Made by a program: the position numbers and the translations under genes. DNA of 64,000 nt, taken from positions 434,001-498,000 of the forward strand of contig JAMPUU010000017.1 of assembly GCA_030144965.1 (NCBI GenBank), in the 5' to 3' direction. Below the pieces are notes generated by a model. The model was not told where the DNA came from. It ran no database searches and saw only the letters and a list, made by a program, of their open reading frames with translations. The DNA comes from Nitrospira sp. BO4 (GTDB taxonomy: Bacteria > Nitrospirota > Nitrospiria > Nitrospirales > Nitrospiraceae). Positions 1-64,000 of the stretch are shown here, in pieces. Position 1 is the stretch's first letter. Each line of letters begins with the position of its first letter.

Positions 1-212
<212 letters not shown>

Positions 213-308
213 ATCGTTATTCGTGAATCGTCTCTCGCTGGCAACGATGATGCGCAAGACCACTCTTTCCTGCCTTTCACGCTCCACGAACGGCCCACGA
301 CGAACGAT

Positions 309-1523
309 ATGAGATGTGCCATTGTCCATTATCATGAGCTAGCTCTTAAAGGTCACAATCGTGACTACTTCGAGCGATGCCTCATTCGCAATATTCGCAC
401 TTCCCTCAAGGACACAAGAATCCGGCGGGTCGAGAACCTCCACAGTCGTATACGGATTTGGCTCCCGCCGGAAGCGAACCTCGAGGTGGTTCGTGACCGG
501 CTGAAGCGGGTGTGTGGGATCGCAAATTTTTCGCTCGGCCGTGTCATTCCACTTCAGTTATCCAATCCTGACTTAGAGTCTCTCGCTACAGCCGCCGTCG
601 AAGAGAGCGACGCACGATCTTTTTCCACCTTCAGGATCACAGCCCGACGGGCCGACAAACGCCTGACCTTGACGTCAATGGACATTGAAAAAGCGCTTGG
701 TGCTGCGGTCTGCGACAGAACCGGCAAGAAAGTCAGTTTGAAGAACCCTGATTTGACGATGTATGTCGAGCTCCTCTCAAGAGACGCATTTTGCTCTGCC
801 GAAAAGATCGAAGGACCTGGAGGGATGCCGGTGGGAGTCAGCGGGAACGTGGCGTGCCTTACTTCGGGAGGTATCGATTCACCGGTGGCTGTCTATCGCA
901 TGGTGAAACGCGGCTGTGTCGCCGTCTTCGTGCACTTTTCCGGCCGCCCCTTAGTCAGTCGAGCCTCTGAGGACAAGGTTCGTGATCTCGTACAAACCCT
1001 GACGACGTATCAATATGATTCCCGCCTCTATGTGATACCTTTCGGAGAGATCCAGCGTGAGATTGTCGTCAACACACCCGCCCCATTCCGTGTGGTGCTG
1101 TACCGGCGGATGATGGTTCGAATCGCCGAGGAACTGGCGAGGAGGGAGCATTGTTGGGCGCTGGTGACGGGCGATAGTCTGGGCCAGGTGGCCTCGCAAA
1201 CACCTCAGAACCTCTGTGCTATTGAAGACGCAGCGGAATTGCCGATTCTCCGCCCGCTCATCGGAATGGATAAGCGCGAAATCGTCGATGAGGCAAAACG
1301 TATCGGCACGTACGAAACCTCAATCGAACAAGACCAGGACTGCTGCAAACTATTTGTGCCTCCCCACCCGAGCACCAAAACTCGTATCGACGATGTGCGA
1401 AAAATTGAGCGCATGCTGGATGTCGTGGCCTTGGTCAAACAAGGGCTAGAGAAGGCTGAGCTGACTGAATTTTCGTTTCCTTCTCCAGTTGAAGCCATTG
1501 CAAAACCTTATCGGCCAAGGTAA
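309..1523 (+). CDS. thiI: tRNA sulfurtransferase ThiI (4-thiouridine synthesis)
   Basis: This 404-residue protein has an N-terminal ferredoxin-like/THUMP region (about residues 1-165) for tRNA binding, then a PP-loop ATPase domain with the signature SGGIDS at 186-191. ThiI adenylates U8 of tRNA and transfers persulfide sulfur to make 4-thiouridine. A C-C pair at 345-346 in a DQDCC context sits where the catalytic cysteine of the family lies. The C-terminal rhodanese domain of the E. coli enzyme is absent, so this is the short, roughly 400-residue form found in many bacteria. Whether it also supplies sulfur for thiamine thiazole cannot be decided here. The ATG at 309 gives a complete THUMP region. 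The gene stands about 100 bases after the thioredoxin reductase gene. Confidence 0.93.
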   Translation: MRCAIVHYHELALKGHNRDYFERCLIRNIRTSLKDTRIRRVENLHSRIRIWLPPEANLEVVRDRLKRVCGIANFSLGRVIPLQLSNPDLESLATAAVEESDARSFSTFRITARRADKRLTLTSMDIEKALGAAVCDRTGKKVSLKNPDLTMYVELLSRDAFCSAEKIEGPGGMPVGVSGNVACLTSGGIDSPVAVYRMVKRGCVAVFVHFSGRPLVSRASEDKVRDLVQTLTTYQYDSRLYVIPFGEIQREIVVNTPAPFRVVLYRRMMVRIAEELARREHCWALVTGDSLGQVASQTPQNLCAIEDAAELPILRPLIGMDKREIVDEAKRIGTYETSIEQDQDCCKLFVPPHPSTKTRIDDVRKIERMLDVVALVKQGLEKAELTEFSFPSPVEAIAKPYRPR

Positions 1524-1594
1524 GCTCGGCACGCCCATCGAGCATGTTGTCCTCACCTGCTCGATAATCAAACACGCCGACGATCTACCATACC

Positions 1595-1684
<90 letters not shown>

Positions 1685-1878
1685 TACCACACTTCGTGTA
1701 TACCGCCGGCTCACCAGGCGCAGCCTTTCTTCATAACGCCGGCGGATAAACACCTTCAGTGTCGGGTTCCCCCGCGTGGGGAGCATACGAGGGGGCTGGC
1801 CCCCTCAGTAGGAGCGTGAGCAACCAGCGAACGCGACTTCGAATTCCCACATTGTCCGCCATGAGGTCTCAAGACGAG
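1685..1878 (+). other. Structured non-coding stretch with decayed tRNA-Ser 3' copy
   Basis: No gene is seen. An 8-base inverted repeat CCGCCGGC/GCCGGCGG brackets about 29 bases near 1705-1748. A perfect hairpin, GAGGGGG (1789-1795) with CCCCCTC (1800-1806), follows. At about 1838-1861 the sequence has TTCGAAT, CCCAC and TCCGCCAT blocks in the same order as the T-arm and 3' end of the intact tRNA-Ser upstream. This looks like a degenerate duplicate of the tRNA 3' end, as left by an integration event or a local duplication. Confidence 0.5.
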
Positions 1879-3438
1879 TTATTTCGTCGTGAGGCCTTGT
1901 GGCGAGATCACACCATTGGCCTTCTGGTCCAGTACTCTCCGCAATTCCACCATCGCCAATGTATCTCTCGCGCAGTACCGTAACAGAGCGTCCTGGATCG
2001 CAGCCCGTTCCACCCAGTCGGTTTCCAGAAACACCATCTGGTAGTATTGAGCGGCTGCCTGCCCTCCTTCTCGAATCGCGAGGTCGTCATATCCTAGGGA
2101 TGGCACGACCGCCGGCAACACAGATTTAATCGAGTACGATCCGTTGAAGGCGGGATGATAATAGTGACTTTTGATGACGGGAAGCAGGTCCCAGAGCCGC
2201 TTCACAATCGCGTTGAACGCCGACTTGAACTCAGGAAAGGTCTCCACAAGTTGGCGTATGACGGCTTCCTCATAAGCTGAGTACACGACGATACTGCCTT
2301 TCTCGCCCAGCGATTCGATCAACGCTTCAGCCCAACGCCTGCGAGGCTCCGACGCCTCGATGTGAAGAAACTCCTGGTGCGACACTTCGCCGGATTCCAG
2401 CTCGATGTGATTGGACCATTGAACAGGAATAGGCTGATACGGCCGGGTCGAAGGAAACCGTGGTGCCGCCAACATGACGGTCTCAATATCCACGTGATGC
2501 ACAGGATACCTCACTGAACGCAGGGTCTGTCGCAAGTTCAATGAGATCCATTCGACATTGTCTTTGACTCTTCGTTGGGCATCCGACAGTTTTATTCCAT
2601 CCGGAATTTCGTCGATTGTCGTGATGCCCTGTTGCACGAGCTGGCTCACAATCTCCTTTTTCCCCGGCAAGTAATGGATCCAGCGCGGCGGTTTCTCTCG
2701 CGTGCAATGAGACCAGAAGGGACAGTCATAGGGAGTGTGACAATGCTGAGCAGGCTCGATCACCGGTGCCTGCGGCGCCGACAAGACGGCTTTCATAGCA
2801 GCCAACTTCTCCGGAACCTGTCCTCGCCGATGTGTCACGGCTTCCGATACATCTTCAATCGAAAACAGCGCCTGCAGATCAACCTCTCCGCCTTTATAGA
2901 GGTATCGTGTATCGATATGCATGAGGCCTACGGCCTCGAGCCTCACTCCGGCGCCTTGTACAACATAGCTTTGAACGGATAGGTCGTCGAGGTGGACCTC
3001 CTTCACTCTTGTCGATGACTTCACTTCAATCAAACGCCAGGATGGCGAGACCTGCTCATCCGTTGGAATCCGCTCTAAAACATCGACCCGTACAACCACC
3101 CCGTCATATTCGAACGCTCCTTCAAAGATGGCCGTGACGGAAGGATCTTGAAGCAGGGCTGCGGTCTCTGCGATTGCCGTTTGCCGCTGACGGTATCCCG
3201 CCTTCACCAGTACGCCGCCGTGAAAACGCGCTTGTGCGAGGATGCCGATTTCGGTCCCCATATCCAGGATCGCTTGGGTCGACGCATCCGGCGGCGTCGC
3301 CAATTCAGGATGATGAATTTCCAGGTATACCCGCTTGTGACATTGCAAACCTGAAAGAAATTTTGATTTCGACAAGCGAGGAGGTGTGGAAGCGCCGGAG
3401 AATCCGTTGCGAGAATCGGCCATCATCATGCCGTTCAC
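1879..3438 (-). CDS. DUF2779 protein: RecB-like nuclease fused to DEDD-type exonuclease-like domain
   Basis: This 519-residue protein begins, after a short tail, with the LSKSKFLSGLQCHKR motif typical of DUF2779. The N-terminal half shows a RecB/Cas4-type PD-(D/E)xK core: GVVVRVDVLER, then LIEVKSS, then DLSVQSYV. A cysteine set (CHKR near residue 32 and a C-x5-C-x5-C group near 233-245) resembles the Fe-S cluster of Cas4/AddB nucleases. The C-terminal half carries a DIET acidic motif and a late YCARDTLAMVEL motif, like the DEDD exonuclease (RNase H) fold. These features predict DNA or RNA processing, but no substrate is known to me. The first of several in-frame ATGs was taken; a start at 3420 or later is also possible. 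Confidence 0.82.
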   Translation of the reverse strand: MNGMMMADSRNGFSGASTPPRLSKSKFLSGLQCHKRVYLEIHHPELATPPDASTQAILDMGTEIGILAQARFHGGVLVKAGYRQRQTAIAETAALLQDPSVTAIFEGAFEYDGVVVRVDVLERIPTDEQVSPSWRLIEVKSSTRVKEVHLDDLSVQSYVVQGAGVRLEAVGLMHIDTRYLYKGGEVDLQALFSIEDVSEAVTHRRGQVPEKLAAMKAVLSAPQAPVIEPAQHCHTPYDCPFWSHCTREKPPRWIHYLPGKKEIVSQLVQQGITTIDEIPDGIKLSDAQRRVKDNVEWISLNLRQTLRSVRYPVHHVDIETVMLAAPRFPSTRPYQPIPVQWSNHIELESGEVSHQEFLHIEASEPRRRWAEALIESLGEKGSIVVYSAYEEAVIRQLVETFPEFKSAFNAIVKRLWDLLPVIKSHYYHPAFNGSYSIKSVLPAVVPSLGYDDLAIREGGQAAAQYYQMVFLETDWVERAAIQDALLRYCARDTLAMVELRRVLDQKANGVISPQGLTTK

Positions 3439-3496
3439 AGTAGGATCAATGAATTCTCAAAAGGTGAGTTGAAGAATTCTGTTAGGATAACGTCCC

Positions 3497-4822
3497 ATGG
3501 CCAAAAGTGTCACCCAGATCCGACGATCCGTAATGGTCCTGGCATTCCCCGTCACCGTCAGCAGTCTCCTACAACGGGCCGAAGGCATTGTAGCAGTATT
3601 CTTGGTCGGCGGTCTTGGCGCAACTTCGATCGCAGCGGTTGGGTTAGGCCAGCTTCTTGCGTTTGTCGCGACGACCCTGATCTCCGGAATTTCGGTCGGC
3701 ACGAATGTCATCGTCGCGCAGCTGTGGGGAGCCAGACGCCGGCAGGATGCGGGAGAGGCTGCGCGGCATTTTCTCTGGCTTTCGTTTGGCGTGTCGCTGG
3801 TTCTGGCGGGCCTTGGGATGGCCGGCAACGGATTCGTGATGCAACAACTGGGTGCGGAGCCGGCCGTCATCGAGCTGGCCCTCCCCTATTCCACACTCAT
3901 CTTTCTTGTGATCCCGTGCACCGTCCTCATACAAGTCTTGTCATCAATTCTCCAGGGCACGGGCGATACGCGCACCCCGATGTTCGCGATGATCGGTGTC
4001 AACATTCTCCATGTCATTGTCGCCTATCCACTCATTTATGGACGATGGGGAATTCCCTCCCTGGGCCTCAAGGGTGCAGCCATCGCGGTCGGCCTCGCGG
4101 AAGCGACAGGTACCCTCTACCTGTTGTTACGGTGCCGCCCCATCTTGAAATCATCTTCCACACTCCGTCTCGACCTGATCCGATCGATCTGGAATGTCGG
4201 AGCGTCGGTCTCCGGTGAACGGATCGTCCAACAAGCGGGAATTTTCATCTACACCAAGCTGGTCTTGTTGTACGGCACCGTCGCCTATGCCGCCCACCAA
4301 GTCGGCTTGTCGATTGAATCACTCTCATTTTTGCCCGGGTACGGACTCGCCATCGCTGCCGCGACGATGGTGGGGCAAAGCATCGGAGCGGGGAAGTACG
4401 CCAGGGCCAAGCTGGAGAACTGGGAGGCTAATCGGATCGCCATTGTCCTGATGGCCTGCATGGGGATCATTTTCTTCTTTTTTCCTTATGCGCTGCTTCG
4501 TGCGTTCACGACCGATGAGGCGGTGATCGAGCTTGGGACCATGTTTTTGAAGATCGTCGCGTTATTACAAGTGCCGCTGGCGCTCACCATGGTCTTGGCC
4601 GGATCGTTGCGCGGCGCAGGCGACACCCGGTTTATCATGGGCGCCACTGTGATTGGCATGTGGGGCGTCCGGGTGCCGTTGGCGCTAATCGCCGCCCTCT
4701 GGATGCGTCAGTCGGTCCTTTATATCTGGGTGGCGATGATTGCGGACTGGACCGTGCGGATGGGATTGTTGCTCTGGCGATATCGATCGGAACGCTGGCG
4801 GAAAATTCAAGTGATTCGGTAA
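3497..4822 (+). CDS. MATE family efflux transporter
   Basis: This 441-residue integral membrane protein has about twelve hydrophobic segments and two homologous halves, each with a P-(V/L)-(T/A) entry segment: FPVTVSSLLQRAEGIV at the start and a second at about residue 230 (GASVSGERIVQQAG). The repeated phrase LQGTGDTRTPM / LRGAGDTRFIMG at equivalent places in the halves is a hallmark of MATE exporters. The family expels cationic drugs or metabolites in exchange for Na+ or H+. The substrate is unknown. It lies divergent from the DUF2779 gene and convergent with the carbonic anhydrase gene, so it is probably transcribed alone. Confidence 0.9.
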   Translation: MAKSVTQIRRSVMVLAFPVTVSSLLQRAEGIVAVFLVGGLGATSIAAVGLGQLLAFVATTLISGISVGTNVIVAQLWGARRRQDAGEAARHFLWLSFGVSLVLAGLGMAGNGFVMQQLGAEPAVIELALPYSTLIFLVIPCTVLIQVLSSILQGTGDTRTPMFAMIGVNILHVIVAYPLIYGRWGIPSLGLKGAAIAVGLAEATGTLYLLLRCRPILKSSSTLRLDLIRSIWNVGASVSGERIVQQAGIFIYTKLVLLYGTVAYAAHQVGLSIESLSFLPGYGLAIAAATMVGQSIGAGKYARAKLENWEANRIAIVLMACMGIIFFFFPYALLRAFTTDEAVIELGTMFLKIVALLQVPLALTMVLAGSLRGAGDTRFIMGATVIGMWGVRVPLALIAALWMRQSVLYIWVAMIADWTVRMGLLLWRYRSERWRKIQVIR

Positions 4823-4846
4823 GGGATGATGCGACGACTCGTTAGA

Positions 4847-5521
4847 TCATCTCTTATCGCATGGCGTATCAAGACTATCGGCAAAGGCCTCGCGAGGTGC
4901 GGCCTTTTCGTACAGCGAGTCAAACTCCTGCGATTGAAAGTCATAGACCCATATATCCCCGGTTGAAATGGAATACACCCAGCCATGAAGATCCACTTTC
5001 CCTCTACGTAGTTGAAGAGCTACCGATGGATGTGTGCGAAGGTGTTCTAGTTGGGCGCGGACGTTCTCCTGGGTCGTCTTGATGAGACGATTGTCGCCGT
5101 CAATATCTGCATACATCTCCTGCATCAATCGTCTGGTGGTCTCAGCCTGCCCCATCCATTCTTTGACCGCCGGTAAGTTCTGTACGTCATCCGGACGCAA
5201 CAGGGCCTTCATAACTCCGCAATCCGTATGGCCGCAGACAATGATGTGCGGCACCTTCAAGACCGCCATCGCGTATTCGATTGTCGCAGTAGTACCGCCC
5301 TGCATCGACCCATACGGGGGCACAAGGTTCCCGGCATTTCTCAAAATAAACAACTCACCCGGGTCGGCCTGTGTCAAGAGTGTGGGGTCGACTCGCGAAT
5401 CGGAACAGGTAATGAAGAGTGCTCGAGGAGCCTGACTTTGAGACAGACGCGTGAACAGTGCTTTCTTATTCCCGAACACTTCACTACGAAACTTCAAGAA
5501 GCCTTTGACAAGCTTTTCCAT
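4847..5521 (-). CDS. Beta-class carbonic anhydrase
   Basis: This 224-residue enzyme interconverts CO2 and bicarbonate. All beta-class active-site residues are visible: C39, D41 and R43 in the CSDSR motif, and H98 and C101 in GHTDCG, giving a Cys2-His zinc site and an intact Asp-Arg dyad. There is no signal peptide, so it should be cytoplasmic. It lies downstream of the SulP-carbonic anhydrase fusion on the same strand, with a 141-base gap that contains a hairpin, which suggests a joint role in bicarbonate supply. A GAGG ribosome-binding site precedes the ATG at 5521. Confidence 0.94.
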   Translation of the reverse strand: MEKLVKGFLKFRSEVFGNKKALFTRLSQSQAPRALFITCSDSRVDPTLLTQADPGELFILRNAGNLVPPYGSMQGGTTATIEYAMAVLKVPHIIVCGHTDCGVMKALLRPDDVQNLPAVKEWMGQAETTRRLMQEMYADIDGDNRLIKTTQENVRAQLEHLRTHPSVALQLRRGKVDLHGWVYSISTGDIWVYDFQSQEFDSLYEKAAPREAFADSLDTPCDKR

Positions 5522-5535
5522 GATCGAGCCTCATT

Positions 5536-5560
5536 CTTATCGCCAACCGGTCGCGATAAG
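5536..5560 (-). promoter_or_regulatory. Hairpin in the leader of the carbonic anhydrase gene
   Basis: A perfect 8-base inverted repeat CTTATCGC/GCGATAAG (5536-5543/5553-5560) encloses a 9-base loop. It lies just upstream of the ribosome-binding site of the carbonic anhydrase gene. No T-run follows on the minus strand, so it is more likely an mRNA structure or an operator than a simple terminator. Confidence 0.4.
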
Positions 5561-5661
5561 TCATCATCACAATGGTCAGAGATGCCAATCTCCGTTACTA
5601 CCGTAACTCGCGCGCAGATACGCGCTCGCTTTCTCACCGTTGATCCCGCGTAGAACGCACG

Positions 5662-7953
5662 TCAGCGACGATCGTCCACGACTCGATGCGACATCGGTAG
5701 TCCGTGTTCTTCGCTCTCACACACCTCATCGGCCAAGAACTCGACTCCTCCCGTGATAACGTCGTACATCGCGCCAACGATCGCGAGCCGTTTCTTACTC
5801 ATAAGACCGTCGATCGTTTCACTTCTCTCCCGCAGTTGTTCAACGACTCGCGCAACATTCCGGCTGGCAACGACATCGACGAACGCGACTGTTTCGTCGA
5901 TGGATCGCCCCGGCTCAGCTGATCCGGTCGCTTGGTCGGCCGCTTGCTGAAGATTGCTGACGATGTAATCGAAGTGCTCGCACCCGATCGCTTCGGTCGC
6001 CGTTTGCGAGGAACCGAGGAGTTTGACGGCCTCCGTGACCGCACCGCACCGTGTATGCCCCATGACAAGAATGAGTTTCGCTCCGGCTACTGCGCAGCCG
6101 TATTCCGCACTGGCAATCACCGTTCGGCTTGAAATGTTGCCGGCGATGCGGACACTGAAGATATCGCCCATACCCAAGTCAAACACTCGCTCTGCAGGCG
6201 TCGGAGAATCGATGCAGCTGAGGACAACGGCTAACGGATGCTGCGCCTCGGCCGTCGCCCGGACTTGCCGGTTGAAATCTCGCGTCAGACGCCGCCCGGT
6301 ACGGGCTCGTTCATGGCCGTCTTTTAGAATTTGCAGAACCTGGAGCGGCGTGATGGTGTCTTGGAGTTCGCGGGTTGAATAATCCACATACTGAATCTGG
6401 TCCTCAAAGTTGTACTCATTCCGAAATCCGACAAGACTGACTTCGACACCGTGAACAGGCCCCGTTTGTTCTTTGAAATCTCGGATCAAGTCCAATATGT
6501 CCGGATCGATGTAGTCGGTGCTCCGTGCGTCCAGGAGAACACGACCGTTGCGGGGCACTTCATCCAACACTTTCGACAGGGCGGCACGATTCAAGAAGCT
6601 CACCTGGTCGGCCAATTTGATGTGCACCACATCACCACCTAGATGCTTCTCCACAAAGCGGTGTACCGGCTGGCGCATATTGCTGTTCAGGATGAAGCCA
6701 ATCGCCACGACGAGTCCGATCACGATACCAATCAAGAGGTCGGTGAACACAATAGCCGCCACCGTGATCGCGAACGGAATGAATTGGTAACGGCCATCGT
6801 TCCACATTTGCTTGATCAAAGCAGGGCTGGCTAGTTTAATGCCGGTCATCAGCAAGATGGCCGCCAGACAAGATAACGGAATCGCGTTCAACCATGTGGG
6901 TATGAGGGGAACGCTGATCAACAACAACATGCCGTGAATAAGCGCGGACAGTTTTGTTTTTCCACCGCCGTTGACGTTGACGGATCCGCGGATAACCACG
7001 GACGTGACCGGGAGTCCGCCGACCAGTCCGCAAACCATATTTCCGATGCCTTGAGCCACTAGTTCCTGGCTTGGTGGCGAGGTCCGTTGCTGCGAGTCCA
7101 GTCGATCGACTGCCTGCAGATTCAGCAAGGTTTCAAGAGAGGCCACGACGGCAAGGGTAATACCCGCCGTATAGATTGCAGGATTCGCCCACTGCGAGAA
7201 GTCCGGCCGCGGAAGGAGCCCGAAGAGTTCGCCTAAGTCGTTCGCCATCGGTACTTGAACCAAATGACTCGCCTTGATGAGCCAGGGATCGCCGAGTTGC
7301 TCGAACCACCACGCCACTCCGATCCCGAAGAGGACCACCGCGACGGGTGCGGGAAAGAGCGACTTCTTCAGCGGCTTCCACTTGTCCCAAAGCACGAGCA
7401 GCGCAATGGATCCCAGCCCGATCATGGCGGAGCCCAGCTGAAAATCACCGAACATGCGGAACAGTTCAGAAAACGTCGTCTCGAGATTCGGTTGAAAGAA
7501 GGCCATTTCTCCTTCAGGGTTTGGATCATGGCCGACTAGATGCGGAATTTGCTTCAAAACAATGATCACACCGATCGCGGCCAACAACCCTTTGATCACG
7601 CTGGACGGAACGAACGCGGCGATGAATCCTCCCTTGGCCACACCCAGGACGACTTGAAGGAGCCCGGCAAGAATCACGGCCATGAGAAAAACGGAAAATG
7701 AACCGAGTGAAAGAATTTGGGCGGCGACGATTGCCGTCAAACCAGCGGCCGGTCCGCTGACGCTGGTGTGCGATCCGCTGAACATTCCCACCACGATGCC
7801 GCCGATAATCCCGGCCAACAACCCGGACACCAGCGGCGCGCCGGAAGCGAGCGCAATCCCCAGGCATAACGGCAATGCCACAAAGAACACAACGAGTCCT
7901 GCTTTAGCATCAGCTGCGAGAGCACTCAACGATATGCCGTTCATTGCGGACAT
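5662..7953 (-). CDS. SulP anion transporter fused to STAS and carbonic anhydrase-like domains
   Basis: This 763-residue fusion has three parts. Residues about 10-425 form a SulP transporter core with many membrane spans and the family phrase SGPAAGLTAIV. Residues about 435-535 form a STAS domain. Residues about 555-745 form a beta carbonic anhydrase-like domain. SulP proteins with this tail are thought to import bicarbonate. The zinc ligands C580, H633 and C636 and the aspartate D582 are present. The position normally held by the catalytic arginine (CxDxR) is proline P584, so catalysis by this domain is doubtful. The complete carbonic anhydrase gene next door could supply the activity. The ATG at 7953 gives an N terminus close to the first membrane segment. 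Confidence 0.92.
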   Translation of the reverse strand: MSAMNGISLSALAADAKAGLVVFFVALPLCLGIALASGAPLVSGLLAGIIGGIVVGMFSGSHTSVSGPAAGLTAIVAAQILSLGSFSVFLMAVILAGLLQVVLGVAKGGFIAAFVPSSVIKGLLAAIGVIIVLKQIPHLVGHDPNPEGEMAFFQPNLETTFSELFRMFGDFQLGSAMIGLGSIALLVLWDKWKPLKKSLFPAPVAVVLFGIGVAWWFEQLGDPWLIKASHLVQVPMANDLGELFGLLPRPDFSQWANPAIYTAGITLAVVASLETLLNLQAVDRLDSQQRTSPPSQELVAQGIGNMVCGLVGGLPVTSVVIRGSVNVNGGGKTKLSALIHGMLLLISVPLIPTWLNAIPLSCLAAILLMTGIKLASPALIKQMWNDGRYQFIPFAITVAAIVFTDLLIGIVIGLVVAIGFILNSNMRQPVHRFVEKHLGGDVVHIKLADQVSFLNRAALSKVLDEVPRNGRVLLDARSTDYIDPDILDLIRDFKEQTGPVHGVEVSLVGFRNEYNFEDQIQYVDYSTRELQDTITPLQVLQILKDGHERARTGRRLTRDFNRQVRATAEAQHPLAVVLSCIDSPTPAERVFDLGMGDIFSVRIAGNISSRTVIASAEYGCAVAGAKLILVMGHTRCGAVTEAVKLLGSSQTATEAIGCEHFDYIVSNLQQAADQATGSAEPGRSIDETVAFVDVVASRNVARVVEQLRERSETIDGLMSKKRLAIVGAMYDVITGGVEFLADEVCESEEHGLPMSHRVVDDRR

Positions 7954-8066
7954 GGGATGGTCTCTTCTCTTTACCGCATTCGACTTGCAACTCTACCGTT
8001 GCCAATATGAGAGCCGGCTCCACGCGTATCTGAGTCGGCCCTTTGCGAGTGATTCCCCAGCGATCA

Positions 8067-8675
8067 TCAGAATCGGCTGGACCATCTCGTGTGGAAATGC
8101 AACTTCACCAATCGCTTCACAGGCGATTCAAGTGGAGCAACCAGAGTCGGGCAGCCCTTTGCTTGGAGTATATTTCCAAAATGCTCTGGATCGACCTGTT
8201 GTTCATTAGACACGTGCCGCGTGATCCAGCCCGAGAAGAATCCAGTTTGCATCTCAAGCTCCCATGTTCCTAGAGAAGTACATTCTCGCGAACTAATGGT
8301 AAACGTCGTCGGAAGCAAGACGTGCCATATGCCGCGGAGGCTCTCGAAGCTGATGTCAGTGACACGGTAAGAACCCGCTGGAAGCTTCATCACGAATTGA
8401 CCGTCGATAGGAATATGGGAAATCAGAAAGCGCTTTCCGTGCGTCTCATCTTCAACCCACCATTTCATAATTCCCGGCCACTTCAGCCCGGTTGACTGGT
8501 CTTTTCCATTCCGAGTCAGATGAATCGTGCCGAATAATAATCCCTGATTCTCTTCCGCTATCGAAATCTCCGAAGGCGGGACGGGTTTGATAACGGTGGT
8601 ACAACCGAATAAAAATCCCGTAGATAGGAGAAAGACGCTTACAAGGAAGCCCTGGCGAAGAATTGAATAACTCAT
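8067..8675 (-). CDS. Predicted lipoprotein, paralogue of the upstream neighbour
   Basis: Function unknown. The protein has 202 residues from the ATG at 8675, which follows a strong AAAGGAGGG site; an in-frame upstream extension to 8771 lacks one. A signal peptide ends in the lipobox LFGC with C25, predicting membrane attachment. The mature part contains FVMKLPAGSYRV, LRGIWHVLLPTTFTI and CTSLGTWEL, which recur nearly unchanged in the gene just upstream (8771-9382). The two are tandem duplicates of similar length. The conserved LPAGSYRV phrase, typical of surface beta-sandwich proteins, hints at an extracytoplasmic binding role, but this is inference. Confidence 0.8.
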   Translation of the reverse strand: MSYSILRQGFLVSVFLLSTGFLFGCTTVIKPVPPSEISIAEENQGLLFGTIHLTRNGKDQSTGLKWPGIMKWWVEDETHGKRFLISHIPIDGQFVMKLPAGSYRVTDISFESLRGIWHVLLPTTFTISSRECTSLGTWELEMQTGFFSGWITRHVSNEQQVDPEHFGNILQAKGCPTLVAPLESPVKRLVKLHFHTRWSSRF

Positions 8676-8702
8676 GATAACCCTCCTTTGACTTCTGGGA
8701 AT

Positions 8703-8729
8703 GGGGGTGGATCTATGACATCCACCCCC
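8703..8729 (-). promoter_or_regulatory. Strong hairpin between two lipoprotein paralogues
   Basis: A perfect 10-base stem GGGGGTGGAT/ATCCACCCCC (8703-8712/8720-8729) with a 7-base loop lies between the stop of the upstream lipoprotein gene and the ribosome-binding site of the downstream one. No T-run follows in the direction of transcription. It may partly terminate transcription or protect the upstream message, and so set the ratio of the two proteins. Confidence 0.6.
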
Positions 8730-8770
8730 TGGCAAATATTGTTGCGCGATAACATGCTCTGCTGTGAACA

Positions 8771-9382
8771 TCAGTCAGAATAGTTCAGTCCTGCACCCCT
8801 ATTTTGAAAGGCTAATTTGCTTCTCATAGACGCGTCAAAAAGAACGCCCAACGAAGGACAGTCTCTCGCAGCAAGAGCCTGCTGTAGTTCATCCTGCGTG
8901 AGTTCGAGATCCTCAAGGACTTGTCCCGTTATCCATCCCGTGGAAAATCTTGTCTCTCTCTGGAGCTCCCATATCCCCAGCGATGTACATCCTCGTGGCT
9001 GGATGTGAAATGTGGTGGGGAGTGCTGCGTGCCATATCCCTATTAGGCTGTCGAAGCTGATACCTTTGACGCGATATGAGCCGGCCGGCAGCTTCAGCAC
9101 AAATGGGCCATCCGTAGGAAGATCGGCGACCACGACGTGTTTTCCCTTTGTTTCTTCCTCCAACGTCCATCTCATACCCTGCGGTGGCTGGATTCCTTCT
9201 GTCCGGCCGGTTCCGAACCACGTCAGTCGCGTGTGTCCGAACAACAATCCGTGGCTCCCATCCGTCGATACAGTGGCTGAATCCGATAAAGGCGCGACGA
9301 CCGTCGTGCAACCGGATGCGAGCCCGCCCAGAAAAAGAAAGCTGGCCAACATGAGACCATGACGAAAACTTCGGCTGTTCAT
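8771..9382 (-). CDS. Predicted lipoprotein, first of a tandem pair
   Basis: Function unknown. This 203-residue protein starts at the ATG at 9382 after an AAGGAGGGAG site. A short signal peptide ends in LASGC, with the lipobox cysteine at 25. The mature region shares with the downstream paralogue the phrases GLLFG-T/R-LT, FVLKLPAGSYRV, GIWHAALPTTFHI, CTSLGIWEL and WITGQV. Each paralogue has two more conserved cysteines (in CTSLG and CPSLG/CPTLV) that could form a disulfide. The genes are co-directional, separated by the hairpin at 8703-8729. Confidence 0.8.
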   Translation of the reverse strand: MNSRSFRHGLMLASFLFLGGLASGCTTVVAPLSDSATVSTDGSHGLLFGHTRLTWFGTGRTEGIQPPQGMRWTLEEETKGKHVVVADLPTDGPFVLKLPAGSYRVKGISFDSLIGIWHAALPTTFHIQPRGCTSLGIWELQRETRFSTGWITGQVLEDLELTQDELQQALAARDCPSLGVLFDASMRSKLAFQNRGAGLNYSD

Positions 9383-9528
9383 ACAACTCCCTCCTTATTT
9401 GACGCACGCGTGAAGATGGCTTTGAGGCGCTTCGCGTCGCATGCAGCAATCAGACTCAGCATTGCTTGGCGGCCCCACACGGGCCTCAAGCGGCATCTCT
9501 CTTGATGCAATGACGCCAAGAAGATTGG

Positions 9529-9825
9529 CTAGATAGCGGGAGGACGAAACACGGAGGTCAGCAAAATCGGAAGTTGAAGTATGTGACGGAATTCGGAAAG
9601 CAGGTGCAGGAGACTGGGTCTCACCGGCCTAGGCAACGACGGAAGAATAGAAGGATCTTCAGATACAGACTCCATTAAAGTGTCTGGAGAATCGAGCAGA
9701 CCCAGGAGCGTGACTGGCATTCCAAGCATCTGCGTGACTACACAGACACACAGAACTAAGACCAAACAGACCAATCCGGACCCAGCGTAAGCGGAATGAA
9801 ATGTATGTAAGGCTATCTGTCTCAT
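9529..9825 (-). CDS. Small membrane protein, paralogue of the gene at 10363-10668
   Basis: Function unknown. The protein has 98 residues from the ATG at 9825. A longer version from a TTG at 9900 would read through a strong hairpin and is less likely. One hydrophobic segment (LVCLVLVLCVCVVTQMLGMP) is followed by the conserved phrase MESVSEDPS, a proline-rich linker and a C-terminal LTSVFRPPA tail. The same architecture and phrases occur in the second copy two genes upstream. No ribosome-binding site is clear for the ATG, so the start is uncertain. Confidence 0.6.
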   Translation of the reverse strand: MRQIALHTFHSAYAGSGLVCLVLVLCVCVVTQMLGMPVTLLGLLDSPDTLMESVSEDPSILPSLPRPVRPSLLHLLSEFRHILQLPILLTSVFRPPAI

Positions 9826-9849
9826 TGGAACAATTTGCTGTCTATTCAG

Positions 9850-9890
9850 AGGAGATACGGAGGAAAAGGCGCTTCTCCCCCGTATCTCCT
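9850..9890 (-). promoter_or_regulatory. Long hairpin between a secreted-protein gene and a small membrane-protein gene
   Basis: AGGAGATACGG (9850-9860) pairs with CCGTATCTCCT (9880-9890); after one mismatch three more pairs follow (9862-9864 with 9876-9878). The loop is about ten bases. It begins only a few bases after the stop of the upstream gene (9897). There is no T-run after it on the minus strand, which points to an mRNA-stability or attenuation element rather than a standard terminator. Confidence 0.6.
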
Positions 9891-9896
9891 GAAAGG

Positions 9897-10211
9897 TCAA
9901 CGGTTCATCGGCGTCATGTAATCATGTGCAGAGCATTTGTCCATTTCTTTCGGAATTCCATCTAGCCCTGCCATGTGCCAATCCGGCCTCCTCTGATCGC
10001 CTGTTACCATTGAACCCGCTAGACAGGCCGATGATGAATCTGCTTCCTCGATCTCCACAATTCTCTGATCGCCTGACACCTCCATGACCACGCCGTTTTT
10101 ACCTTGGTCGGTCATGAGATCACCGTTCGCAAATGCGGTTGATGCGGCAAGCAACCCGATCGCCGCCGCGATGGACAACAATCCTTTTGTAGACATCGTA
10201 ATCAGTGTCAT
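9897..10211 (-). CDS. Small secreted protein of unknown function
   Basis: The protein has 104 residues from the ATG at 10211, which has an AAGGAAGG site seven bases upstream; the in-frame extension to 10256 is poorly supported. A Sec signal peptide (LLSIAAAIGLLAASTAFA) is followed by an acidic mature part of about 75 residues with two cysteines (CLAG and KCSAH) and a repeated GDQR motif. It sits between the two small membrane-protein paralogues. I do not recognise the family; a periplasmic or secreted location is the only firm prediction. Confidence 0.7.
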   Translation of the reverse strand: MTLITMSTKGLLSIAAAIGLLAASTAFANGDLMTDQGKNGVVMEVSGDQRIVEIEEADSSSACLAGSMVTGDQRRPDWHMAGLDGIPKEMDKCSAHDYMTPMNR

Positions 10212-10362
10212 GTTTCCCTTCCTTTCCAGAATTGAGCGCGTCGTAACACGCATCAACCGGGTCCGTTCAGAATGTTCCAGGAATCCGGCGCGCCACCTTC
10301 CGCACAGTCATCCTCAGCGATGAGGCGGCGAACAGGACGCGCGAAGTCAGTTCGAACGGGTG

Positions 10363-10668
10363 CTACGCTTGGGGAGGGTGAAAGACCGACGTCACAAAGA
10401 CAGGTAAATAGATCGAGGCTTGTACATCAGTATGTAGACTCCGTGCGTGTGCCGCTCTGGGTCTGGGCACCGTCGGCGGAAAAGAAAAATCTTCAGATAC
10501 GGACTCCAGAAATACGTCGGACGATGATGCCATCAGGCTGAATAACGTGACCGGCATCCCGAGCATCTGGGCCAACACACAGACACACAGAAAGAGGATC
10601 ACGCATGCCGAACCCATCATCCGATGCGCAGCTTTCATTGGATTCCCAGTATTCATAGCTTTGAACAT
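10363..10668 (-). CDS. Small membrane protein, paralogue of the gene at 9529-9825
   Basis: Function unknown. The protein has about 101 residues. It carries a hydrophobic segment with VLAQMLGMPVTLF, then FLESVSEDFS, PPTVPRP and a C-terminal VTSVFHPP tail, matching the other copy block for block. The start is the ATG at 10668 or the GTG just before it. A promoter-like pair at 10678-10706 would start transcription almost at the start codon, giving a leaderless message. The pair of paralogues around one secreted protein suggests a small envelope module. Confidence 0.6.
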   Translation of the reverse strand: MFKAMNTGNPMKAAHRMMGSACVILFLCVCVLAQMLGMPVTLFSLMASSSDVFLESVSEDFSFPPTVPRPRAAHARSLHTDVQASIYLPVFVTSVFHPPQA

Positions 10669-10677
10669 CACAATTTC

Positions 10678-10706
10678 ACTATACCGCGACTTCTAAAAGG
10701 ACGCAA
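10678..10706 (-). promoter_or_regulatory. Candidate promoter for the small membrane-protein gene at 10363
   Basis: On the minus strand TTGCGT (10701-10706) and TATAGT (10678-10683) are separated by exactly 17 bases. The -10 box matches five of six consensus bases. Transcription would begin a few bases before the start codon, leaving little or no leader. Confidence 0.45.
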
Positions 10707-10823
10707 GGTGACGGCATGACTTGCTATGCTCAATGCGATATACCGCGTATACCATTCTCCCAAGTTGTCTTTATCGGCCCACCAACAAAGAGAAGAGTGT
10801 CCCTGAATCTCTGGTGAAACAAT

Positions 10824-11171
10824 TCAGGTCATTCGTCGATCAGACCAAGCATAGGCCGCACCAAAACAGAGACCGGCCACCGCCGCCTGAATGAATGCGT
10901 CTTCCGCATGAATGGCAATAGACCACCAAAGAATGGCAGCGATGAGACCTGCCACTCCTCCGAGAAGAATCTTGCCGCCAGCAAGTCTGAGCCAATCCGT
11001 GAACACTACCCAAGTGGTCATATACACCGCCCCAGCGGCAATCGCGGCCCAAAGATGCATGAGGTCACGCTTGAAAAACCAAACTTGGATCGCTCCGGCG
11101 ATCGCGCCGAGAATGATGCCTGTGATCGCTCTTTTTACCAACACAGAATAGTGAAACGTGATGTCAGCCAA
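10824..11171 (-). CDS. Small integral membrane protein
   Basis: Function unknown. This 115-residue protein starts at a TTG at 11171 with a purine-rich GGGGACGGA stretch in front. It contains four hydrophobic helices (about 12-30, 38-55, 65-83 and 92-108) with small-residue GxxxG/GxxA motifs such as GIILGAIAGA. No catalytic motif is visible. It is transcribed in the same direction as the ketopantoate reductase-like gene, 65 bases downstream of it. Confidence 0.65.
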   Translation of the reverse strand: MADITFHYSVLVKRAITGIILGAIAGAIQVWFFKRDLMHLWAAIAAGAVYMTTWVVFTDWLRLAGGKILLGGVAGLIAAILWWSIAIHAEDAFIQAAVAGLCFGAAYAWSDRRMT

Positions 11172-11235
11172 TCCGTCCCCACTTTAAAACGTACAGGTCT
11201 GTGCGTCGGCAATCATGAAGATTCGCTTGCCGTCT

Positions 11236-12591
11236 TCAGTCAGGCTGTGTAGCCGGTGGGCAAGTTGTTTGCCTTGTGTCGCGCCCAGGTCCCTTGGTGA
11301 TTTCAATTCGGGCCACGCCTTTGACATTGGCGCAGAGATCGCCAAGCCCCGGTGTCACGAGCCGAAATGGGCCGCCCTTGGCTTCCGGTAAAGCTGCCCC
11401 ATCGAGTTCATACACCAACACCCCGTACTCCTTTGCCTGTTGTAGTGTGAGACAGGCCGAGTACTTCCCGTCCGCTGCATGAAACGCCACGTGATCTGCC
11501 CCGATGGACAAGGCCGGAATATCGAGCAGCCCGCTCAAACGGATCCCCCGACCCTTCATACCCGGCATGACCGTCGAAATATCCACGTGATGCTCAGCCG
11601 ATAATGAAGCCATCGTCGCATGATCGAAGGATAGCGGCTGCACAACAGCCCCATCGATGGTCACGATGCCGCTACCGGTCCGCTCCTTGTCGGTCATTGC
11701 CTGGATCATTGCCGTGAGGGCCTCATTCACAGGAACCGGAATGCCGAGCTTGCGCCCTTGCTCCACGATAAACCCGTTCAAATACTCAATCTCCGTCGGT
11801 CGCCCCGCTTTCCAATCGTCATACATGGAGGTATGGATGTCGCGAATTTCCTGTGATGCCTTCACGACCCGTTCGGCCATGTCCGAGGGCAGGGGCACTT
11901 TGAGCGTCGCCGCAACGGCCGCTACTTCTCCGACGATCTGCCGGATAACGCCCATCATCTCGGAATGGTCAAGCGCTTTGGCCACTCTGTCGTTCATCAG
12001 CACAGTCATGGGATTGAACACGCAATTCCAGCACATCTTCTCCCATTTGGCGCGCCGAATATCCTTCGACAATTGACAGGGAATGCCGGCTGACGCAAAG
12101 AGATCGCGGATTTTGAGAAGCCGACCGCTCTCATATCCCATCAGTTCGCCGATGGCCACCGCCCCTTTCTTATAGTGATCAATGACCCCAGGCGCAGAAA
12201 TCTTCGAATAGATATAGGCCACACCGCCGACGACGCCATCGCGATTGATTCGAGCAATGAGCCGGTCTTCGGTATCGACACCGTTCTGTAGGGTGAGAAT
12301 CACGGTGCGTTCCGTGAGCACAGGGGCAAGTTGTCCCATGACTTCATCAAGATCGTACGCTTTGACGCCGAGGATGATGAGGTCGGGACGTGGCAGCTCC
12401 CGCACATCCGCCGCCGCCGTCGGTCGGACCGTGAACGATCCGTTCGTGCTCCGAATCGTCAATCCGTTTTGGCGGACGGCTGCGAGCGTTTTTGGCCGCA
12501 GAAGGAATGCGACATCCGGATTGTTCTTGGCCAAGTGGGCTCCAAAGAACCCTCCCACGGACCCGGCTCCGACGATCAAGATCTGTTTCAT
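11236..12591 (-). CDS. Ketopantoate reductase-like enzyme with a C-terminal molybdopterin-oxidoreductase-like domain
   Basis: The protein has 451 residues, against about 300 for normal 2-dehydropantoate 2-reductase (PanE), which makes pantoate for CoA with NADPH. The first about 310 residues form a complete PanE/ApbA: the Rossmann motif GAGSVGGFFGAHLAK, the CVFNPMTVLMND region and the EIEYLNGFIV helix that carries substrate contacts. The extra C-terminal 120 residues (about 325-440) end in DGKYSACLTLQQAKE, GGPFRLVTPG and VKGVARIEI. These match the C-terminal part of sulfite oxidase-fold molybdopterin proteins. The part of that fold holding the metal-binding cysteine is missing. A GAGGA site precedes the ATG at 12591. 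Confidence 0.85.
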   Translation of the reverse strand: MKQILIVGAGSVGGFFGAHLAKNNPDVAFLLRPKTLAAVRQNGLTIRSTNGSFTVRPTAAADVRELPRPDLIILGVKAYDLDEVMGQLAPVLTERTVILTLQNGVDTEDRLIARINRDGVVGGVAYIYSKISAPGVIDHYKKGAVAIGELMGYESGRLLKIRDLFASAGIPCQLSKDIRRAKWEKMCWNCVFNPMTVLMNDRVAKALDHSEMMGVIRQIVGEVAAVAATLKVPLPSDMAERVVKASQEIRDIHTSMYDDWKAGRPTEIEYLNGFIVEQGRKLGIPVPVNEALTAMIQAMTDKERTGSGIVTIDGAVVQPLSFDHATMASLSAEHHVDISTVMPGMKGRGIRLSGLLDIPALSIGADHVAFHAADGKYSACLTLQQAKEYGVLVYELDGAALPEAKGGPFRLVTPGLGDLCANVKGVARIEITKGPGRDTRQTTCPPATQPD

Positions 12592-12689
12592 TGGCGATCC
12601 TCATTCCATTGCATATCAAGCGGGCGTACTATAGCATGCCGCTCCACAGCGACATAGTAACCTTATCCCTCCGTTTACAGATTACAGAC

Positions 12690-13424
12690 ATGTCTCGTGG
12701 ATCGAACCTCACACTCTTGAAGGAAAAGCTTTCCTCCGCCGGATCGATTACTGTGTTGACCGGCGCGGGTATTTCCGCTGATAGCGGTGTGCCGACCTTT
12801 CGCGGCACGGACGGCTTGTGGCGCAACTTTCGAGCCGAGGACCTCGCAACACCGGAAGCTTTTGAGCGTGATCCCCGACTCGTCTGGGAGTGGTACAACT
12901 GGCGACGCGAACTGATCGCCGCAAAACTGCCGAATGCGGCTCACAACGCTGTGGTTGAACTCGAGCGGCGCTGCGCGGACTTTTGGCTGATCACTCAGAA
13001 CGTGGATGGGTTGCATCGCGACGCAGGCTCACAGAAACTCACCGAGATTCATGGCAACATCTGGAAAGTTCGCTGCACTGATTGTGGCACGGTGGACAAC
13101 AACCGCGACGTGCCCATTGCCATCTTGCCTACGTGTCGGCGTTGCGGGTCGTTGCTCCGCCCACACATCGTCTGGTTCGGCGAATCCCTGCTTGCCGAGG
13201 ACATCAAGCACTGCTCTACGGTGCTCCGAAACTGCGATGTCCTGCTCGTCATTGGGACGTCGGGGGTCGTCTATCCAGCAGCGGGATTCGCATCGATCGC
13301 GAAACAGGCCGGCGCGTTCGTCGCCGAAATCAATCTCGATTCCACGCCACAATCAGCGCTGGTCGATCTGTCGCTGCAAGGCCGCGCAAAAGAGATCGTA
13401 CCGTTATTGCTCGAGCCGCTGTAA
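12690..13424 (+). CDS. NAD-dependent protein deacylase of the Sir2 family (class III, CobB-like)
   Basis: The protein has 244 residues. It shows TGAGISADSGVPTFRG (25-39), QNVDGLHRDAG (103-113), catalytic H121 in HGN, and a zinc ribbon C129-C132-C149-C152. The YNWR motif (Y69 and R72) matches the Tyr-x-x-Arg pair that lets SIRT5 and CobB remove succinyl or malonyl groups, so desuccinylation as well as deacetylation is plausible. The ATG at 12690 was chosen because it precedes the domain by about 20 residues and avoids the divergent ketopantoate reductase gene; no strong ribosome-binding site is seen. The 3' end overlaps the convergent HAD gene by about 20 bases. Confidence 0.9.
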   Translation: MSRGSNLTLLKEKLSSAGSITVLTGAGISADSGVPTFRGTDGLWRNFRAEDLATPEAFERDPRLVWEWYNWRRELIAAKLPNAAHNAVVELERRCADFWLITQNVDGLHRDAGSQKLTEIHGNIWKVRCTDCGTVDNNRDVPIAILPTCRRCGSLLRPHIVWFGESLLAEDIKHCSTVLRNCDVLLVIGTSGVVYPAAGFASIAKQAGAFVAEINLDSTPQSALVDLSLQGRAKEIVPLLLEPL

Positions 13425-14129
13425 GAGTGGAAATAATTCGTCCAGGCTCGCGATGGTCTGAACACCTGATTGCTCCTGCCTTCTTTCACGATCCAATAGG
13501 ACGGCATGAAGGCCTGCTTTTCGCGCACCCTCCACATCGTCTTTCAGACTGTCCCCGACATGCAGAGCTTCCTCGGGATCGACTGCGTGTTTCTCCAACG
13601 CGACATGAAAGATCCTAGGAGCCGGTTTTGCCGCATGAGTCAGGCTTGAGATCGTCACTGTGTCGAACGCCTCGGCAATCCCCAGTCCGCGCATCACGGC
13701 AAATAGACGCGAATCAAAATTCGAGATAATTCCGATCTCCAGATCCAGCGCTTTGAGCTTCGCCAGGGCTGAAGGTGTTTCCGGAAACAAGCACCAGGAT
13801 CGGTGATCTTCAAACGCGCGAAAGACCTGATCGAAGAACTCGTCGAAACGTTCGAACATCCCGACACGATAAAAGACGTTATGAACGACATCGAACCACC
13901 AAAGCCGTTCACTGTGCTTGATTTGCGCCGGGTCAGTGGCGGCGAATACCGGCGGTGGGGCTTCGCGGAATGCTCGGCGAAACGCCTGTGTGATCGCTGC
14001 CGGAGACTCTGCTTTCTGACGAAACCCAAATTGGACGGCATGTCGAAGATAGATCTCCGCGACAGACCCACGCACATGAAACAGTGTGTCGGCGGCATCA
14101 AAAAATACAACTCGTATCGAACGGCTCAC
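13404..14129 (-). CDS. HAD-superfamily hydrolase (HDHD3/REG-2-like)
   Basis: This 241-residue protein has nucleophile motif FFDAADT (D11), motif II in IGIISNFDSR (about 135-144), the lysine in KPAPRIF, and motif IV GDSLKDDVEGARKAG. The second aspartate of the usual DxD is alanine (A13). That is common in the HDHD3/REG-2-like branch but makes ordinary phosphatase activity uncertain. A helical cap of about 100 residues lies between motifs I and II. The substrate is unknown. The gene is divergent from the receiver-domain gene at 14272. Confidence 0.8.
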   Translation of the reverse strand: MSRSIRVVFFDAADTLFHVRGSVAEIYLRHAVQFGFRQKAESPAAITQAFRRAFREAPPPVFAATDPAQIKHSERLWWFDVVHNVFYRVGMFERFDEFFDQVFRAFEDHRSWCLFPETPSALAKLKALDLEIGIISNFDSRLFAVMRGLGIAEAFDTVTISSLTHAAKPAPRIFHVALEKHAVDPEEALHVGDSLKDDVEGARKAGLHAVLLDRERRQEQSGVQTIASLDELFPLLQRLEQ

Positions 14130-14210
14130 AGTCAGTCCACCATGATCTCAGCCAGCACCCTCTTTCGTCCTGAAATACATCGTGAATACAATTACATATC
14201 GAGCGTTTTC

Positions 14211-14239
14211 TTGACAAAGAATACCCCCCTTGCTAGCTT
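14211..14239 (+). promoter_or_regulatory. Sigma-70 type promoter for the receiver-domain gene
   Basis: A perfect TTGACA (14211-14216) is followed after 17 bases by TAGCTT (14234-14239). The start codon is 33 bases further on, with an AGGGGGA site in the leader. Confidence 0.6.
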
Positions 14240-14271
14240 CGAAGAAACTAAAAAAGTAGGGGGAATGTGTC

Positions 14272-15423
14272 ATGCCTTCGCCGATCTTCGTTGTCGACAG
14301 CAGCCCCGCGGTCAGACGAATGGTGGAACAGATTTCTGCCCCGGAAGGGTTTGAAGTCGTTGGGTTTCAGGACGGACCGGCTGCCCTCGAAGCGGCTCGG
14401 CGAAGCAGCCCTATACTTATCATCGCCGACTACCACCTCGACAACATGACCTTTTCGGGATTCTGCAAAGAGATCAATAAGCTCGACAATCTCACCGAAA
14501 CGTTCCTTGTGTCGTTGATTAACCCGGCGGATCGTCCTGACGAAAATCATCTCCGTACCTTAGGGGTCAAGGCATTTCTCAAGAAACCTTTTCAATCCGA
14601 AGACCTGCTGGAAGTCCTCAAATCTCTTCAGCAAAAACCGGTGGGTGCCTCTAACGGCAAAGGGCTCACACGGCGGGCCTGGCCGCCGACGTCAACCTCA
14701 ACCGACATCGATGATGAGGTCGCGAGCGACAACTTGACGGGTGACGACGGGCAGGAAGAACCTGTTCTGAACGAGCGGGCCGCCTCACCGCTGGCATCAA
14801 TGGCAGCACCGGCCTCCCATGCCGGGCCGGAAGACGCGATGAAGGGTTTCTTCGATCAGCTCGTGCAATCGATGACCAAACGGAGCGAGCAGACGCTTGC
14901 CGATCTGCTGCCCAAAATGATCGACGAGAAACTCGCAACCCATGTTCGGCCTATCGTACAGAGAGAGTTGCAGGCTCAGCTCGGAAACATTCTTTCTCAG
15001 GAATACCTCACGACGATTATTCAACCTCTCGTCTCTCAGGTATTGCCCTCGCTCATTAGAAAAGAACTTGCGGCCAGCGAACCGATCATTCGGCAAGCCG
15101 TCTCCGATGTGGCCAAACCTTCCATCGGAGAAAGTGTCGATCGGCTGGTTCGAGAAGGGGTCGAGTCGGGTGTCCGTCTTCACTTGCCCGCCGCTGTGCA
15201 GGAACAGATGGGAACGATCAATCAGCTCGTCAAGGATGAGCTACGACAGGCAGTGGAGAAACAGGTCCCATTGCTGGCCGACGACTTGGTGCGAGCCGCC
15301 GCCGACCAATCTGTCGAGCGGGCCGTTCAGCGAATCGTGCCTGACGTCGCCGAGCAGCACATCAAGGCGGAACTCAAGCGTCTGATCGATACCGAAGAAC
15401 CCTCACACCCGTCTAAGCGCTAG
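14272..15423 (+). CDS. Response regulator with a long repetitive amphipathic tail
   Basis: The 383-residue protein starts with a receiver domain (about 1-120). D9 in FVVDSS and phospho-acceptor D53 in IIADYH are present, with the conserved lysine in FLKKPF. A low-complexity linker (about 125-185) leads to a C-terminal region of about 185 residues. This region is made of repeated amphipathic helices of the type IVQREL, LIRKELA, LVREGVESG, LVKDELRQAV, IVPDVAEQHIKAEL. Comparable tails occur on receiver proteins of other deep-branching and deltaproteobacterial groups; their job is not established to my knowledge. There is no DNA-binding domain, so output is probably by protein contact or membrane association. 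Confidence 0.78.
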   Translation: MPSPIFVVDSSPAVRRMVEQISAPEGFEVVGFQDGPAALEAARRSSPILIIADYHLDNMTFSGFCKEINKLDNLTETFLVSLINPADRPDENHLRTLGVKAFLKKPFQSEDLLEVLKSLQQKPVGASNGKGLTRRAWPPTSTSTDIDDEVASDNLTGDDGQEEPVLNERAASPLASMAAPASHAGPEDAMKGFFDQLVQSMTKRSEQTLADLLPKMIDEKLATHVRPIVQRELQAQLGNILSQEYLTTIIQPLVSQVLPSLIRKELAASEPIIRQAVSDVAKPSIGESVDRLVREGVESGVRLHLPAAVQEQMGTINQLVKDELRQAVEKQVPLLADDLVRAAADQSVERAVQRIVPDVAEQHIKAELKRLIDTEEPSHPSKR

Positions 15424-15532
15424 CTTTCTTGCCCCGCTTTCCTCGCCGAGCTTTGGCCAGGGCTTTCATCCGCGTGACATTCTTCCGATGTTTCTTTCTT
15501 GTTTTTCGATCCTTCTCTCGACCTCGTGGCAT
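15413..15532 (-). CDS. Very small highly basic protein (39 aa)
   Basis: An ATG at 15532 follows a GGGAGG site at good spacing and opens a 39-residue frame ending at 15413. About half of the residues are lysine or arginine (for example REKDRKTRKKHRK and KARRGKRGKK). The composition resembles tiny ribosome-associated proteins such as bTHX/bS22, but I see no diagnostic match. Its end overlaps the end of the convergent receiver-domain gene by 11 bases. An RNA- or nucleoid-binding role is inference. Confidence 0.6.
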   Translation of the reverse strand: MPRGREKDRKTRKKHRKNVTRMKALAKARRGKRGKKASA

Positions 15533-15678
15533 GATCCTCCCTACGGATAGGTTAATACCAATTTGCGGGCGACTGTATAGCACATGCCTCACAAGGTCAC
15601 AAGCTGAGACTCACGCCATTTTCTGTGTGAGATAGACATGCTAAGATGCCGCGCTGACGTTTGGACTCCGATGGAACG

Positions 15679-18450
15679 ATGACAACGCGCCAACTCGACA
15701 AAATATACGACCCAAAAGCCGTTGAAGACCGCTGGTCTCAGGAGTGGCTCACACACGGATACTTCCACGCTGCGTTGGAACAACCGGGGCAGCCATATTG
15801 CATCGTGATTCCTCCACCCAACGTCACCGGATCACTCCATGTCGGTCACGCGCTCAATCATTCGCTGCAAGATATTCTGATCAGATGGCGGCGTATGCAG
15901 GGACGGAACACCCTCTGGCTTCCCGGAACCGATCACGCCGGGATTGCAACCCAAAATGTCGTGGAAAAACAGCTCGCAGCCGAAGGGCTGTCTCGAGAGG
16001 CTCTGGGACGGGACCGCTTTATCGAACGGGTTTGGCAATGGAAGGCCACTTCCGGCGACACCATTGTCAGACAACAGAAACGACTTGGCGAATCCTGCGA
16101 TTGGGCTCGTCAGCGCTTCACGATGGACGAGGGGCTCTCAAAGGCGGTCCTCGAAGTCTTTGTGCGTCTTTACGAGGATGGCTTGATCTATCGCGGCGAG
16201 CGCCTCATCAACTGGTGCCCCCGCTGCCTGACCGCGCTCTCGGATATTGAGGTCGAGCATGAGGACGTCAAGGGCAGACTCTATTTGATCGAATATCCGC
16301 TCGCCGACGACCCCGGCACCCGACTGACCGTCGCCACCACACGCCCGGAAACCCTGCTTGGCGACACGGCCGTCGCCGTCCATCCTGAAGACGACCGCTA
16401 CAATCACCTGATCGGTAGACAGATCCACCTGCCGCTTACCGGCAGGACGATTCCGGTCGTCGGTGATGCCATCCTCGTTGACCGCGAGTTCGGCACGGGC
16501 GCCGTGAAAGTTACGCCGGCTCACGACTTCAACGACTATGAAGCCGGCGAACGCCATCACCTGCCGCGGCTTCCAATCCTCGATCATCAGGCGTTGCTCG
16601 ATGCCTCCGGAATGCAAAAGGCCGGCGTCGACCGCGCCGTCATCGAGATCCTTCAGGGGCTCCCCGTCGCTAAAGCCCGTCCCAAGGTCGAAGAACTGCT
16701 CAAGGAGCGCGGGCTTCTCGCGAAAGTCGAAGACCACAAGCTATCGGTGGGAAAATGCTACCGCTGCAAGACAGTGGTGGAGCCCTATCTGTCGCCGCAG
16801 TGGTTCGTGAAGATCAAGCCGCTGGCCATCCCGGCGATCGATGCTGTCGAGACCGGTAAGATTCGGATCATCCCCGAAGGCTGGATCAACAACTATCTTG
16901 GCTGGATGCGAGACATCAAAGATTGGTGTATCTCACGGCAGATTTGGTGGGGACATCAGATTCCAGCCTGGTACTGCCTCGCCTGCAACGCACAACATAT
17001 CGCCCGCACCACCCATCCGTCTCCGCTGTCAGGCCAATCCATTTCACGCACAACGATTCTGCCGAGCGCCTCACCGATCGTCGCGAAGTCTGCACCGGCA
17101 CGATGTCCGGCCTGCGGAGGATCGGAGTTTCTCCGGGACCCCGATGTCCTGGATACGTGGTTCTCTTCCGGTCTTTGGCCCTTCTCCACACTCGGATGGC
17201 CCGAGCAGACACCGGAACTCAAGGCCTATTATCCGACCTCGACCCTGGTGACGAGTTTCGACATTCTGTTTTTCTGGGTCGCCCGCATGATCATGTTCGG
17301 ACTCAAGTTCATGGGCGATATCCCATTCCGCGACGTCTATATTCATGCTCTGGTGCGCGACGCCGAAGGGCAGAAGATGAGCAAGTCCAAAGGCAACGTC
17401 ATCGATCCGTTGCATGTCATGGAGCAGTTCGGGACCGATGCGCTCCGATTCACCCTGGCTTCCATGGCCTCACCTGGCCGGGACATCAAACTCGCCGAAG
17501 AACGCATCGAGGGGTATCGCAATTTCGCCAATAAGATCTGGAACGCCGCACGGTTCGCCCACATGTATCTCGACGGCCCAAAGGCTTCCTGTTCGCCGAC
17601 CGATCGTCCGTTTCCCGACCGCTGGATCGTCAGCCGTCTCAACCAGGCGATTCAAACCGTGACGTTCGAACTGGAGGCCTATCGATTCGATCGTGCGGCC
17701 AATGCCTTGTACCAATTCATTTGGCACGAATACTGTGATTGGTATCTCGAACTCATAAAGCCGGTCCTGCAAGATCCCGCGCATCCGCTAGGTCCGGTGA
17801 CCAGACAGACCCTGCAGGACACGCTCGACATTTGGCTTCGTCTGCTCCATCCCTTCATGCCGTTCATCTCGGAAGAGATCTGGCAGACTCTTCCGCACAG
17901 CGGCGAGACGATCGTCCTGCAACCCTACCCGTCCGCTCGAGCGTCCCAACATGACGCAGCAGCCGAGGCCGCCTTCGGTCTGCTCGAACAGGGCATCGGT
18001 CTCATGCGCACCGCCCGTGTGCTCCTGAATTATCCACCGGGCAAAGAGGTGCGGTTCTTTGTGACGCATGAAGAACCCGCCGCCCTCGCGACACTCGCCT
18101 CGATGGAACAAGACCTCGCGCATCTGGGCCGCGGCCAGGTCTTGCTCACACCCGTCCTGCAATGGCCGACGTCAAAGGTGCTCCGGCTCGTTTCCGGCGG
18201 CATCACCGTGGGCGTATCCGTCGAAGGCGATGTGGATCTCAAGAAAGCGCTCGACCGCCTCGTGAAACAAGTCGGTGCAGCCGACAAGGAAGCCCAGCGT
18301 CTGCAAAGTAAACTGAACAATGCCGACTTCGTCTCCAAGGCTCCTCCAGAAGTGATCGCCGATCACGAAGGTCGTCTACGCGCCCTTGCCCGAGATCGCA
18401 GCATGTTGACCAGCAGTGAACAACAATTGCGTCTCATGCTGGAGCCGTGA
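15679..18450 (+). CDS. valS: Valyl-tRNA synthetase
   Basis: This 923-residue class I aminoacyl-tRNA synthetase charges tRNA-Val in the cytoplasm. The ATP-binding HIGH-type motif appears in PPPNVTGSLHVGHALN (about residue 45). The editing (CP1) domain carries TTRPETLLGDTAVAVHP. The KMSKS loop is literal in QKMSKSKGN (about residue 565). An anticodon-binding domain and a C-terminal coiled coil (about 850-920) follow, the latter typical of ValRS. The ATG at 15679 is preferred; a TTG at 15661 would add six residues. valS, nadC, birA and coaX follow with gaps of only a few to about 35 bases and are probably one operon. Confidence 0.97.
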   Translation: MTTRQLDKIYDPKAVEDRWSQEWLTHGYFHAALEQPGQPYCIVIPPPNVTGSLHVGHALNHSLQDILIRWRRMQGRNTLWLPGTDHAGIATQNVVEKQLAAEGLSREALGRDRFIERVWQWKATSGDTIVRQQKRLGESCDWARQRFTMDEGLSKAVLEVFVRLYEDGLIYRGERLINWCPRCLTALSDIEVEHEDVKGRLYLIEYPLADDPGTRLTVATTRPETLLGDTAVAVHPEDDRYNHLIGRQIHLPLTGRTIPVVGDAILVDREFGTGAVKVTPAHDFNDYEAGERHHLPRLPILDHQALLDASGMQKAGVDRAVIEILQGLPVAKARPKVEELLKERGLLAKVEDHKLSVGKCYRCKTVVEPYLSPQWFVKIKPLAIPAIDAVETGKIRIIPEGWINNYLGWMRDIKDWCISRQIWWGHQIPAWYCLACNAQHIARTTHPSPLSGQSISRTTILPSASPIVAKSAPARCPACGGSEFLRDPDVLDTWFSSGLWPFSTLGWPEQTPELKAYYPTSTLVTSFDILFFWVARMIMFGLKFMGDIPFRDVYIHALVRDAEGQKMSKSKGNVIDPLHVMEQFGTDALRFTLASMASPGRDIKLAEERIEGYRNFANKIWNAARFAHMYLDGPKASCSPTDRPFPDRWIVSRLNQAIQTVTFELEAYRFDRAANALYQFIWHEYCDWYLELIKPVLQDPAHPLGPVTRQTLQDTLDIWLRLLHPFMPFISEEIWQTLPHSGETIVLQPYPSARASQHDAAAEAAFGLLEQGIGLMRTARVLLNYPPGKEVRFFVTHEEPAALATLASMEQDLAHLGRGQVLLTPVLQWPTSKVLRLVSGGITVGVSVEGDVDLKKALDRLVKQVGAADKEAQRLQSKLNNADFVSKAPPEVIADHEGRLRALARDRSMLTSSEQQLRLMLEP

Positions 18451-18453
18451 CCC

Positions 18454-19335
18454 ATGGTGCACCTTCCTGCGGCAGAGATTCGCCGTGCCGTGCGTCAAGG
18501 ACTCGAAGAAGATCTGGCTCATGGAGATGTGACGACATCCGCCATCTTCTCATCGCGGGTTCCGGCTCAGGCCAAAATCATTGCTCAACAGTCTCTGGTT
18601 GTAGCAGGGATGGCGGCGGCGGTTCAGACGTTTCTGATGGTCGATCCTTCCCTGCGATTGTCGGTTTCCAAACGTGACGGCGACCGGGCCAAGAATGGAG
18701 AGCCACTCCTTCATATCGAGGGAGATGGGCGGTCCATCCTCCAGGCCGAGCGGGTTGCCCTGAACTTTCTTCAACATCTGTCCGGTATTGCCACGTTGAC
18801 GCAACAGTTTTGCCAAGCCGTGCGCGGCTATTCCGTCAGCATTTTGGATACGAGAAAAACCCTTCCCGGCTGGCGCGCGCTGCAGAAATGGGCCGTCTCG
18901 CTCGGCGGAGGGATCAATCACCGACAATCATTGAGCGACGGCATTCTCATAAAAGATAACCACCTCGCTCTTCTGCAGCGCAATCAACGGCCGGTTGAAC
19001 GAGCATGCCGATTAGCTCAGGCTCATCGGTCAAACGCCCTGCCGATTATCGTCGAAACGGAGTCGCTCTCTGATGTTCGACAAGCACTTGCGGGAAAACC
19101 CGATATCATCCTGCTGGACAATATGGCTCCAAGCATGGTGAGACGTGCCGTCGCTTTGATCAAAAAACGGGCGCTTGTGGAAGTATCGGGCGGCATTACC
19201 CTCAAGAACGTCCGAGCCATGGCGGCATCCGGTGCCGATCGCATTTCGATCGGAGCGCTCACCCATTCAGCCCCGGCAACGGCAATCAGCCTGGTTTTGA
19301 CCTTGTCGAAACGATCACCAATCCGACACTCCTAA
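18454..19335 (+). CDS. nadC: Nicotinate-nucleotide pyrophosphorylase (carboxylating)
   Basis: This 293-residue quinolinate phosphoribosyltransferase converts quinolinate and PRPP to nicotinate mononucleotide in NAD synthesis. Visible family marks are EDLAHGDVTT near the start, RVALNFLQHLSGIAT, LDTRKTLPGWRALQKWAVSLGGGINHR, LSDGILIKDNH, and the C-terminal ILLDNM and SGGITLKNVRAMA phosphate-binding segments. It begins three bases after the valS stop, so translation is likely coupled. Confidence 0.96.
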   Translation: MVHLPAAEIRRAVRQGLEEDLAHGDVTTSAIFSSRVPAQAKIIAQQSLVVAGMAAAVQTFLMVDPSLRLSVSKRDGDRAKNGEPLLHIEGDGRSILQAERVALNFLQHLSGIATLTQQFCQAVRGYSVSILDTRKTLPGWRALQKWAVSLGGGINHRQSLSDGILIKDNHLALLQRNQRPVERACRLAQAHRSNALPIIVETESLSDVRQALAGKPDIILLDNMAPSMVRRAVALIKKRALVEVSGGITLKNVRAMAASGADRISIGALTHSAPATAISLVLTLSKRSPIRHS

Positions 19336-19338
19336 TCA

Positions 19339-20178
19339 ATGTCTTCTTCCACCCCGCTCAGCGTTGACGATATCCGAAGCACCCTCGCGACCCAGTCACT
19401 TGGTCATTCCCTGTATGTCCACCAAGACCTCCCCTCGACTAACAAGGAGGCCTATGCTCTCGCTCAGGACGGTGCGGCGCACGGCACGGTTGTGGTCGCA
19501 GAGAGTCAATCCGGCGGGTATGGACGACATGGACGGGTCTGGTTTTCTCCGCCAGGACTGAACATCTATTGTTCGGTCATCGTACGTCAAATGGGACAGA
19601 ACCTCTCCCTTTCGCAATGGCTATCCTGGGTGCCGCTTGTCAGCGCGCTCGCCGTCGCCGAAGCCATTCAACAAGCAGTCGGCGTGTCCCTCGCTCTGAA
19701 ATGGCCCAACGACCTGCTCTTCCATGAACGCAAAATCGGGGGCATTCTCTGCGAAGGTATCGTCCCTTTGTCCAATGAGCCAGTGGTCATCATCGGAATC
19801 GGACTCAACGTGAACTCGCCGCCGGACTCCTTTCCGGAAGCCTTGCGACCGATTGCCGCATCATTGTTCGAAGCTTCCCAGCATCCGATCGACCGCAATC
19901 GCCTCATCGCACAACTGCTGCTGGAACTTGAACAGTGGCTTGGCGAGCTTCGATCCCATGGGCCGGTCCGGCTGCGGCAGGCCTACACCACTCGCTGCAC
20001 CACACTGGGACGCCAGGTGCGCGTCCTTTTCAGGGACGATCAAGAGATCAGCGGCACCGCAGAAGCAATTTCTGCCGATGGCGCGTTGCAAGTAAGAACC
20101 CTGTCACCTCAATCTCGGTCACAACCTATGCCCCTCATCGACGTGCGTGCAGCGGATGTGTTTCATCTGAGAGAGTAG
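19339..20178 (+). CDS. birA: Biotin--[acetyl-CoA-carboxylase] ligase
   Basis: This 279-residue enzyme attaches biotin to biotin carboxyl carrier protein through biotinyl-AMP. Catalytic marks are STNKEA, GGYGRHGRVWFSPPGLNIYCS, KWPNDLLFHERKIGGIL and a GIGLNVN loop, with a small SH3-like C-terminal domain. There is no N-terminal winged-helix repressor domain. It is therefore the monofunctional type that cannot regulate the biotin operon as E. coli BirA does. It starts three bases after nadC. Confidence 0.93.
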   Translation: MSSSTPLSVDDIRSTLATQSLGHSLYVHQDLPSTNKEAYALAQDGAAHGTVVVAESQSGGYGRHGRVWFSPPGLNIYCSVIVRQMGQNLSLSQWLSWVPLVSALAVAEAIQQAVGVSLALKWPNDLLFHERKIGGILCEGIVPLSNEPVVIIGIGLNVNSPPDSFPEALRPIAASLFEASQHPIDRNRLIAQLLLELEQWLGELRSHGPVRLRQAYTTRCTTLGRQVRVLFRDDQEISGTAEAISADGALQVRTLSPQSRSQPMPLIDVRAADVFHLRE

Positions 20179-20212
20179 CGAAAGCGGCACCATGCCGAGT
20201 AGAATAGGCCCT

Positions 20213-21001
20213 ATGCTATTGGCGATCGACATCGGAAATACCAACATTGTCGGGGGGATTTTTGACGGATCGACTCTGCTGACCCATTGGCGATTGGCGA
20301 CCGACCCTAAGACCACAGCCGATGAGTACGGCGTCCTCTGCCTCAGCGTCATGGCGCGAAGCGGCCGTGTCCCCGAGCAAATCACCGGCGCCATCATTTC
20401 CAGCGTCGTACCTGCCCTCACGGAAACATTCGAATCGATGGTCGAAACATCCTTTCGCTGCACCCCGATCATTGTCTCATCCGAGATGGACACAGGCTTG
20501 ACGCTGAAGTACTTGAACCCGAAAGAGATCGGAAGCGACCGTATCGTGAACGCGGCCGCGGCCTATCATAAGTTTCGCCGTGATCTCATCATCGTTGATT
20601 TCGGCACAGCCACGACGTTTTGTGCCGTCAGTCACCTCGGCGAATATCTCGGAGGCGTAATCGCTCCGGGCCTCTCGATTTCCGCCGATGCCCTTTTCTC
20701 CCGGGCTGCAAAACTGAGCAAGGTCGAGCTCGCTCGGCCTAAGACTGTCATCGGCGTCGATACAGCCGGGAGCATTCAAGCGGGGCTCGTATTCGGTTAT
20801 GCCGGTCTCGTAGATACCCTAGTCCGGCGGATGGAAGAAGAAATGGGACGTACCTCGTATGTGATCGCCACAGGCGGATTGGCTCCGGTGATCGCTCCAG
20901 AAGCGAAGTCAATCCAACATATTGAACCCTTCCTGACCTTGAATGGGCTCGAACTTCTCTATCGCCGCGCCCGGGGCGCCAGTTTGACGCAGTGGACCTG
21001 A
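20213..21001 (+). CDS. coaX: Type III pantothenate kinase
   Basis: This 262-residue enzyme phosphorylates pantothenate, the first step of CoA synthesis. It belongs to the acetate-kinase-fold CoaX type: phosphate motif DIGNTN at the N terminus, DFGTATTF (about 128-135), GGVIAPGLSIS, and a late ATGGLAP loop. CoaX proteins normally begin right before the DIGNTN strand, so the ATG at 20213 was chosen over the one at 20192. It follows birA closely, ending the valS operon. The ketopantoate reductase-like gene at 11236 would serve the same pathway upstream. Confidence 0.93.
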   Translation: MLLAIDIGNTNIVGGIFDGSTLLTHWRLATDPKTTADEYGVLCLSVMARSGRVPEQITGAIISSVVPALTETFESMVETSFRCTPIIVSSEMDTGLTLKYLNPKEIGSDRIVNAAAAYHKFRRDLIIVDFGTATTFCAVSHLGEYLGGVIAPGLSISADALFSRAAKLSKVELARPKTVIGVDTAGSIQAGLVFGYAGLVDTLVRRMEEEMGRTSYVIATGGLAPVIAPEAKSIQHIEPFLTLNGLELLYRRARGASLTQWT

Positions 21002-21041
21002 TTTTCTTCTCATCCGCATCATTTTATTTTCCTTTTACCCG

Positions 21042-21070
21042 TTGACTTCCCTGACTCCTATGGATATCTC
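21042..21070 (+). promoter_or_regulatory. Candidate promoter for grpE-dnaK-dnaJ
   Basis: TTGACT (21042-21047) and TATCTC (21065-21070) are spaced by 17 bases, about 20 bases before the grpE start. The -35 box is good and the -10 box weak. No CIRCE inverted repeat is present, so HrcA control is not indicated. Confidence 0.4.
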
Positions 21071-21091
21071 CAGCGCTGTAGAGGCATCAGA

Positions 21092-21676
21092 ATGAACGAC
21101 GATCAAGACCAAGAAAAAACAAACGCCAATACAATCGATGGTTTAGAAGATGATTCTTCCGTAAAGGACACGACGAGTTCCTCATTTCAGGACGAGTTGG
21201 CCCTTAAGACTGAAGAATGCAAGTCGGCTAATAATAAGTACCTCCGGCTGGCCGCCGAGTTTGAAAACTACAAACGCCTGACACAACGCGACCAGCGTGA
21301 CCAAATTAGATTCGGGAATGAACAGCTTTTGAAAGAGCTGTTGCCGGTTGTCGACAATATGGAGCGCGCAATCAAGGCGTCTCGGACAAATGGAGGCGAT
21401 TCGGCGTTAATCCAAGGCGTGGAACTGACACTCAAGCAGCTATCCGGCGTCCTTGCGAAGTTCGGCGTACAGTCGGTAGAAACAACCGGCCAGGAGTTCG
21501 ACCCAAGCACCCATCAAGCAGTCTCTTACGTGCCGTCTGACGACCTGCCGGCCAATAAAGTGTTGGACGAGTTTCAAAAGGGTTATCGGTTACACGATAG
21601 AATTCTGAGGGCTGCAATGGTCAGTGTCTCGTCAGGCCCGGCCCATGCACGCGAACATGACTCAGCGACGAACTGA
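21092..21676 (+). CDS. grpE: Nucleotide exchange factor GrpE
   Basis: This 194-residue cochaperone releases ADP from DnaK. An acidic, poorly ordered N terminus (1-50) is followed by a long dimerising helix with [20 protein letters not shown], then VDNMERA and the compact C-terminal beta domain with [20 protein letters not shown]. It is directly upstream of dnaK in the usual order. Confidence 0.96.
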
Positions 21677-21717
21677 CCTCATTCAGTCGACCTGGTCGAG
21701 AAGGAAGGAGTCCACCA

Positions 21718-23637
21718 ATGGGTAAAGTCATCGGTATCGATCTCGGGACCACCAACTCTTGTGTGGCGATTATGAGCGGCGGAGACCCCGTCGTGATCGC
21801 CAACGCCGAAGGGAGCCGGACCACTCCTTCCGTCGTGGCCATCACCGACAAGACTGAACGGCTGGTCGGCCAAATCGCAAAACGGCAAGCCATTACCAAT
21901 CCGGAAAACACCATCTTCTCGGTGAAGCGCCTGATGGGACGTAAGTTTAAGAGCCGTGAAGTTCAAGAGGCCTTGAAACGGCTTCCTTATAAAGTGGTCG
22001 AGGCCGATAACGGCGATGCGCACGTGGAATTGCGCGGCAAACGCTATAGCCCACCGGAAATCTCAGCCATGATTCTGCAGAAAATGCGGCAGACGGCCGA
22101 AGATTATCTCGGTGAGAAAGTGACCGAAGCCGTTGTCACGGTTCCCGCCTATTTTGACGACAGCCAACGTCAAGCGACAAAAGATGCCGGCCAAATTGCC
22201 GGTCTGAACGTTCTCCGCATCATCAACGAACCGACGGCGGCCTCCCTCGCATACGGCCTAGACAAGAAGAAGGATGAACGGATCGCCGTGTACGATTTGG
22301 GCGGCGGGACCTTCGACATCTCCGTCCTCGAAATCGGCGAAGGTGTCTTCGAGGTGAAATCTACCAACGGAGATACGTATCTCGGTGGCGATGACTTCGA
22401 TCAACGCGTGATGGATTGGCTGGTCGACGAGTTCAGGAAAGACCAAGGCATCGATCTGCGGAAAGACCGGATGGCACTCCAACGCCTGAAAGAATCGGCG
22501 GAACGGGCCAAAATCGAATTGTCCTCGTCTCAAGAAACGGAAATCAACCTGCCGTTCATCACCGCCGATGCCAGCGGCCCTAAGCATATGGTCACAAAGC
22601 TGACTCGGGCAAAACTCGAACAGCTCGTAGATGACTTGGTCCAGCGCACGATCGAACCCTGCCGCAAGGCCTTGTCTGACGCCGGTGTCACCGCCAAGGA
22701 TATCCAAGAGATCGTGTTGGTCGGCGGCATGACCCGCATGCCCAAGGTGATTCAGGTCGTCAAGGACTTCTTTGGGAAGGAACCGCATCGTGGAGTCAAT
22801 CCTGACGAGGTCGTTGCCATTGGAGCCGGAATCCAAGGCGGAGTCCTCAAAGGAGAGGTCAAGGACGTTCTGCTCCTTGATGTCACTCCCTTATCATTGG
22901 GCATCGAGACCCTAGGCGGCGTGTTCACCAAACTGATCGAGCGCAATACGACCGTTCCAACCAAGAAGAGCCAAGTGTTCTCGACCGCAGCCGATAATCA
23001 AACGGCTGTCACCATCCGGGTATTCCAAGGCGAACGGGAAATGGCCAATGACAATAAGCTTCTTGGGCAGTTCGACTTGGTCGGCATTCCACCGGCGCCT
23101 CGCGGCATGCCGCAAATTGAAGTGACGTTCGATATCGATGCCAACGGCATCGTGCACGTCTCAGCTAAGGATTTGGCCACTCAAAAGGAACAATCCATCA
23201 AGATCACGGCCTCCAGCGGTCTGAGCAAAGAAGAGGTTGAGAACCTCGTTCGGGATGCTCAGTCGCATACGGAAGACGATAAAAAGCGCCGCAAGCTCGC
23301 CGAAGCCAAGAACCAAGCGGATAATCTGGTCTATCAAACAGAAAAAAACATCACGGAATACGGCGACAAGGTTTCCGCTGAGGAAAAGACCAAGATCCAG
23401 GATGCCATTGCAGCCGTCAAGAAGGCGCTGGAGGGCACCGATGCCGAGGCAATCGAATCGGCAACTCAGTCGCTCATGACTGCCTCGCATAAATTGGCCG
23501 AAGAAATGTACAAGAAAGCCGCTGCATCTCCGGGTCCGCAACCCGGTGCGACGGACGGCGGGAGTACCGAGGGGGCAAAGACCGACGAGAAAGTCGTGGA
23601 TGCAGAATTTGAAGAAGTAGACAAAGACAAGAAATAG
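21718..23637 (+). CDS. dnaK: Molecular chaperone DnaK (Hsp70)
   Basis: This 639-residue Hsp70 binds exposed hydrophobic peptides in an ATP-driven cycle with DnaJ and GrpE. The ATPase domain shows [13 protein letters not shown] at the start, [12 protein letters not shown] (about 195) and [10 protein letters not shown] (about 340). The interdomain linker [16 protein letters not shown] (about 385) is intact, followed by the substrate-binding domain and an acidic EF-EEVD-like tail. An AAGGAAGGAG site precedes the ATG. Confidence 0.98.
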
Positions 23638-23660
23638 CCTAAAATAGCGCATCAGACAGC

Positions 23661-23689
23661 CCGAGTTCCCGGCACGTTCGGGAACTCGG
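23661..23689 (+). promoter_or_regulatory. Hairpin between dnaK and dnaJ
   Basis: A perfect 10-base stem CCGAGTTCCC/GGGAACTCGG (23661-23670/23680-23689) with a 9-base loop lies about 25 bases after the dnaK stop. There is no T-run, so it probably works as partial attenuation or as 3' protection of dnaK mRNA, lowering DnaJ relative to DnaK. Confidence 0.6.
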
Positions 23690-23710
23690 CCATTCCAGAC
23701 GCTTAGTACA

Positions 23711-24844
23711 ATGGCACCCGTGTCGAAACGCGATTACTACGAAACTCTCGGTGTTGATCGGAACGTCTCTGAAGACGATCTGAAGAAAGCGTATCGAAAG
23801 CTCGCCCGCCAGCACCATCCGGATCTCCACACCGACGCTCACCATAAGAAGACCGCTGAAGAAAAATTCAAAGAAATCAACGAAGCCTATGAAACGCTGA
23901 GCGATCAGGAGAAGCGAAAGCGCTACGACATGTTCGGTCATGCCGGCGCGCAACAGGGTCCGGCCGGCTTCGACGGATTCGATTTCGGGCGCGGAGGATT
24001 TGGAGACGTTTTTAACGATATTTTTGAGGACTTCTTCGGCCAAACTCGAGGAGGAGGGGGAACTCGAACTGAGCGTGGCAACGATCTCCAATACAACCTC
24101 GAGATTACGTTTGAGGAAGCCGTCTATGGGAAAGAGGCCAAACTCAAAATTCCGCGTTGGGAAATTTGCATCGACTGTAAGGGGACCGGGGCGAAGTCAG
24201 CGGCAGCCATCAAGACGTGCGCCAGTTGCAAAGGCGCGGGGCAACTTCGGTTTCAGCAGGGGTTCTTCAGCGTCAGCCGGCCATGCGGCCAATGTGAAGG
24301 AACCGGTCACTTCGTGACGGAGCCTTGTGTGACATGCCAGGGCCGCCAACGGGTGTACAAAGAGCGCACGATCTCTGTGCAGATTCCAGCCGGTATTGAA
24401 ACCGGTATGCGGCTTCGGCTCTCCAATGAAGGAGAGCATGGCCCAAATGGCGGTCCACCCGGCGATCTCTATGTGGCCATTACCGTCAAGCCTCATCAGA
24501 TCTTTCAACGAAAAGGCCTCGATATCGCCTGCGACGTCCCGATCAGTCTTGTGACGGCCGTCCTTGGTGGGAAAGTGGAAGTTCCGACCCTCAAGGGAGA
24601 CACCGTCATCAAGGTGCCGGCCGGTACCCAGCACGACAAGGTCCTTCGGATTAAGGGGCTGGGTATTCCCAGCCTGAAGGGCGGCGGGACAGGCGACCAG
24701 ATCTATACGATCAAGGTCCAGATTCCTTCTAAACTGACTCCCCGGCAGAAGGAGCTGCTGACAGAGTTCGCCAAAGAGAGCGGCATGTCCATGGAAGCCA
24801 ACGGCGACGGCTTCTTCGACAAGATGAAGACGTTTTTCGAGTAG
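23711..24844 (+). CDS. dnaJ: Chaperone protein DnaJ (Hsp40)
   Basis: This 377-residue cochaperone delivers substrates to DnaK and triggers its ATPase. The J domain (about 7-72) has the HPD motif in RQHHPDLH. A Gly/Phe-rich linker follows (about 78-120). The zinc region (about 155-215) has four CxxCxGxG-type repeats: CIDCKGTG, CASCKGAG, CGQCEGTG, and a slightly altered CVTCQGRQ that keeps both cysteines. The C-terminal substrate-binding domains are complete. Confidence 0.97.
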   Translation: MAPVSKRDYYETLGVDRNVSEDDLKKAYRKLARQHHPDLHTDAHHKKTAEEKFKEINEAYETLSDQEKRKRYDMFGHAGAQQGPAGFDGFDFGRGGFGDVFNDIFEDFFGQTRGGGGTRTERGNDLQYNLEITFEEAVYGKEAKLKIPRWEICIDCKGTGAKSAAAIKTCASCKGAGQLRFQQGFFSVSRPCGQCEGTGHFVTEPCVTCQGRQRVYKERTISVQIPAGIETGMRLRLSNEGEHGPNGGPPGDLYVAITVKPHQIFQRKGLDIACDVPISLVTAVLGGKVEVPTLKGDTVIKVPAGTQHDKVLRIKGLGIPSLKGGGTGDQIYTIKVQIPSKLTPRQKELLTEFAKESGMSMEANGDGFFDKMKTFFE

Positions 24845-24873
24845 CCCGGCCTTCCTGATCTTCAGAGTCCCAC

Positions 24874-25614
24874 ATGTCTGTGTTTTTCGTTTCCCCCCAG
24901 TGCATCGCTCCACCGGCCATAACAGTCACGGATGACTTATTGACCCATCTCAGGGATAGCCTACGCGTCAGCAGTGGCGAAACCCTGTGGTTCGGCAATG
25001 GGCTAGGCACCAGATATCGTGCGGAGATCACCGACGTTTCCAAAGGAGCTCTCACCGGGCGCATTCTCGATACGATTCAGGAACCGCCTCGGCGCGTCCC
25101 GCGCCTATTCCTCGGTCAATCGCTCCTCAAAGGCGAAAAGATGGATTGGGTGATTCAGAAAGCCGCCGAGCTGGGCGTGGATACACTCATGCCGATTGAA
25201 AGCCGGCATAGCGTGGTGCAACTCAAAGCCGACCGTGTGGGCCATCAGCTTGCCCGGTGGCAACGCATTGCCCTCGAAGCCGCGCAACAATCCGAACAAT
25301 GGCGAGTCCCGTCCATCACTCCACCACATTCTCTCATATCACTTCTGAGAAGCCATGTGACCGATACCGTGACACTCATGCTTACCGAACGGCGAGATGG
25401 GAACAATTTGCAGACGATCGAACTCCCGCACGATGCGACTGGTTCCATACTGGTTTTAATCGGCCCTGAAGGAGGCTGGAGCAAGGAAGAAATGCTCGCG
25501 GCCGAACAGGCGGAAATCCAACCGATTACCCTGGGTCAGCACATCCTGCGGGCAGAGACTGCCGCTATTGCAGCCATCAGCATTGTTCAGTCGCGCCTCG
25601 GCAAGTTGGGATAA
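24874..25614 (+). CDS. rsmE: 16S rRNA (uracil-1498-N3)-methyltransferase
   Basis: This 246-residue SPOUT-class methyltransferase modifies U1498 of 16S rRNA. It shows a PUA-like N-terminal part, then LGQSLLKGEKMDWVIQKAAELGVDTLMPIESRHSV and RIALEAAQQSEQ. The C-terminal trefoil knot has LIGPEGGWSKEE and LGQHILRAETAAIAAI, which bind S-adenosylmethionine. The dnaJ-rsmE order is common in bacteria. Confidence 0.95.
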   Translation: MSVFFVSPQCIAPPAITVTDDLLTHLRDSLRVSSGETLWFGNGLGTRYRAEITDVSKGALTGRILDTIQEPPRRVPRLFLGQSLLKGEKMDWVIQKAAELGVDTLMPIESRHSVVQLKADRVGHQLARWQRIALEAAQQSEQWRVPSITPPHSLISLLRSHVTDTVTLMLTERRDGNNLQTIELPHDATGSILVLIGPEGGWSKEEMLAAEQAEIQPITLGQHILRAETAAIAAISIVQSRLGKLG

Positions 25615-25667
25615 GCGCACATCCCCTCTGATTTTTATTGTTGGCCTTTTGAACAGCCCTATTGTCT

Positions 25668-26303
25668 TCAGGACGATCGCGTACTGGAAATGGCTCTGGG
25701 CGCCTGGAGGCGGGTGATACTGTCAGGCCAAAGGGTGGCTGGGTCCTTATCAAAGATGTTGAAGGTGTCCGATGGTAAGACGCCCCACGATCCCTGAAGC
25801 ATTTCATAGTCGAGCTGCCCCGGTGCCCATCCGGCCAAACCGGCAAAAGCGCGAAAGGTTTCGGACGATTTAGGTTGAGCCATGATGCGTTCGAGAACTC
25901 TCGGCGTACCGACATAGACTCCATCAACGATCAATCGCGTATCAGGATACGGGCTCTTCAATCGAAACAACAAGACCAGCTGCGTTCGCTCGACCGGACC
26001 GCCGGCAAACAATCGGTAGCGCGTTCCCTTGAGCACGGTGAGGTCCGGCAAAACTTCGGATACCAGTACGTTCGTGGAACGATTCAAAATGAGACCGACT
26101 GTGCCTCTTCCTCCGTGTTCGATAATAAGCAGGACGGTTTGATGGAAGTTGGGATCACTCAGCGACGGACTGGCAACCAGGAGGACGCCCTTTTTGATCG
26201 ACGAAGGCGAAAATTCCCCCTCAGCCACAGCCGGCAGCGTAGGCAGGAGAGACAAAAGCCCCATAAATAACAAGCATCTCAAAATTCTTTTCCCGTCAAA
26301 CAT
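25668..26303 (-). CDS. YqgE/AlgH family protein with an N-terminal signal peptide
   Basis: The protein has 211 residues from the ATG at 26303. The family core is clear: KKGVLLVASPSLSDPNFHQTVLLI, GTVGLILNR, LFAGGPV, and a C-terminal FAGLAGWAPGQLDYEML. The function of this family is poorly defined. A basic-hydrophobic N terminus (LRCLLFMGLLSLLPTLPAVAEG) looks like a Sec signal peptide with an AVA cleavage site. Family members are usually cytoplasmic, so this one may be exported. The start could also be the upstream ATG at 26348. Confidence 0.85.
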   Translation of the reverse strand: MFDGKRILRCLLFMGLLSLLPTLPAVAEGEFSPSSIKKGVLLVASPSLSDPNFHQTVLLIIEHGGRGTVGLILNRSTNVLVSEVLPDLTVLKGTRYRLFAGGPVERTQLVLLFRLKSPYPDTRLIVDGVYVGTPRVLERIMAQPKSSETFRAFAGLAGWAPGQLDYEMLQGSWGVLPSDTFNIFDKDPATLWPDSITRLQAPRAISSTRSS

Positions 26304-26470
26304 ATACGGAACGTTCCGATGGGAAAACGAATGGCATTTGCGCAACATGACTGCGCACCAGGCTACGACTCTCGATGACTGGTGTCAAATCAGAAAGGGC
26401 GTTGTCGAAGAGGTATCGGATTGGCTGGGAACATGGTCCGGAATTCCTATGCTCCCAGCCTTAAAGTATA

Positions 26471-27171
26471 TTAGTAGAAGTGAAACGACAGTCCCGCAAC
26501 GCTATGGACTGAATTCAGAGTTAGATCAATTGGGGGGCCACCTTGAACTTCTATCGAGTTAGAGGCGTGTATAAACTTTCCTTCTGCAAACGCAGCAAAG
26601 TGCTTCGTTAAAAACACTTTCATTCCTCCAACCCCCTGAAATGCCGGCGCCGTGCCCCGACCTTCGTTCGTTATTCCAGGTACTTGAAAAGTGAGTCGAA
26701 GCCCTCCTCCACCCACCCCGATGAACGGGAACCATCGTCCGTTTGGAAGTTCCGAAGTAACTCCCATCGGGTAACGGGCCAGAACATTGACACCAAAGTA
26801 AATTGCCTGGAAATCAAGTGTTGTTACCAACTGGGCAAGTCCAAGGTTCGACGACACTACTTGTCCGCTGGAGGCATAGGGGCTGAAGTACGTCACGTCG
26901 ATTTCAGCTCCGACATCTATCCCCAAGGTTTTTCGAGGAGCCGTGATCCACATCCCAAGCTTCGCACCAAGGGAAGGAGAATTGTCAAGTTCCACATCTC
27001 TTAGCGTGAGTCCTGATAATGAGAGGTCTGTCTTGAAGGGAAACGCATAGCCACCGAAACCTGAGAATAGCCATCAACCGGCCTGACCCGAACCTCTTCC
27101 TCCGCTCGGACTAACCCCGAATGACCAAACATGCACACCAGAAGAAGAGTTGAGCAAACGAGCACCCTCAT
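26471..27171 (-). pseudogene. Outer-membrane beta-barrel protein gene, frameshifted
   Basis: An ATG at 27171 with a TTAGGAGGA site opens a frame coding a good signal peptide (LVCSTLLLVCMFGHSGLVRA) and about 30 mature residues, then stops at 27001. A second frame, open from the TGA at 27074-27076 to 26471, continues with beta-barrel sequence: SGFGGYAFPFKTDLSL, then alternating strands such as FPFIGVGGGGLRLTFQV, ending in AGLSFHFY with a C-terminal aromatic. The spans overlap, and the 701-base total length is not a multiple of three. One missing or extra base between about 27001 and 27076 joins them into a protein of about 233 residues. A start from the GTG at 26995 alone would lack the signal peptide. 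Confidence 0.75.
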
Positions 27172-27373
27172 ATAATCCTCCTAAGTAAATTAAATAGCAT
27201 ACCTAGGCAGTATAAGTGGTGCCGAGAATAGCGCAAGGATGAGATGAAATCCCGATCTCGATCAAGAGCTCTCGCCACCTAGCGTGTGACATGTGCTACA
27301 GTAGACTTTGATACTTTGCTGATTGACTGTCGGGAAGGCATCCAGCCAGACTGATCGCAACAAAGGAGATGTC

Positions 27374-27961
27374 ATGACCACCGGCTTACGTTATCTCATC
27401 ACGTTAGCCATCTTCAGCACACTACCGGGATGTATCGATCCGCCTAAATCACCCTACGTGGATGTGCACGAATCTGTGACACGTATCGATGGGTTTCAGT
27501 CTGTGGGGGAGCAAGGAAGTGCTCAGGACCAATACCACCTCGGTTTGCAATACGAGAACGCCTTGCCTCGGGACCACCGAGAAGCCGTTCGGTGGTATCG
27601 CATGGCGGCGATGCAGCGGCATCCGGACGCCTTATACAGACTCTGCGTGCTATCGGACAAGGGCCTTGGGATGCCGCAGGACTATCAGGAAGCCTTCCGG
27701 TGGTGCCGCCTGGCTGCAGATCATGGACATGGAGCTGCGATGTTTCTTATCGCAACCCATTATGAAAAAGCTCGAGGTGTCCCCAAAGATGTCGTACAAG
27801 CCTACCAGTGGTATAACCTGGCGGCAGCCAATGGGCATGAGGAGGGTGCGAAGTGGCGAGACCGACTGGCCCGCGATATGACGCCGACTCAAGTCGCCCA
27901 GGGACAATTCCTGGCTCGGAATTGGAAACCGAAAGCGCAGGATGCGCCTGAAGAACGATAA
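27374..27961 (+). CDS. Sel1-repeat lipoprotein
   Basis: The protein has 195 residues from the ATG at 27374 (AAAGGAGATG site). The signal peptide ends in the lipobox LPGC. The mature part has at least three Sel1-like repeats of about 36 residues (AQDQYHLGLQYENALPRDHREAVRWYRMAA and two further A-x2-YxL/FLIA units ending in WYNLAAANG). Sel1 repeats form TPR-like superhelices that bind proteins. A paralogue with the same layout begins 250 bases downstream. No partner is known. Confidence 0.82.
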   Translation: MTTGLRYLITLAIFSTLPGCIDPPKSPYVDVHESVTRIDGFQSVGEQGSAQDQYHLGLQYENALPRDHREAVRWYRMAAMQRHPDALYRLCVLSDKGLGMPQDYQEAFRWCRLAADHGHGAAMFLIATHYEKARGVPKDVVQAYQWYNLAAANGHEEGAKWRDRLARDMTPTQVAQGQFLARNWKPKAQDAPEER

Positions 27962-28213
27962 CCCAAGGATCTCTCCAGTCCAAACACCGCGCCGAAGCGT
28001 CTGTCGGAATCCACAATGTGAGGTCTCTCACGTCATTCAACTCCTCCTAGCAGCCAAGGAGCCTGTCCCACGCATCGTGATACCCATAACTTCCCTCCAA
28101 CACACTTCCTACCCGAAATTCTTTCTTGAACTCACGGCCTTTGGCTGAGTAGGATGGTTTTTTTGTGGCCCGCTAGCCGACCAGCAGGTATTAATCTGGT
28201 AACAATCGTCAGA

Positions 28214-28804
28214 ATGTTTCACCGGCCGCTGCCCTACCAGTTTGTTGCTCTTGTAGGACTCCTCTTGGTGTCATCTCTCGTCTCAAGCTGCACTGCGCCA
28301 CCCCCTACTCCACCTCAACCGCTCATTGGCGGATCGGCGGTGAGCGAAATACTCAAACGCGCGCAGAGCGGAAATCCTGATGCCCAAAATCAATTAGGCC
28401 TGCTCTATAGCGAAGGACGCGGTCTTCCGCAAAACCATTTCGAAGCCAAGGATTGGTTTAAGAAAGCCGCGGACCAAGGGCATGCCGACGCGCAAGTCAA
28501 CCTCGGAACACTCTACTCTCTTGGGCAAGGCGCCCCCTTCAGTGATCCCATGGCGCTGTATTGGTTTCAGAAAGCCGCCGAACAACGAAATGCGTTGGCA
28601 TTTGCAAAGCTGGGGATGATGTATGAGCGAGGACGCGGCGTCCCTCAGAATTTCATCGACGCACACATGTGGTACAACCTCTCGGCCGCATACGGTGAGA
28701 AACGAGCGGCCGAAGCGCGCAATGCACTGGCTACGCAGATGACCGCCGAACAGATCGCTGAAGCGGAAACACGAGCGAAGAAATGGACACCGAAGCGCCG
28801 GTGA
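28214..28804 (+). CDS. Sel1-repeat lipoprotein, second copy
   Basis: The protein has 196 residues from the ATG at 28214. A signal peptide ends in VSSC, followed by a proline-rich stretch and three Sel1 repeats (AQNQLGLLYSEGRGLPQNHFEAKDWFKKAADQG, AQVNLGTLYSLGQGAP, AFAKLGMMYERGRGVPQNF). The end, HMWYNLSAAYGEKRAAEARNALATQM, parallels the QWYNLAAANGHEEGAKWRDRLARDM end of the upstream gene, so the two arose by duplication. The ribosome-binding site is weak. The 252 bases between the genes hold nothing I can identify. Confidence 0.8.
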   Translation: MFHRPLPYQFVALVGLLLVSSLVSSCTAPPPTPPQPLIGGSAVSEILKRAQSGNPDAQNQLGLLYSEGRGLPQNHFEAKDWFKKAADQGHADAQVNLGTLYSLGQGAPFSDPMALYWFQKAAEQRNALAFAKLGMMYERGRGVPQNFIDAHMWYNLSAAYGEKRAAEARNALATQMTAEQIAEAETRAKKWTPKRR

Positions 28805-28884
28805 GGAGAGACTGCTCGACCAGAGGACTCCTGAATTCAGGCCAACCTCGTGTTGTTCGCTTTACGATGAGCGCACGCTAGTAG

Positions 28885-28916
28885 CCGATCGCTCATGGTC
28901 GCGCTAGTGCGATCGG
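28885..28916 (-). terminator. Inverted repeat around the stop of the minus-strand secreted-protein gene
   Basis: CCGATCGC (28885-28892) and GCGATCGG (28909-28916) form an 8-base stem with a 16-base loop that contains the stop codon of the minus-strand gene (28904-28906). No T-run follows. It lies between converging genes and may act as a weak bidirectional end signal. Confidence 0.35.
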
Positions 28917-29443
28917 TTGATCGGAGTGCTTGTTTCTCCAGGCTGTAACTGCCTGTGCTCCGCAGGGTGCAGATCAATAACACTCCCCACTTCGTTGATT
29001 TCCGCCGTTACCGTCGCTCCATCGCGAATAGAGGCCGACAATTCTCGCTTTTCAAGCGGGAACGATTGTTCTCCTTCCGGCGTCTTCAACGTAATGGTTC
29101 CTTGTCGAAGTCCCACGGCTACCACATCCCCGGTGATAAACCGATGCTTCGATTCCGTTCCCTTCGGATGAACCTCAAGCACCGCATTGTTTTCATCAAG
29201 GATTACGGTCACTTCCTCACCAACTTTGGGCAGCTCATGGCCATGTCGAAGTGCACGGTTCTTATTCAAGAGGTACACCGTGCCGTCAGGTACTTTCACG
29301 GCAGGCGAGCCGGCTTTATCAACGATGACGCCTTGGAGACTTCGGTGTAATGTCGAAGAGGTTTGTTCCGACCATCCTTCATTAGGCACCACCCCTATCA
29401 CGACGAGGAACGCTGCCAGAGCGCACAAAGCATACTTCAGCAT
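28904..29443 (-). CDS. Secreted protein of unknown function
   Basis: The protein has 179 residues from the ATG at 29443, which has a GGGAGG site; an upstream in-frame extension to 29575 is unlikely. A Sec signal peptide (YALCALAAFLVVIGVVP) is followed by an all-beta region: LQGVIVDKAGSPAVKVPDGTVYLLN, VGEEVTVILDENNAVLEVH and GDVVAVGLRQGTITLKTPEGEQSFPL. These look like short repeated beta-barrel (SH3/OB-like) units. I do not recognise the family. It stands upstream of the Sel1 gene stops and is transcribed towards them. Confidence 0.65.
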   Translation of the reverse strand: MLKYALCALAAFLVVIGVVPNEGWSEQTSSTLHRSLQGVIVDKAGSPAVKVPDGTVYLLNKNRALRHGHELPKVGEEVTVILDENNAVLEVHPKGTESKHRFITGDVVAVGLRQGTITLKTPEGEQSFPLEKRELSASIRDGATVTAEINEVGSVIDLHPAEHRQLQPGETSTPINRSH

Positions 29444-29718
29444 TTCAATCCTCCCAGGTGACGATAGTTCATGGATAGAAGAATGAACCGGCTGAGCCTG
29501 AGAAGCGACTCGGAAGTCCCCCAGTGAACTTTGTTCGCTCGAGGATTCGTCTTCCCAAGCCCTGGTAATCGACAAGGAAAGACATCAGCTGAACCCTGGT
29601 TTAGGGGGGGGTAACGTCATCGCGAAATATAACGATCATCATGCCATCTTGTTCTTGACGGACGAAACCGTGAACCGATGAGATAAGCCGAGACGCTGAG
29701 GAAACGCGAGGTGAGAAG

Positions 29719-30114
29719 CTAGAAGATGCCGGCCTGTTTCTGCAGCCAGCGAACGTATTTCACGATATGATCCACGTCGTCGGGCACGACGGTGGTGATC
29801 TTTGGCATGTCTCCGAATTGCCAATGGTGAGACTTCACGCCATTGGCTGCTGCTCGCTGAAAGGCCGCATCACCGTGATGATTGGGCTCATACACTTTGT
29901 GGACCAGCGGTGGGCCTTGGGTAGTACCGACTCCCCCGACCCCGTGGCAGATCGAACAGTTGGCGTTGAATTTCTGCTCTCCGTTACGCAATTCGGCGGG
30001 AGCGGAAGCGACAGTTCCCGTGACCTTCGGTTCCCCCCCATTCTGACTGCATGCCGGTGTTGTACCGAGCATCAGCAGAACCGTGCTCACCCATATCATC
30101 CGTGACGATTTCAT
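29719..30114 (-). CDS. Class I c-type cytochrome, probably lipid-anchored
   Basis: This 131-residue protein has a signal sequence ending near TTPAC (C22), compatible with a lipobox. A single heme site CSICH (C53, C56, H57) and a probable axial methionine in FGDMPKI (about 103) follow, with the final helix DDVDHIVKYVRWLQKQ. Such small monoheme cytochromes carry electrons in the periplasm. Nitrite oxidisers have many of them, and the partner here is not indicated. Confidence 0.88.
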   Translation of the reverse strand: MKSSRMIWVSTVLLMLGTTPACSQNGGEPKVTGTVASAPAELRNGEQKFNANCSICHGVGGVGTTQGPPLVHKVYEPNHHGDAAFQRAAANGVKSHHWQFGDMPKITTVVPDDVDHIVKYVRWLQKQAGIF

Positions 30115-30147
30115 ACGACCGGATCAGTTATTCGAGCCATCGCTTCG

Positions 30148-30846
30148 TCAACATACCGCATAGGGAACCGGATCTACAACTCCTGCTTCCGCAAATCCCC
30201 GCCTGCGCACGAGGCAGCTATCGCATCGCCCACACGCAAGCGAACCGACAGGGTCATAGCAGCTATGCGTCAGATGAAAGGGAACGTTTAAAGTCATGCC
30301 GAGTTGAATAATCTCGGTCTTGCTCATTCTAAGCAGCGGAGCACGGATTTCAATATGCTTGCCCGTCATACCTGCCTTTGTTCCAACCTGAATGGCCGCT
30401 TCCACAGCCTTGATGAACTCCGGACGGCAATCGGGATATCCGGCATAGTCGATCACATTGGCGCCAAAATAGATAACCGAGGCTCCCAGCACTTCCGCAT
30501 GGGCGGCCGCGAGCGAGAGAAAGATCAAGTTTCGTCCTGGCACGTAGGTAATGGGAACGTCCTTGCTCCGTTCAGATTCACTCTCGTATTTCGGAACCGG
30601 AAGATCGTCGGTGAGGGCTGATCCTCCGATTGTCCGCAAATCGACGTCCACCACCACATGCTGTTGAGCCTGCAGGGCTGTTGCCACCTGTCTCGCCCGC
30701 TCAATCTCCACACTATGCCGCTGCCGGTAGGCGATGGTCAACAGATAAAGCGTGTAGCCATCTTGCCGTGCAACGGCCGCTGCGACAGTGGAGTCCAGTC
30801 CGCCGCTGGCGAGAACGACCGCTCGTCCGGTGATAGACCCGTGCAT
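30148..30846 (-). CDS. queC: 7-cyano-7-deazaguanine synthase (QueC)
   Basis: The protein has 232 residues from the ATG at 30846, just before the PP-loop. It converts 7-carboxy-7-deazaguanine to preQ0 in queuosine synthesis. The ATP-binding motif LASGGLDSTVA lies at the start. The phrases FGANVIDYAGYPDCRPEFI and PLLRMSKTEII are typical. The zinc-binding cysteines are C in THSCYDPVG and the CGRCDSC cluster. A longer start at 30963 would overlap the DksA-family gene. It is the last gene of the acylphosphatase-sigma-apt-dksA group. Confidence 0.95.
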   Translation of the reverse strand: MHGSITGRAVVLASGGLDSTVAAAVARQDGYTLYLLTIAYRQRHSVEIERARQVATALQAQQHVVVDVDLRTIGGSALTDDLPVPKYESESERSKDVPITYVPGRNLIFLSLAAAHAEVLGASVIYFGANVIDYAGYPDCRPEFIKAVEAAIQVGTKAGMTGKHIEIRAPLLRMSKTEIIQLGMTLNVPFHLTHSCYDPVGSLACGRCDSCLVRRRGFAEAGVVDPVPYAVC

Positions 30847-30896
30847 GCGAGGGAGAGAAGGCAATGCAGGATACCGTGAGGAGAACGTCTTCGGAG

Positions 30897-31460
30897 CTAG
30901 TCGCGATCTTCTTCGCGTTCGATTTTCTCCAGCAGTTCCGCGCGCGATTGGCACTCCACGCACAGCTTGGCGAAAGGAACCGCTTGGAGTCGCTTCTCAC
31001 TGACCTCGACACCGCATTCTGCACAAATGCCATATGTTCCTTCGTGCAGACGCGTGAGCGCTTCGTCGATCGATTGTCGCCGGCGGTTGCGCATCTCCAT
31101 TAAGGAGATACCCAGTTCGCGCTCAAGATCCATCAAAGCCTGGTCCCCGACGTCACGCGCTGACTCCAATCGCCGCTGCTGGTCCTCGGTCAGAGATTGC
31201 CCCAGGCTTTCTTCAATCTCCTTAATGATCTCTTGCCGTTTACCAAGAAGCATTTTATGGAGCACTTCCTGTCGCTGCTCCCTCGCTTCTCGCTCTTTGG
31301 CGGTTTCCTTGGGCCGTATGGGCGTCTCTATCTCGACCTCGGTGGCCGTCTTAGCCGCTGAACTCGTACTGGAACCGACCGGTTGCGGCTTCTTGAGGCT
31401 GGGTGCTACCGGCTTCGTCTTCACCACATCCTTTTTTTTTGTCTGTGTTTTCGTCGCCAT
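30897..31460 (-). CDS. DksA/TraR-family zinc-finger regulator
   Basis: In this 187-residue protein, a lysine- and threonine-rich tail (1-60) precedes a long helical hairpin (about 60-140). A four-cysteine zinc finger follows: C146-x2-C149 and C167-x2-C170, in YGICAECG and LCVEC contexts. Proteins of this family enter the secondary channel of RNA polymerase and act with ppGpp, or serve as general regulators. At the tip of the coiled coil, E-rich DLERELGISLMEMRNRR replaces the DxxDxA of E. coli DksA, so DksA-like function is not assured. Confidence 0.85.
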   Translation of the reverse strand: MATKTQTKKKDVVKTKPVAPSLKKPQPVGSSTSSAAKTATEVEIETPIRPKETAKEREAREQRQEVLHKMLLGKRQEIIKEIEESLGQSLTEDQQRRLESARDVGDQALMDLERELGISLMEMRNRRRQSIDEALTRLHEGTYGICAECGVEVSEKRLQAVPFAKLCVECQSRAELLEKIEREEDRD

Positions 31461-31568
31461 AGAAGGTCCACTCCGAAAATAGATGGTTGGAGGGTCGAAA
31501 AGGTCCGGCTTCTATACCACGCCCGGTACCCTTGGAACAAGTGGCGATGAAGAGACCAATGAAACTGC

Positions 31569-32093
31569 CTAGGGATACGTGATGGTTGAGTGGACGTCAT
31601 AGCCGGCGAGCTTTTCGCGTCCGTTCAAACTCTTCAGCTCAACCAGAAAATCGAGCCCAACGATCATGCCCCCCAACTGGCGAACGAGGTGGATCGTCGC
31701 TTCAGCAGTTCCTCCGGTCGCCAGCAGATCATCGACGATCAATACCTGCTCTCCGATTTCAACCGCGTCACGATGCACCGCGAGGCTGTTGTTTCCATAT
31801 TCAAGGCTATACTTCACTTCGTAGCAATCGGCAGGCAGTTTTCCCGGCTTGCGAACGGGGACAAATCCGGCGCCGAGACGCGCCGCGAGGATCCCTCCAA
31901 AAATAAACCCCCTGGACTCGATACCGAGGACCTTGGTGATGCCACGACCCTGATACCGCGTCGTCAATTCGTCGGCAAGACTTTGAACGGCGGGAGGACT
32001 TTTCAGCAGTGTGGTGATGTCATAGAACAGAATGCCGGGCTTCGGAAAGTCCGGCACTTCACGAATGAGCGCTTGATAGTTGACGGCGGTCAC
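31569..32093 (-). CDS. apt: Adenine phosphoribosyltransferase
   Basis: This 174-residue enzyme salvages adenine to AMP with PRPP. It shows [21 protein letters not shown] at the N terminus, [11 protein letters not shown] in the middle, and the PRPP-binding loop [14 protein letters not shown] (about 120-133). It lies four bases downstream of the sigma factor gene on the same strand. Confidence 0.96.
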
Positions 32094-32097
32094 GAGA

Positions 32098-33051
32098 TTA
32101 GAGCAGATCTGCTTGTGTCATCGTTTTTCGCTCGATGGTGTTGCGAAGACGAACTAACGCGGCCATCTCGATTTGCCGGACCCGCTCTCGGGTCAACCCC
32201 ATGGTACGGCCGATTTCCTCCAGCGTCTTCGCTTCGTCTCCATCAAGCCCGAACCGTGACACAATAACAGTTTGCTCTTTCTCAGGCAACTCCCTCACCC
32301 AAGCCATCAGCTCCGTTCTTCGACGCACTCCATCTGCAGTCTCGTCGGGTGACAGCCCAACCGGATCTTCAATCACATCGCGCAGGAAGGTGTCGGTGCG
32401 GTCGTTGAGCGGGCTGTCGAGCGAACAGGTGGTTCGTATCAACTGCTTCAGGTCCAAGACTTCTTCTTCCGAGGTCTTCATCTTCGCGGCCACTTCCGCC
32501 GCCCTCGGATCTCGTCCCAGCTCCTGTACCAATTGTTCGGCACGATTCAGGTACCGATTGAGGCGTTCCACCACGTGTACCGGGAGGCGCACCAGCTTCC
32601 CTTGATTGATAATGGCCCGTTCGATGTATTGCCTGATCCACCAGGAGGCATAGGTACTGAACCGGAAGCCCCGCTTGTAATTAAACTTTTCGACCGCTTT
32701 GATCAGGCCTAAATTACCTTCTTCGACGATGTCGGAAAACGGAAACCCTCGATGCATGTAGCGCTTTCCGATACTGATCACAAGCCGTAAATTCGATTCG
32801 ATCATCTGTTGACGGGCTTGCTCATCGCCGGCCATCACCCGTTTCCCGAGCTGCTGTTCTTGCTTAAATGTGAGCAGGGTCGATCGGCGAACCTCCCGGA
32901 GGTAACTCTTGAGCGTATCAAGCCCCTCCGATCGACCTGTGTCCCGTTCGCTCTGGTCCGCCGCATTCCCGGGTTCTGAGGCCCCCAGATCGTCGACAGT
33001 GTGCCTCCGAGCTTCACTCAACTCGGACTCTTCGTCGTGCTGCCGACCCAT
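32098..33051 (-). CDS. Sigma-70 family RNA polymerase sigma factor (RpoS/RpoD-like, group 2)
   Basis: This 317-residue protein has region 1.2-2 (LKSYLREV, then [55 protein letters not shown]), region 3, and a region 4 helix-turn-helix ([28 protein letters not shown]). It has no long region 1.1 and no large non-conserved insert, so it is an alternative sigma of the RpoS type rather than the main RpoD. It is likely to control a stress or stationary regulon. It follows the acylphosphatase gene by 13 bases. Confidence 0.92.
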
Positions 33052-33064
33052 GATCCCTCGTTCC

Positions 33065-33361
33065 CTAATACCAAATGCTGAAATTCAAATGCCGCCCAGT
33101 TGCCGCACTCCACTCCGTGTCAATCTTCGTCACCCGCGAGGCGGGAGGCCCGCTTCGCAGTTCACGTATCAGCGCTTCGATCACGGTCTGCTTACCTTCG
33201 ACTTCCAACTCAACCCGGCCGTCGTCGAGATTACGGACGCCGCCCGACAGCTCAAGTCCTCTCGCTACCCGTGACGCAAACGCCCGAAAACCGACACCCT
33301 GCACACGACCATGCACGAGAATGTGTGCCCGAACCGGCGGATCATCGGCCGATGGCATCAT
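33065..33361 (-). CDS. Acylphosphatase
   Basis: This 98-residue enzyme hydrolyses acyl phosphates. The catalytic loop is in [12 protein letters not shown], with its essential arginine, and the asparagine is in [16 protein letters not shown]. The fold is complete through HLNFSIWY. It opens the minus-strand group leading to queC. Confidence 0.9.
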
Positions 33362-33736
33362 CTGGCTTTACCAAGGATATGGGCGCTACCGGCTATTCAC
33401 TGGTCCGCCCAGCGGATATTCTCACACCTCTTCAGATGCGTCACGTGTTTTACAATTTCTACGCGTGCATCTTCTCGCCACGGTTGCGTTCAAAGCCATG
33501 ACGCGGCCACTACGGCGAAACCGCGACACATGCCACCATGGAGAAACGGTAAGGCACGCGATTGGTTCGTCAAAGAGATAAAGGATTTGTAAATTATGCC
33601 TCTCCAGTGTCTTAATGCGATGCTGCGACGAATAGGCGCTGACTTACACGAAGAGGATTCTTGATCAAAGCGAAACTGGTAGGGGGTTGTCCGCGCCATT
33701 AACGATAAAGAGCCGGCGTACGAGCACGCTCTATAG
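33362..33736. other. Non-coding stretch before the tRNA-Pro repeats
   Basis: No convincing gene. Around 33537-33570 the plus strand reads GAAACGGTAAGGCACGCG, which resembles the D-arm of tRNA-Gln or a related tRNA. TGGAGA and TCTCCA arms lie about 70 bases apart around it, but no T-arm or anticodon stem can be drawn. At 33649-33672 an AGAGGATT block recalls the tRNA-Pro T-arm. These may be older tRNA remnants. Confidence 0.35.
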
Positions 33737-33832
33737 TGGGTGCGAGAAGATTTGACCTTCGACCCGGTGCCTAGGTCACGTGTAGTTTCTATCCCGTCGC
33801 CTCAATGGAAGAAATAGGCTACACGTCGAGCA
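33737..33832 (-). repeat. Degenerate tRNA-Pro-linked repeat, copy A
   Basis: This copy matches copy B (33918-34016) along its length, with a shared core CCTAGGTCACGTGT-GTTTC and TATCCCGTCGCC-CAATGGAAGAA. Its left end (GCGAGAAGATTTGACCTTCGACCC) resembles the 3' end and T-arm of the intact tRNA-Pro next to it, read on the minus strand. An internal inverted repeat ACGTGTAG/CTACACGT can fold. The repeat period to copy B is about 184 bases. Confidence 0.65.
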
Positions 33833-33917
33833 CGAAACGGAATCCCACTGGAGGGAATTATCCGCGTGCGATTGTAACGATACAACGATGAATAGCACGC
33901 GGCACGAGCAAGCACGA

Positions 33918-34016
33918 TGGTCGGGGTAAGAAGATTGGACTTTCGATCCAGCGCCTAGGTCACGTGTGGTTTCTATCCCGTCGCCCCAATGGAAGAACTA
34001 GGCTCCGGGTCGAGCA
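33918..34016 (-). repeat. Degenerate tRNA-Pro-linked repeat, copy B
   Basis: The left end TGGTCGGGGTAAGAAGATT is close to TGGTCGGGGCGAGAGGATT of the true tRNA-Pro 3' end, including the CCA complement. The T-arm is decayed. The remainder repeats copy A (33737-33832). Weaker similarity also extends left of both copies (TCCGCG and AACGAT blocks at 33690 and 33861), so the duplicated unit may be about 170-185 bases. Confidence 0.65.
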
Positions 34017-34023
34017 AGCTTGG

Positions 34024-34102
<79 letters not shown>

Positions 34103-34140
34103 ACATCAATGAATCGTTGGAAACTAAGGGTCTGATTGTC

Positions 34141-35244
34141 TTACAGGATGGGAGTGAAATGCAACCCATGCGCTTCGGCCACAGCCTGGCAGGTCACTTT
34201 CCCATCCATCACATTCACACCACGAGCCAGCCCAGAATCCGAACGGATGGCTCGATCGACACCATCAGAAGCGAGGCGCACTATATAGGGCAGGGTCGCA
34301 TTGGTCAAGGCAAAGGTCGCCGTTCGGGGAACAATGCCGGGCATGTTCGTCACGCAATAGTGTGTCACACCATCCACCACGTAGACTGGTTCTGAGTGCG
34401 TCGTCGGTCGTGTCGTTTCAAAACACCCTCCTTGATCGACTGCAATATCAACGATCACAGCCCCGGGTTGCATCCGTGCAACCAACGCTCGGTCCACTAC
34501 CTTGGGCGCGCGTGCACCATGCACGAGCACGGCACCGACTACCACGTCCCCTTGCACCACTGTTTCCTCGACGGCGGCCTGCGTTGAGATCCGGGTAATA
34601 ATTCGGCCTCGATAGAGATCGTCGAGCTCTTGCAGCCGTTGAACATTCAAATCAAGTACGGTCACTTGCGCCCCCATGCCGACGGCAATCCGTACCGCCG
34701 ACGTGCCGGCGACTCCGGCTCCGAGCACCACAACTTTTCCCGGCTCGACACCAGGCACACCACTCAACAACACCCCTCGGCCTCCGTATGAGCGTTCCAA
34801 ATACTGTGCTCCGATTTGTACCGCCAGCCGACCGGCAATTTCACTCATCGGCTTCAACATCGGCAAGCTGCCGTCTGCAGCTTCAACCGTCTCACGAGCA
34901 ATCGCCGTAATTTTCGTTGCCATCAAGACTTTCGTCAGTTCCGGAAGAGACGCCAAATGCAGATAGGTAAACAACACTTGTCCCGGTCGAAAGAGCGAAC
35001 ATTCGGAGAGCAGCGGTTCCTTGACCTTCACAATCATCTCTGCTTTCTCGAATATCTCGTGTTTTGAGCGGGCGATGATCGCCCCGGCCTTACGGTATTC
35101 GTCATCACTAAATCCGCTGCCTTGACCGGCGGACGGTTCAACCCACACGTCATGTCCACTCTGGCGCAATGCCGCTGCTCCGTCTGGCGTAAGACTGACG
35201 CGATGTTCTTGGTCCTTGATCTCTTTCGGGATGCCGATAATCAT
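34141..35244 (-). CDS. ald: Alanine dehydrogenase
   Basis: This 367-residue enzyme interconverts L-alanine and pyruvate with NAD and ammonia. The N-terminal signature MIIGIPKEIKDQEHRVSLTP is typical. K and H of the active site lie in IVKVKEPL (about 72-79) and FTYLHLA (about 91-97). The NAD-binding Rossmann motif is VVLGAGVAGTSAVRIA (about 172-187). The length is normal. It stands just upstream of tRNA-Pro on the same strand. Confidence 0.96.
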   Translation of the reverse strand: MIIGIPKEIKDQEHRVSLTPDGAAALRQSGHDVWVEPSAGQGSGFSDDEYRKAGAIIARSKHEIFEKAEMIVKVKEPLLSECSLFRPGQVLFTYLHLASLPELTKVLMATKITAIARETVEAADGSLPMLKPMSEIAGRLAVQIGAQYLERSYGGRGVLLSGVPGVEPGKVVVLGAGVAGTSAVRIAVGMGAQVTVLDLNVQRLQELDDLYRGRIITRISTQAAVEETVVQGDVVVGAVLVHGARAPKVVDRALVARMQPGAVIVDIAVDQGGCFETTRPTTHSEPVYVVDGVTHYCVTNMPGIVPRTATFALTNATLPYIVRLASDGVDRAIRSDSGLARGVNVMDGKVTCQAVAEAHGLHFTPIL

Positions 35245-35400
35245 AGCGATTCCCCTCTCGACGTTGCGCCAGGTGAGTTCATCGAGTCATTATACCTCGT
35301 CACAGGACGATACGCTTCGCCCAGCGCCTTCGCGCCCGTGGACAGTCCTGAAAGTCTTGTTGTAAGATGAGACTTTGCGAATCGCCTATGGAGGGTAGAC

Positions 35401-35784
35401 ATGGACTCTTGGAACGAATCGTGTCAGGCCTGTGGATCCGCTGGCGGACCGCTTACAAAGTTTTCACTGGGGAAGGATTTTTTCGGCCGCCCCTACGATC
35501 GTTTGTCGCCGTCAGCGGATCAAAATCCGAAATGGTATTGTACCCCTTGCTCGATGCACAAAAACCTGCAACGGGACTTTCGCGATATCCGCACCGAATT
35601 CGAAAAACTACGCGCCGGCCAAGGGTCGGAGCTTTCACGGGGTGACGAGTTCCGACGGGCCTCGTTACGGTTACAGGAAATTCGGACTATCCTGAGCGCA
35701 CCCCAACAACAGTCTCCCTTTTTAAGCGGTCACGATGTCACGCTCCTGATGGAACGACTCAATACCCTCACCATGCCGGCATAA
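35401..35784 (+). CDS. Small protein with a two-CxxC zinc-ribbon-like N terminus
   Basis: This 127-residue protein has cysteine pairs C8-C11 and C47-C50 that could bind zinc or an Fe-S cluster. The second half is helical and charged. An upstream TATGGAGGG site fits the ATG. I do not recognise the family. It is the first of four small co-directional genes, three of which have metal-binding cysteines. Confidence 0.65.
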   Translation: MDSWNESCQACGSAGGPLTKFSLGKDFFGRPYDRLSPSADQNPKWYCTPCSMHKNLQRDFRDIRTEFEKLRAGQGSELSRGDEFRRASLRLQEIRTILSAPQQQSPFLSGHDVTLLMERLNTLTMPA

Positions 35785-35795
35785 CCGGCTTCCTT

Positions 35796-36149
35796 ATGCC
35801 ACCTTTTCAACGACATATCTTCGTCTGTACCAACCAGCGTCCGAAGGACGATCCGCGTGGTTGTTGCGCAAATTTGGGCTCGGAAAAACTTCATGCGCAC
35901 TTCAAGAACGAAACCAAGCGATTGAATATCAAAGGTCTCGTTCGTGCCAATAAGGCCGGCTGCCTCGACCATTGCGAACTCGGCCCTAGTGTGGTGGTCT
36001 ATCCCGAGGGAGTGTGGTACTGGGTCGGTACAGAAGCAGATGTCACAGAAATCATGGAACGGCATGTCATGAAGGGGGAAATCGTAACCCGATTGCTCAT
36101 GCCTGATCACCCGATTCCAGAACAGTTGGCACCACTTAAGAGACTCTAG
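35796..36149 (+). CDS. Thioredoxin-like [2Fe-2S] ferredoxin
   Basis: This 117-residue protein has the cysteine pattern of thioredoxin-fold ferredoxins: C11, C23/C24, C56 and C60 in FVCTNQRP, GCC, and KAGCLDHCELGPSVVVYPEGVWY. Such proteins carry one electron; related domains occur in hydrogenase and NADH dehydrogenase subunits. It begins 12 bases after the zinc-ribbon-like gene. Confidence 0.9.
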   Translation: MPPFQRHIFVCTNQRPKDDPRGCCANLGSEKLHAHFKNETKRLNIKGLVRANKAGCLDHCELGPSVVVYPEGVWYWVGTEADVTEIMERHVMKGEIVTRLLMPDHPIPEQLAPLKRL

Positions 36150-36169
36150 CACTCTTCTGCTGCACTTCC

Positions 36170-36583
36170 ATGCCCACCGAAGACAAATGGAAGGCCAACA
36201 TGGAAAAAGTGGCCTTCGCTCAACAGTTTCCCGGGTTGGTGCTGAACTGGAACGCCTGCGAAGGTAAGACCATTCGTGCCGTCATCCCGCTGACAGGCAA
36301 ACCGGGCGCCGCGGTAGTCGTGTTTACTGATGCCTCCTTCACGATCGTCCCTCCGCTCACACCCGAGCCCTGGGCGGTTGGACAAGCCCTTGTTGATGCT
36401 CGTGCCCAACTTGAACCGGCCCACCAAGCGGCTTTTGCAGAGTATGATCAATTAGCCAGGAAGGACAAGGAAGCGCTGAGAACCGCACGGCTGGAAAAGA
36501 TTTTGGGCGCGATTCAAAATAATCTGGCGCAAATTCCTGAGCTCAAGGATCGGCTCAAAGAACTCGTAAAGGAATGGAAGTGA
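36170..36583 (+). CDS. Hypothetical protein
   Basis: This 137-residue soluble protein has a beta-rich first half (VLNWNACEGKTIRAVIPLTGKPGAAVVVFTDASFTIVPPL) and a helical, lysine-rich second half (about 75-137). No known motif is apparent. It lies in the run of small Fe-S genes, and its 3' end overlaps the longest version of the next gene by 10 bases. Confidence 0.6.
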   Translation: MPTEDKWKANMEKVAFAQQFPGLVLNWNACEGKTIRAVIPLTGKPGAAVVVFTDASFTIVPPLTPEPWAVGQALVDARAQLEPAHQAAFAEYDQLARKDKEALRTARLEKILGAIQNNLAQIPELKDRLKELVKEWK

Positions 36584-36882
36584 GCAGTCTACCGAAGAAG
36601 AACATGTTCGAGATCTTTTCGCAAGGCCTCTTTGAAGGAGTCAAACCCATGTTGGTCATTCGTGATCACCTTGTCCGCCATCCCGACCGCTGCATTCACC
36701 AGGCCGTATGCGTACCGATCTGCCCGACCAGCGCGTGGCTCTCGACGCCGCCCTACAAGTTCGATCCATCGCGCTGTCTAGAAAGTTGCCGGCTTTGCCT
36801 CGACGCCTGTCCATCGCAGGCGATCTACGCCGTGTTCAGAAAAGGCGACAAATTGCTGGAGCCGCAGAAGAAGACGGGGTAG
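36574..36882 (+). CDS. Small 4Fe-4S ferredoxin-like protein
   Basis: The longest frame gives 102 residues. A good AAGGAG site stands before an inner ATG at 36649, which would give 77 residues and may be the true start. The cysteine-rich part reads C-x5-C-x3-CP and then C-x3-C-x2-C-x3-CP. The second group is a normal 4Fe-4S motif; the first lacks the standard CxxCxxC spacing. It may carry one or two clusters. The electron partner is unknown. Confidence 0.75.
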   Translation: MEVSSLPKKNMFEIFSQGLFEGVKPMLVIRDHLVRHPDRCIHQAVCVPICPTSAWLSTPPYKFDPSRCLESCRLCLDACPSQAIYAVFRKGDKLLEPQKKTG

Positions 36883-37048
36883 GCCGGATACTTCTCGTGC
36901 TCGCGCACCCCGCACATCTGACTATTCTGATTTTCTAGGTGGTGAACGATGTGCTCGGTGCATGCGCGCAATTGAGAAGCATCCGACCTCCCCCATGAAG
37001 GAAAAGGAGAACGAAGGATAAGATGATGTAACGACCAGTTCCTCTCAA

Positions 37049-38101
37049 TCACACGATCTGTTTTCGCAAATGCCCCCACAACGCGGTTCCGGCGTATCCA
37101 CACGCCACGGTACCCGTCGTCATCGCCATAATCTGATAGACCTTGCTGCGTGGGATTTTGACTTTGACGGCTGGATCCAATAAATCGGGAGAATTCATGA
37201 CGAGCTTGAGAGATTCTCCGGCTGAGAGGATCGGCCACATGCATGCCAACCGTAACCTGGTTTCATGGCGCGGAACCGTCATCGTATAGAACCAGCCTTG
37301 ATCCAGATGCCCGACCGCCAGGCGGACAAGCTTGATCAGGACGGGTCTGAAGCGAGGAAGGTTGTTCCGATCCAATAAATCCGACGGTTTCAGGCCGGCT
37401 TCGGCGAGCATCATTTCGGGAATGTAACAACGCCCCTTCTGCAAATCGTGGGCAATGTCCTTCACGATGTTCGTCAATTGCAGCCCTTTTCCGAATCTTA
37501 CCCCCACTTCGGACATCTGTTGACGATCCCAATGCGCCAGTGCCTTGCGATGGGCACACATCAAAGAGGTCCAGAACTCACCCACACAACCGGCCACATG
37601 ATAGGTATACCGATCTAAATCATCGAGCGTCTTGAGCGCGGTGAGATCAGCCACAGAAGCTCCAGGGAAGGCGCTCAGATCCATCTCCATTCCTTGTGTC
37701 AGCGTCATCATTACCCGCTGGATTCGACGTTGGTCGTCCGGGGAACAGGTCAGGAACAGCCGGAAACATTCGTCCAACCGTTCGAGCAGGATTCGTTCCG
37801 CTGAATGTTGTTGGAGAGGCCCCACGGCTTGTTGAATCGTGCGGATCTGATCCCAGTCGGGATGTTCACCGAGAAACTGCTCTCTGAGTCGGTTAAGAAA
37901 ACTTAAGCGGCGCGGTCTGTCGATCAAATCCGTATCGGCGATCGTATCGGCGGCCCGAGCAAAGAGGTACGCCAATCCCACTTGATCACGCACATTTGCC
38001 GGCACAACGACCAATGTCGTGTAAAACAGACGCGAGACTTGTTTCAGAAGGTCACGAAGAAGCTCGTTCTTGGAAGTGGTGGTCGCCGTGGAGAGAGTCA
38101 T
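37049..38101 (-). CDS. Squalene/phytoene synthase family protein
   Basis: This 350-residue protein starts at the ATG at 38101, which touches the stop of the upstream cupredoxin gene. Class I prenyl-synthase motifs are present: the Asp-rich DTIAD (about 55) and the second motif GLQLTNIVKDIAHDLQKGRCYIP (about 205-227). A hydrophobic segment near the C terminus (VYQIMAMTTGTVACGYAGTALW) may anchor it in the membrane. It condenses two prenyl diphosphates, probably farnesyl units to squalene for hopanoids. Phytoene synthesis cannot be excluded from sequence alone. Confidence 0.87.
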   Translation of the reverse strand: MTLSTATTTSKNELLRDLLKQVSRLFYTTLVVVPANVRDQVGLAYLFARAADTIADTDLIDRPRRLSFLNRLREQFLGEHPDWDQIRTIQQAVGPLQQHSAERILLERLDECFRLFLTCSPDDQRRIQRVMMTLTQGMEMDLSAFPGASVADLTALKTLDDLDRYTYHVAGCVGEFWTSLMCAHRKALAHWDRQQMSEVGVRFGKGLQLTNIVKDIAHDLQKGRCYIPEMMLAEAGLKPSDLLDRNNLPRFRPVLIKLVRLAVGHLDQGWFYTMTVPRHETRLRLACMWPILSAGESLKLVMNSPDLLDPAVKVKIPRSKVYQIMAMTTGTVACGYAGTALWGHLRKQIV

Positions 38102-38538
38102 TACTTGACTTCCAGTACCCCCTCCATCCCTTTGTCTCGATGGCTGGGCATGGGCCACAATCGTTTGTCGCAATAGAACGGGAAGCGACCAGGCTCCGTC
38201 GGAACAAACCTAGCCAGGACAGTCTTCCCAGCTCCGACATCGTACTCGATCGACAAGCCTCCGGCCGAGTTCTTGATAATGAAGTTATGCGGTGTAATCG
38301 TTGTGACACTGGTCAGCGTCAACTCGACGGCCTTCCCCCTTTCCACAACCAGATGATTCGGTGAATAGGAATAGCTGTCGAGAATAACCGTAGCCCGTTG
38401 AACTCCATCCGGTGAAGTGGGAACCATGATCGGCGGACTGGGGATCGTGGTGTCTGCAGTCTGTCCTATAGAAGGCAGCAGCATCGTTAAGCAGCCCACC
38501 ATGCCGAGCACCCAGAAAGGTTGTTTGCCGACCCTCAT
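38101..38538 (-). CDS. Exported cupredoxin-domain protein
   Basis: In this 145-residue protein a signal peptide (WVLGMVGCLTMLLPSIGQTA) precedes one cupredoxin domain. Likely copper ligands are H in TPHNFII, then C, H and M in the C-terminal FYCDKRLWPMPSHRDKGMEG loop, a type 1 copper pattern. It would act as a periplasmic blue copper electron carrier or copper-binding protein. It overlaps the synthase gene by one base, so the two are co-transcribed, though no functional link is obvious. Confidence 0.82.
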   Translation of the reverse strand: MRVGKQPFWVLGMVGCLTMLLPSIGQTADTTIPSPPIMVPTSPDGVQRATVILDSYSYSPNHLVVERGKAVELTLTSVTTITPHNFIIKNSAGGLSIEYDVGAGKTVLARFVPTEPGRFPFYCDKRLWPMPSHRDKGMEGVLEVK

Positions 38539-38693
38539 GAGAACTTTCTAACAGGAACCACAGAAAGGGGTCAACATTATCCACGTACTTTCAGAGACTT
38601 CGAAAGTCTTGACTTTCCAGAACGCGTCCTTATGTTGGGGTTGAAGGACGGTGGCCGCCGCTTGATGCGGTCATTTCCGGAAGGCAGTTTGTG

Positions 38694-38699
38694 TATAAT
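38694..38699 (+). promoter_or_regulatory. Candidate -10 box upstream of htpX
   Basis: A perfect TATAAT lies 64 bases before the htpX start, in the context TTGTGTATAAT. No good -35 hexamer is present at 16-18 bases. The same TTGTGTATAAT string occurs upstream of tRNA-Ala at 47554. Confidence 0.45.
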
Positions 38700-38762
38700 A
38701 GTGGCTGTTCGATGGCCGGGTCGCGTATACAAGCGAGTAGCTAATCCCGAAGGAGGATTTCC

Positions 38763-39683
38763 ATGAAGTGGCTTAAGGGTATTGGCCTGTTTCTGATCGC
38801 AAACTTCCTCATCTATATCACGCTGTCATTCACGGCCAACCTGTTGATAAACGTCGTCCTGCCTGCATTCGGGATCGATGTGCGGGGAGTCTTCAATCAG
38901 CAGCTGTTGGTCTGGTCTCTGGTGATCGGATTCGGCGGTGCGTTCATCAGCTTGGCATTCTCCAAGCAGATGGCCCGGGCGATGCTGAGCTGCCAGCAAA
39001 TTACTCAACCTCGGTCGCATGCCGAGCACGTGATTTACGGCTCCGTCCAGGAGATTGCTCAACGGCTGAACATCACCATGCCGGAAGTCTGGGTGTACGA
39101 ATCCCCTGATCCCAATGCGTTTGCAACCGGTCCGAGCAAGAACAATTCAATGGTGGCGGTATCCACTGGTCTGCTGCAAAATCTTAAGGAAGATGAAGTG
39201 AAGGCGGTGCTCGCCCACGAAATGGGGCACGTCTATAACGGAGACATGTTTACGACGACTGTGCTCGCCGGGTTAATGAACACGTTCGTATACTACATCA
39301 GCAACTTCCTGGCACAGATGGTCGGACAACCGCATGGAGACCGGGAAGAAGGCAATGCGGGGAATCCGATCCTGGCCTTTGTTGTCTATATCTTTTTGCA
39401 GGTCGTCTTATCCTTTCTCGCCATGCTGGTCATCAGTTGGCATTCCCGTCGCCGAGAATTCGGCGCGGACGCGTTTGCGGCGAAGGTGTATGGCAAGGGC
39501 GCAATGATCGCAGCCCTGGAATCGATCAACCGGTGGGTCACCCGCGCGCAGCCTGAGTATGGGACGCAAGATGCGTTGGCGACGTTCAAGATCTCGGGCA
39601 AGACGTCCGGATTTATGCACCTCTTCGCCACTCATCCGCCGATGGAGGAACGAATTGCCGCCTTGCAACGTCTGACCGTGTAA
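38763..39683 (+). CDS. htpX: Membrane zinc metalloprotease HtpX (M48)
   Basis: In this 306-residue protein the zinc motif HEMGH is at H152-E153-H156, with the third ligand glutamate in RREFGADAFAAK. Two membrane segments precede it (about 5-30 and 46-66) and two follow (about 165-185 and 205-225). HtpX degrades misfolded membrane proteins in the cytoplasmic membrane. An AAGGAGGA site precedes the ATG. Confidence 0.95.
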   Translation: MKWLKGIGLFLIANFLIYITLSFTANLLINVVLPAFGIDVRGVFNQQLLVWSLVIGFGGAFISLAFSKQMARAMLSCQQITQPRSHAEHVIYGSVQEIAQRLNITMPEVWVYESPDPNAFATGPSKNNSMVAVSTGLLQNLKEDEVKAVLAHEMGHVYNGDMFTTTVLAGLMNTFVYYISNFLAQMVGQPHGDREEGNAGNPILAFVVYIFLQVVLSFLAMLVISWHSRRREFGADAFAAKVYGKGAMIAALESINRWVTRAQPEYGTQDALATFKISGKTSGFMHLFATHPPMEERIAALQRLTV

Positions 39684-39728
39684 CGACGTTCGATGGTGGC
39701 CGTCGTGCGGCCTCGAGAACGGCAGGTG

Positions 39729-40013
39729 TCAAGTTTTCCGATAGAACGTGATGTGTCGGCGATATTCTTGGACGGCCGCCCATAAGGCGGCCGATCCGAG
39801 AGCGATGTTGGTATCGAGAGCAGCTTCAACACCGGGATCATCAATCTCAACCTCATAGCGGTCTTGGATGTTCGTCCGAATCGGCCCCTGCGCGATTTCA
39901 CGAGGCAGAAAGATTTCCTTCCAGACTTCTTTCTCGACCAGGCAAACATCCCGAAATCGCTCATAGAGTAACGTCAGTTTTTCCGGATCCGTAATCCTGG
40001 CTCCCTCCCCCAT
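39729..40013 (-). CDS. Hypothetical protein
   Basis: This 94-residue soluble, acidic protein (for example EVEIDDPGVEAALDTNIALG) has an aromatic, basic C terminus. No cysteine cluster, signal peptide or membrane segment is visible. It is preceded by the 227-residue secreted-protein gene on the same strand, only about 20 bases away, so the two may be co-transcribed. Confidence 0.6.
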   Translation of the reverse strand: MGEGARITDPEKLTLLYERFRDVCLVEKEVWKEIFLPREIAQGPIRTNIQDRYEVEIDDPGVEAALDTNIALGSAALWAAVQEYRRHITFYRKT

Positions 40014-40034
40014 AACGCTCCTTTCTTTCTCAAC

Positions 40035-40682
40035 TTATTTGACGGACTTCTGTTCAGGCGTCAAGGCAGGTCCGACCTCTGCGACGGTAAAGCGCATCGT
40101 GCCGACCTGATTCACGGCATGAAACGGCTGCTGCCCTAACGGCGCGATATAGATCTTCGCCAGATAATTGCCCACCGCCCATCTTGCGCCTGAACGCTTC
40201 AACTCGAGATACCCATATCGCTCATGACCCGGCACTTCCAGCACATCCTTGCCCAACGGACTCTCATTCGGCTGGCCGCTCGGCTGCTCGAGCTGCCATT
40301 GCACTGCAAACTGTGCCGGATCTTCCAATGGAGCCACTTCAAAAACGATATAGATGGCTGGAATCTCCGGCGTGAATATCCAGCCCGGCTCGATCGGTTT
40401 CAGCCGCGGATCCTGGCTATACCACCCTTTTCGTCCAAACGTATCCCATTCCACCTCAAACCCTTTGGCCATTTTGATCCAGGTAAAGAGCGACTGTGGA
40501 ACGCCCTTTTCCTGATAGTCGAATGAAGGGGTTTGTGTCGTTCCAATCTCCGTGGACTCCTGCTCTTTGGAAGGCAGGAGATCTTTGCCGACCCCCACCT
40601 GTTCATAGAAAAGCACGACACACAGAACACCAACGGCAAACCAGCCTTGTGACAGTCTCACGAGAGGAACATCAGCAGCCAT
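40035..40682 (-). CDS. Membrane-anchored or secreted hypothetical protein
   Basis: The protein has 215 residues from the ATG at 40682 (an upstream ATG at 40718 is also possible). One N-terminal hydrophobic segment (GWFAVGVLCVVLFYEQVG) would anchor or export it. The rest is beta-rich, with WIFTPEIPAIYIVFEVAPLEDPAQFAVQWQLE and ELKRSGARWAVGNYLAKIYIA, suggesting an immunoglobulin-like extracytoplasmic fold. The family is not recognised. Confidence 0.65.
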   Translation of the reverse strand: MAADVPLVRLSQGWFAVGVLCVVLFYEQVGVGKDLLPSKEQESTEIGTTQTPSFDYQEKGVPQSLFTWIKMAKGFEVEWDTFGRKGWYSQDPRLKPIEPGWIFTPEIPAIYIVFEVAPLEDPAQFAVQWQLEQPSGQPNESPLGKDVLEVPGHERYGYLELKRSGARWAVGNYLAKIYIAPLGQQPFHAVNQVGTMRFTVAEVGPALTPEQKSVK

Positions 40683-40791
40683 GGATTCAATCGTACTGAG
40701 GCATATCATTGGGGTCAATAACCGCCGCTGATCATCCGATCAATCCTTGTGCCATACCGGTGGTATGGTAGAGTGCTCTTGGCGTTCCTGT

Positions 40792-42189
40792 ATGACTGCC
40801 CAACAAGCATCGACATCAACATTACAGTCCGTCGACCCTGCCGCTAGAGAGCCACACGAATCCGGGCGGCGCTTCGGCATTCGGGACGGGCTGTTCCAAG
40901 CCGTCGCCCAAGGCGGAGGCGAGCAGTACCTCTCGGCCTTTGCACTGCTGCTCCACGCGACACCATTCCAGTTGAGCATCCTCTCCGCCGTTCCACAACT
41001 GTTAGGAACATGGGCGCAGTTGATTTCAGTCAAGGTATCCCACTGGTTCCCCAGCCGAGCCTCTCAAGTCTTCTGGGGGATCATCGGTCAGTCCCTATCC
41101 TGGATCCCAATCTTGGCACTACCATTGCTCTGGCCCAACCAAGGGCCTTGGCTCCTCATATCCGCCGTCGCCGTCTATTTCATCTTCAGCCATTTCACGT
41201 CTCCTGCTTGGAACAGTCTCATCACCGACTTGCTGGAACCCAACGAGCGAGGCATGTACTTCGCCAAACGAGCACGGGTGATTGCACTGACCAGTTTTAT
41301 CGCGCTCTGCCTGGCGGGAGTCCTCTTGAGTTTTTTCGAAGAGCGGCAACTCCTTTGGATCGGTTTCGCGGTCATGTTCCTCACAGCCGGTGTTTGCCGG
41401 AGCGCGCCGGCCTTCTTGCTGCGGAACGTCAGCGGCTTACCAACACCTGACCCGAGCACGACGCCAACGGGCTTTCTGGAATTTTTCCGCACCGGCATGT
41501 CTGAAAACTTTCGCCATTTTCTGCTGTTTTCAGGTCTCATGCATTCCGCTGTCCTGGTAGCCGGTCCTTTCTTCGTGATCTATCTGCTCCAGGATCTCCA
41601 CCTGGCTCACTGGCAGTATGGGGCCTGGCTCGCGGCAGGCATCTTCGGTCAATTCCTCACCCTGCCCGGTTGGGGACGGTTCGGTGACCGTTTTGGGAAC
41701 AAGGCACTGCTCACCTTCACCGGCTTGCTCGTAGCGTTTCTGCCCATGCTGTACATAATCAACACGACATGGTTCTTTCTTGTCGCCGTGAACTTCTTTG
41801 GAGGCGTGGTGTGGGCAGGACTTGGACTTGGACTGAACAACTACGTCTTCGACGCAGTGCAGCCAACGGACCGTGCAAAGGCGGTCGCTATTTCAAGCAT
41901 CGTCAACGCCTTTGGGTGGGCCATGGGAACGGTAATCGGCAGCCTGTTGATCGATATGCTGCCTGCCAGACTGGGGCTTGGAGCCGTAACTCTGGAACCT
42001 GTCTCGAATCTCCCGTTTATATTCTTTATTTCAGGTTTGTTGCGCTTGGTCGTCTCGGTTCTACTACTCAGGACCTTCCACGAACCCCGTCAAGTCGAAC
42101 GACGAGCCCACAACCGACTGTTCTGGGAACTACCACTGCTGAAGCCTTTACGCGAGTTGTCGCGCCGGCCCACCAGCGCCAATCAGTAA
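40792..42189 (+). CDS. Major facilitator superfamily transporter
   Basis: The protein has 465 residues from the ATG at 40792. About twelve membrane spans are arranged in two halves, with a short basic loop GRFGDRFGNKALL (MFS motif A) between the sixth-seventh region and later helices. No substrate signature is recognisable. The end overlaps the convergent small lipoprotein gene by seven bases. Confidence 0.85.
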   Translation: MTAQQASTSTLQSVDPAAREPHESGRRFGIRDGLFQAVAQGGGEQYLSAFALLLHATPFQLSILSAVPQLLGTWAQLISVKVSHWFPSRASQVFWGIIGQSLSWIPILALPLLWPNQGPWLLISAVAVYFIFSHFTSPAWNSLITDLLEPNERGMYFAKRARVIALTSFIALCLAGVLLSFFEERQLLWIGFAVMFLTAGVCRSAPAFLLRNVSGLPTPDPSTTPTGFLEFFRTGMSENFRHFLLFSGLMHSAVLVAGPFFVIYLLQDLHLAHWQYGAWLAAGIFGQFLTLPGWGRFGDRFGNKALLTFTGLLVAFLPMLYIINTTWFFLVAVNFFGGVVWAGLGLGLNNYVFDAVQPTDRAKAVAISSIVNAFGWAMGTVIGSLLIDMLPARLGLGAVTLEPVSNLPFIFFISGLLRLVVSVLLLRTFHEPRQVERRAHNRLFWELPLLKPLRELSRRPTSANQ

Positions 42190-42404
42190 GGGCCCACCCC
42201 GGAACCAACCGCACGATTCTTCTCTTCTTGTTTCAGCTTGTCGAACGTCTTATCGCCATGATCACGGACCTGGTCCTGCGTCACCGTCGACGCCGGCTTA
42301 GGCGCTTCGCCGGCACACCCACCGATACTCACCAGCACCACTCCCGCTGCAACAATAACCCACCGATGTTTGTGTTCCGTTCCCCCCGTCTTTTCTCCGA
42401 ACAT
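42183..42404 (-). CDS. Small lipoprotein
   Basis: The protein has 73 residues. The ATG at 42404 has AGGAGG six bases upstream; earlier in-frame ATGs sit inside or before that site. A basic stretch, a hydrophobic helix (WVIVAAGVVLVSIG) and a GGC lipobox give a lipid-anchored mature peptide of about 44 hydrophilic residues. Function unknown; such small entericidin-like lipoproteins are common. Confidence 0.65.
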   Translation of the reverse strand: MFGEKTGGTEHKHRWVIVAAGVVLVSIGGCAGEAPKPASTVTQDQVRDHGDKTFDKLKQEEKNRAVGSGVGPY

Positions 42405-42426
42405 CTCCATCCTCCTTGGCAATGAT

Positions 42427-42444
42427 GTCTCGATGAATCGAGAC
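42427..42444 (-). promoter_or_regulatory. Hairpin in the leader of the small lipoprotein gene
   Basis: GTCTCGA (42427-42433) and TCGAGAC (42438-42444) form a perfect seven-base stem with a four-base loop, about 25 bases upstream of the start codon at 42404 and just before its ribosome-binding site. Confidence 0.4.
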
Positions 42445-42555
42445 CTATCATACCACCCCTTCGTCTGAATACCATTCTCACCCCATGTCGTTGACTCACT
42501 GAAACCAGGAGGGTATGCTTCCTCAGCAGCTCCCCCTTAACCCGAGAGATCCTCT

Positions 42556-43002
42556 ATGTCGTTGCACGACCGCCTGACCGAAGACCTCAAGCTCGCGATG
42601 AAATCGCGCGATCAACTTCGCATGGATGTGATCCGGATGATCAAAGCTGCGGTCCTGAACAAAGAGGTCGAACTCAAACGGGACCTCGATGACGCGGAAA
42701 TGAGCCGAGTGATGACCACCCTGGTGAAACAACGACGGGAATCAGTCGAGCACTTTGAAAAAGCCCAGCGGATGGAGCTCGCCGGAAAGGAGCGCAAGGA
42801 AATTGAGATCATCGAGTCCTACCTCCCAAAACCGCTTTCCCCGCAAGAGCTTGAAACCGTCGTTGGGTCGGTCATTGCCGAAACCGGGTCCCGCTCGCTG
42901 AAGGACATGGGATTGGTCATGAAAGCTGTTATGGCTCGCCTTGGAGGGCAGCCCATCGACGGCAAACAACTCAGCGACTTGGTCAAAAGCAAACTCGCCT
43001 GA
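42556..43002 (+). CDS. GatB/YqeY domain protein
   Basis: This 148-residue protein is a complete stand-alone YqeY: LTEDLKLAMKSRDQLRMDVIRMIKAAV at the start, the YLPKPLSPQELE hinge, and the C-terminal DMGLVMKAVMARLGGQPIDGKQLSDLVKSKL. The domain is homologous to the tRNA-binding tail of GatB; the free-standing form may bind tRNA, but its role is not settled. It is followed by the receiver-protein cluster. Confidence 0.93.
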   Translation: MSLHDRLTEDLKLAMKSRDQLRMDVIRMIKAAVLNKEVELKRDLDDAEMSRVMTTLVKQRRESVEHFEKAQRMELAGKERKEIEIIESYLPKPLSPQELETVVGSVIAETGSRSLKDMGLVMKAVMARLGGQPIDGKQLSDLVKSKLA

Positions 43003-43017
43003 TACCCCACAGTCATT

Positions 43018-43026
43018 TGCTATACT
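43018..43026 (+). promoter_or_regulatory. Extended -10 promoter of the first receiver gene
   Basis: TGCTATACT is an extended -10 element (TGN plus TATACT) 56 bases before the gene at 43082. No clear -35 is seen, as is usual for such promoters. TATACTGG also occurs upstream of the related gene at 52451. Confidence 0.45.
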
Positions 43027-43081
43027 GGATCTGATCCCATCGTGACTTTAGTTTTGCTGGACCTCAGCCGTTAAGAACGTT

Positions 43082-43720
43082 ATGCCGCTCCTCATCGTCG
43101 ACGACTCGCCCGACCAGCATCGCTTGCTTCAGTCTATCCTGGCCAAGGCCGGTCACGACCAGATTGTCGCAGTGGATTCTGCACAGGCGGCGTTTGCAAC
43201 CTTGAACCTCGATGGTGCTCAATTGTCCGTCAAGGTCGACTTAATTCTAATGGACGTACTAATGCCCGAGATCGACGGCGTGGAGGCATGCCGCCGAATC
43301 AAACAGCAGGCGCACCTTCGCGACATTCCCATCATCATGGTAACCGCTAAGAATGATCTCAACAATCTGAAGGAAGCGTTCTCAGCCGGGGCGATGGACT
43401 ACATCAATAAGCCGGTCAACGAAGTGGAATTGCTTGCGCGGGTCGCTTCAGCCCTGACCTTGAAGAACGAGATGGATCGCCGTAAGGAACGTGAGGCGGA
43501 GCTGCACCGCAGCAATCAGGAACTGCAACGCGCCCTCAAGGAAGTCAAGGTGCTTCGTGGCCTGATTCCGATCTGCGCCTCGTGCAAGAAAATCCGCAAC
43601 GACGGTGGGTTCTGGCAGCAGCTCGAAGAGTATATCGGTGAGCATTCGGAGGCAGAATTCAGCCACGGTCTCTGCCAACCCTGCCTCAAAAAGCTTTATC
43701 CTGGCGTTTATCAGGCCTAA
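43082..43720 (+). CDS. Response regulator with C-terminal zinc-ribbon-like motif
   Basis: This 212-residue protein has a receiver domain (1-125) with D7-D8 in VDDSPD, phospho-acceptor D59 in LILMDVLMP, and the K of NKPV. A helical coiled-coil linker (about 130-160) leads to a tail with cysteine pairs CASC and CQPC in [17 protein letters not shown] and [16 protein letters not shown]. This tail occurs at the end of other signal proteins and presumably binds zinc; its output is not known to me. The paralogue at 52451 has a diverged tail. It begins the phosphorelay cluster. Confidence 0.85.
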
Positions 43721-43767
43721 CTGTTACGATTCCGCCAGTTTCCTTCCTTCTCAGACTGTGTGAATTT

Positions 43768-44796
43768 ATGAGCATTCTCATCGTCGACGATTCTGCGGAT
43801 GACCGCCTGCTGTTGCAAACTATTCTATCCACGGCGGGCTATGAAGACATTCTAGCGGCAGATTCTCCAGCCGCCGCGTTTAAGTATTTGGGCCTCGACG
43901 GCGGCAAACACGGCATCGCACGGGTCGATCTGATCCTCATGGATATTCTGATGCCACAAATGAACGGCATCGAAGCCTGCCGCCAAATAAAAGCCGTCGA
44001 CCGGTTCCGAGACACACCGATCATCATGGTCACGGTCAAGACAGACCCGGTGGATCTGCAGCTGGCATTTGCCGCCGGTGCTATGGATTACGTCGCCAAG
44101 CCGGTCAACAAGATCGAGCTCCTGACCAGAGTGCGGTCAGTCCTCCGGCTCGTTCATGAAATCGACCGCCGCCGGGCACGTGAGCAAGAACTCCTCGAGG
44201 TCATGCGTCAACTCCAAGAGGCCAATCAGATGCTGCTCCGCCTCTCCTGTTTGGATGGATTGACCGGCATCACCAACCGACGCCAATTCGACGATTTTCT
44301 GGACCAGGAATGGCGAAGAGCCGTGCGCGAGTCGACTCCCCTGTCTCTGATCATGTTCGATATCGACCGGTTTAAGACCTACAACGATTCCAAAGGTCAC
44401 ACCGCAGGTGATGAATGTCTGAAACAAGTCTCTGCGGCAGTCTCCAGCTCGGTGAATCGTCCCGGTGATTTGGTCGCCCGCTACGGAGGAGATGAGTTCG
44501 TCACGGTATTGCCCGGCACAGGCATTGACGGCGCGGCTCAAGTCGCAGAGAGCCTGCGCCGCCGAGTCGAATCGCTGGGGATTAAGCACTCGGACGGGGA
44601 ACTCGTGACGATCAGCGTCGGGTACGCCTGCGTGGTTCCCAACAGAAACTCCTCCCCGACCGACCTCATCAAGGCTGCAGATCAGGCGCTTTATCAAGCC
44701 AAACAAGAGGGACGCAACCGGGCAAAATCGGCCAGCATTCTGATGTTGGTCCCGGACTCACACGACGACCAGGAACCTCCTCACAACACTCGCTGA
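43768..44796 (+). CDS. Response regulator with GGDEF diguanylate cyclase output
   Basis: This 342-residue protein has a receiver domain (1-125; D6-D7, phospho-acceptor in [10 protein letters not shown]), a short coiled coil, then a GGDEF domain (about 170-325). The active-site loop is intact (YGGDEFV), and an inhibitory RxxD site (RPGD) stands five residues before it. It should make cyclic di-GMP when phosphorylated, with product inhibition. It lies between the REC-zinc-ribbon gene and the hybrid kinase gene. Confidence 0.93.
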
Positions 44797-44810
44797 GCGT
44801 TCACGCGCCC

Positions 44811-47096
44811 ATGTCACGCCGTCCACGGGTAGCCTCTCAAAAACGAGTCTCCGCACCCGGCAAGTCTTCCCAACGCCCTATCCCCGCTGGCCGGACCACT
44901 GTTTCCCGTATACCGCCACGCGGCGAGCAGACCCGCTCTTCACTCAAGCCGAACTCAGCTGCACTGTTGGAACAGTACCAGGAAACACTGCATAAGCTGG
45001 CACAAAGTGAAGCCATGAACAGCGGCAGCCTTTCACAGGCGTTCCAAGCCATTTCGAAAGCCTGCTGCAGCCTGCTGCAAGTCAAGCGCGCCAGCACATG
45101 GCTGCTCTCCAAAGAACGAGATTCCATCAGACTCGTCGACCTGTGTGAAACGGGCCGGGAACACTCCAATCCCGACTTTGTGTTCCAATCCAAGCACTGT
45201 CCTGCATATCTTCGGTCCTTGACCCGTGAGCGTCGAGCCATCGCATCCCACCATGCTGGTCACGATCCCCGGACCAAAGAGCTGGCGCCGTCATATTTCG
45301 CGCCGTTCAACATCGAGGCCATGCTGAGTGCGCCGATCAGGCAAAAGGGACAGCTCGTCGGAGTCCTTTGCGCCGAGTCAGTGGGGATACCTCGACAATG
45401 GAGCCGCCATGAAGAGCACCTCGCCGGTCTCCTCGCAACCATGGCGACGTTGGCACTTGAGGCGGCCGAACGGCGTGAAGTGGAACAGGCCCTCCGCGTC
45501 GCCAAGGAGGCCGCCGAGGTGGCCAGTCGAGCAAAGAGCGAGTTCCTGGCCAGCATGAGTCATGAGATCCGTACCCCGATGAATGCGATCATCGGTATGG
45601 CCGACCTTCTCTGGGAAACTCCGCTGACACCGGATCAGCGCAAGTACCTGCGCATCTTTCGACGAGCCGGCGGCACACTGTTGAGTCTCATCAACGATAT
45701 CTTGGACCTCTCCAAAGTCGAAGCGGGACACTTGGAGTTGGAAGCCATCGAGTTCGATTTGAACGAAGTCATCGATAAGGCCATCGATATACTGGCGATG
45801 CGGGCCAACGAGAAGGGACTGGAACTCGCCTCGCATGTGGACCGAGAGGTGCCTTGTCATTTGATCGGTGATCCGACGCGGCTGACGCAAATTCTGATCA
45901 ATCTCATCGGCAACGCTCTCAAATTTACCGAAAAAGGCTCTGTTGAAGTTCGTGTGACCAACGATCCCGACCGACATATTGCCGGCGCTGTTCGATTTTC
46001 CGTGAGCGATACCGGAATCGGCATTCCTTCAGATAAGCTCGACTTGATCTTCGACAATTTTACGCAGGCCCACGTGTCAACCACCAGGCAGTTCGGAGGC
46101 ACAGGTCTCGGCCTTGCAATTACCAAGCGCCTTGCCGAACGGATGAACGGCCGGATCTCGGCAGAGAGTACGGTGGGGAGGGGCAGCACCTTTCACTGCT
46201 CGATCCTGCTTCAGGTCCAGACAGAACTCACCCAGAAAGCACAGAAGGCCGCAGCACAGATCGATCTTACAGGAGTCAGAGCCCTGGTGGTGGATGACCA
46301 TCCGACCAATCGCCTCATACTCCGCGAAACGCTGGGGAGCTGGGGCGCTCAGGTCACGGAAGCGAGCGACGGAAAGACGGCATTGGACACACTCCAACGC
46401 GCAGCCGACCAGGGTGAGGCCTACGAACTCCTACTCCTCGACTGCCGTATGCCGGGGATGAACGGATTTCAAGTTGCGGAACAGGTGAGCGCACTATCCG
46501 GCGGGCAAGGCCCGACGGTGATCATGTTGACCTCCGACCATTGGGCTGATGATATCGCTCGGACGTATGATCTCGGCCTTGGTGGGTACCTGATTAAGCC
46601 TATTCGACGCTCCGACCTCCTGCAAACGATCGGAATCGCCCTGGGCCGGGCAAAAGGAGCTGCGCCAACGACTGTGGAAGTCGCGGAGTCATCGACGGCG
46701 ACTCCGACGCGGGCCTTGCGGGTACTCTTGGTTGAGGATTCTCCTGACAACCAACTGCTGGTACGGTCGTACCTGAAGCAGACCGACTGCTTCCTCGACG
46801 TGGCAGACCATGGCGCGATCGCATTGGATAAATTCAAAAGCGAACATTACGACGTCATCTTGATGGACATGCATATGCCCGTGATGGACGGCTATACCGC
46901 AACCAAAGCGATTCGATCATGGGAACGAGACCATGATCTGCCGCCCACACCGATCATCGCCCTTACCGCGTTGGCCCTCAAAGAAGAAGGCACCCGCATC
47001 ATTGAAGCCGGCTGCAACACTCATCTGACCAAGCCTGTAAAGAAATCCACCTTGTTGGAGGTTCTTCGGGCGCACAAGGAACACATCGTCCGGTGA
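44811..47096 (+). CDS. GAF-containing hybrid sensor histidine kinase with two receiver domains
   Basis: This 761-residue protein has no membrane segment, so it should sense a cytoplasmic signal. A basic tail (1-50) and a GAF domain (about 65-220) lead to HisKA with phospho-accepting H251 in [11 protein letters not shown]. The HATPase (about 300-470) has [19 protein letters not shown] and [10 protein letters not shown]. Receiver 1 (about 485-605) has its aspartate in LLLDCRMP. Receiver 2 (about 640-755) has DMHMP and KPVKK. The Hpt gene overlaps its end by four bases, completing a His-Asp-His-Asp relay that could reach the REC proteins upstream. Confidence 0.94.
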
Positions 47097-47419
47097 TGAA
47101 CCCCTTACCTCCCGAATCAAGGGACCGATTACCTGTGGAAATTAGTCGTGACCTTGAGGATATCGTACCGATCTTTTTAGCGAACCGGAAGAAAGATCTC
47201 CTGACACTTCGAGTCGCACTGACCGAGCAAGACTTCAGGACGATTCAGAATCTGGGCCATCGCATGAAGGGTGATGGAGGCGGCTTCGGGTTCGACAGGA
47301 TTAGCGAAATTGGCGCCGCCCTGGAGCTCGCGGCGCAACGCCATGACCGCTCGATCGTCGATCAACATATCGCACAACTGGAGGATTTTTTACACCGGGT
47401 TACAATTACCTACCGATAA
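47093..47419 (+). CDS. Histidine phosphotransfer (Hpt) domain protein
   Basis: This 108-residue protein has the Hpt motif [19 protein letters not shown], with phospho-accepting H55 in a four-helix bundle. It starts with ATGA overlapping the kinase stop, so translation is coupled. It probably shuttles phosphate from the hybrid kinase to one or more of the receiver proteins. Confidence 0.9.
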
Positions 47420-47553
47420 AAAACCCTGAGATGGCCTGTCGAGGGAATAGGTGCTGGCTCCTCGTCGATACTTTTTTTCACCTCACATAAAAAACCACAT
47501 TTGTCTCACCGTGTAGGCTAAAGGTCCTGGTAGAGACTCGATAGCAGGTTGTG

Positions 47554-47559
47554 TATAAT
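47554..47559 (+). promoter_or_regulatory. Candidate -10 box upstream of tRNA-Ala
   Basis: TATAAT in the context TTGTGTATAAT, about 120 bases before the tRNA. The -35 region is not consensus. The 262 bases between the Hpt gene and the tRNA hold no other feature apart from a possible weak terminator around 47433-47476, where a CGAGG/CCTCG stem is followed by seven T. Confidence 0.35.
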
Positions 47560-47680
47560 GCCGATCACGGGTACGCGAGCCTATGTTCCTCCCCGTTCTC
47601 CTTCCGCAGCTAAACCCTGCGCGCTGATGCGCAGCGAACCCTGCGGGCTTCAGAGATCGCGTGACCCGTTTCCCACAGGT

Positions 47681-47756
47681 GGGGGGCTAGCTCAGTTGGG
47701 AGAGCACTACGTTCGCAACGTAGGGGTCGCGGGTTCAACTCCCGTGCCCTCCACCA
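47681..47756 (+). tRNA. tRNA-Ala (anticodon CGC)
   Basis: The acceptor GGGGGGC (47681-47687) pairs with GCCCTCC (47746-47752), with one G-T pair. D-arm GCTCAGTTGGGAGAGC. Anticodon stem CTACG/CGTAG with loop TTCGCAA, anticodon CGC. T-arm CGGGTTCAACTCCCG. Discriminator A and encoded CCA (47754-47756). It reads GCG codons. Confidence 0.95.
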
Positions 47757-47776
47757 AATTCGTTGGGCACGAATTT
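47756..47776 (+). terminator. Hairpin at the end of tRNA-Ala
   Basis: AAATTCGT (47756-47763) and ACGAATTT (47769-47776) form a perfect 8-base stem with a 5-base loop, starting on the last base of the tRNA. The stem itself ends in TTT. It is likely the terminator or processing boundary of the tRNA transcript. Confidence 0.5.
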
Positions 47777-47964
47777 ACCGCCATCAGTAGGCAATCCAGC
47801 GTCCCTGTCGTAGTGAAACGATAGCCCGGTTTCCCCCTTCTCCACATCGGCTCACATAACAGATGGCCGTCCAGCAGCTTCCTGAACATCTGGCGATGGC
47901 TGTGGCACAACTCGAGAGAGAGAAGGCTGAGAAGGTACTCTAAGCAGCCGCGAAGGTTCTCAGA

Positions 47965-48225
47965 CTAGGCGCCGTTCTTCCTCCATCGACTTTGGGCAGC
48001 CTGTTTAGCGATTCTCGTTCTCTTCGTGGCTGATAGCTTCGCGGCCCTTGCCTTCCCGCCCTTCAGGCCCCCTAACCGACCTAAAGCAACAGCGGCAGGG
48101 TTCTTGGTGGGAGTATTGGAGGTCTCTCGCTTGACTGAAGTCGTTCCGACGGGTTCTCCGGCAATAGCCTGAAGCATGTCGTGCGCGATGGCTTTCGGAT
48201 CGTTGAATGATTGTCTTTTCTTCAT
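47965..48225 (-). CDS. Small basic hypothetical protein
   Basis: This 86-residue protein has a C-terminal half KNPAAVALGRLGGLKGGKAR followed by an alanine- and lysine-rich helix ending in QSRWRKNG. The glycine-lysine LGGLKGGKARA motif recurs in small bacterial proteins of unknown function. The basic charge suggests nucleic-acid binding, which is inference. It lies just downstream of tRNA-Ala, among small accessory genes. About 200 bases between the tRNA and this gene hold only a 26-codon open frame of no clear value. Confidence 0.65.
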   Translation of the reverse strand: MKKRQSFNDPKAIAHDMLQAIAGEPVGTTSVKRETSNTPTKNPAAVALGRLGGLKGGKARAAKLSATKRTRIAKQAAQSRWRKNGA

Positions 48226-48348
48226 AGAGTTACCTTACCCGACGGCTTACGCATCTGCAAATTTGAGAATTCCACTGACCTAAAGATTCTCCTAGTTCTC
48301 TGCAATCGGCAATCAGGCACCATTGCGCACACATTCAAAGGAGGGCGC

Positions 48349-48525
48349 ATGAAATACCAAGTCAGACCATCTCGCTTTGATCGGGAATGGATCGTAGAGG
48401 CTTTTAACGAAGATGGGGATGGGGACATTCACATGGCTGCCTTTTCAGGCCCAGAGGCTAAAACACGTGCGTTTGAATACGCGGCGTGGGAAAATAATCA
48501 AGACAGGGAACCGATTACGGCTTGA
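48349..48525 (+). CDS. Small hypothetical protein
   Basis: The protein has 58 residues from the ATG at 48349, which has a strong AAAGGAGGG site six bases upstream. The frame remains open further upstream but lacks any such site. Sequence features: KYQVRPSRFDREWIVEAFNEDGDGD, then an aromatic acidic end. This resembles small DUF2188-like or surface proteins, but no family can be named. No gene is seen in the roughly 250 bases after it. Confidence 0.6.
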   Translation: MKYQVRPSRFDREWIVEAFNEDGDGDIHMAAFSGPEAKTRAFEYAAWENNQDREPITA

Positions 48526-48773
48526 CCTTCGCATCAATCTCGTCTACACATGTCTACGGTCGGCTGTGTCTGTGGTCTTTGCGCCATGACATACCGCAAC
48601 CACAATTCCCCGTAATTTGAAGCCGATCAATGGTACCAACAATGGGTGATATCCGCGCTCTTCACCGACCTCCTTCATGGAGAACATACAAGAGCTGATA
48701 CTTGCTAAAATAAGCGGAAGTTTCCTACAGTCTTTTGCGGCGGTGTAATCTAACCACAATAAGGGAGGCAAAG

Positions 48774-49115
48774 ATGACCAGCAGATTCTACCGTGGTGCT
48801 CTCATTGGTGTTGCACTTGGAATGTTCGTCGGTGCGCCGATACTCCACGCACAGCCGTCCCCAGCCGGTAACGTGAAGGACGCCGTCATGCACACCAAAG
48901 AAGCCGTGGAACATGGCAAACAGGGCCATGCCGATGCGGTGGTCACACATGCCGAAAAGGCTCGGAATCACGCTGAGAGGGGAGGCAAAAACCCCCATTT
49001 AACCGAAGCGATCAACCATCTGACCGAAGCCATCGAGCATGGTAAGGCGGGCCACGCCGACGCTGCAACGGAACATGCCGAAGCCGCCCTCACGCATCTG
49101 AATGAGGTCAAATAA
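48774..49115 (+). CDS. smbP: Small metal-binding protein, SmbP-like
   Basis: The protein has 113 residues from the ATG at 48774 (AAGGGAGG site). A signal peptide ends near ILHAQ. The mature part consists of repeated histidine-bearing units: HTKEAVEHGKQGHADAVVTHAEKA, HLTEAINHLTEAIEHGKAGHADAATEHAEAALTHL. This matches SmbP of Nitrosomonas europaea, a periplasmic four-helix protein that binds copper and other divalent metals. It probably buffers metal in the periplasm. A strong terminator follows. Confidence 0.87.
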   Translation: MTSRFYRGALIGVALGMFVGAPILHAQPSPAGNVKDAVMHTKEAVEHGKQGHADAVVTHAEKARNHAERGGKNPHLTEAINHLTEAIEHGKAGHADAATEHAEAALTHLNEVK

Positions 49116-49139
49116 GAGACGACCTACGGCGAACATACG

Positions 49140-49169
49140 ACGGGCAGGGCAAGATACCCCCCTGCCCGT
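49140..49169 (+). terminator. Intrinsic terminator-like hairpin of the SmbP gene
   Basis: ACGGGCAGGG (49140-49149) pairs perfectly with CCCTGCCCGT (49160-49169), 10 bases with a 10-base loop, about 25 bases after the stop codon. The downstream tail TTCCCT is only moderately T-rich. Confidence 0.65.
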
Positions 49170-49225
49170 TTCCCTATGAAGAAGTTGCTCGCTAGGCGCC
49201 CAATGAAGCTATCCTGCAAGTGTGT

Positions 49226-49468
49226 CTAGCGCGTAGAACCTGACTTTGGTTTGACGCGCTGCGACGTTCGTCCCTTACCCTCTTCAACCGACATTCGCCT
49301 GAGCAATGCTCGCCCCATCCGCGTGCCCATCCCTAACAGCGCCGCTTGCCTGTTTTTGAACTTTGATCGCCGTCCATTGGGCAGGGGATACTGCCGCAAT
49401 GGACGAAGGTCCATCAAAATGCGCTCGAAGGGAAGAGGCGCGATATACTGTGAATCTTTCCGAGCCAT
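49226..49468 (-). CDS. Small basic hypothetical protein
   Basis: This 80-residue protein has an ATG at 49468 preceded by GAGAGG. The sequence is basic (RRSKFKNRQAALLGMGTRMGRALLRRM) without cysteines, signal or membrane segment. Codon usage looks similar to neighbours. It could be real but is weakly supported. Confidence 0.4.
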   Translation of the reverse strand: MARKDSQYIAPLPFERILMDLRPLRQYPLPNGRRSKFKNRQAALLGMGTRMGRALLRRMSVEEGKGRTSQRVKPKSGSTR

Positions 49469-49581
49469 AGCGTGCCTCTCGGGTATGGAGTGTTCTCCCT
49501 ACGATAGGAGAACCGTACGTGCTTTTGGACCTGGGAGTAGCCCTAGTTTCTTTAATTCTCCTCCAGTACAATCGCGCACCC

Positions 49582-50517
49582 ATGTCGCCCTCCCCTCTGA
49601 TTCGATTCGGTACCTCGACGTGGACCTACGAAGGCTGGAAAGGCCAAATCTATCAGCGGCAGTATGCGAAGACGGCGTTTGCCCGTGAATGTTTGGGGGA
49701 ATATTGCCAGTACCTCCACAACGGTGAACCGCTCTTTCGTATGGTCGGCAACGATTCCACTTTCTACCGACCACCCACAACCAACCAACTCCGTTACTAT
49801 CTCAACCAGATCCCGGAAGACTTCGACATGTGTTTCAAGGTCTGGGAGGAGATGACCATCCACACGTTTGCAACCCAGGTTCGTTATGGCTCCAAGGCGG
49901 GGCAAGCGAACCCGCGATTCCTTGATGCGAAGCTGTTCAATGAGCTGGTCCTCACGCCCTATCGGGAGGCGAATTTTCAGCCACACATGGGAGTACTCAT
50001 GTTTGAATTTCAACAACACGGGATGCCCACGGGTGAGTTCTGCTCACGGCTGGACCGGTTCTTCGGACAATTACCGCAAGACCTTCGCTAGGCGGTGGAA
50101 ATCCGGAACGCCGGGCTGCTGGGTCCTGAATACAGAAAGGTCCTCGAGAGCCATGGGGTGGCCCACGTGTACAACCACTGGTCCTACATGCCGGGACTCC
50201 TACACCAGCACACACGAATGAATGAGCATTTCACCGCGTCGTTCGCCGTCATACGCCTGCTCACGCCGCTCAACATGAGCCATGACGCAGCCGTCAAACG
50301 GGCGGCGCCCTACAACAAGATCGTGGGAGTGTTGCCACAGATGAGGGAAGAAACGGTGGCCCTCATCAAACAGGCCGTGGGAGAGAATCGTCGGGCCTAT
50401 GTGCTGGTGAACAATCGATCGGAGGGCAATGCGCCGTTGACGATACAGGCTTTGAAACATACTCTGGAATTTTCGCTCGCATTGGACAGCCATACCTCAT
50501 CCATTTGGCAACGATGA
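49582..50517 (+). pseudogene. DUF72 family protein gene interrupted by an in-frame TAG
   Basis: The frame from the ATG at 49582 encodes RFGTSTWTYEGWKGQIYQ, DSTFYRPPT and FDMCFKVWEEMT, all typical of DUF72 (YecE-like TIM barrel). It stops at a TAG at 50089-50091 directly before AVEIRN, which is normally YAVEIRN in the middle of the domain. The same frame then continues for 142 codons through GVAHVYNHWSYMP and VLVNNRSEGNAPLTIQAL to 50517. One base change (TAT or TAC to TAG) thus splits a gene of about 311 codons. The function of DUF72 is unknown. A sequencing error is also possible. Confidence 0.8.
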
Positions 50518-50558
50518 AATTGTGGCGTGAGTATGGAGAGTCTATTCAGAGGAACTGA

Positions 50559-51233
50559 TCACGAAGAGCTGATCACAGCCTCCCCGTCCGGCTTGGCGGC
50601 ATCGATGAAGACACGGCGACCGTCGACGCGCAGTCGGCCTTCGGCAAAGAGCTGTACGGCGCGTGGATAGATCTTGTGCTCTTGCACAAGGATTCTGGCG
50701 GCCAGGGTTTCAGGAGTGTCATTGTCCAAGATCGGTACAGCGGCCTGGATGATGATCGGCCCTTCATCCACACCTTCCGTGACGAAATGTACCGTGCATC
50801 CCGCCAACTTACAGCCCCAATCGATGGCTTTCTTCTGCACATCCAAACCGGGAAAGGAGGGCAATAGGGACGGATGGATATTCATCATCCGGTTGGCATA
50901 CGCGTCAACCAGCACAGCGGTGACAATTTTCATATAGCCCGCCAATAAGACGAGCTCTACATCATGGTGTCGGAGCACATCCAGCAGCGCCAGGTCATAG
51001 GCTTCACGACTGTCCGGTCGTCCCGCAAAGGGTTTGGGATCGACGAACAGATCTTTCAGGTCGTGCTTTCTCGCGCGCTCGAGCGCCACGGCATCCTTCT
51101 TGTTGCTAATGACGGCCACAATCTGCGCCTGCGTCCGCCCCGCCTCAATGGCATCGATAATGGCTTGCAAATTCGAGCCTCGACCGGATGCCAGCACAGC
51201 GATCCGCAGAGGAGTCGTTCGGCTAATCGACAT
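50559..51233 (-). CDS. purN: Phosphoribosylglycinamide formyltransferase
   Basis: The protein has 224 residues from the ATG at 51233. It transfers formyl from 10-formyl-THF to glycinamide ribonucleotide in purine synthesis. Visible marks are [12 protein letters not shown] at the start, the LLAGYMKIV region, the catalytic [13 protein letters not shown], and [18 protein letters not shown]. It overlaps the end of purM by 11 bases. Confidence 0.95.
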
Positions 51234-52260
51234 ACTCCACCTCCGGCTCTTCTGCGGTGGAAGACACGATTTCGCCGATTTGCCATCCTCGATCGCCCAG
51301 CGCCGCGGTATGGGCAAGTACTCCTGACACCGAAGCGGGCGGCACCACGAGGATCAACCCGATGCCCATATTGAACACCCGGTACATCTCTTCGCGATCG
51401 ACCTGCCCTAACCGGCTCATCACCTCGAAGATCGCTGGAACGGGCCAGGCATTGCGGCTGATCTTCGCGCGCATCCCTTGTGGGAAAACCCTCGGCAGAT
51501 TTTCCGTGATCCCTCCGCCGGTAATATGAGCCACGGCTTTGATGGGAAATTCTTGAATGAGAGAGAGAATCTGCTTGGCATAAATTCTGGTCGGTGTGAG
51601 CAATACTTCTCCTAGTGGGCGATCGAGTTCCGGCAATCGACTCGCCACCGTCAACTGCTCCTGGTCGAATAACACACGGCGCGCCAGCGAAAAGCCATTG
51701 CTATGCAACCCCGTAGACGCCAATCCGAGCACCGCGTCGCCCGGCTCGATGGCTTTTCCATCGACAATTTTCGACTTTTCAACCACACCGACAGCGAATC
51801 CAGCCAGATCGTACTCACCGTGGGCGTACAGCGACGGCATCTCCGCCGTCTCTCCCCCGATCAACGCGCACCCGGCTTGACGGCAGCCTTCGGCGATCCC
51901 TGAAACTACGGCTTGGGCCTTCGATACGGACAACTTTCCGGTGGCGAAATAGTCCAAAAAGAACAGCGGCTCCGCCCCGCTCACCGCGATATCGTTGACA
52001 CACATCGCCACCAGGTCGATCCCGACGGTATCATGCTTATCCATCATGAAAGCGATCTTCAATTTGGTGCCCACCCCATCCGTTCCGGAGACAAGCACAG
52101 GTTCGTTGTATTTGCCGGCTTGTAAGCCGAACAGCCCTCCAAACCCGCCCAAATCTGCGAGGACTTCCGGACGAAACGTGGATCGGACGAGTGGCCTGAT
52201 ACGGTCGACCAACTCATCTCCTGCGTCGATATCTACACCGGCGTCACGATAGGTTGTCAT
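51223..52260 (-). CDS. purM: Phosphoribosylformylglycinamidine cyclo-ligase
   Basis: This 345-residue AIR synthetase makes 5-aminoimidazole ribonucleotide with ATP. The N terminus [20 protein letters not shown], the phrase [12 protein letters not shown], and [12 protein letters not shown] are characteristic, as is [13 protein letters not shown] late in the protein. Length is normal. Its ATG overlaps by two bases the unlikely long start of the divergent receiver gene. Confidence 0.97.
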
Positions 52261-52380
52261 GAGTGGATCTTCGAAAGCACTAGGTCAATCCGGCACGCGT
52301 TACCTTCGGGGGCGCATCTTAACGGAGGGTCCTCCGGAGGTCAACGCGCAAGTCGTTGATCCCTCCCTTCCGCTTTTTTC

Positions 52381-52408
52381 TTGCCGCTTTGGGAATAAGT
52401 CCTATACT
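52381..52408 (+). promoter_or_regulatory. Promoter of the second REC-zinc-ribbon gene
   Basis: TTGCCG (52381-52386) and TATACT (52403-52408) are spaced by 16 bases. The -10 box matches five of six consensus positions. The coding start at 52451 is about 36 bases past the predicted transcription start. Confidence 0.55.
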
Positions 52409-52450
52409 GGTGTACGTATCTTCGCGTACAAGCCTATGAAGGAGGGGGTA

Positions 52451-53068
52451 GTGGCCATTTTGATTGTCGACGACTCTCCCGACGAGCGTCTGCTGCTTCA
52501 CCATATCCTGAAGAATGCAGGCTATCGGGACTTGATCACCATCTCGTCAGCGCGTGATGCCTTCACCCAGCTGGACCTGGATCATGCCGGCACCAACGGC
52601 GTCAAGGTCGATCTGATTCTGATGGACATCAAGATGCCGGATATGGACGGAGTCGAGGCCTGTCGCCGCATCAAGGCGATCGATGCGTTCGCACAGGTCC
52701 CCATCATCGTGGTGACGGCACGGAATCAAAAGGACTTCTTACAGGCGGCGTTCGACGCCGGTGCGGCAGACTACGTCAGAAAACCGGTCGAATCGGTCGA
52801 GCTCTTGGCCAGAGTCAAATCGGCGATCAAACTCAAACAGGAGACCGAGGCGAGAAAAAGCTGGGAGCAAGAAGTCACCAAAACGATCACCGAACTCGAC
52901 CACACACTGCGCCACATGGTGGCCTTACAACAATTGATCCCTGTCTGTCCGTCTTGCAGGACATCTCACCCTTCGCAGATTTCTCAAGCCGCACTCGACG
53001 AATATGTCCAGACTCACCCCGAGACGAAATTCCGCGACCTCACCTGCCCCGCTTGCGCAGGGACCTGA
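52451..53068 (+). CDS. Response regulator with diverged zinc-ribbon-like tail
   Basis: The protein has 205 residues from a GTG at 52451, with AAGGAGGGGG directly upstream at normal spacing; an in-frame ATG at 52436 lies inside that site. The receiver domain has VDDSPDE, phospho-acceptor in LILMDIKMPDMDG, and RKPVE. A helical linker leads to cysteine pairs CPSC and CPAC. The receiver part is a close paralogue of the gene at 43082, but the tail is much changed outside the cysteines. It ends 20 bases from the convergent NtrX-like gene. Confidence 0.83.
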   Translation: MAILIVDDSPDERLLLHHILKNAGYRDLITISSARDAFTQLDLDHAGTNGVKVDLILMDIKMPDMDGVEACRRIKAIDAFAQVPIIVVTARNQKDFLQAAFDAGAADYVRKPVESVELLARVKSAIKLKQETEARKSWEQEVTKTITELDHTLRHMVALQQLIPVCPSCRTSHPSQISQAALDEYVQTHPETKFRDLTCPACAGT

Positions 53069-53087
53069 TCATGTGTCTTTCTGCCGT

Positions 53088-54479
53088 CTAGCTCTCAGGC
53101 CGCATTTCCACATCCAGCAACTTGATCTTCCGGTGGAGATGACTTCGCTCGATCTTGAGGTCCTCCGCGGTCCGTGAAATGTTCCAATGATGCTCTCGAA
53201 GCTTGCGGCTGATGTACTCCTTTTCAAACGCATTCCGCGCATCCCGGAGTGAGTCAAAGGATTTTGTGAGGAGCGGATTCGCTGCTTGACTGGCGACGGG
53301 AACGACACCGGCGGTCCGTCCTTGCAACGACATGGCAACCTGCGAGGCCTCGATCACAAACCCTGGCACCATGATCATCAGCCGCTCAATCAGATTCCTT
53401 AATTCACGAATGTTGCCGGGCCATTCGTATTGCTGGAACACCGCCATCGCTTCCGGCGAAACTTCTTTCATCCGCAACCCTTGTTCCTCGGCATGTGCTT
53501 TCATGAAATGCTGCACCAAAGCCGGAATATCCTCCCGGCGCTCGCGGAGCGGAGGCACAATGATCGGAACAACGTTGAGCCGATAGTACAAATCTTCTCG
53601 AAATTGGCCCTTGCCGATTTCTTTTTCCAAGTCCTTATTGGAAGCCGCCAGCACCCGCACATCCACCTTCATCAGCTTGGTGCCGCCGACCCGCGTAAAC
53701 TGCTGCTCCTGCAAAGCCCGTAACACCTTTGCTTGGGTATTGAGACTCATGTCGCCGATTTCGTCGAGAAACAACGTACCGCCGTCAGCCTGCTCGAATT
53801 GGCCGCGCTTCATCGACGTGGCACCGGTGAAGGATCCTTTTTCGTGTCCGAACAATTCGCTCTCGATCAAGGTCTCCGGAATCGCGGCGCAATTGACGGC
53901 CACGAACGGATGATCCGATCTGCTGCTGCGCACATGAATGGCGCGGGCGACCAGTTCTTTTCCGGTCCCGTTCTCGCCTCCGATCAGTACCCGGCTGTTC
54001 GTGGGTCCTGCCGTTTCGATGAGTTCACGCAGCCGCTGCATGACCTGGGAGTAGCCGACCAACTCGAACTTTTGCTGGACCTTCGTCCGTAAAGATCGAT
54101 TCTCCTGCGCCAATCGGTACTGCTCCAGCGCATGCTTGACGCGAAGCGTGACATTCTCCAGCGACAACGGTTTCTCGATATAGTCGTACGCGCCGAGCTT
54201 GATTGCTTTCACCGCCGTTTCAATGGACCCATGCCCGGAAATCATCATGACCTGCGTGGTGGGCACAAACTCTTTCACACGGCGCAGCGTCTCCAGTCCG
54301 TCCATCACAGGCATCCAAATATCGAGGATCATAAGATCCGGCGGATCAGTACCGCACATCTTCAGCGCTTCCACCCCATTGGCTGCCACGACAACCTCAT
54401 ACCCCTCGTCCTCCAGGATGCTTCGTAAAGACGTCCGAATCGCTTCCTCGTCGTCCACTATCAGAATTGATGCCGCCAT
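53088..54479 (-). CDS. Sigma-54-dependent response regulator, NtrX-like
   Basis: This 463-residue protein has a receiver domain (1-120; D11-D12 of VDDEEA, phospho-acceptor in LMILDIWMPVMDG), an AAA+ domain (about 140-385) with Walker A GENGTGKEL and Walker B GGTLFLDEIG, and a Fis-type helix-turn-helix at the end (NISRTAEDLKIERSHLHRKIKLL). The sigma-54 contact loop reads GSFTGA instead of the common GAFTGA. It should activate sigma-54 promoters when phosphorylated by the adjacent NtrY-like kinase. Confidence 0.93.
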   Translation of the reverse strand: MAASILIVDDEEAIRTSLRSILEDEGYEVVVAANGVEALKMCGTDPPDLMILDIWMPVMDGLETLRRVKEFVPTTQVMMISGHGSIETAVKAIKLGAYDYIEKPLSLENVTLRVKHALEQYRLAQENRSLRTKVQQKFELVGYSQVMQRLRELIETAGPTNSRVLIGGENGTGKELVARAIHVRSSRSDHPFVAVNCAAIPETLIESELFGHEKGSFTGATSMKRGQFEQADGGTLFLDEIGDMSLNTQAKVLRALQEQQFTRVGGTKLMKVDVRVLAASNKDLEKEIGKGQFREDLYYRLNVVPIIVPPLRERREDIPALVQHFMKAHAEEQGLRMKEVSPEAMAVFQQYEWPGNIRELRNLIERLMIMVPGFVIEASQVAMSLQGRTAGVVPVASQAANPLLTKSFDSLRDARNAFEKEYISRKLREHHWNISRTAEDLKIERSHLHRKIKLLDVEMRPES

Positions 54480-54573
54480 CTATCCTCCCTACTGCGTAGA
54501 CCGCGAGTCTTCTCACCTGACTCTCGACTGATCGTGCCTGCTGTGCCGGTGAAAGATTGCGATCACATTCGCG

Positions 54574-56907
54574 TTACACCGGCAGATCGAACGTAAATAC
54601 CGCTCCTTTGGGGTGATTGTTCCCGACCTGGATCTGACCTTCATGGTCTGTGATAATCCGGCGGACGATCGCCAGCCCTAACCCGGTTCCGGTTTTCTTA
54701 CGGGTGAAGTAGGGCACGAACAGGCGCTCCTGGTCCTCAGGGGCAATTCCAGGTCCTTCATCCGCCACGGTGACCACCGCGCGTCGTCGTTTCGTGTCAT
54801 ATTTCGTGGCGATCCACAACCTCCCCTTTTGATTCATGGCTTGCACCGCGTTGTCGAAGAGATTGACAAACACGCGCCTCAGTTGTTCCCGGTCGAAATT
54901 AATGGGCGGCAGATCCTCATCAAGCTCGATCTTCAACTCGATATCTTTCTGTGCCTCGCGATACAACGTGACCACTTCACGCAGTACGTCGTGCAGAGAT
55001 TGCCGTGTCATCTGCGGAACAGGCAGACGGGCGAATTTCGAGAATTCGTCCAGCATCTCTTTCAGGCTTCCCACTTCATTGATGATGACGTTCGTCGCAT
55101 CGTCGAACACCCGGTCAAGATCCGGTGACTTTTCGAAGAACTTCTTCCGCAATCGCTGGGCCGACAGTTGAATGGGCGTCAGTGGATTCTTGATTTCATG
55201 GGCGACGCGCTTCGCGACTTCCTGCCAGGCGGCGACTTTCTGTGCCTTGATCAACTCCGTCAGATCTTCAAAGACCAACACAAATCCCAGGTCTTTATTC
55301 CCCTCATCCCGCATACGGGAACCTTTCAGGCCGATCGTGATCAGCTTCCCCTGAATGTCCAATTGTCCTTCCAAATCCAAGTTGTCGCGCTCATCGGCCA
55401 ACATACGATCATAGGCAGTCTGGAACAAGTCAAGCCCGAACTCTTTGAATACATCATTGGCCGGGCGCTCTCTGAACCGATCGGCGGCCAACCCAAGAAT
55501 ACGCTCGGCCGATGGATTGAATGTGGTAATCATTCCGCTCCTATCGATTGACAGGAGACCGGCGGCGATCGTATCCACGACCGTTTCAATATAGGCACGG
55601 CGGCGATCCAGCTCGACGTTGGTGTTCCGGAGCGTCAGGTTGGCCTCCTCAAGCTTGGATTTACTCCCCTGCAGATCCTGCGTCATCCGGTTAAACGACG
55701 CGATGAGCGTCCCGATTTCATCGGTCGCCTTGGCATCGATCTGCACAGTAAGGTCGCCTTGGGCGACAGCTTCCGTTGCCTCCGCCAACCGCTGAATCGG
55801 CACGGTAATACCGCGTGCCACATAGAACCCGAACCATGTCGCGCTGAAGAGGATCAAGACCGTCACGACAGCCACGAAAAGATAGGCCCCGGCTTTGATC
55901 GGGTTTTTCATCGCCTTGAGCTGCTTATACTCCGCATATTGCCGGCCGATTCCCTCCATCTTGGTCAGCAGCGATTCAGGGACATAGGTCTCAACGACGA
56001 CGACCCCCTCCAACTCGCCCTGTCGGATTCCGGAGGCCACAGGGATCGCCGCACGCACTAACCTCCCTGTTTGGGCCTCCTGAACTGAGGTAAATTCATG
56101 CTTGCCGTTGATCACTTGTAAGACCAGCTGACTGATCGGCAGATCCAGCACCCCGGCCGGAACCTCACTATCGAGCGCCTTTGTGAGTGTCTCCATCTTG
56201 CTCGAAAAGACCTCGATCCCTGCGACACCGTATTCCATACGTTTTCGAGCCATCGCGGCAATCAGAAGATCGCGCTGCACCGGGGTCAGCATGTCCTCGC
56301 GGAACAATTCCTGCGCAATCGCCCGTGCGCTGTTGACCGCGAGCGCGACATGCCCCGCATGCTGAAGGCGAGCCACCTCATAGGAGTCTTTCATGACCCT
56401 CTCGATGTGCTCGCTGAACCACACATCGACCGCTTTGTTCACAAGGCCGCTCGCCACGAATGCCAGTAGTACGGTGGGAATCAATGAGAACCCGATAAAT
56501 GCCGCGATGAGCTTTGTCCGAAACCCCGACCCGACGAGCTTGTGGCGGCGTTCGAAATAGGCCTTGATGAGGTTCCTCGACAGCAAGAGCGTCAAAACGA
56601 CGAATCCGATCAGATCCAAATTGAGCAGGAGAAGGACGAAGGCATAACTGGTCGTCGGCAAGAATGAGCCGGTCTCGTCGACACCCGGAACGACAATTCG
56701 CCAGTAATACAGCGTGAGCGCCAAGCAGGGGATCAGAAGGATCAGGACGATCCAGACCGGGCGAAGGTGGAGTTTTTTGCGGTCAGGTTGCTTGGGGATG
56801 TCAGCCGAAGAATTGCGCGATTTACTGCCGAGAGCCACAGGTTGGACATCACCAGCCGCGTCGGAGGCGGGCTCTAACACACGTATGGGACGGTTTGGCT
56901 CAGGCAT
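54574..56907 (-). CDS. Membrane sensor histidine kinase, NtrY-like
   Basis: This 777-residue protein has four predicted membrane spans (about 48-68, 85-108, 135-155 and 350-375), an extracytoplasmic segment of about 190 residues between the third and fourth, a HAMP domain (about 375-425), PAS (about 445-550), HisKA with VAHEIKNPLTPIQLSAQRL, and HATPase with NLFDNAVQAM, DEGPGIA and GTGLGLAI. The layout is that of NtrY, whose partner NtrX lies immediately downstream. The stimulus is unknown; nitrogen or redox state is a guess. Confidence 0.93.
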   Translation of the reverse strand: MPEPNRPIRVLEPASDAAGDVQPVALGSKSRNSSADIPKQPDRKKLHLRPVWIVLILLIPCLALTLYYWRIVVPGVDETGSFLPTTSYAFVLLLLNLDLIGFVVLTLLLSRNLIKAYFERRHKLVGSGFRTKLIAAFIGFSLIPTVLLAFVASGLVNKAVDVWFSEHIERVMKDSYEVARLQHAGHVALAVNSARAIAQELFREDMLTPVQRDLLIAAMARKRMEYGVAGIEVFSSKMETLTKALDSEVPAGVLDLPISQLVLQVINGKHEFTSVQEAQTGRLVRAAIPVASGIRQGELEGVVVVETYVPESLLTKMEGIGRQYAEYKQLKAMKNPIKAGAYLFVAVVTVLILFSATWFGFYVARGITVPIQRLAEATEAVAQGDLTVQIDAKATDEIGTLIASFNRMTQDLQGSKSKLEEANLTLRNTNVELDRRRAYIETVVDTIAAGLLSIDRSGMITTFNPSAERILGLAADRFRERPANDVFKEFGLDLFQTAYDRMLADERDNLDLEGQLDIQGKLITIGLKGSRMRDEGNKDLGFVLVFEDLTELIKAQKVAAWQEVAKRVAHEIKNPLTPIQLSAQRLRKKFFEKSPDLDRVFDDATNVIINEVGSLKEMLDEFSKFARLPVPQMTRQSLHDVLREVVTLYREAQKDIELKIELDEDLPPINFDREQLRRVFVNLFDNAVQAMNQKGRLWIATKYDTKRRRAVVTVADEGPGIAPEDQERLFVPYFTRKKTGTGLGLAIVRRIITDHEGQIQVGNNHPKGAVFTFDLPV

Positions 56908-57041
56908 TCGCTCGCCTTCCGCGCATGGTCAACCCGAACAACGGCAGCCCTTACCACTATAGCCGACTCACAGAGCAGTCTCAAAGTCCGCGCAGAGAGC
57001 GCGGAATTTCGGCGAGTGGGGGAAAGCCCAACAACGGGATG

Positions 57042-57422
57042 TTACTTCGGCGAGGCCAGCGTCACATACTTCATGCGAAGGGCATAGAGCATATCGCGCA
57101 GGACCGCCTGCTCTTCAGGGGTCAGATTGCCCTTGGTCTTGTCTTCCAAGACGGACAACAGATCGATGATTTCTTTGGCTTGGGGGAGGTTGACGGGAAT
57201 CGGCGCTTGCTGAGGATCCAGTTGCTCGCCCATGAGCATGAGCGACGACGAGCCCAATGAGATCACAAAGGACGAAAACGTGACGGGAAGTGCCGGAGCC
57301 GTCTGGGATGGTTCGGTCTGTGCTACAGCGGCAGGTTTCGATTCTTGTGGAGTCGGCGAAGCCTCGGTCCCTCCACTCGCCCGCCGATCCCGAATGATGA
57401 ACCCCTGCTCCTCCTCAACCAT
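57042..57422 (-). CDS. DUF1844 family protein
   Basis: The protein has 126 residues from the ATG at 57422, with a GAGAGGGA site eight bases upstream. The C-terminal half VTFSSFVISLGSSSLMLMGE, then LPQAKEIIDLLSVLEDKTKGNLTPEEQAVLRDMLYALRMKYV, is the DUF1844 domain. The N-terminal half is a low-complexity linker. The family has no known function. The gene lies upstream of the NtrY-like gene with about 135 bases between, where nothing else is seen. Confidence 0.85.
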   Translation of the reverse strand: MVEEEQGFIIRDRRASGGTEASPTPQESKPAAVAQTEPSQTAPALPVTFSSFVISLGSSSLMLMGEQLDPQQAPIPVNLPQAKEIIDLLSVLEDKTKGNLTPEEQAVLRDMLYALRMKYVTLASPK

Positions 57423-57592
57423 TATGTCCCTCTCGTTGAGCTGCTTCCACACGTGTCTGGATGCTGGCGGTACCCTACCATAGGGTCTATTTGGTCGCAA
57501 GCCGTCACCGAGATTGAAGAAGCCGCCAGACTCGGTATAGAGTGACAAATCCTCAGCCCGGCGGTAGACGACCGAAAGGGGTGGCTCACTCA

Positions 57593-58480
57593 ATGTCGAC
57601 ACAATTTACCAAAGTGGTTGAGCTCATGGCTGCGTTGCGGGCGCAAGACGGATGCCCCTGGGATCGGAAGCAAACCCATGAGTCACTGAAACCATACCTG
57701 CTTGAGGAAACGTACGAAGTCCTGGAGACGATCGATCAACGTGACAAGCAGAAGCTTCGAGAAGAACTTGGGGATGTTCTCTTGCAAGTCATCTTCCACA
57801 GCCAGATTGCCGCTGAGGCCGGGACGTTTACCGTTGACGATGTGCTCGACACGCTCGCCACAAAGTTGATCCGCAGACATCCCCATGTCTTCGGTACCAG
57901 CGACCAGGGAGGACGCGCGACGAATAGCGAGCAAGTCCTTGCCCAATGGGAGGAAATCAAGCGCGCTGAACGCGAAGCCGCCGGCCATACGACCTCAGCC
58001 TTAGCAGGAGTGCCGAAAACCTTGCCGGCATTGTTGCGGGCTTATCAGATTCAGGCCCGAGCGGCCCGAGTCGGCTTCGATTGGCCGCACAGCGATGCGG
58101 GTCTGGAACAGATCATTGGAAAAGTTCTCGAGGAAATTGGTGAAGTGCGTGAGGCGCTTGCGTTGAATCGAGCGAGCGTGAACGCGGGTTCCGATCGACA
58201 GGACTCCCGTGAGGAGGTTGAGGCTGAGCTGGGGGATCTGCTGTTCTCCCTGGTCAATCTCGCCCGCTTTCTCAAGACGAATCCTGAAGACGCGCTGCGC
58301 CGAGCAACGAATCGCTTCATCGATCGCTTCCATCTCGTGGAAGCACAAGCTGAAGCGAAAGGCCGGTCGTTGACGGACATGACATTAGCCGAGATGGATG
58401 AGCTCTGGGAGGAAGCCAAGCGCCGGTTGCAGAGCCCACAGCCAGATACCACACCGCAGATCGGCGATCGCACACTATGA
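57593..58480 (+). CDS. mazG: Nucleoside triphosphate pyrophosphohydrolase MazG
   Basis: This 295-residue protein starts at the ATG at 57593. It is a two-domain MazG that hydrolyses NTPs to NMPs. The first domain has CPWDRKQTHESLKPYLLEETYEVLE and an EELGDVLLQV helix. The second has VLEEIGEVREAL and EEVEAELGDLLFSLVNLARFL, which supply the magnesium-binding acidic residues. It runs divergent from the DUF1844 gene, and its stop overlaps the following gene by four bases. Confidence 0.95.
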   Translation: MSTQFTKVVELMAALRAQDGCPWDRKQTHESLKPYLLEETYEVLETIDQRDKQKLREELGDVLLQVIFHSQIAAEAGTFTVDDVLDTLATKLIRRHPHVFGTSDQGGRATNSEQVLAQWEEIKRAEREAAGHTTSALAGVPKTLPALLRAYQIQARAARVGFDWPHSDAGLEQIIGKVLEEIGEVREALALNRASVNAGSDRQDSREEVEAELGDLLFSLVNLARFLKTNPEDALRRATNRFIDRFHLVEAQAEAKGRSLTDMTLAEMDELWEEAKRRLQSPQPDTTPQIGDRTL

Positions 58481-59094
58481 GCAAGAACCAAGAACCGTAC
58501 GAAGAAGGGAAGCGTGCCGGAGCCCATCCGCTGCTGGTGGTATTTGGCATCCTCATCGGATTGTGGTTGTTTGTCGCGCTGATCGTCCCCAGTTCGAGAA
58601 ACAAACAGGCAACCGGCACCGAAGGTCCCAATGTGTCGGCCATCGAAGACCCCGAAGCTGCTCCCGTCATGTTCAAAGTCCAAACGACCATCCTGGATAT
58701 GAACACCGTGGGTCTGGTGGTTCCTGCTCAGGCAACGGATAGTCAAATTGTCGCCCTACTGAAACGCCTCAAGGAAGCGCGATTGAAAGGGACGCTTGGC
58801 GAACAGCTCCCCGCCACGACACCCGGTCACAAACTGGGGGACCATGCCATTGCAGACATCTATATCTTTGGGGACAAACAGTTCGCGGAAGCAGAAACGA
58901 TCCGCACACTGGCACGAGGGGCTCATGCTCCCGGTACATTGTACCCGAATGCTATTCCGTTCGAGGTGGCAATGGAACAAGTCCGTGGCTATTACCGCAT
59001 CGACCTGAATGATACCGGCAGTCCGGACAAGGGATCGCTTGGGTTTGCGGACGAATCAGGCGTGCACTCAAAACAGTATAGAAGAATCTTTTAA
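58477..59094 (+). CDS. Membrane-anchored hypothetical protein
   Basis: This 205-residue protein has one N-terminal membrane helix (LLVVFGILIGLWLFVALIVP) with the bulk outside the cytoplasm. The rest has a mixed alpha-beta region with a DIYIFGDKQFAEAETIRTLARG segment. No known family is recognised. It overlaps mazG by an ATGA, so it is co-translated with it. Confidence 0.65.
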   Translation: MSKNQEPYEEGKRAGAHPLLVVFGILIGLWLFVALIVPSSRNKQATGTEGPNVSAIEDPEAAPVMFKVQTTILDMNTVGLVVPAQATDSQIVALLKRLKEARLKGTLGEQLPATTPGHKLGDHAIADIYIFGDKQFAEAETIRTLARGAHAPGTLYPNAIPFEVAMEQVRGYYRIDLNDTGSPDKGSLGFADESGVHSKQYRRIF

Positions 59095-59130
59095 CGGATT
59101 CGGAGGCGAGGATATTGCGCGTAGGGATCG

Positions 59131-59547
59131 CTAGATCCCCACACGCCTTTTGACATCCTGCCGAACAGCTGCTTGATCCGATTCAAATAACGTCTCCAGT
59201 TTTGGGAACAAATGGGTGAGCGACCCGACAAACGGGGCCAGCAACACATCACGTCGTTCCGCCAACAGTCCCTCCTCCTCAGCGACCCGTATCTTCCAGT
59301 CGGCAATCTTCTTGGAAAGAATGTTACTCACCAGCAGCTGCTGACCGGGTGAACCGGTCACCACTCCGAGGAGCCGCTTCTTCACCACCTCCAGCTCATC
59401 CGGTATGGAAATCTTCACGCGCACACCATGCGGCGTCGCCCAGGTCGACCGTTGAATCGAGTAGTCGTACGAAAAGACCTGCTCCCTTGGCTCACGAAAC
59501 GGGCCGCTGACGTCTAAGATGGTAAGGGTGCTCTCGGGTGATCGCAT
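59131..59547 (-). CDS. Hypothetical protein
   Basis: The protein has 138 residues from the ATG at 59547; a GTG at 59577 would add ten. A beta-rich first half (LTILDVSGPFREPREQVFSYDYSIQRSTWATPHGVRVKISI) is followed by a helical second half. There is no signal, membrane segment or cysteine cluster. The family is unknown. It converges with the membrane-protein gene at 58477. Confidence 0.6.
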   Translation of the reverse strand: MRSPESTLTILDVSGPFREPREQVFSYDYSIQRSTWATPHGVRVKISIPDELEVVKKRLLGVVTGSPGQQLLVSNILSKKIADWKIRVAEEEGLLAERRDVLLAPFVGSLTHLFPKLETLFESDQAAVRQDVKRRVGI

Positions 59548-59704
59548 AATTTCGGCGCTTTCCAAAGGGTGAAACACGCACGTTTCAAACCGTACTATAA
59601 AAGCTTGCAGTTGGGTAGAACAAGGGGCTATCTATAGAGACGCTGAGACGGCCAACATTATCAGCTTCAATACCGGCCGGGCCTTAACGGAAACCAGAGA
59701 GCCT

Positions 59705-59733
59705 GAGACAGCTTTCTGACACCTTGATATACT
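59705..59733 (+). promoter_or_regulatory. Promoter upstream of the membrane Sel1 gene
   Basis: An extended -10 element TGATATACT (59725-59733) is preceded by GAGACA (59705-59710) at 17-base spacing. The start codon is 29 bases on, after a GAGGAGG site. Confidence 0.5.
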
Positions 59734-59761
59734 TCGATTAAGCGTTGTTCTGAGAGGAGGC

Positions 59762-60574
59762 ATGGCCAAGAAAGGCTATCCTGGACTTGTAGTCGTACCT
59801 CCCAGCGATCGGTCGATCTTACGACGTCGATTGGTTCGTTGGGGGCTCCTCGTTATCGCTGTGATCTGGATCATCTCGACCGTCACGGTATGGCCACCCA
59901 CGTACAATAATACGGACTGTGAAACCGGTCCCGACGGGGAACATTTGGGCAATCTCTCCGAGAAATGTAGCTCTCCAAATCAATCAGCCACAGAAGCAGC
60001 GTCTCATCAAGAAGAGTTTAGTCTGACGCAACTATCACAGGCCGAAAGTCTGGCTGGGACACCAAGCTCCACTCCTACGCCAGCTCCAAATCTCGAGAGG
60101 TCCACGACGCGGCCCGCTCCCACTCAAGACTCCAAAACCCACTCTTCCGTTCCATCAAGTGCCTCCCCGGATCGGACCATAGCGACTTCAGGCAATCAGA
60201 GATCAACGGCAAATCTATCGACCGGGAAATCGGCGCCGAATCCGGATGTTGATGCTCAACTCGCCGAACAGGGCGATGCATTTGCCCAATATCGTCTTGG
60301 ACGTTTTTACGCGCAACGGCATGGACCGCAAGCACCCGAGTCCGTAACCTGGTACAAGAAAGCTTCTAACGGTCTCCAGCGCTTGGCCGAAACCGGCAAC
60401 GGACAAGCGATGTACGTTCTTGGCGTCATGTATGCCTACGGACGCGGGGTGGCAAGAAATACGGAACAAGCGCGGCACTGGCTGACCCAGGCTGTTGAAC
60501 GGAAGATTACCGCGGCTCAGCCGGTCCTCGCGAGTTTAGACGAGGATCAGACTTCTGATCCAAGCCGCAGATGA
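59762..60574 (+). CDS. Membrane-anchored Sel1-repeat protein
   Basis: This 270-residue protein has one membrane helix near the N terminus (about 27-45). A long Ser/Thr/Pro-rich linker (about 65-165) leads to about two Sel1 repeats (AQYRLGRFYAQRHGPQAPESVTWYKKAS and AMYVLGVMYAYGRGVARNTEQARHWLTQA). The linker and repeats probably lie in the periplasm. It is a distant relative of the Sel1 lipoproteins at 27-29 kb, with a different anchor. A GAGAGGAGG site fits the ATG. Confidence 0.78.
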   Translation: MAKKGYPGLVVVPPSDRSILRRRLVRWGLLVIAVIWIISTVTVWPPTYNNTDCETGPDGEHLGNLSEKCSSPNQSATEAASHQEEFSLTQLSQAESLAGTPSSTPTPAPNLERSTTRPAPTQDSKTHSSVPSSASPDRTIATSGNQRSTANLSTGKSAPNPDVDAQLAEQGDAFAQYRLGRFYAQRHGPQAPESVTWYKKASNGLQRLAETGNGQAMYVLGVMYAYGRGVARNTEQARHWLTQAVERKITAAQPVLASLDEDQTSDPSRR

Positions 60575-60918
60575 GCGAAGAAATCCAACCGGTGATAGCG
60601 AAATAATCGGTCCGGATGGTGCGCTCCACCACCCAGACCCTTACCGTTAAATCCGGGAAGGTTGTTTTACTCATTGTTGCCTGTGACCCCGTTTGATGTT
60701 TGACGATTGAAATATTGCCGAAGCATAAACGGCTGCATTCCGGCAGATGAATTCCCAATTCATCGTGCTGTCAGCTCAAGCGCCCTCCGACAAAATACGT
60801 CGCCGCCACCATCGTTTGCTTCTTTCCACTTTCCTGTGTTTCGAACCGATGCAGACTCGTACAGCAGCATTGATACCAAACCGACCGCGGCTTGTTGCGT
60901 CTATCGATGTGACCCCGT
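60575..60918. other. Intergenic stretch without a recognised gene
   Basis: 344 bases with several short open frames on both strands but no ribosome-binding site, signal sequence or conserved phrase in any of them. No repeat or strong hairpin was found by eye. It presumably contains the promoter of the reductase gene, but no clear -35/-10 pair is visible. Confidence 0.5.
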
Positions 60919-61662
60919 ATGATGCGTTCCATCATGGAATCTGTCACCCGAATCAAGACGAAAACGCCGAGTCCGTACAAGCTGACGGCCGTCGAGACCG
61001 ACACCCATGACACAAAGTCCTTCCGATTCGAACTCCCCACCGATGCGACGCTGGATATGCTGCCCGGCGACTTTCTCTACGTCCATGCGACGATCAACGA
61101 AAAAGCCGTTAAGCGGCCGTATACGCCGTCCTCGCTGCCCGGTACGACCGGCTTCTTCGAGCTGACCGTCAAGCGTTACGAAACCGGCCTCGTCTCCAAG
61201 TTTCTCCATGATCAGGGAATCGGAGACAGCATCCTCATAAGCGGACCGAACCCGGGCGGCCATTGGGTGGACGGCATGGCAAAACGGGTGGGATTCGTGG
61301 CCGGAGGCACCGGCATCACGCCGATGATTTCCATCATTCGCTGGATTCTTACCAAGAAGATCGATGCAGAGTTATTCCTACTCTTCGCCAATAAAACAGA
61401 ATCGGACATTATCTTTCGACGGGAGTGGGAGCGAGCTCTCCGGGACTATCCGAACTTTCATTGCCACCACGTGTTGGAACAGCCCCCGCTCGGATGGTCG
61501 GGTAGCACGGGCCGAATTACCCCTGACATCCTGCGCCGACACCTTCCCGCTCCCGATGCCGACACCCGCATTTTCCTCTGCGGTCCCCCTCCGATGGTCG
61601 ACTCTCTGGAAGCGACACTGAAAGAACTCGGTTATCCCGAGCAGTCCGTGATCCTTCCGTGA
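60919..61662 (+). CDS. FAD/NAD(P)-dependent oxidoreductase of the ferredoxin reductase type
   Basis: In this 247-residue protein, a beta-barrel FAD domain has the KRPYTPSS motif (about 64-71), and the nucleotide-binding domain has AGGTGITPMISIIRW (about 128-142) and the C-terminal LCGPPPMV. There is no Fe-S or heme domain, so it should accept NAD(P)H and pass electrons to a separate carrier such as ferredoxin or cytochrome b5. The start may instead be the ATG at 60934; neither has a clear ribosome-binding site. Confidence 0.86.
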   Translation: MMRSIMESVTRIKTKTPSPYKLTAVETDTHDTKSFRFELPTDATLDMLPGDFLYVHATINEKAVKRPYTPSSLPGTTGFFELTVKRYETGLVSKFLHDQGIGDSILISGPNPGGHWVDGMAKRVGFVAGGTGITPMISIIRWILTKKIDAELFLLFANKTESDIIFRREWERALRDYPNFHCHHVLEQPPLGWSGSTGRITPDILRRHLPAPDADTRIFLCGPPPMVDSLEATLKELGYPEQSVILP

Positions 61663-61801
61663 ATGAGGATGCCATCGGCCAACTGGCTGGCTGAACGTGT
61701 ATCAGATGCTTGCCAGCCGCCAGGAAGCCGCCGGCCCGACCGAATTCCCGTTGACCAAAACCTGGATCTATCAGTGATGAGGGTGAGGGAGATTGAGAGA
61801 G

Positions 61802-63286
61802 TTAGGCTGAGCCCAGATCCACGGTACGTCGACCATCGCTGCCGATTCCGCCGAGTAAATCCCGCATGACCCGCCCGGCTGCGGCCGTCCCGTCGGAGAT
61901 GCAATCGGGAATGCCGACTCCACGATAACCGGCTCCTGTGAGGACGAGTCCAGGATAGCGGCCCACTGCCGCATCGAGTTGCGCCAATCGGTCGAGGTGG
62001 CCAAGCGTGTACTGCGGCATCCCCTTCCACCACCGATTCACTTCTGTGTAACTCGGCTCCGCTCTGATACCGCATATGTCACTGAGTTCGGTACGTACTT
62101 TCGCCGTCAAGGCGTTGTCGTCCAGTTGCAGAATATCTTCACGCCCTACCCCGCCGACATAGCAGCGCACCAATAGTTGGTCGGCCGGTGCACGATGGGG
62201 CCACTTGCGTGAAGTCCAGGTTGCTGCGATCAAATCCCGCCTTTCGATCCGCGGCACGATAAACCCGAATCCGTCAATCGCTTCAGGCACGGCCTGGGCA
62301 GGAAACGCCATGGCAATCGTGGCAGTGGACGCGTAGGGAATCATATCGAGCAATCCGCCGGCGATCGGCGTCAACGGACGCAACAGGTCCGCTGACACAT
62401 ACGCCGGTGTCGCGAGAACCACACTTTCCGCGGAAAGCGCTGAGCCATCGTGAAGAATAAGGTCGTACATCCAACGGCCCAATTCATGAGATCTCACCCT
62501 GAGGGCCTCGACTCGGCAACCCAAACGAAGCTCCACACCCTGCTGCGCCAACCGTTGCATTAGAGCGTTCACGAGATCTCCCAGTCCATTTTTCAGACTG
62601 ATGAACATCGTTCGCCGTGGATGGCCTGACGAAGGCAATGAAGAAGTTTTCTTGGTCTCCATCATGCCGCGAACGACACTTCCATGTTGCTGCTCCAGCT
62701 CAAAGAACCGAGGGAACGTGGCTCGCAGGCTCATTTGCTCGGCATCTCCGGCATAGATCCCGGACATGAGCGGCTCCAATACTCGCTCAAACGCTTGCGG
62801 GCCGAACCGCCGGCGAAGGAAATCCGCCAACGACTCATCGCCTGTGCGCAAACCAGGCGGAACGGCGATCTCAAGACCCATGCGAATCAACCCCGCCCAA
62901 GTGAGCAGTCCACTTTGCAGAAAGACTCCCAATTGTTTTGGAACAAATGAGAGCAGACCCTCCGGTAAATCGTGCAACTGTCCACCCCTCAACACACAAG
63001 CCTTCTTGGCCGTCTCATTGGTATTGATGAGCTGATCGGCGAGTCCCAACTTCGTGCACAGTTCAAGACCGGCGTGCTTTTGAGAGAGGAAGGAGTCCGG
63101 TCCGGCTTCCGTCACAATCTCGCCGACCCGGTGAGTGACGATTTTTCCGCCCCAGGATGATTCAGATTCGAGGATTGTGCAGCGGATGGGAAGGCCGGCC
63201 TTCGTCGCCTGCTCTTGCAGTGAAAAAGCAGTGGCCAGGCCGGAAATGCCGCCGCCCACTATCACGACTGTGCGTGGTCGAGTCAC
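61802..63286 (-). CDS. hemG: Protoporphyrinogen oxidase (oxygen-dependent type)
   Basis: This 494-residue flavoprotein oxidises protoporphyrinogen IX to protoporphyrin IX. The FAD motif VVIVGGGISGLATAF is at the start, followed by GPDSFLSQKHAG and SGIYAGDAEQMSLRATFPRF, typical of the HemY/PPO family. The C-terminal LVLTGAGYRGVGIPDCISDG completes FAD binding. The GTG start overlaps the ferrochelatase stop (GTGA), so the two are coupled. Some bacteria use the name hemY for this type. Confidence 0.92.
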   Translation of the reverse strand: MTRPRTVVIVGGGISGLATAFSLQEQATKAGLPIRCTILESESSWGGKIVTHRVGEIVTEAGPDSFLSQKHAGLELCTKLGLADQLINTNETAKKACVLRGGQLHDLPEGLLSFVPKQLGVFLQSGLLTWAGLIRMGLEIAVPPGLRTGDESLADFLRRRFGPQAFERVLEPLMSGIYAGDAEQMSLRATFPRFFELEQQHGSVVRGMMETKKTSSLPSSGHPRRTMFISLKNGLGDLVNALMQRLAQQGVELRLGCRVEALRVRSHELGRWMYDLILHDGSALSAESVVLATPAYVSADLLRPLTPIAGGLLDMIPYASTATIAMAFPAQAVPEAIDGFGFIVPRIERRDLIAATWTSRKWPHRAPADQLLVRCYVGGVGREDILQLDDNALTAKVRTELSDICGIRAEPSYTEVNRWWKGMPQYTLGHLDRLAQLDAAVGRYPGLVLTGAGYRGVGIPDCISDGTAAAGRVMRDLLGGIGSDGRRTVDLGSA

Positions 63287-64000
63287 GACGGAATGCAGAG
63301 AGAAGATTCGTGGGCCGTCAAGATCTCGCGTAACGTCTCGATGAGTGCGGGCGAGTCGTTCAGCATGGCCATGCGCTCGAGATGCATGCCTTTGTTGGCC
63401 GCCAATTGCTTCAATTCAATGTCGATATCAAAAAGAGTTTCCACGTGGTCACAGATGAACCCGATGGGCGCAACCAACACATGTCGGTGTCCTGACCGGC
63501 AGATCGTGTCGAGCATCTCCTCCACGGTGGGCCCTAGCCACGGTTCTGAAGACCGCCCCTGACTTTGATAGGCGAAGTAGGTCGATTGGCTCCCCAAGAG
63601 CCGGGTCACAGATTCGACCGTGCCCTTGACCTCCTCTGGATACGGATCCTTCATCGCCACAATCCGTTCGGGAAGACTATGGGCCGTGAACAGCACCGGT
63701 ACTGTAGCTCGCACATCCGAAGGAAATGCGAGAAGCCCTTGCCGGATATTGTCCACAATAGCACCTATCAGCCGAGGATGCCGGTGCCAGCTGCCGACAT
63801 AGGTCACGCCGGTACGATCCTCCAACTCAGTACGAGCCTCCTCGACTTTCCTCCGATACGCTCCGGTGCTCAGGGAGGACTGTTGAGGAGCCATGCACAC
63901 CCCAATGATCTGCTCCGGCGATGCTTTCAGCAACTCGGCATATGTCTCTCGGATAAAGGGATGCCAATGACGCAAACCGACGTACACGCGGTATCGGCCA
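63283..64000 (-). CDS. hemH: Ferrochelatase, C-terminal part (5' end outside window)
   Basis: The frame is open past the end of the window, so only the last about 238 residues are present. Family marks are MAPQQSSLSTGAYRRKVEEA, the metal-binding histidine in VLFTAHSLPERI, the FAYQSQGRSSEPWLGPTVEEML segment, and the VAPIGFICDHVETLFDIDIEL motif. It inserts iron into protoporphyrin IX, the step after HemG, and is translated before hemG in one operon. Confidence 0.95.
   Translation of the reverse strand, partial: GRYRVYVGLRHWHPFIRETYAELLKASPEQIIGVCMAPQQSSLSTGAYRRKVEEARTELEDRTGVTYVGSWHRHPRLIGAIVDNIRQGLLAFPSDVRATVPVLFTAHSLPERIVAMKDPYPEEVKGTVESVTRLLGSQSTYFAYQSQGRSSEPWLGPTVEEMLDTICRSGHRHVLVAPIGFICDHVETLFDIDIELKQLAANKGMHLERMAMLNDSPALIETLREILTAHESSLCIPS

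Follow-up and report, generated by a model that had tools for sequence, protein, structure and literature searches.

The closest described system to the domain analysed here is PruR, known from Agrobacterium tumefaciens (Atu3496) and from homologs of Vibrio and Klebsiella (structures 7KOS, 7KOU, 7KOM, 7KP2 and 7RKB). PruR is a secreted, separate protein of about 170 aa, encoded with dcpA or with DTB regulators. It lacks the Mo-ligating cysteine of the sulfite oxidase fold and binds tetrahydromonapterin, in its reduced state, in a truncated site; it acts through partner binding and regulates DcpA, with no evidence of a redox reaction, and sites of the PruR type have been described as offering too little room for Moco (PMC13259868). 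That sulfite-oxidase folds without this cysteine can serve as pterin receptors is a recent insight, and the cases described to date are secreted two-gene systems. The domain reported here is fused to a metabolic enzyme, is conserved across the Nitrospirales and has at least twice outlived the enzyme, which makes it a simple test case for the fold as a general intracellular small-molecule sensor.

The gene lies in a window of 64,000 nucleotides (the whole stretch of DNA analysed) from Nitrospira sp. BO4. It occupies 11236..12591 on the minus strand, with an ATG at 12591 and the stop at 11236-11238, and encodes a panE::SUOX-like fusion of 451 aa in an uninterrupted frame; the plus strand of the interval is interrupted by stops. 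All parts being on the minus strand, the protein comprises a ketopantoate reductase part (residues 1-300, 11692..12591), supported by Pfam and by alignment with PanE of E. coli K-12, a linker (residues 301-312, 11656..11691) with a mean pairwise identity of 63% versus 79% for PanE, a sulfite-oxidase-fold domain without the Mo-cysteine (residues 313-435, 11287..11655), supported by Pfam, Foldseek, VIA-align and dN/dS, and a C-terminal extension (residues 436-451, 11239..11286).

The first part had been read from the letters as a complete PanE-like reductase, and this description holds. In Pfam, ApbA is matched at residues 4-150 (E 4e-39, 134 bits against a cut-off of 22) and ApbA_C at residues 177-299 (E 4e-35, 121 bits against a cut-off of 22), and the fusion protein scores 268 bits with TIGR00745 against a cut-off of 141. 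All catalytic residues of E. coli PanE are retained in the alignment, R32, K77, N103 and K185 corresponding to R31, K72, N98 and K176, and N189, N193, S255 and E267 to N180, N184, S244 and E256; N103, N189, N193, S255 and E267 are invariant in 75/75 homologs and K185 is invariant in alignment A2. E. coli PanE and the G. metallireducens protein 3hn2 match this half over its full length with the same catalytic residues, and no PanE structure matched has a comparable C-terminal domain. By every sequence test, the reductase half of the fusion is PanE, an enzyme of vitamin B5 and coenzyme A synthesis. The PanE/ApbA family is broad, D-mandelate dehydrogenases also matching, and ketopantoate is the substrate predicted from family membership, IlvC being encoded as well. 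Ketopantoate reduction is also possible by IlvC (PMC4306246; PMC11487621), and panB and ilvC are both present in 15/15 genomes tested; because IlvC can reduce ketopantoate, PanE may be dispensable in these 15 genomes, and ketopantoate stays its putative substrate.

The tail matches Oxidored_molyb (PF00174) at residues 348-434 (E 5.5e-13; 49.3 bits, cut-off 24), over profile positions 72-163 of 169. This agrees with the molybdopterin-binding fold proposed by the sequence-only reading, whose three motifs, DGKYSACL, GGPFRLVTPG and VKGVARIEI, are all present. The tail shares with sulfite oxidase, SorA, SorT, SoxC and MsrP (YedY) the PF00174 fold and the pterin-side motifs PxRL-PG and VK, whereas it lacks their Mo-cysteine loop, the Trp of this loop and their C-terminal dimerisation domain. 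Six more Oxidored_molyb hits are found in this genome; the three that were aligned all bear the cysteine. Against these three, the deletion covers the Mo-cysteine and about 5-25 residues of the loop after it, up to the Trp of 'TW.G'; the tail keeps the first strand and helix and then shows 'DIST-VMPGM' opposite 'FHCVTSWSRYDNDW' of a relative, which locates the site of the missing loop (D337-I-S-T-V-M) at 11566..11583 on the minus strand. Within the family, the Cys column is not conserved and is occupied by T, K, A, Q and others. The earlier statement that the region bearing the metal cysteine is missing is correct and can be made more precise: since the flanking strands are present, the N-terminal third is short and not wholly missing. 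A tail entirely without the pre-cysteine region was also ruled out by separate relatives that match profile positions 10-163. The deleted cysteine and loop rule out a working Mo centre in the customary position; judged by its sequence, the tail has the Oxidored_molyb fold but is no Mo enzyme of the usual kind.

The pocket side of the fold is kept. The motifs GGPxRL and VK are retained, the pocket-side residues are invariant or nearly so in fused and separate forms alike, and the conserved motif GGPFRLVTPGLGDLCANVK (residues 406-424; 11320..11376, minus strand) includes the invariant R410, C420 and K424, while Y377 is Y or F in 75/75 homologs. Over 136 close pairs, PanE has a median dN/dS of 0.065 and the tail one of 0.077; purifying selection on the tail is almost as strict as on PanE, which indicates that the tail is used. 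The domain is not cysteine-free, since Cys420, placed before NVK in the LCANVK motif, is invariant in 75/75 fused homologs and also occurs in those separate forms that were aligned. A redox centre built on this other ligand, with NADPH or another electron path, could be imagined, as Cys420 lies in the stretch that bears the VK(W) motif in sulfite oxidases and a second Cys occurs near the C-terminus, within the last 14 aa, in 69/75 homologs. The deletion has nevertheless removed the catalytic loop with its Trp, PanE requires no second redox centre and Mo ligation from the place of Cys420 is not known to us in any member of the fold, so that we regard such a centre as very unlikely.

Structural comparison directs attention to PruR. 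With the tail as modelled by AlphaFold (pLDDT 72.6, from a shallow alignment), Foldseek retrieved YedY, SorA and the PruR entries 7kom, 7kos, 7kou, 7kp2 and 7rkb, the latter at E 4e-5 to 5e-4 with the whole target covered and TMt of 0.58-0.68. In VIA-align, the predicted model superposes on PruR over about 121 residues (Z 12.7-13.0, 2.5-2.7 A), and on Mo enzymes and sulfite oxidases with Z 8-14.5 at 3.1-4.5 A. The proposed fold is thus borne out by structure as well as by profile, and for this model the PruR proteins are the best compact whole-chain matches. The model of the whole protein reached a pLDDT of 69.9, poor in the second half of PanE and in the linker, and owing to this low confidence and the shallow alignment it yields no readable domain contacts.

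Like PruR, the tail is a small sulfite-oxidase-fold domain without the Mo-cysteine, annotated as a molybdopterin oxidoreductase. The residues that seem to correspond to PruR positions 102 and 104, the latter being the pterin-binding Tyr104, are Asp and Tyr/Phe. At the apparent place of Trp160, the other pterin-binding residue considered, the tail has G425 (Gly, Ser or Gln in the family), a correspondence deduced from structure-match ranges and the VKW motif and not from a residue-level alignment. The invariant Cys420 is an extra feature of the tail. The two further differ in that PruR is secreted and separate, whereas the tail is cytoplasmic and fused to PanE: the tail has no N-terminal secretion signal, being C-terminal to a cytoplasmic-type reductase that starts at its dinucleotide-binding motif. 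Instead of dcpA or DTB regulators, the conserved neighbours of the fusion are Sir2, HAD and receiver-domain protein genes and a valS-nadC-birA-coaX run. As it shows neither secretion nor linkage to dcpA, the tail is not filed as PruR; it is PruR-like in its mode of working at most. A rhizobial plasmid hit considered as PruR was discarded, being a 328-aa molybdopterin-dependent oxidoreductase. Small haloarchaeal relatives from plasmids (L226, L227), which had seemed to be of one class with the tail, were set aside as well, since they retain the cysteine.

The fusion could have been an artefact, two genes being joined by a frameshift, a misassembly or a misread stop. Among 395 Nitrospirota genomes, 121 have a match to the tail (E < 1e-50), and in 114 of these 121 the tail lies inside a frame of more than 400 aa; the other seven correspond to contig ends (G324 and G349, and probably G363 and G056), to a stop in the linker (G294) and to two real separate forms, both lineage-specific (G036, G030). 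In two closed genomes, N. moscoviensis (L101) and Candidatus N. defluvii (L113), the frame is open and the fusion whole. Fusions found throughout the genus are 73-82% identical, and those of sister families 53-57%. Set against this survey, the single metagenome-assembled genome with an in-frame linker stop leaves an artefactual join extremely improbable, and a frameshift or assembly join is ruled out. In that genome (Nitrospira sp. RSF5, L048:9071-10417), panE and the tail are separated either by fission or by an assembly error.

The combination had been called unusual, which is correct insofar as the data searched show it in a single bacterial order; within the Nitrospirales it is the rule. 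Beyond Nitrospirota, the data consist of a single genome-collection scan, whose 80 best loci all belong, or appear to belong, to Nitrospirota, with 66 weaker matches besides. Viral contigs contained no relative, and our literature search found no paper describing such a PanE-tail fusion. One locus titled Nitrospinota bacterium B18T1B5 (L106) carries the Nitrospirales fusion; its label looks wrong, and the contig is apparently identical with that of G391, a genome of the window's own order.

In other orders of Nitrospiria, the homologous domain is encoded by itself, as a protein of about 170-220 aa. This family of sulfite-oxidase-fold proteins without the Mo-cysteine (L147-L154, L206-L211), whose only curated name is Oxidored_molyb, is 35-41% identical to the tail and has the same CxNVK and GGPxRL motifs, but is unfused and carries a His-rich C-terminal extension, with 9-29 His in the last 60 residues, at the place of the C-terminal extension of the fusion. 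In three loci of sister orders (L147, L152, L210), a separate panE lies 2-4 kb from the separate domain gene and adjoins the same kind of HAD gene as the fusion; in several other genomes (G331, G202, G210) the domain gene is not adjacent to panE. The simplest history is that the two were first neighbouring genes and underwent one fusion in the ancestor of the Nitrospirales. Afterwards the PanE half was lost, and the tail kept, in at least two lineages, G036 and genus g7 (G030, G474, G475). The fusion is retained in the congeners of G036 (G231 and G264), and in both G036 and G231 the genes run ndk, tail, cyclase and divergent Sir2. The tail tree, rooted with cysteine-bearing proteins, has long branches and an untrusted root, and only the nesting of separate among fused forms was used; it is strong for G036 (99/97, in a clade with its congeners) and weaker for the attachment point of g7. 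The reverse case is found in G028, where PanE is kept and the tail was cut out in frame by an exact deletion at a short CGC repeat (L034:5126-6106). Several genomes lack both PanE and tail, part of genus g12 among them.

The retention of the tail after the loss of PanE in g7 and G036 indicates that it has its own job, and this weighs on two alternatives. According to the first, the tail would be a structural or dimerisation module stabilising PanE, as could be expected from a fusion constant through most of the order and from a short, fairly conserved linker. We judge it quite unlikely, because the tail persists without PanE and PanE without the tail in G028, because the most conserved tail residues form the pocket-side motif and not a general surface, and because other PanE proteins do without such a module. 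According to the second, the tail would handle molybdopterin, Moco or a metal as a carrier, store or chaperone with a cellular role of its own, the fusion tying expression or localisation without regulating PanE. The kept tails of G030, G474, G475 and G036 are compatible with it, the long His-rich ends of the sister-order relatives are metallochaperone-like, and in a genome without panE (G187, L154:7094-11628) the separate form stands in a run with a MoaD-MoaE fusion and MoaC, although an ABC transporter and a histidine phosphatase intervene. Of the loci inspected, however, just one has Moco genes nearby, all Nitrospirales forms inspected, fused or separate, lack the His-rich end, and the small PruR-type sites speak against Moco; this second alternative seems to us unlikely.

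The sequence-only reading had favoured a binding or regulatory tail over a redox centre, which remains the best reading given the deleted Mo-cysteine loop and the PruR-like fold. From the analyses together, we conclude that the tail is probably a cytoplasmic, non-redox ligand-binding domain on PanE; a part as small-molecule sensor is more likely than one as a second catalyst. To the full description, a PanE-type 2-ketoacid reductase with a PruR-like, cytoplasmic sulfite-oxidase-fold domain that binds a ligand as sensor or scaffold, we assign a probability of roughly 0.45. The analyses themselves establish the domain composition, the lost Mo-cysteine loop, the conservation and purifying selection, the evolutionary history and the independent retention of the tail. 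Ligand binding, by analogy with PruR, as well as the identity of the ligand, its effect on PanE and the domain contacts are what we infer here. The retained pterin cleft would hold a small molecule (R410, K424, D374 and Y/F377, with the family-specific C420 near), and the ligand-bound state of the tail would adjust the reductase half.

PanB (EC 2.1.2.11), which makes the substrate of PanE, consumes 5,10-methylene-tetrahydrofolate. Since the known ligands of the fold are pterins and PanB uses this cofactor, a reduced pterin or folate would be the most economical guess for the ligand and is our leading proposal; pantoate supply would then track one-carbon/pterin status. The occupation of the apparent Trp160 place by Gly, Ser or Gln counts against a pterin, and the His-rich ends of the separate forms and the one MoaC/MoaD-MoaE neighbourhood point instead to metal or molybdopterin handling. 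We therefore advance only tentatively, as a doubtful but specific proposal, that the tail is a cytoplasmic pterin/folate sensor built into PanE, through which the pterin pool feeding PanB controls a step of the CoA pathway, and that it represents a second, non-secreted PruR-like branch. If true, this would directly link one-carbon/pterin status to CoA synthesis, and the fusion may show how the nitrite-oxidising Nitrospira bacteria set their CoA supply.

The proximity of coaX, another gene of this pathway, had also been pointed out. This type III pantothenate kinase gene (20192..21001, plus strand; Pfam, E 1.7e-73) does lie 7.6 kb from the fusion gene, outside its transcription unit, and is found at 7-8 kb from the fusion in 51 of the 80 related loci; type III pantothenate kinases are not known to be inhibited by CoA. 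It belongs to a conserved valS-nadC-birA-coaX run, in which valS, nadC and birA are presumed identities read from the sequences, coaX being backed by Pfam as are the two following neighbours. A divergent Sir2 family protein (12492..13424, plus strand) is conserved in 72/80 loci and a HAD-family hydrolase (13404..14129, minus strand) in 69/80. Scans for promoters and terminators found nothing. The listed TTG start of the Sir2 gene overlaps the panE start, and the real one is probably 100-200 bases downstream of 12492. The gene at 14272-15423, conserved next to valS in 61/80 loci, encodes a response-regulator receiver and, after it, a long region weakly similar to DUF445. Elsewhere in the window, a SulP-type permease is fused to a carbonic anhydrase (5662-7953; Sulfate_transp and Pro_CA), the product of which is possibly a bicarbonate transporter with a built-in anhydrase.
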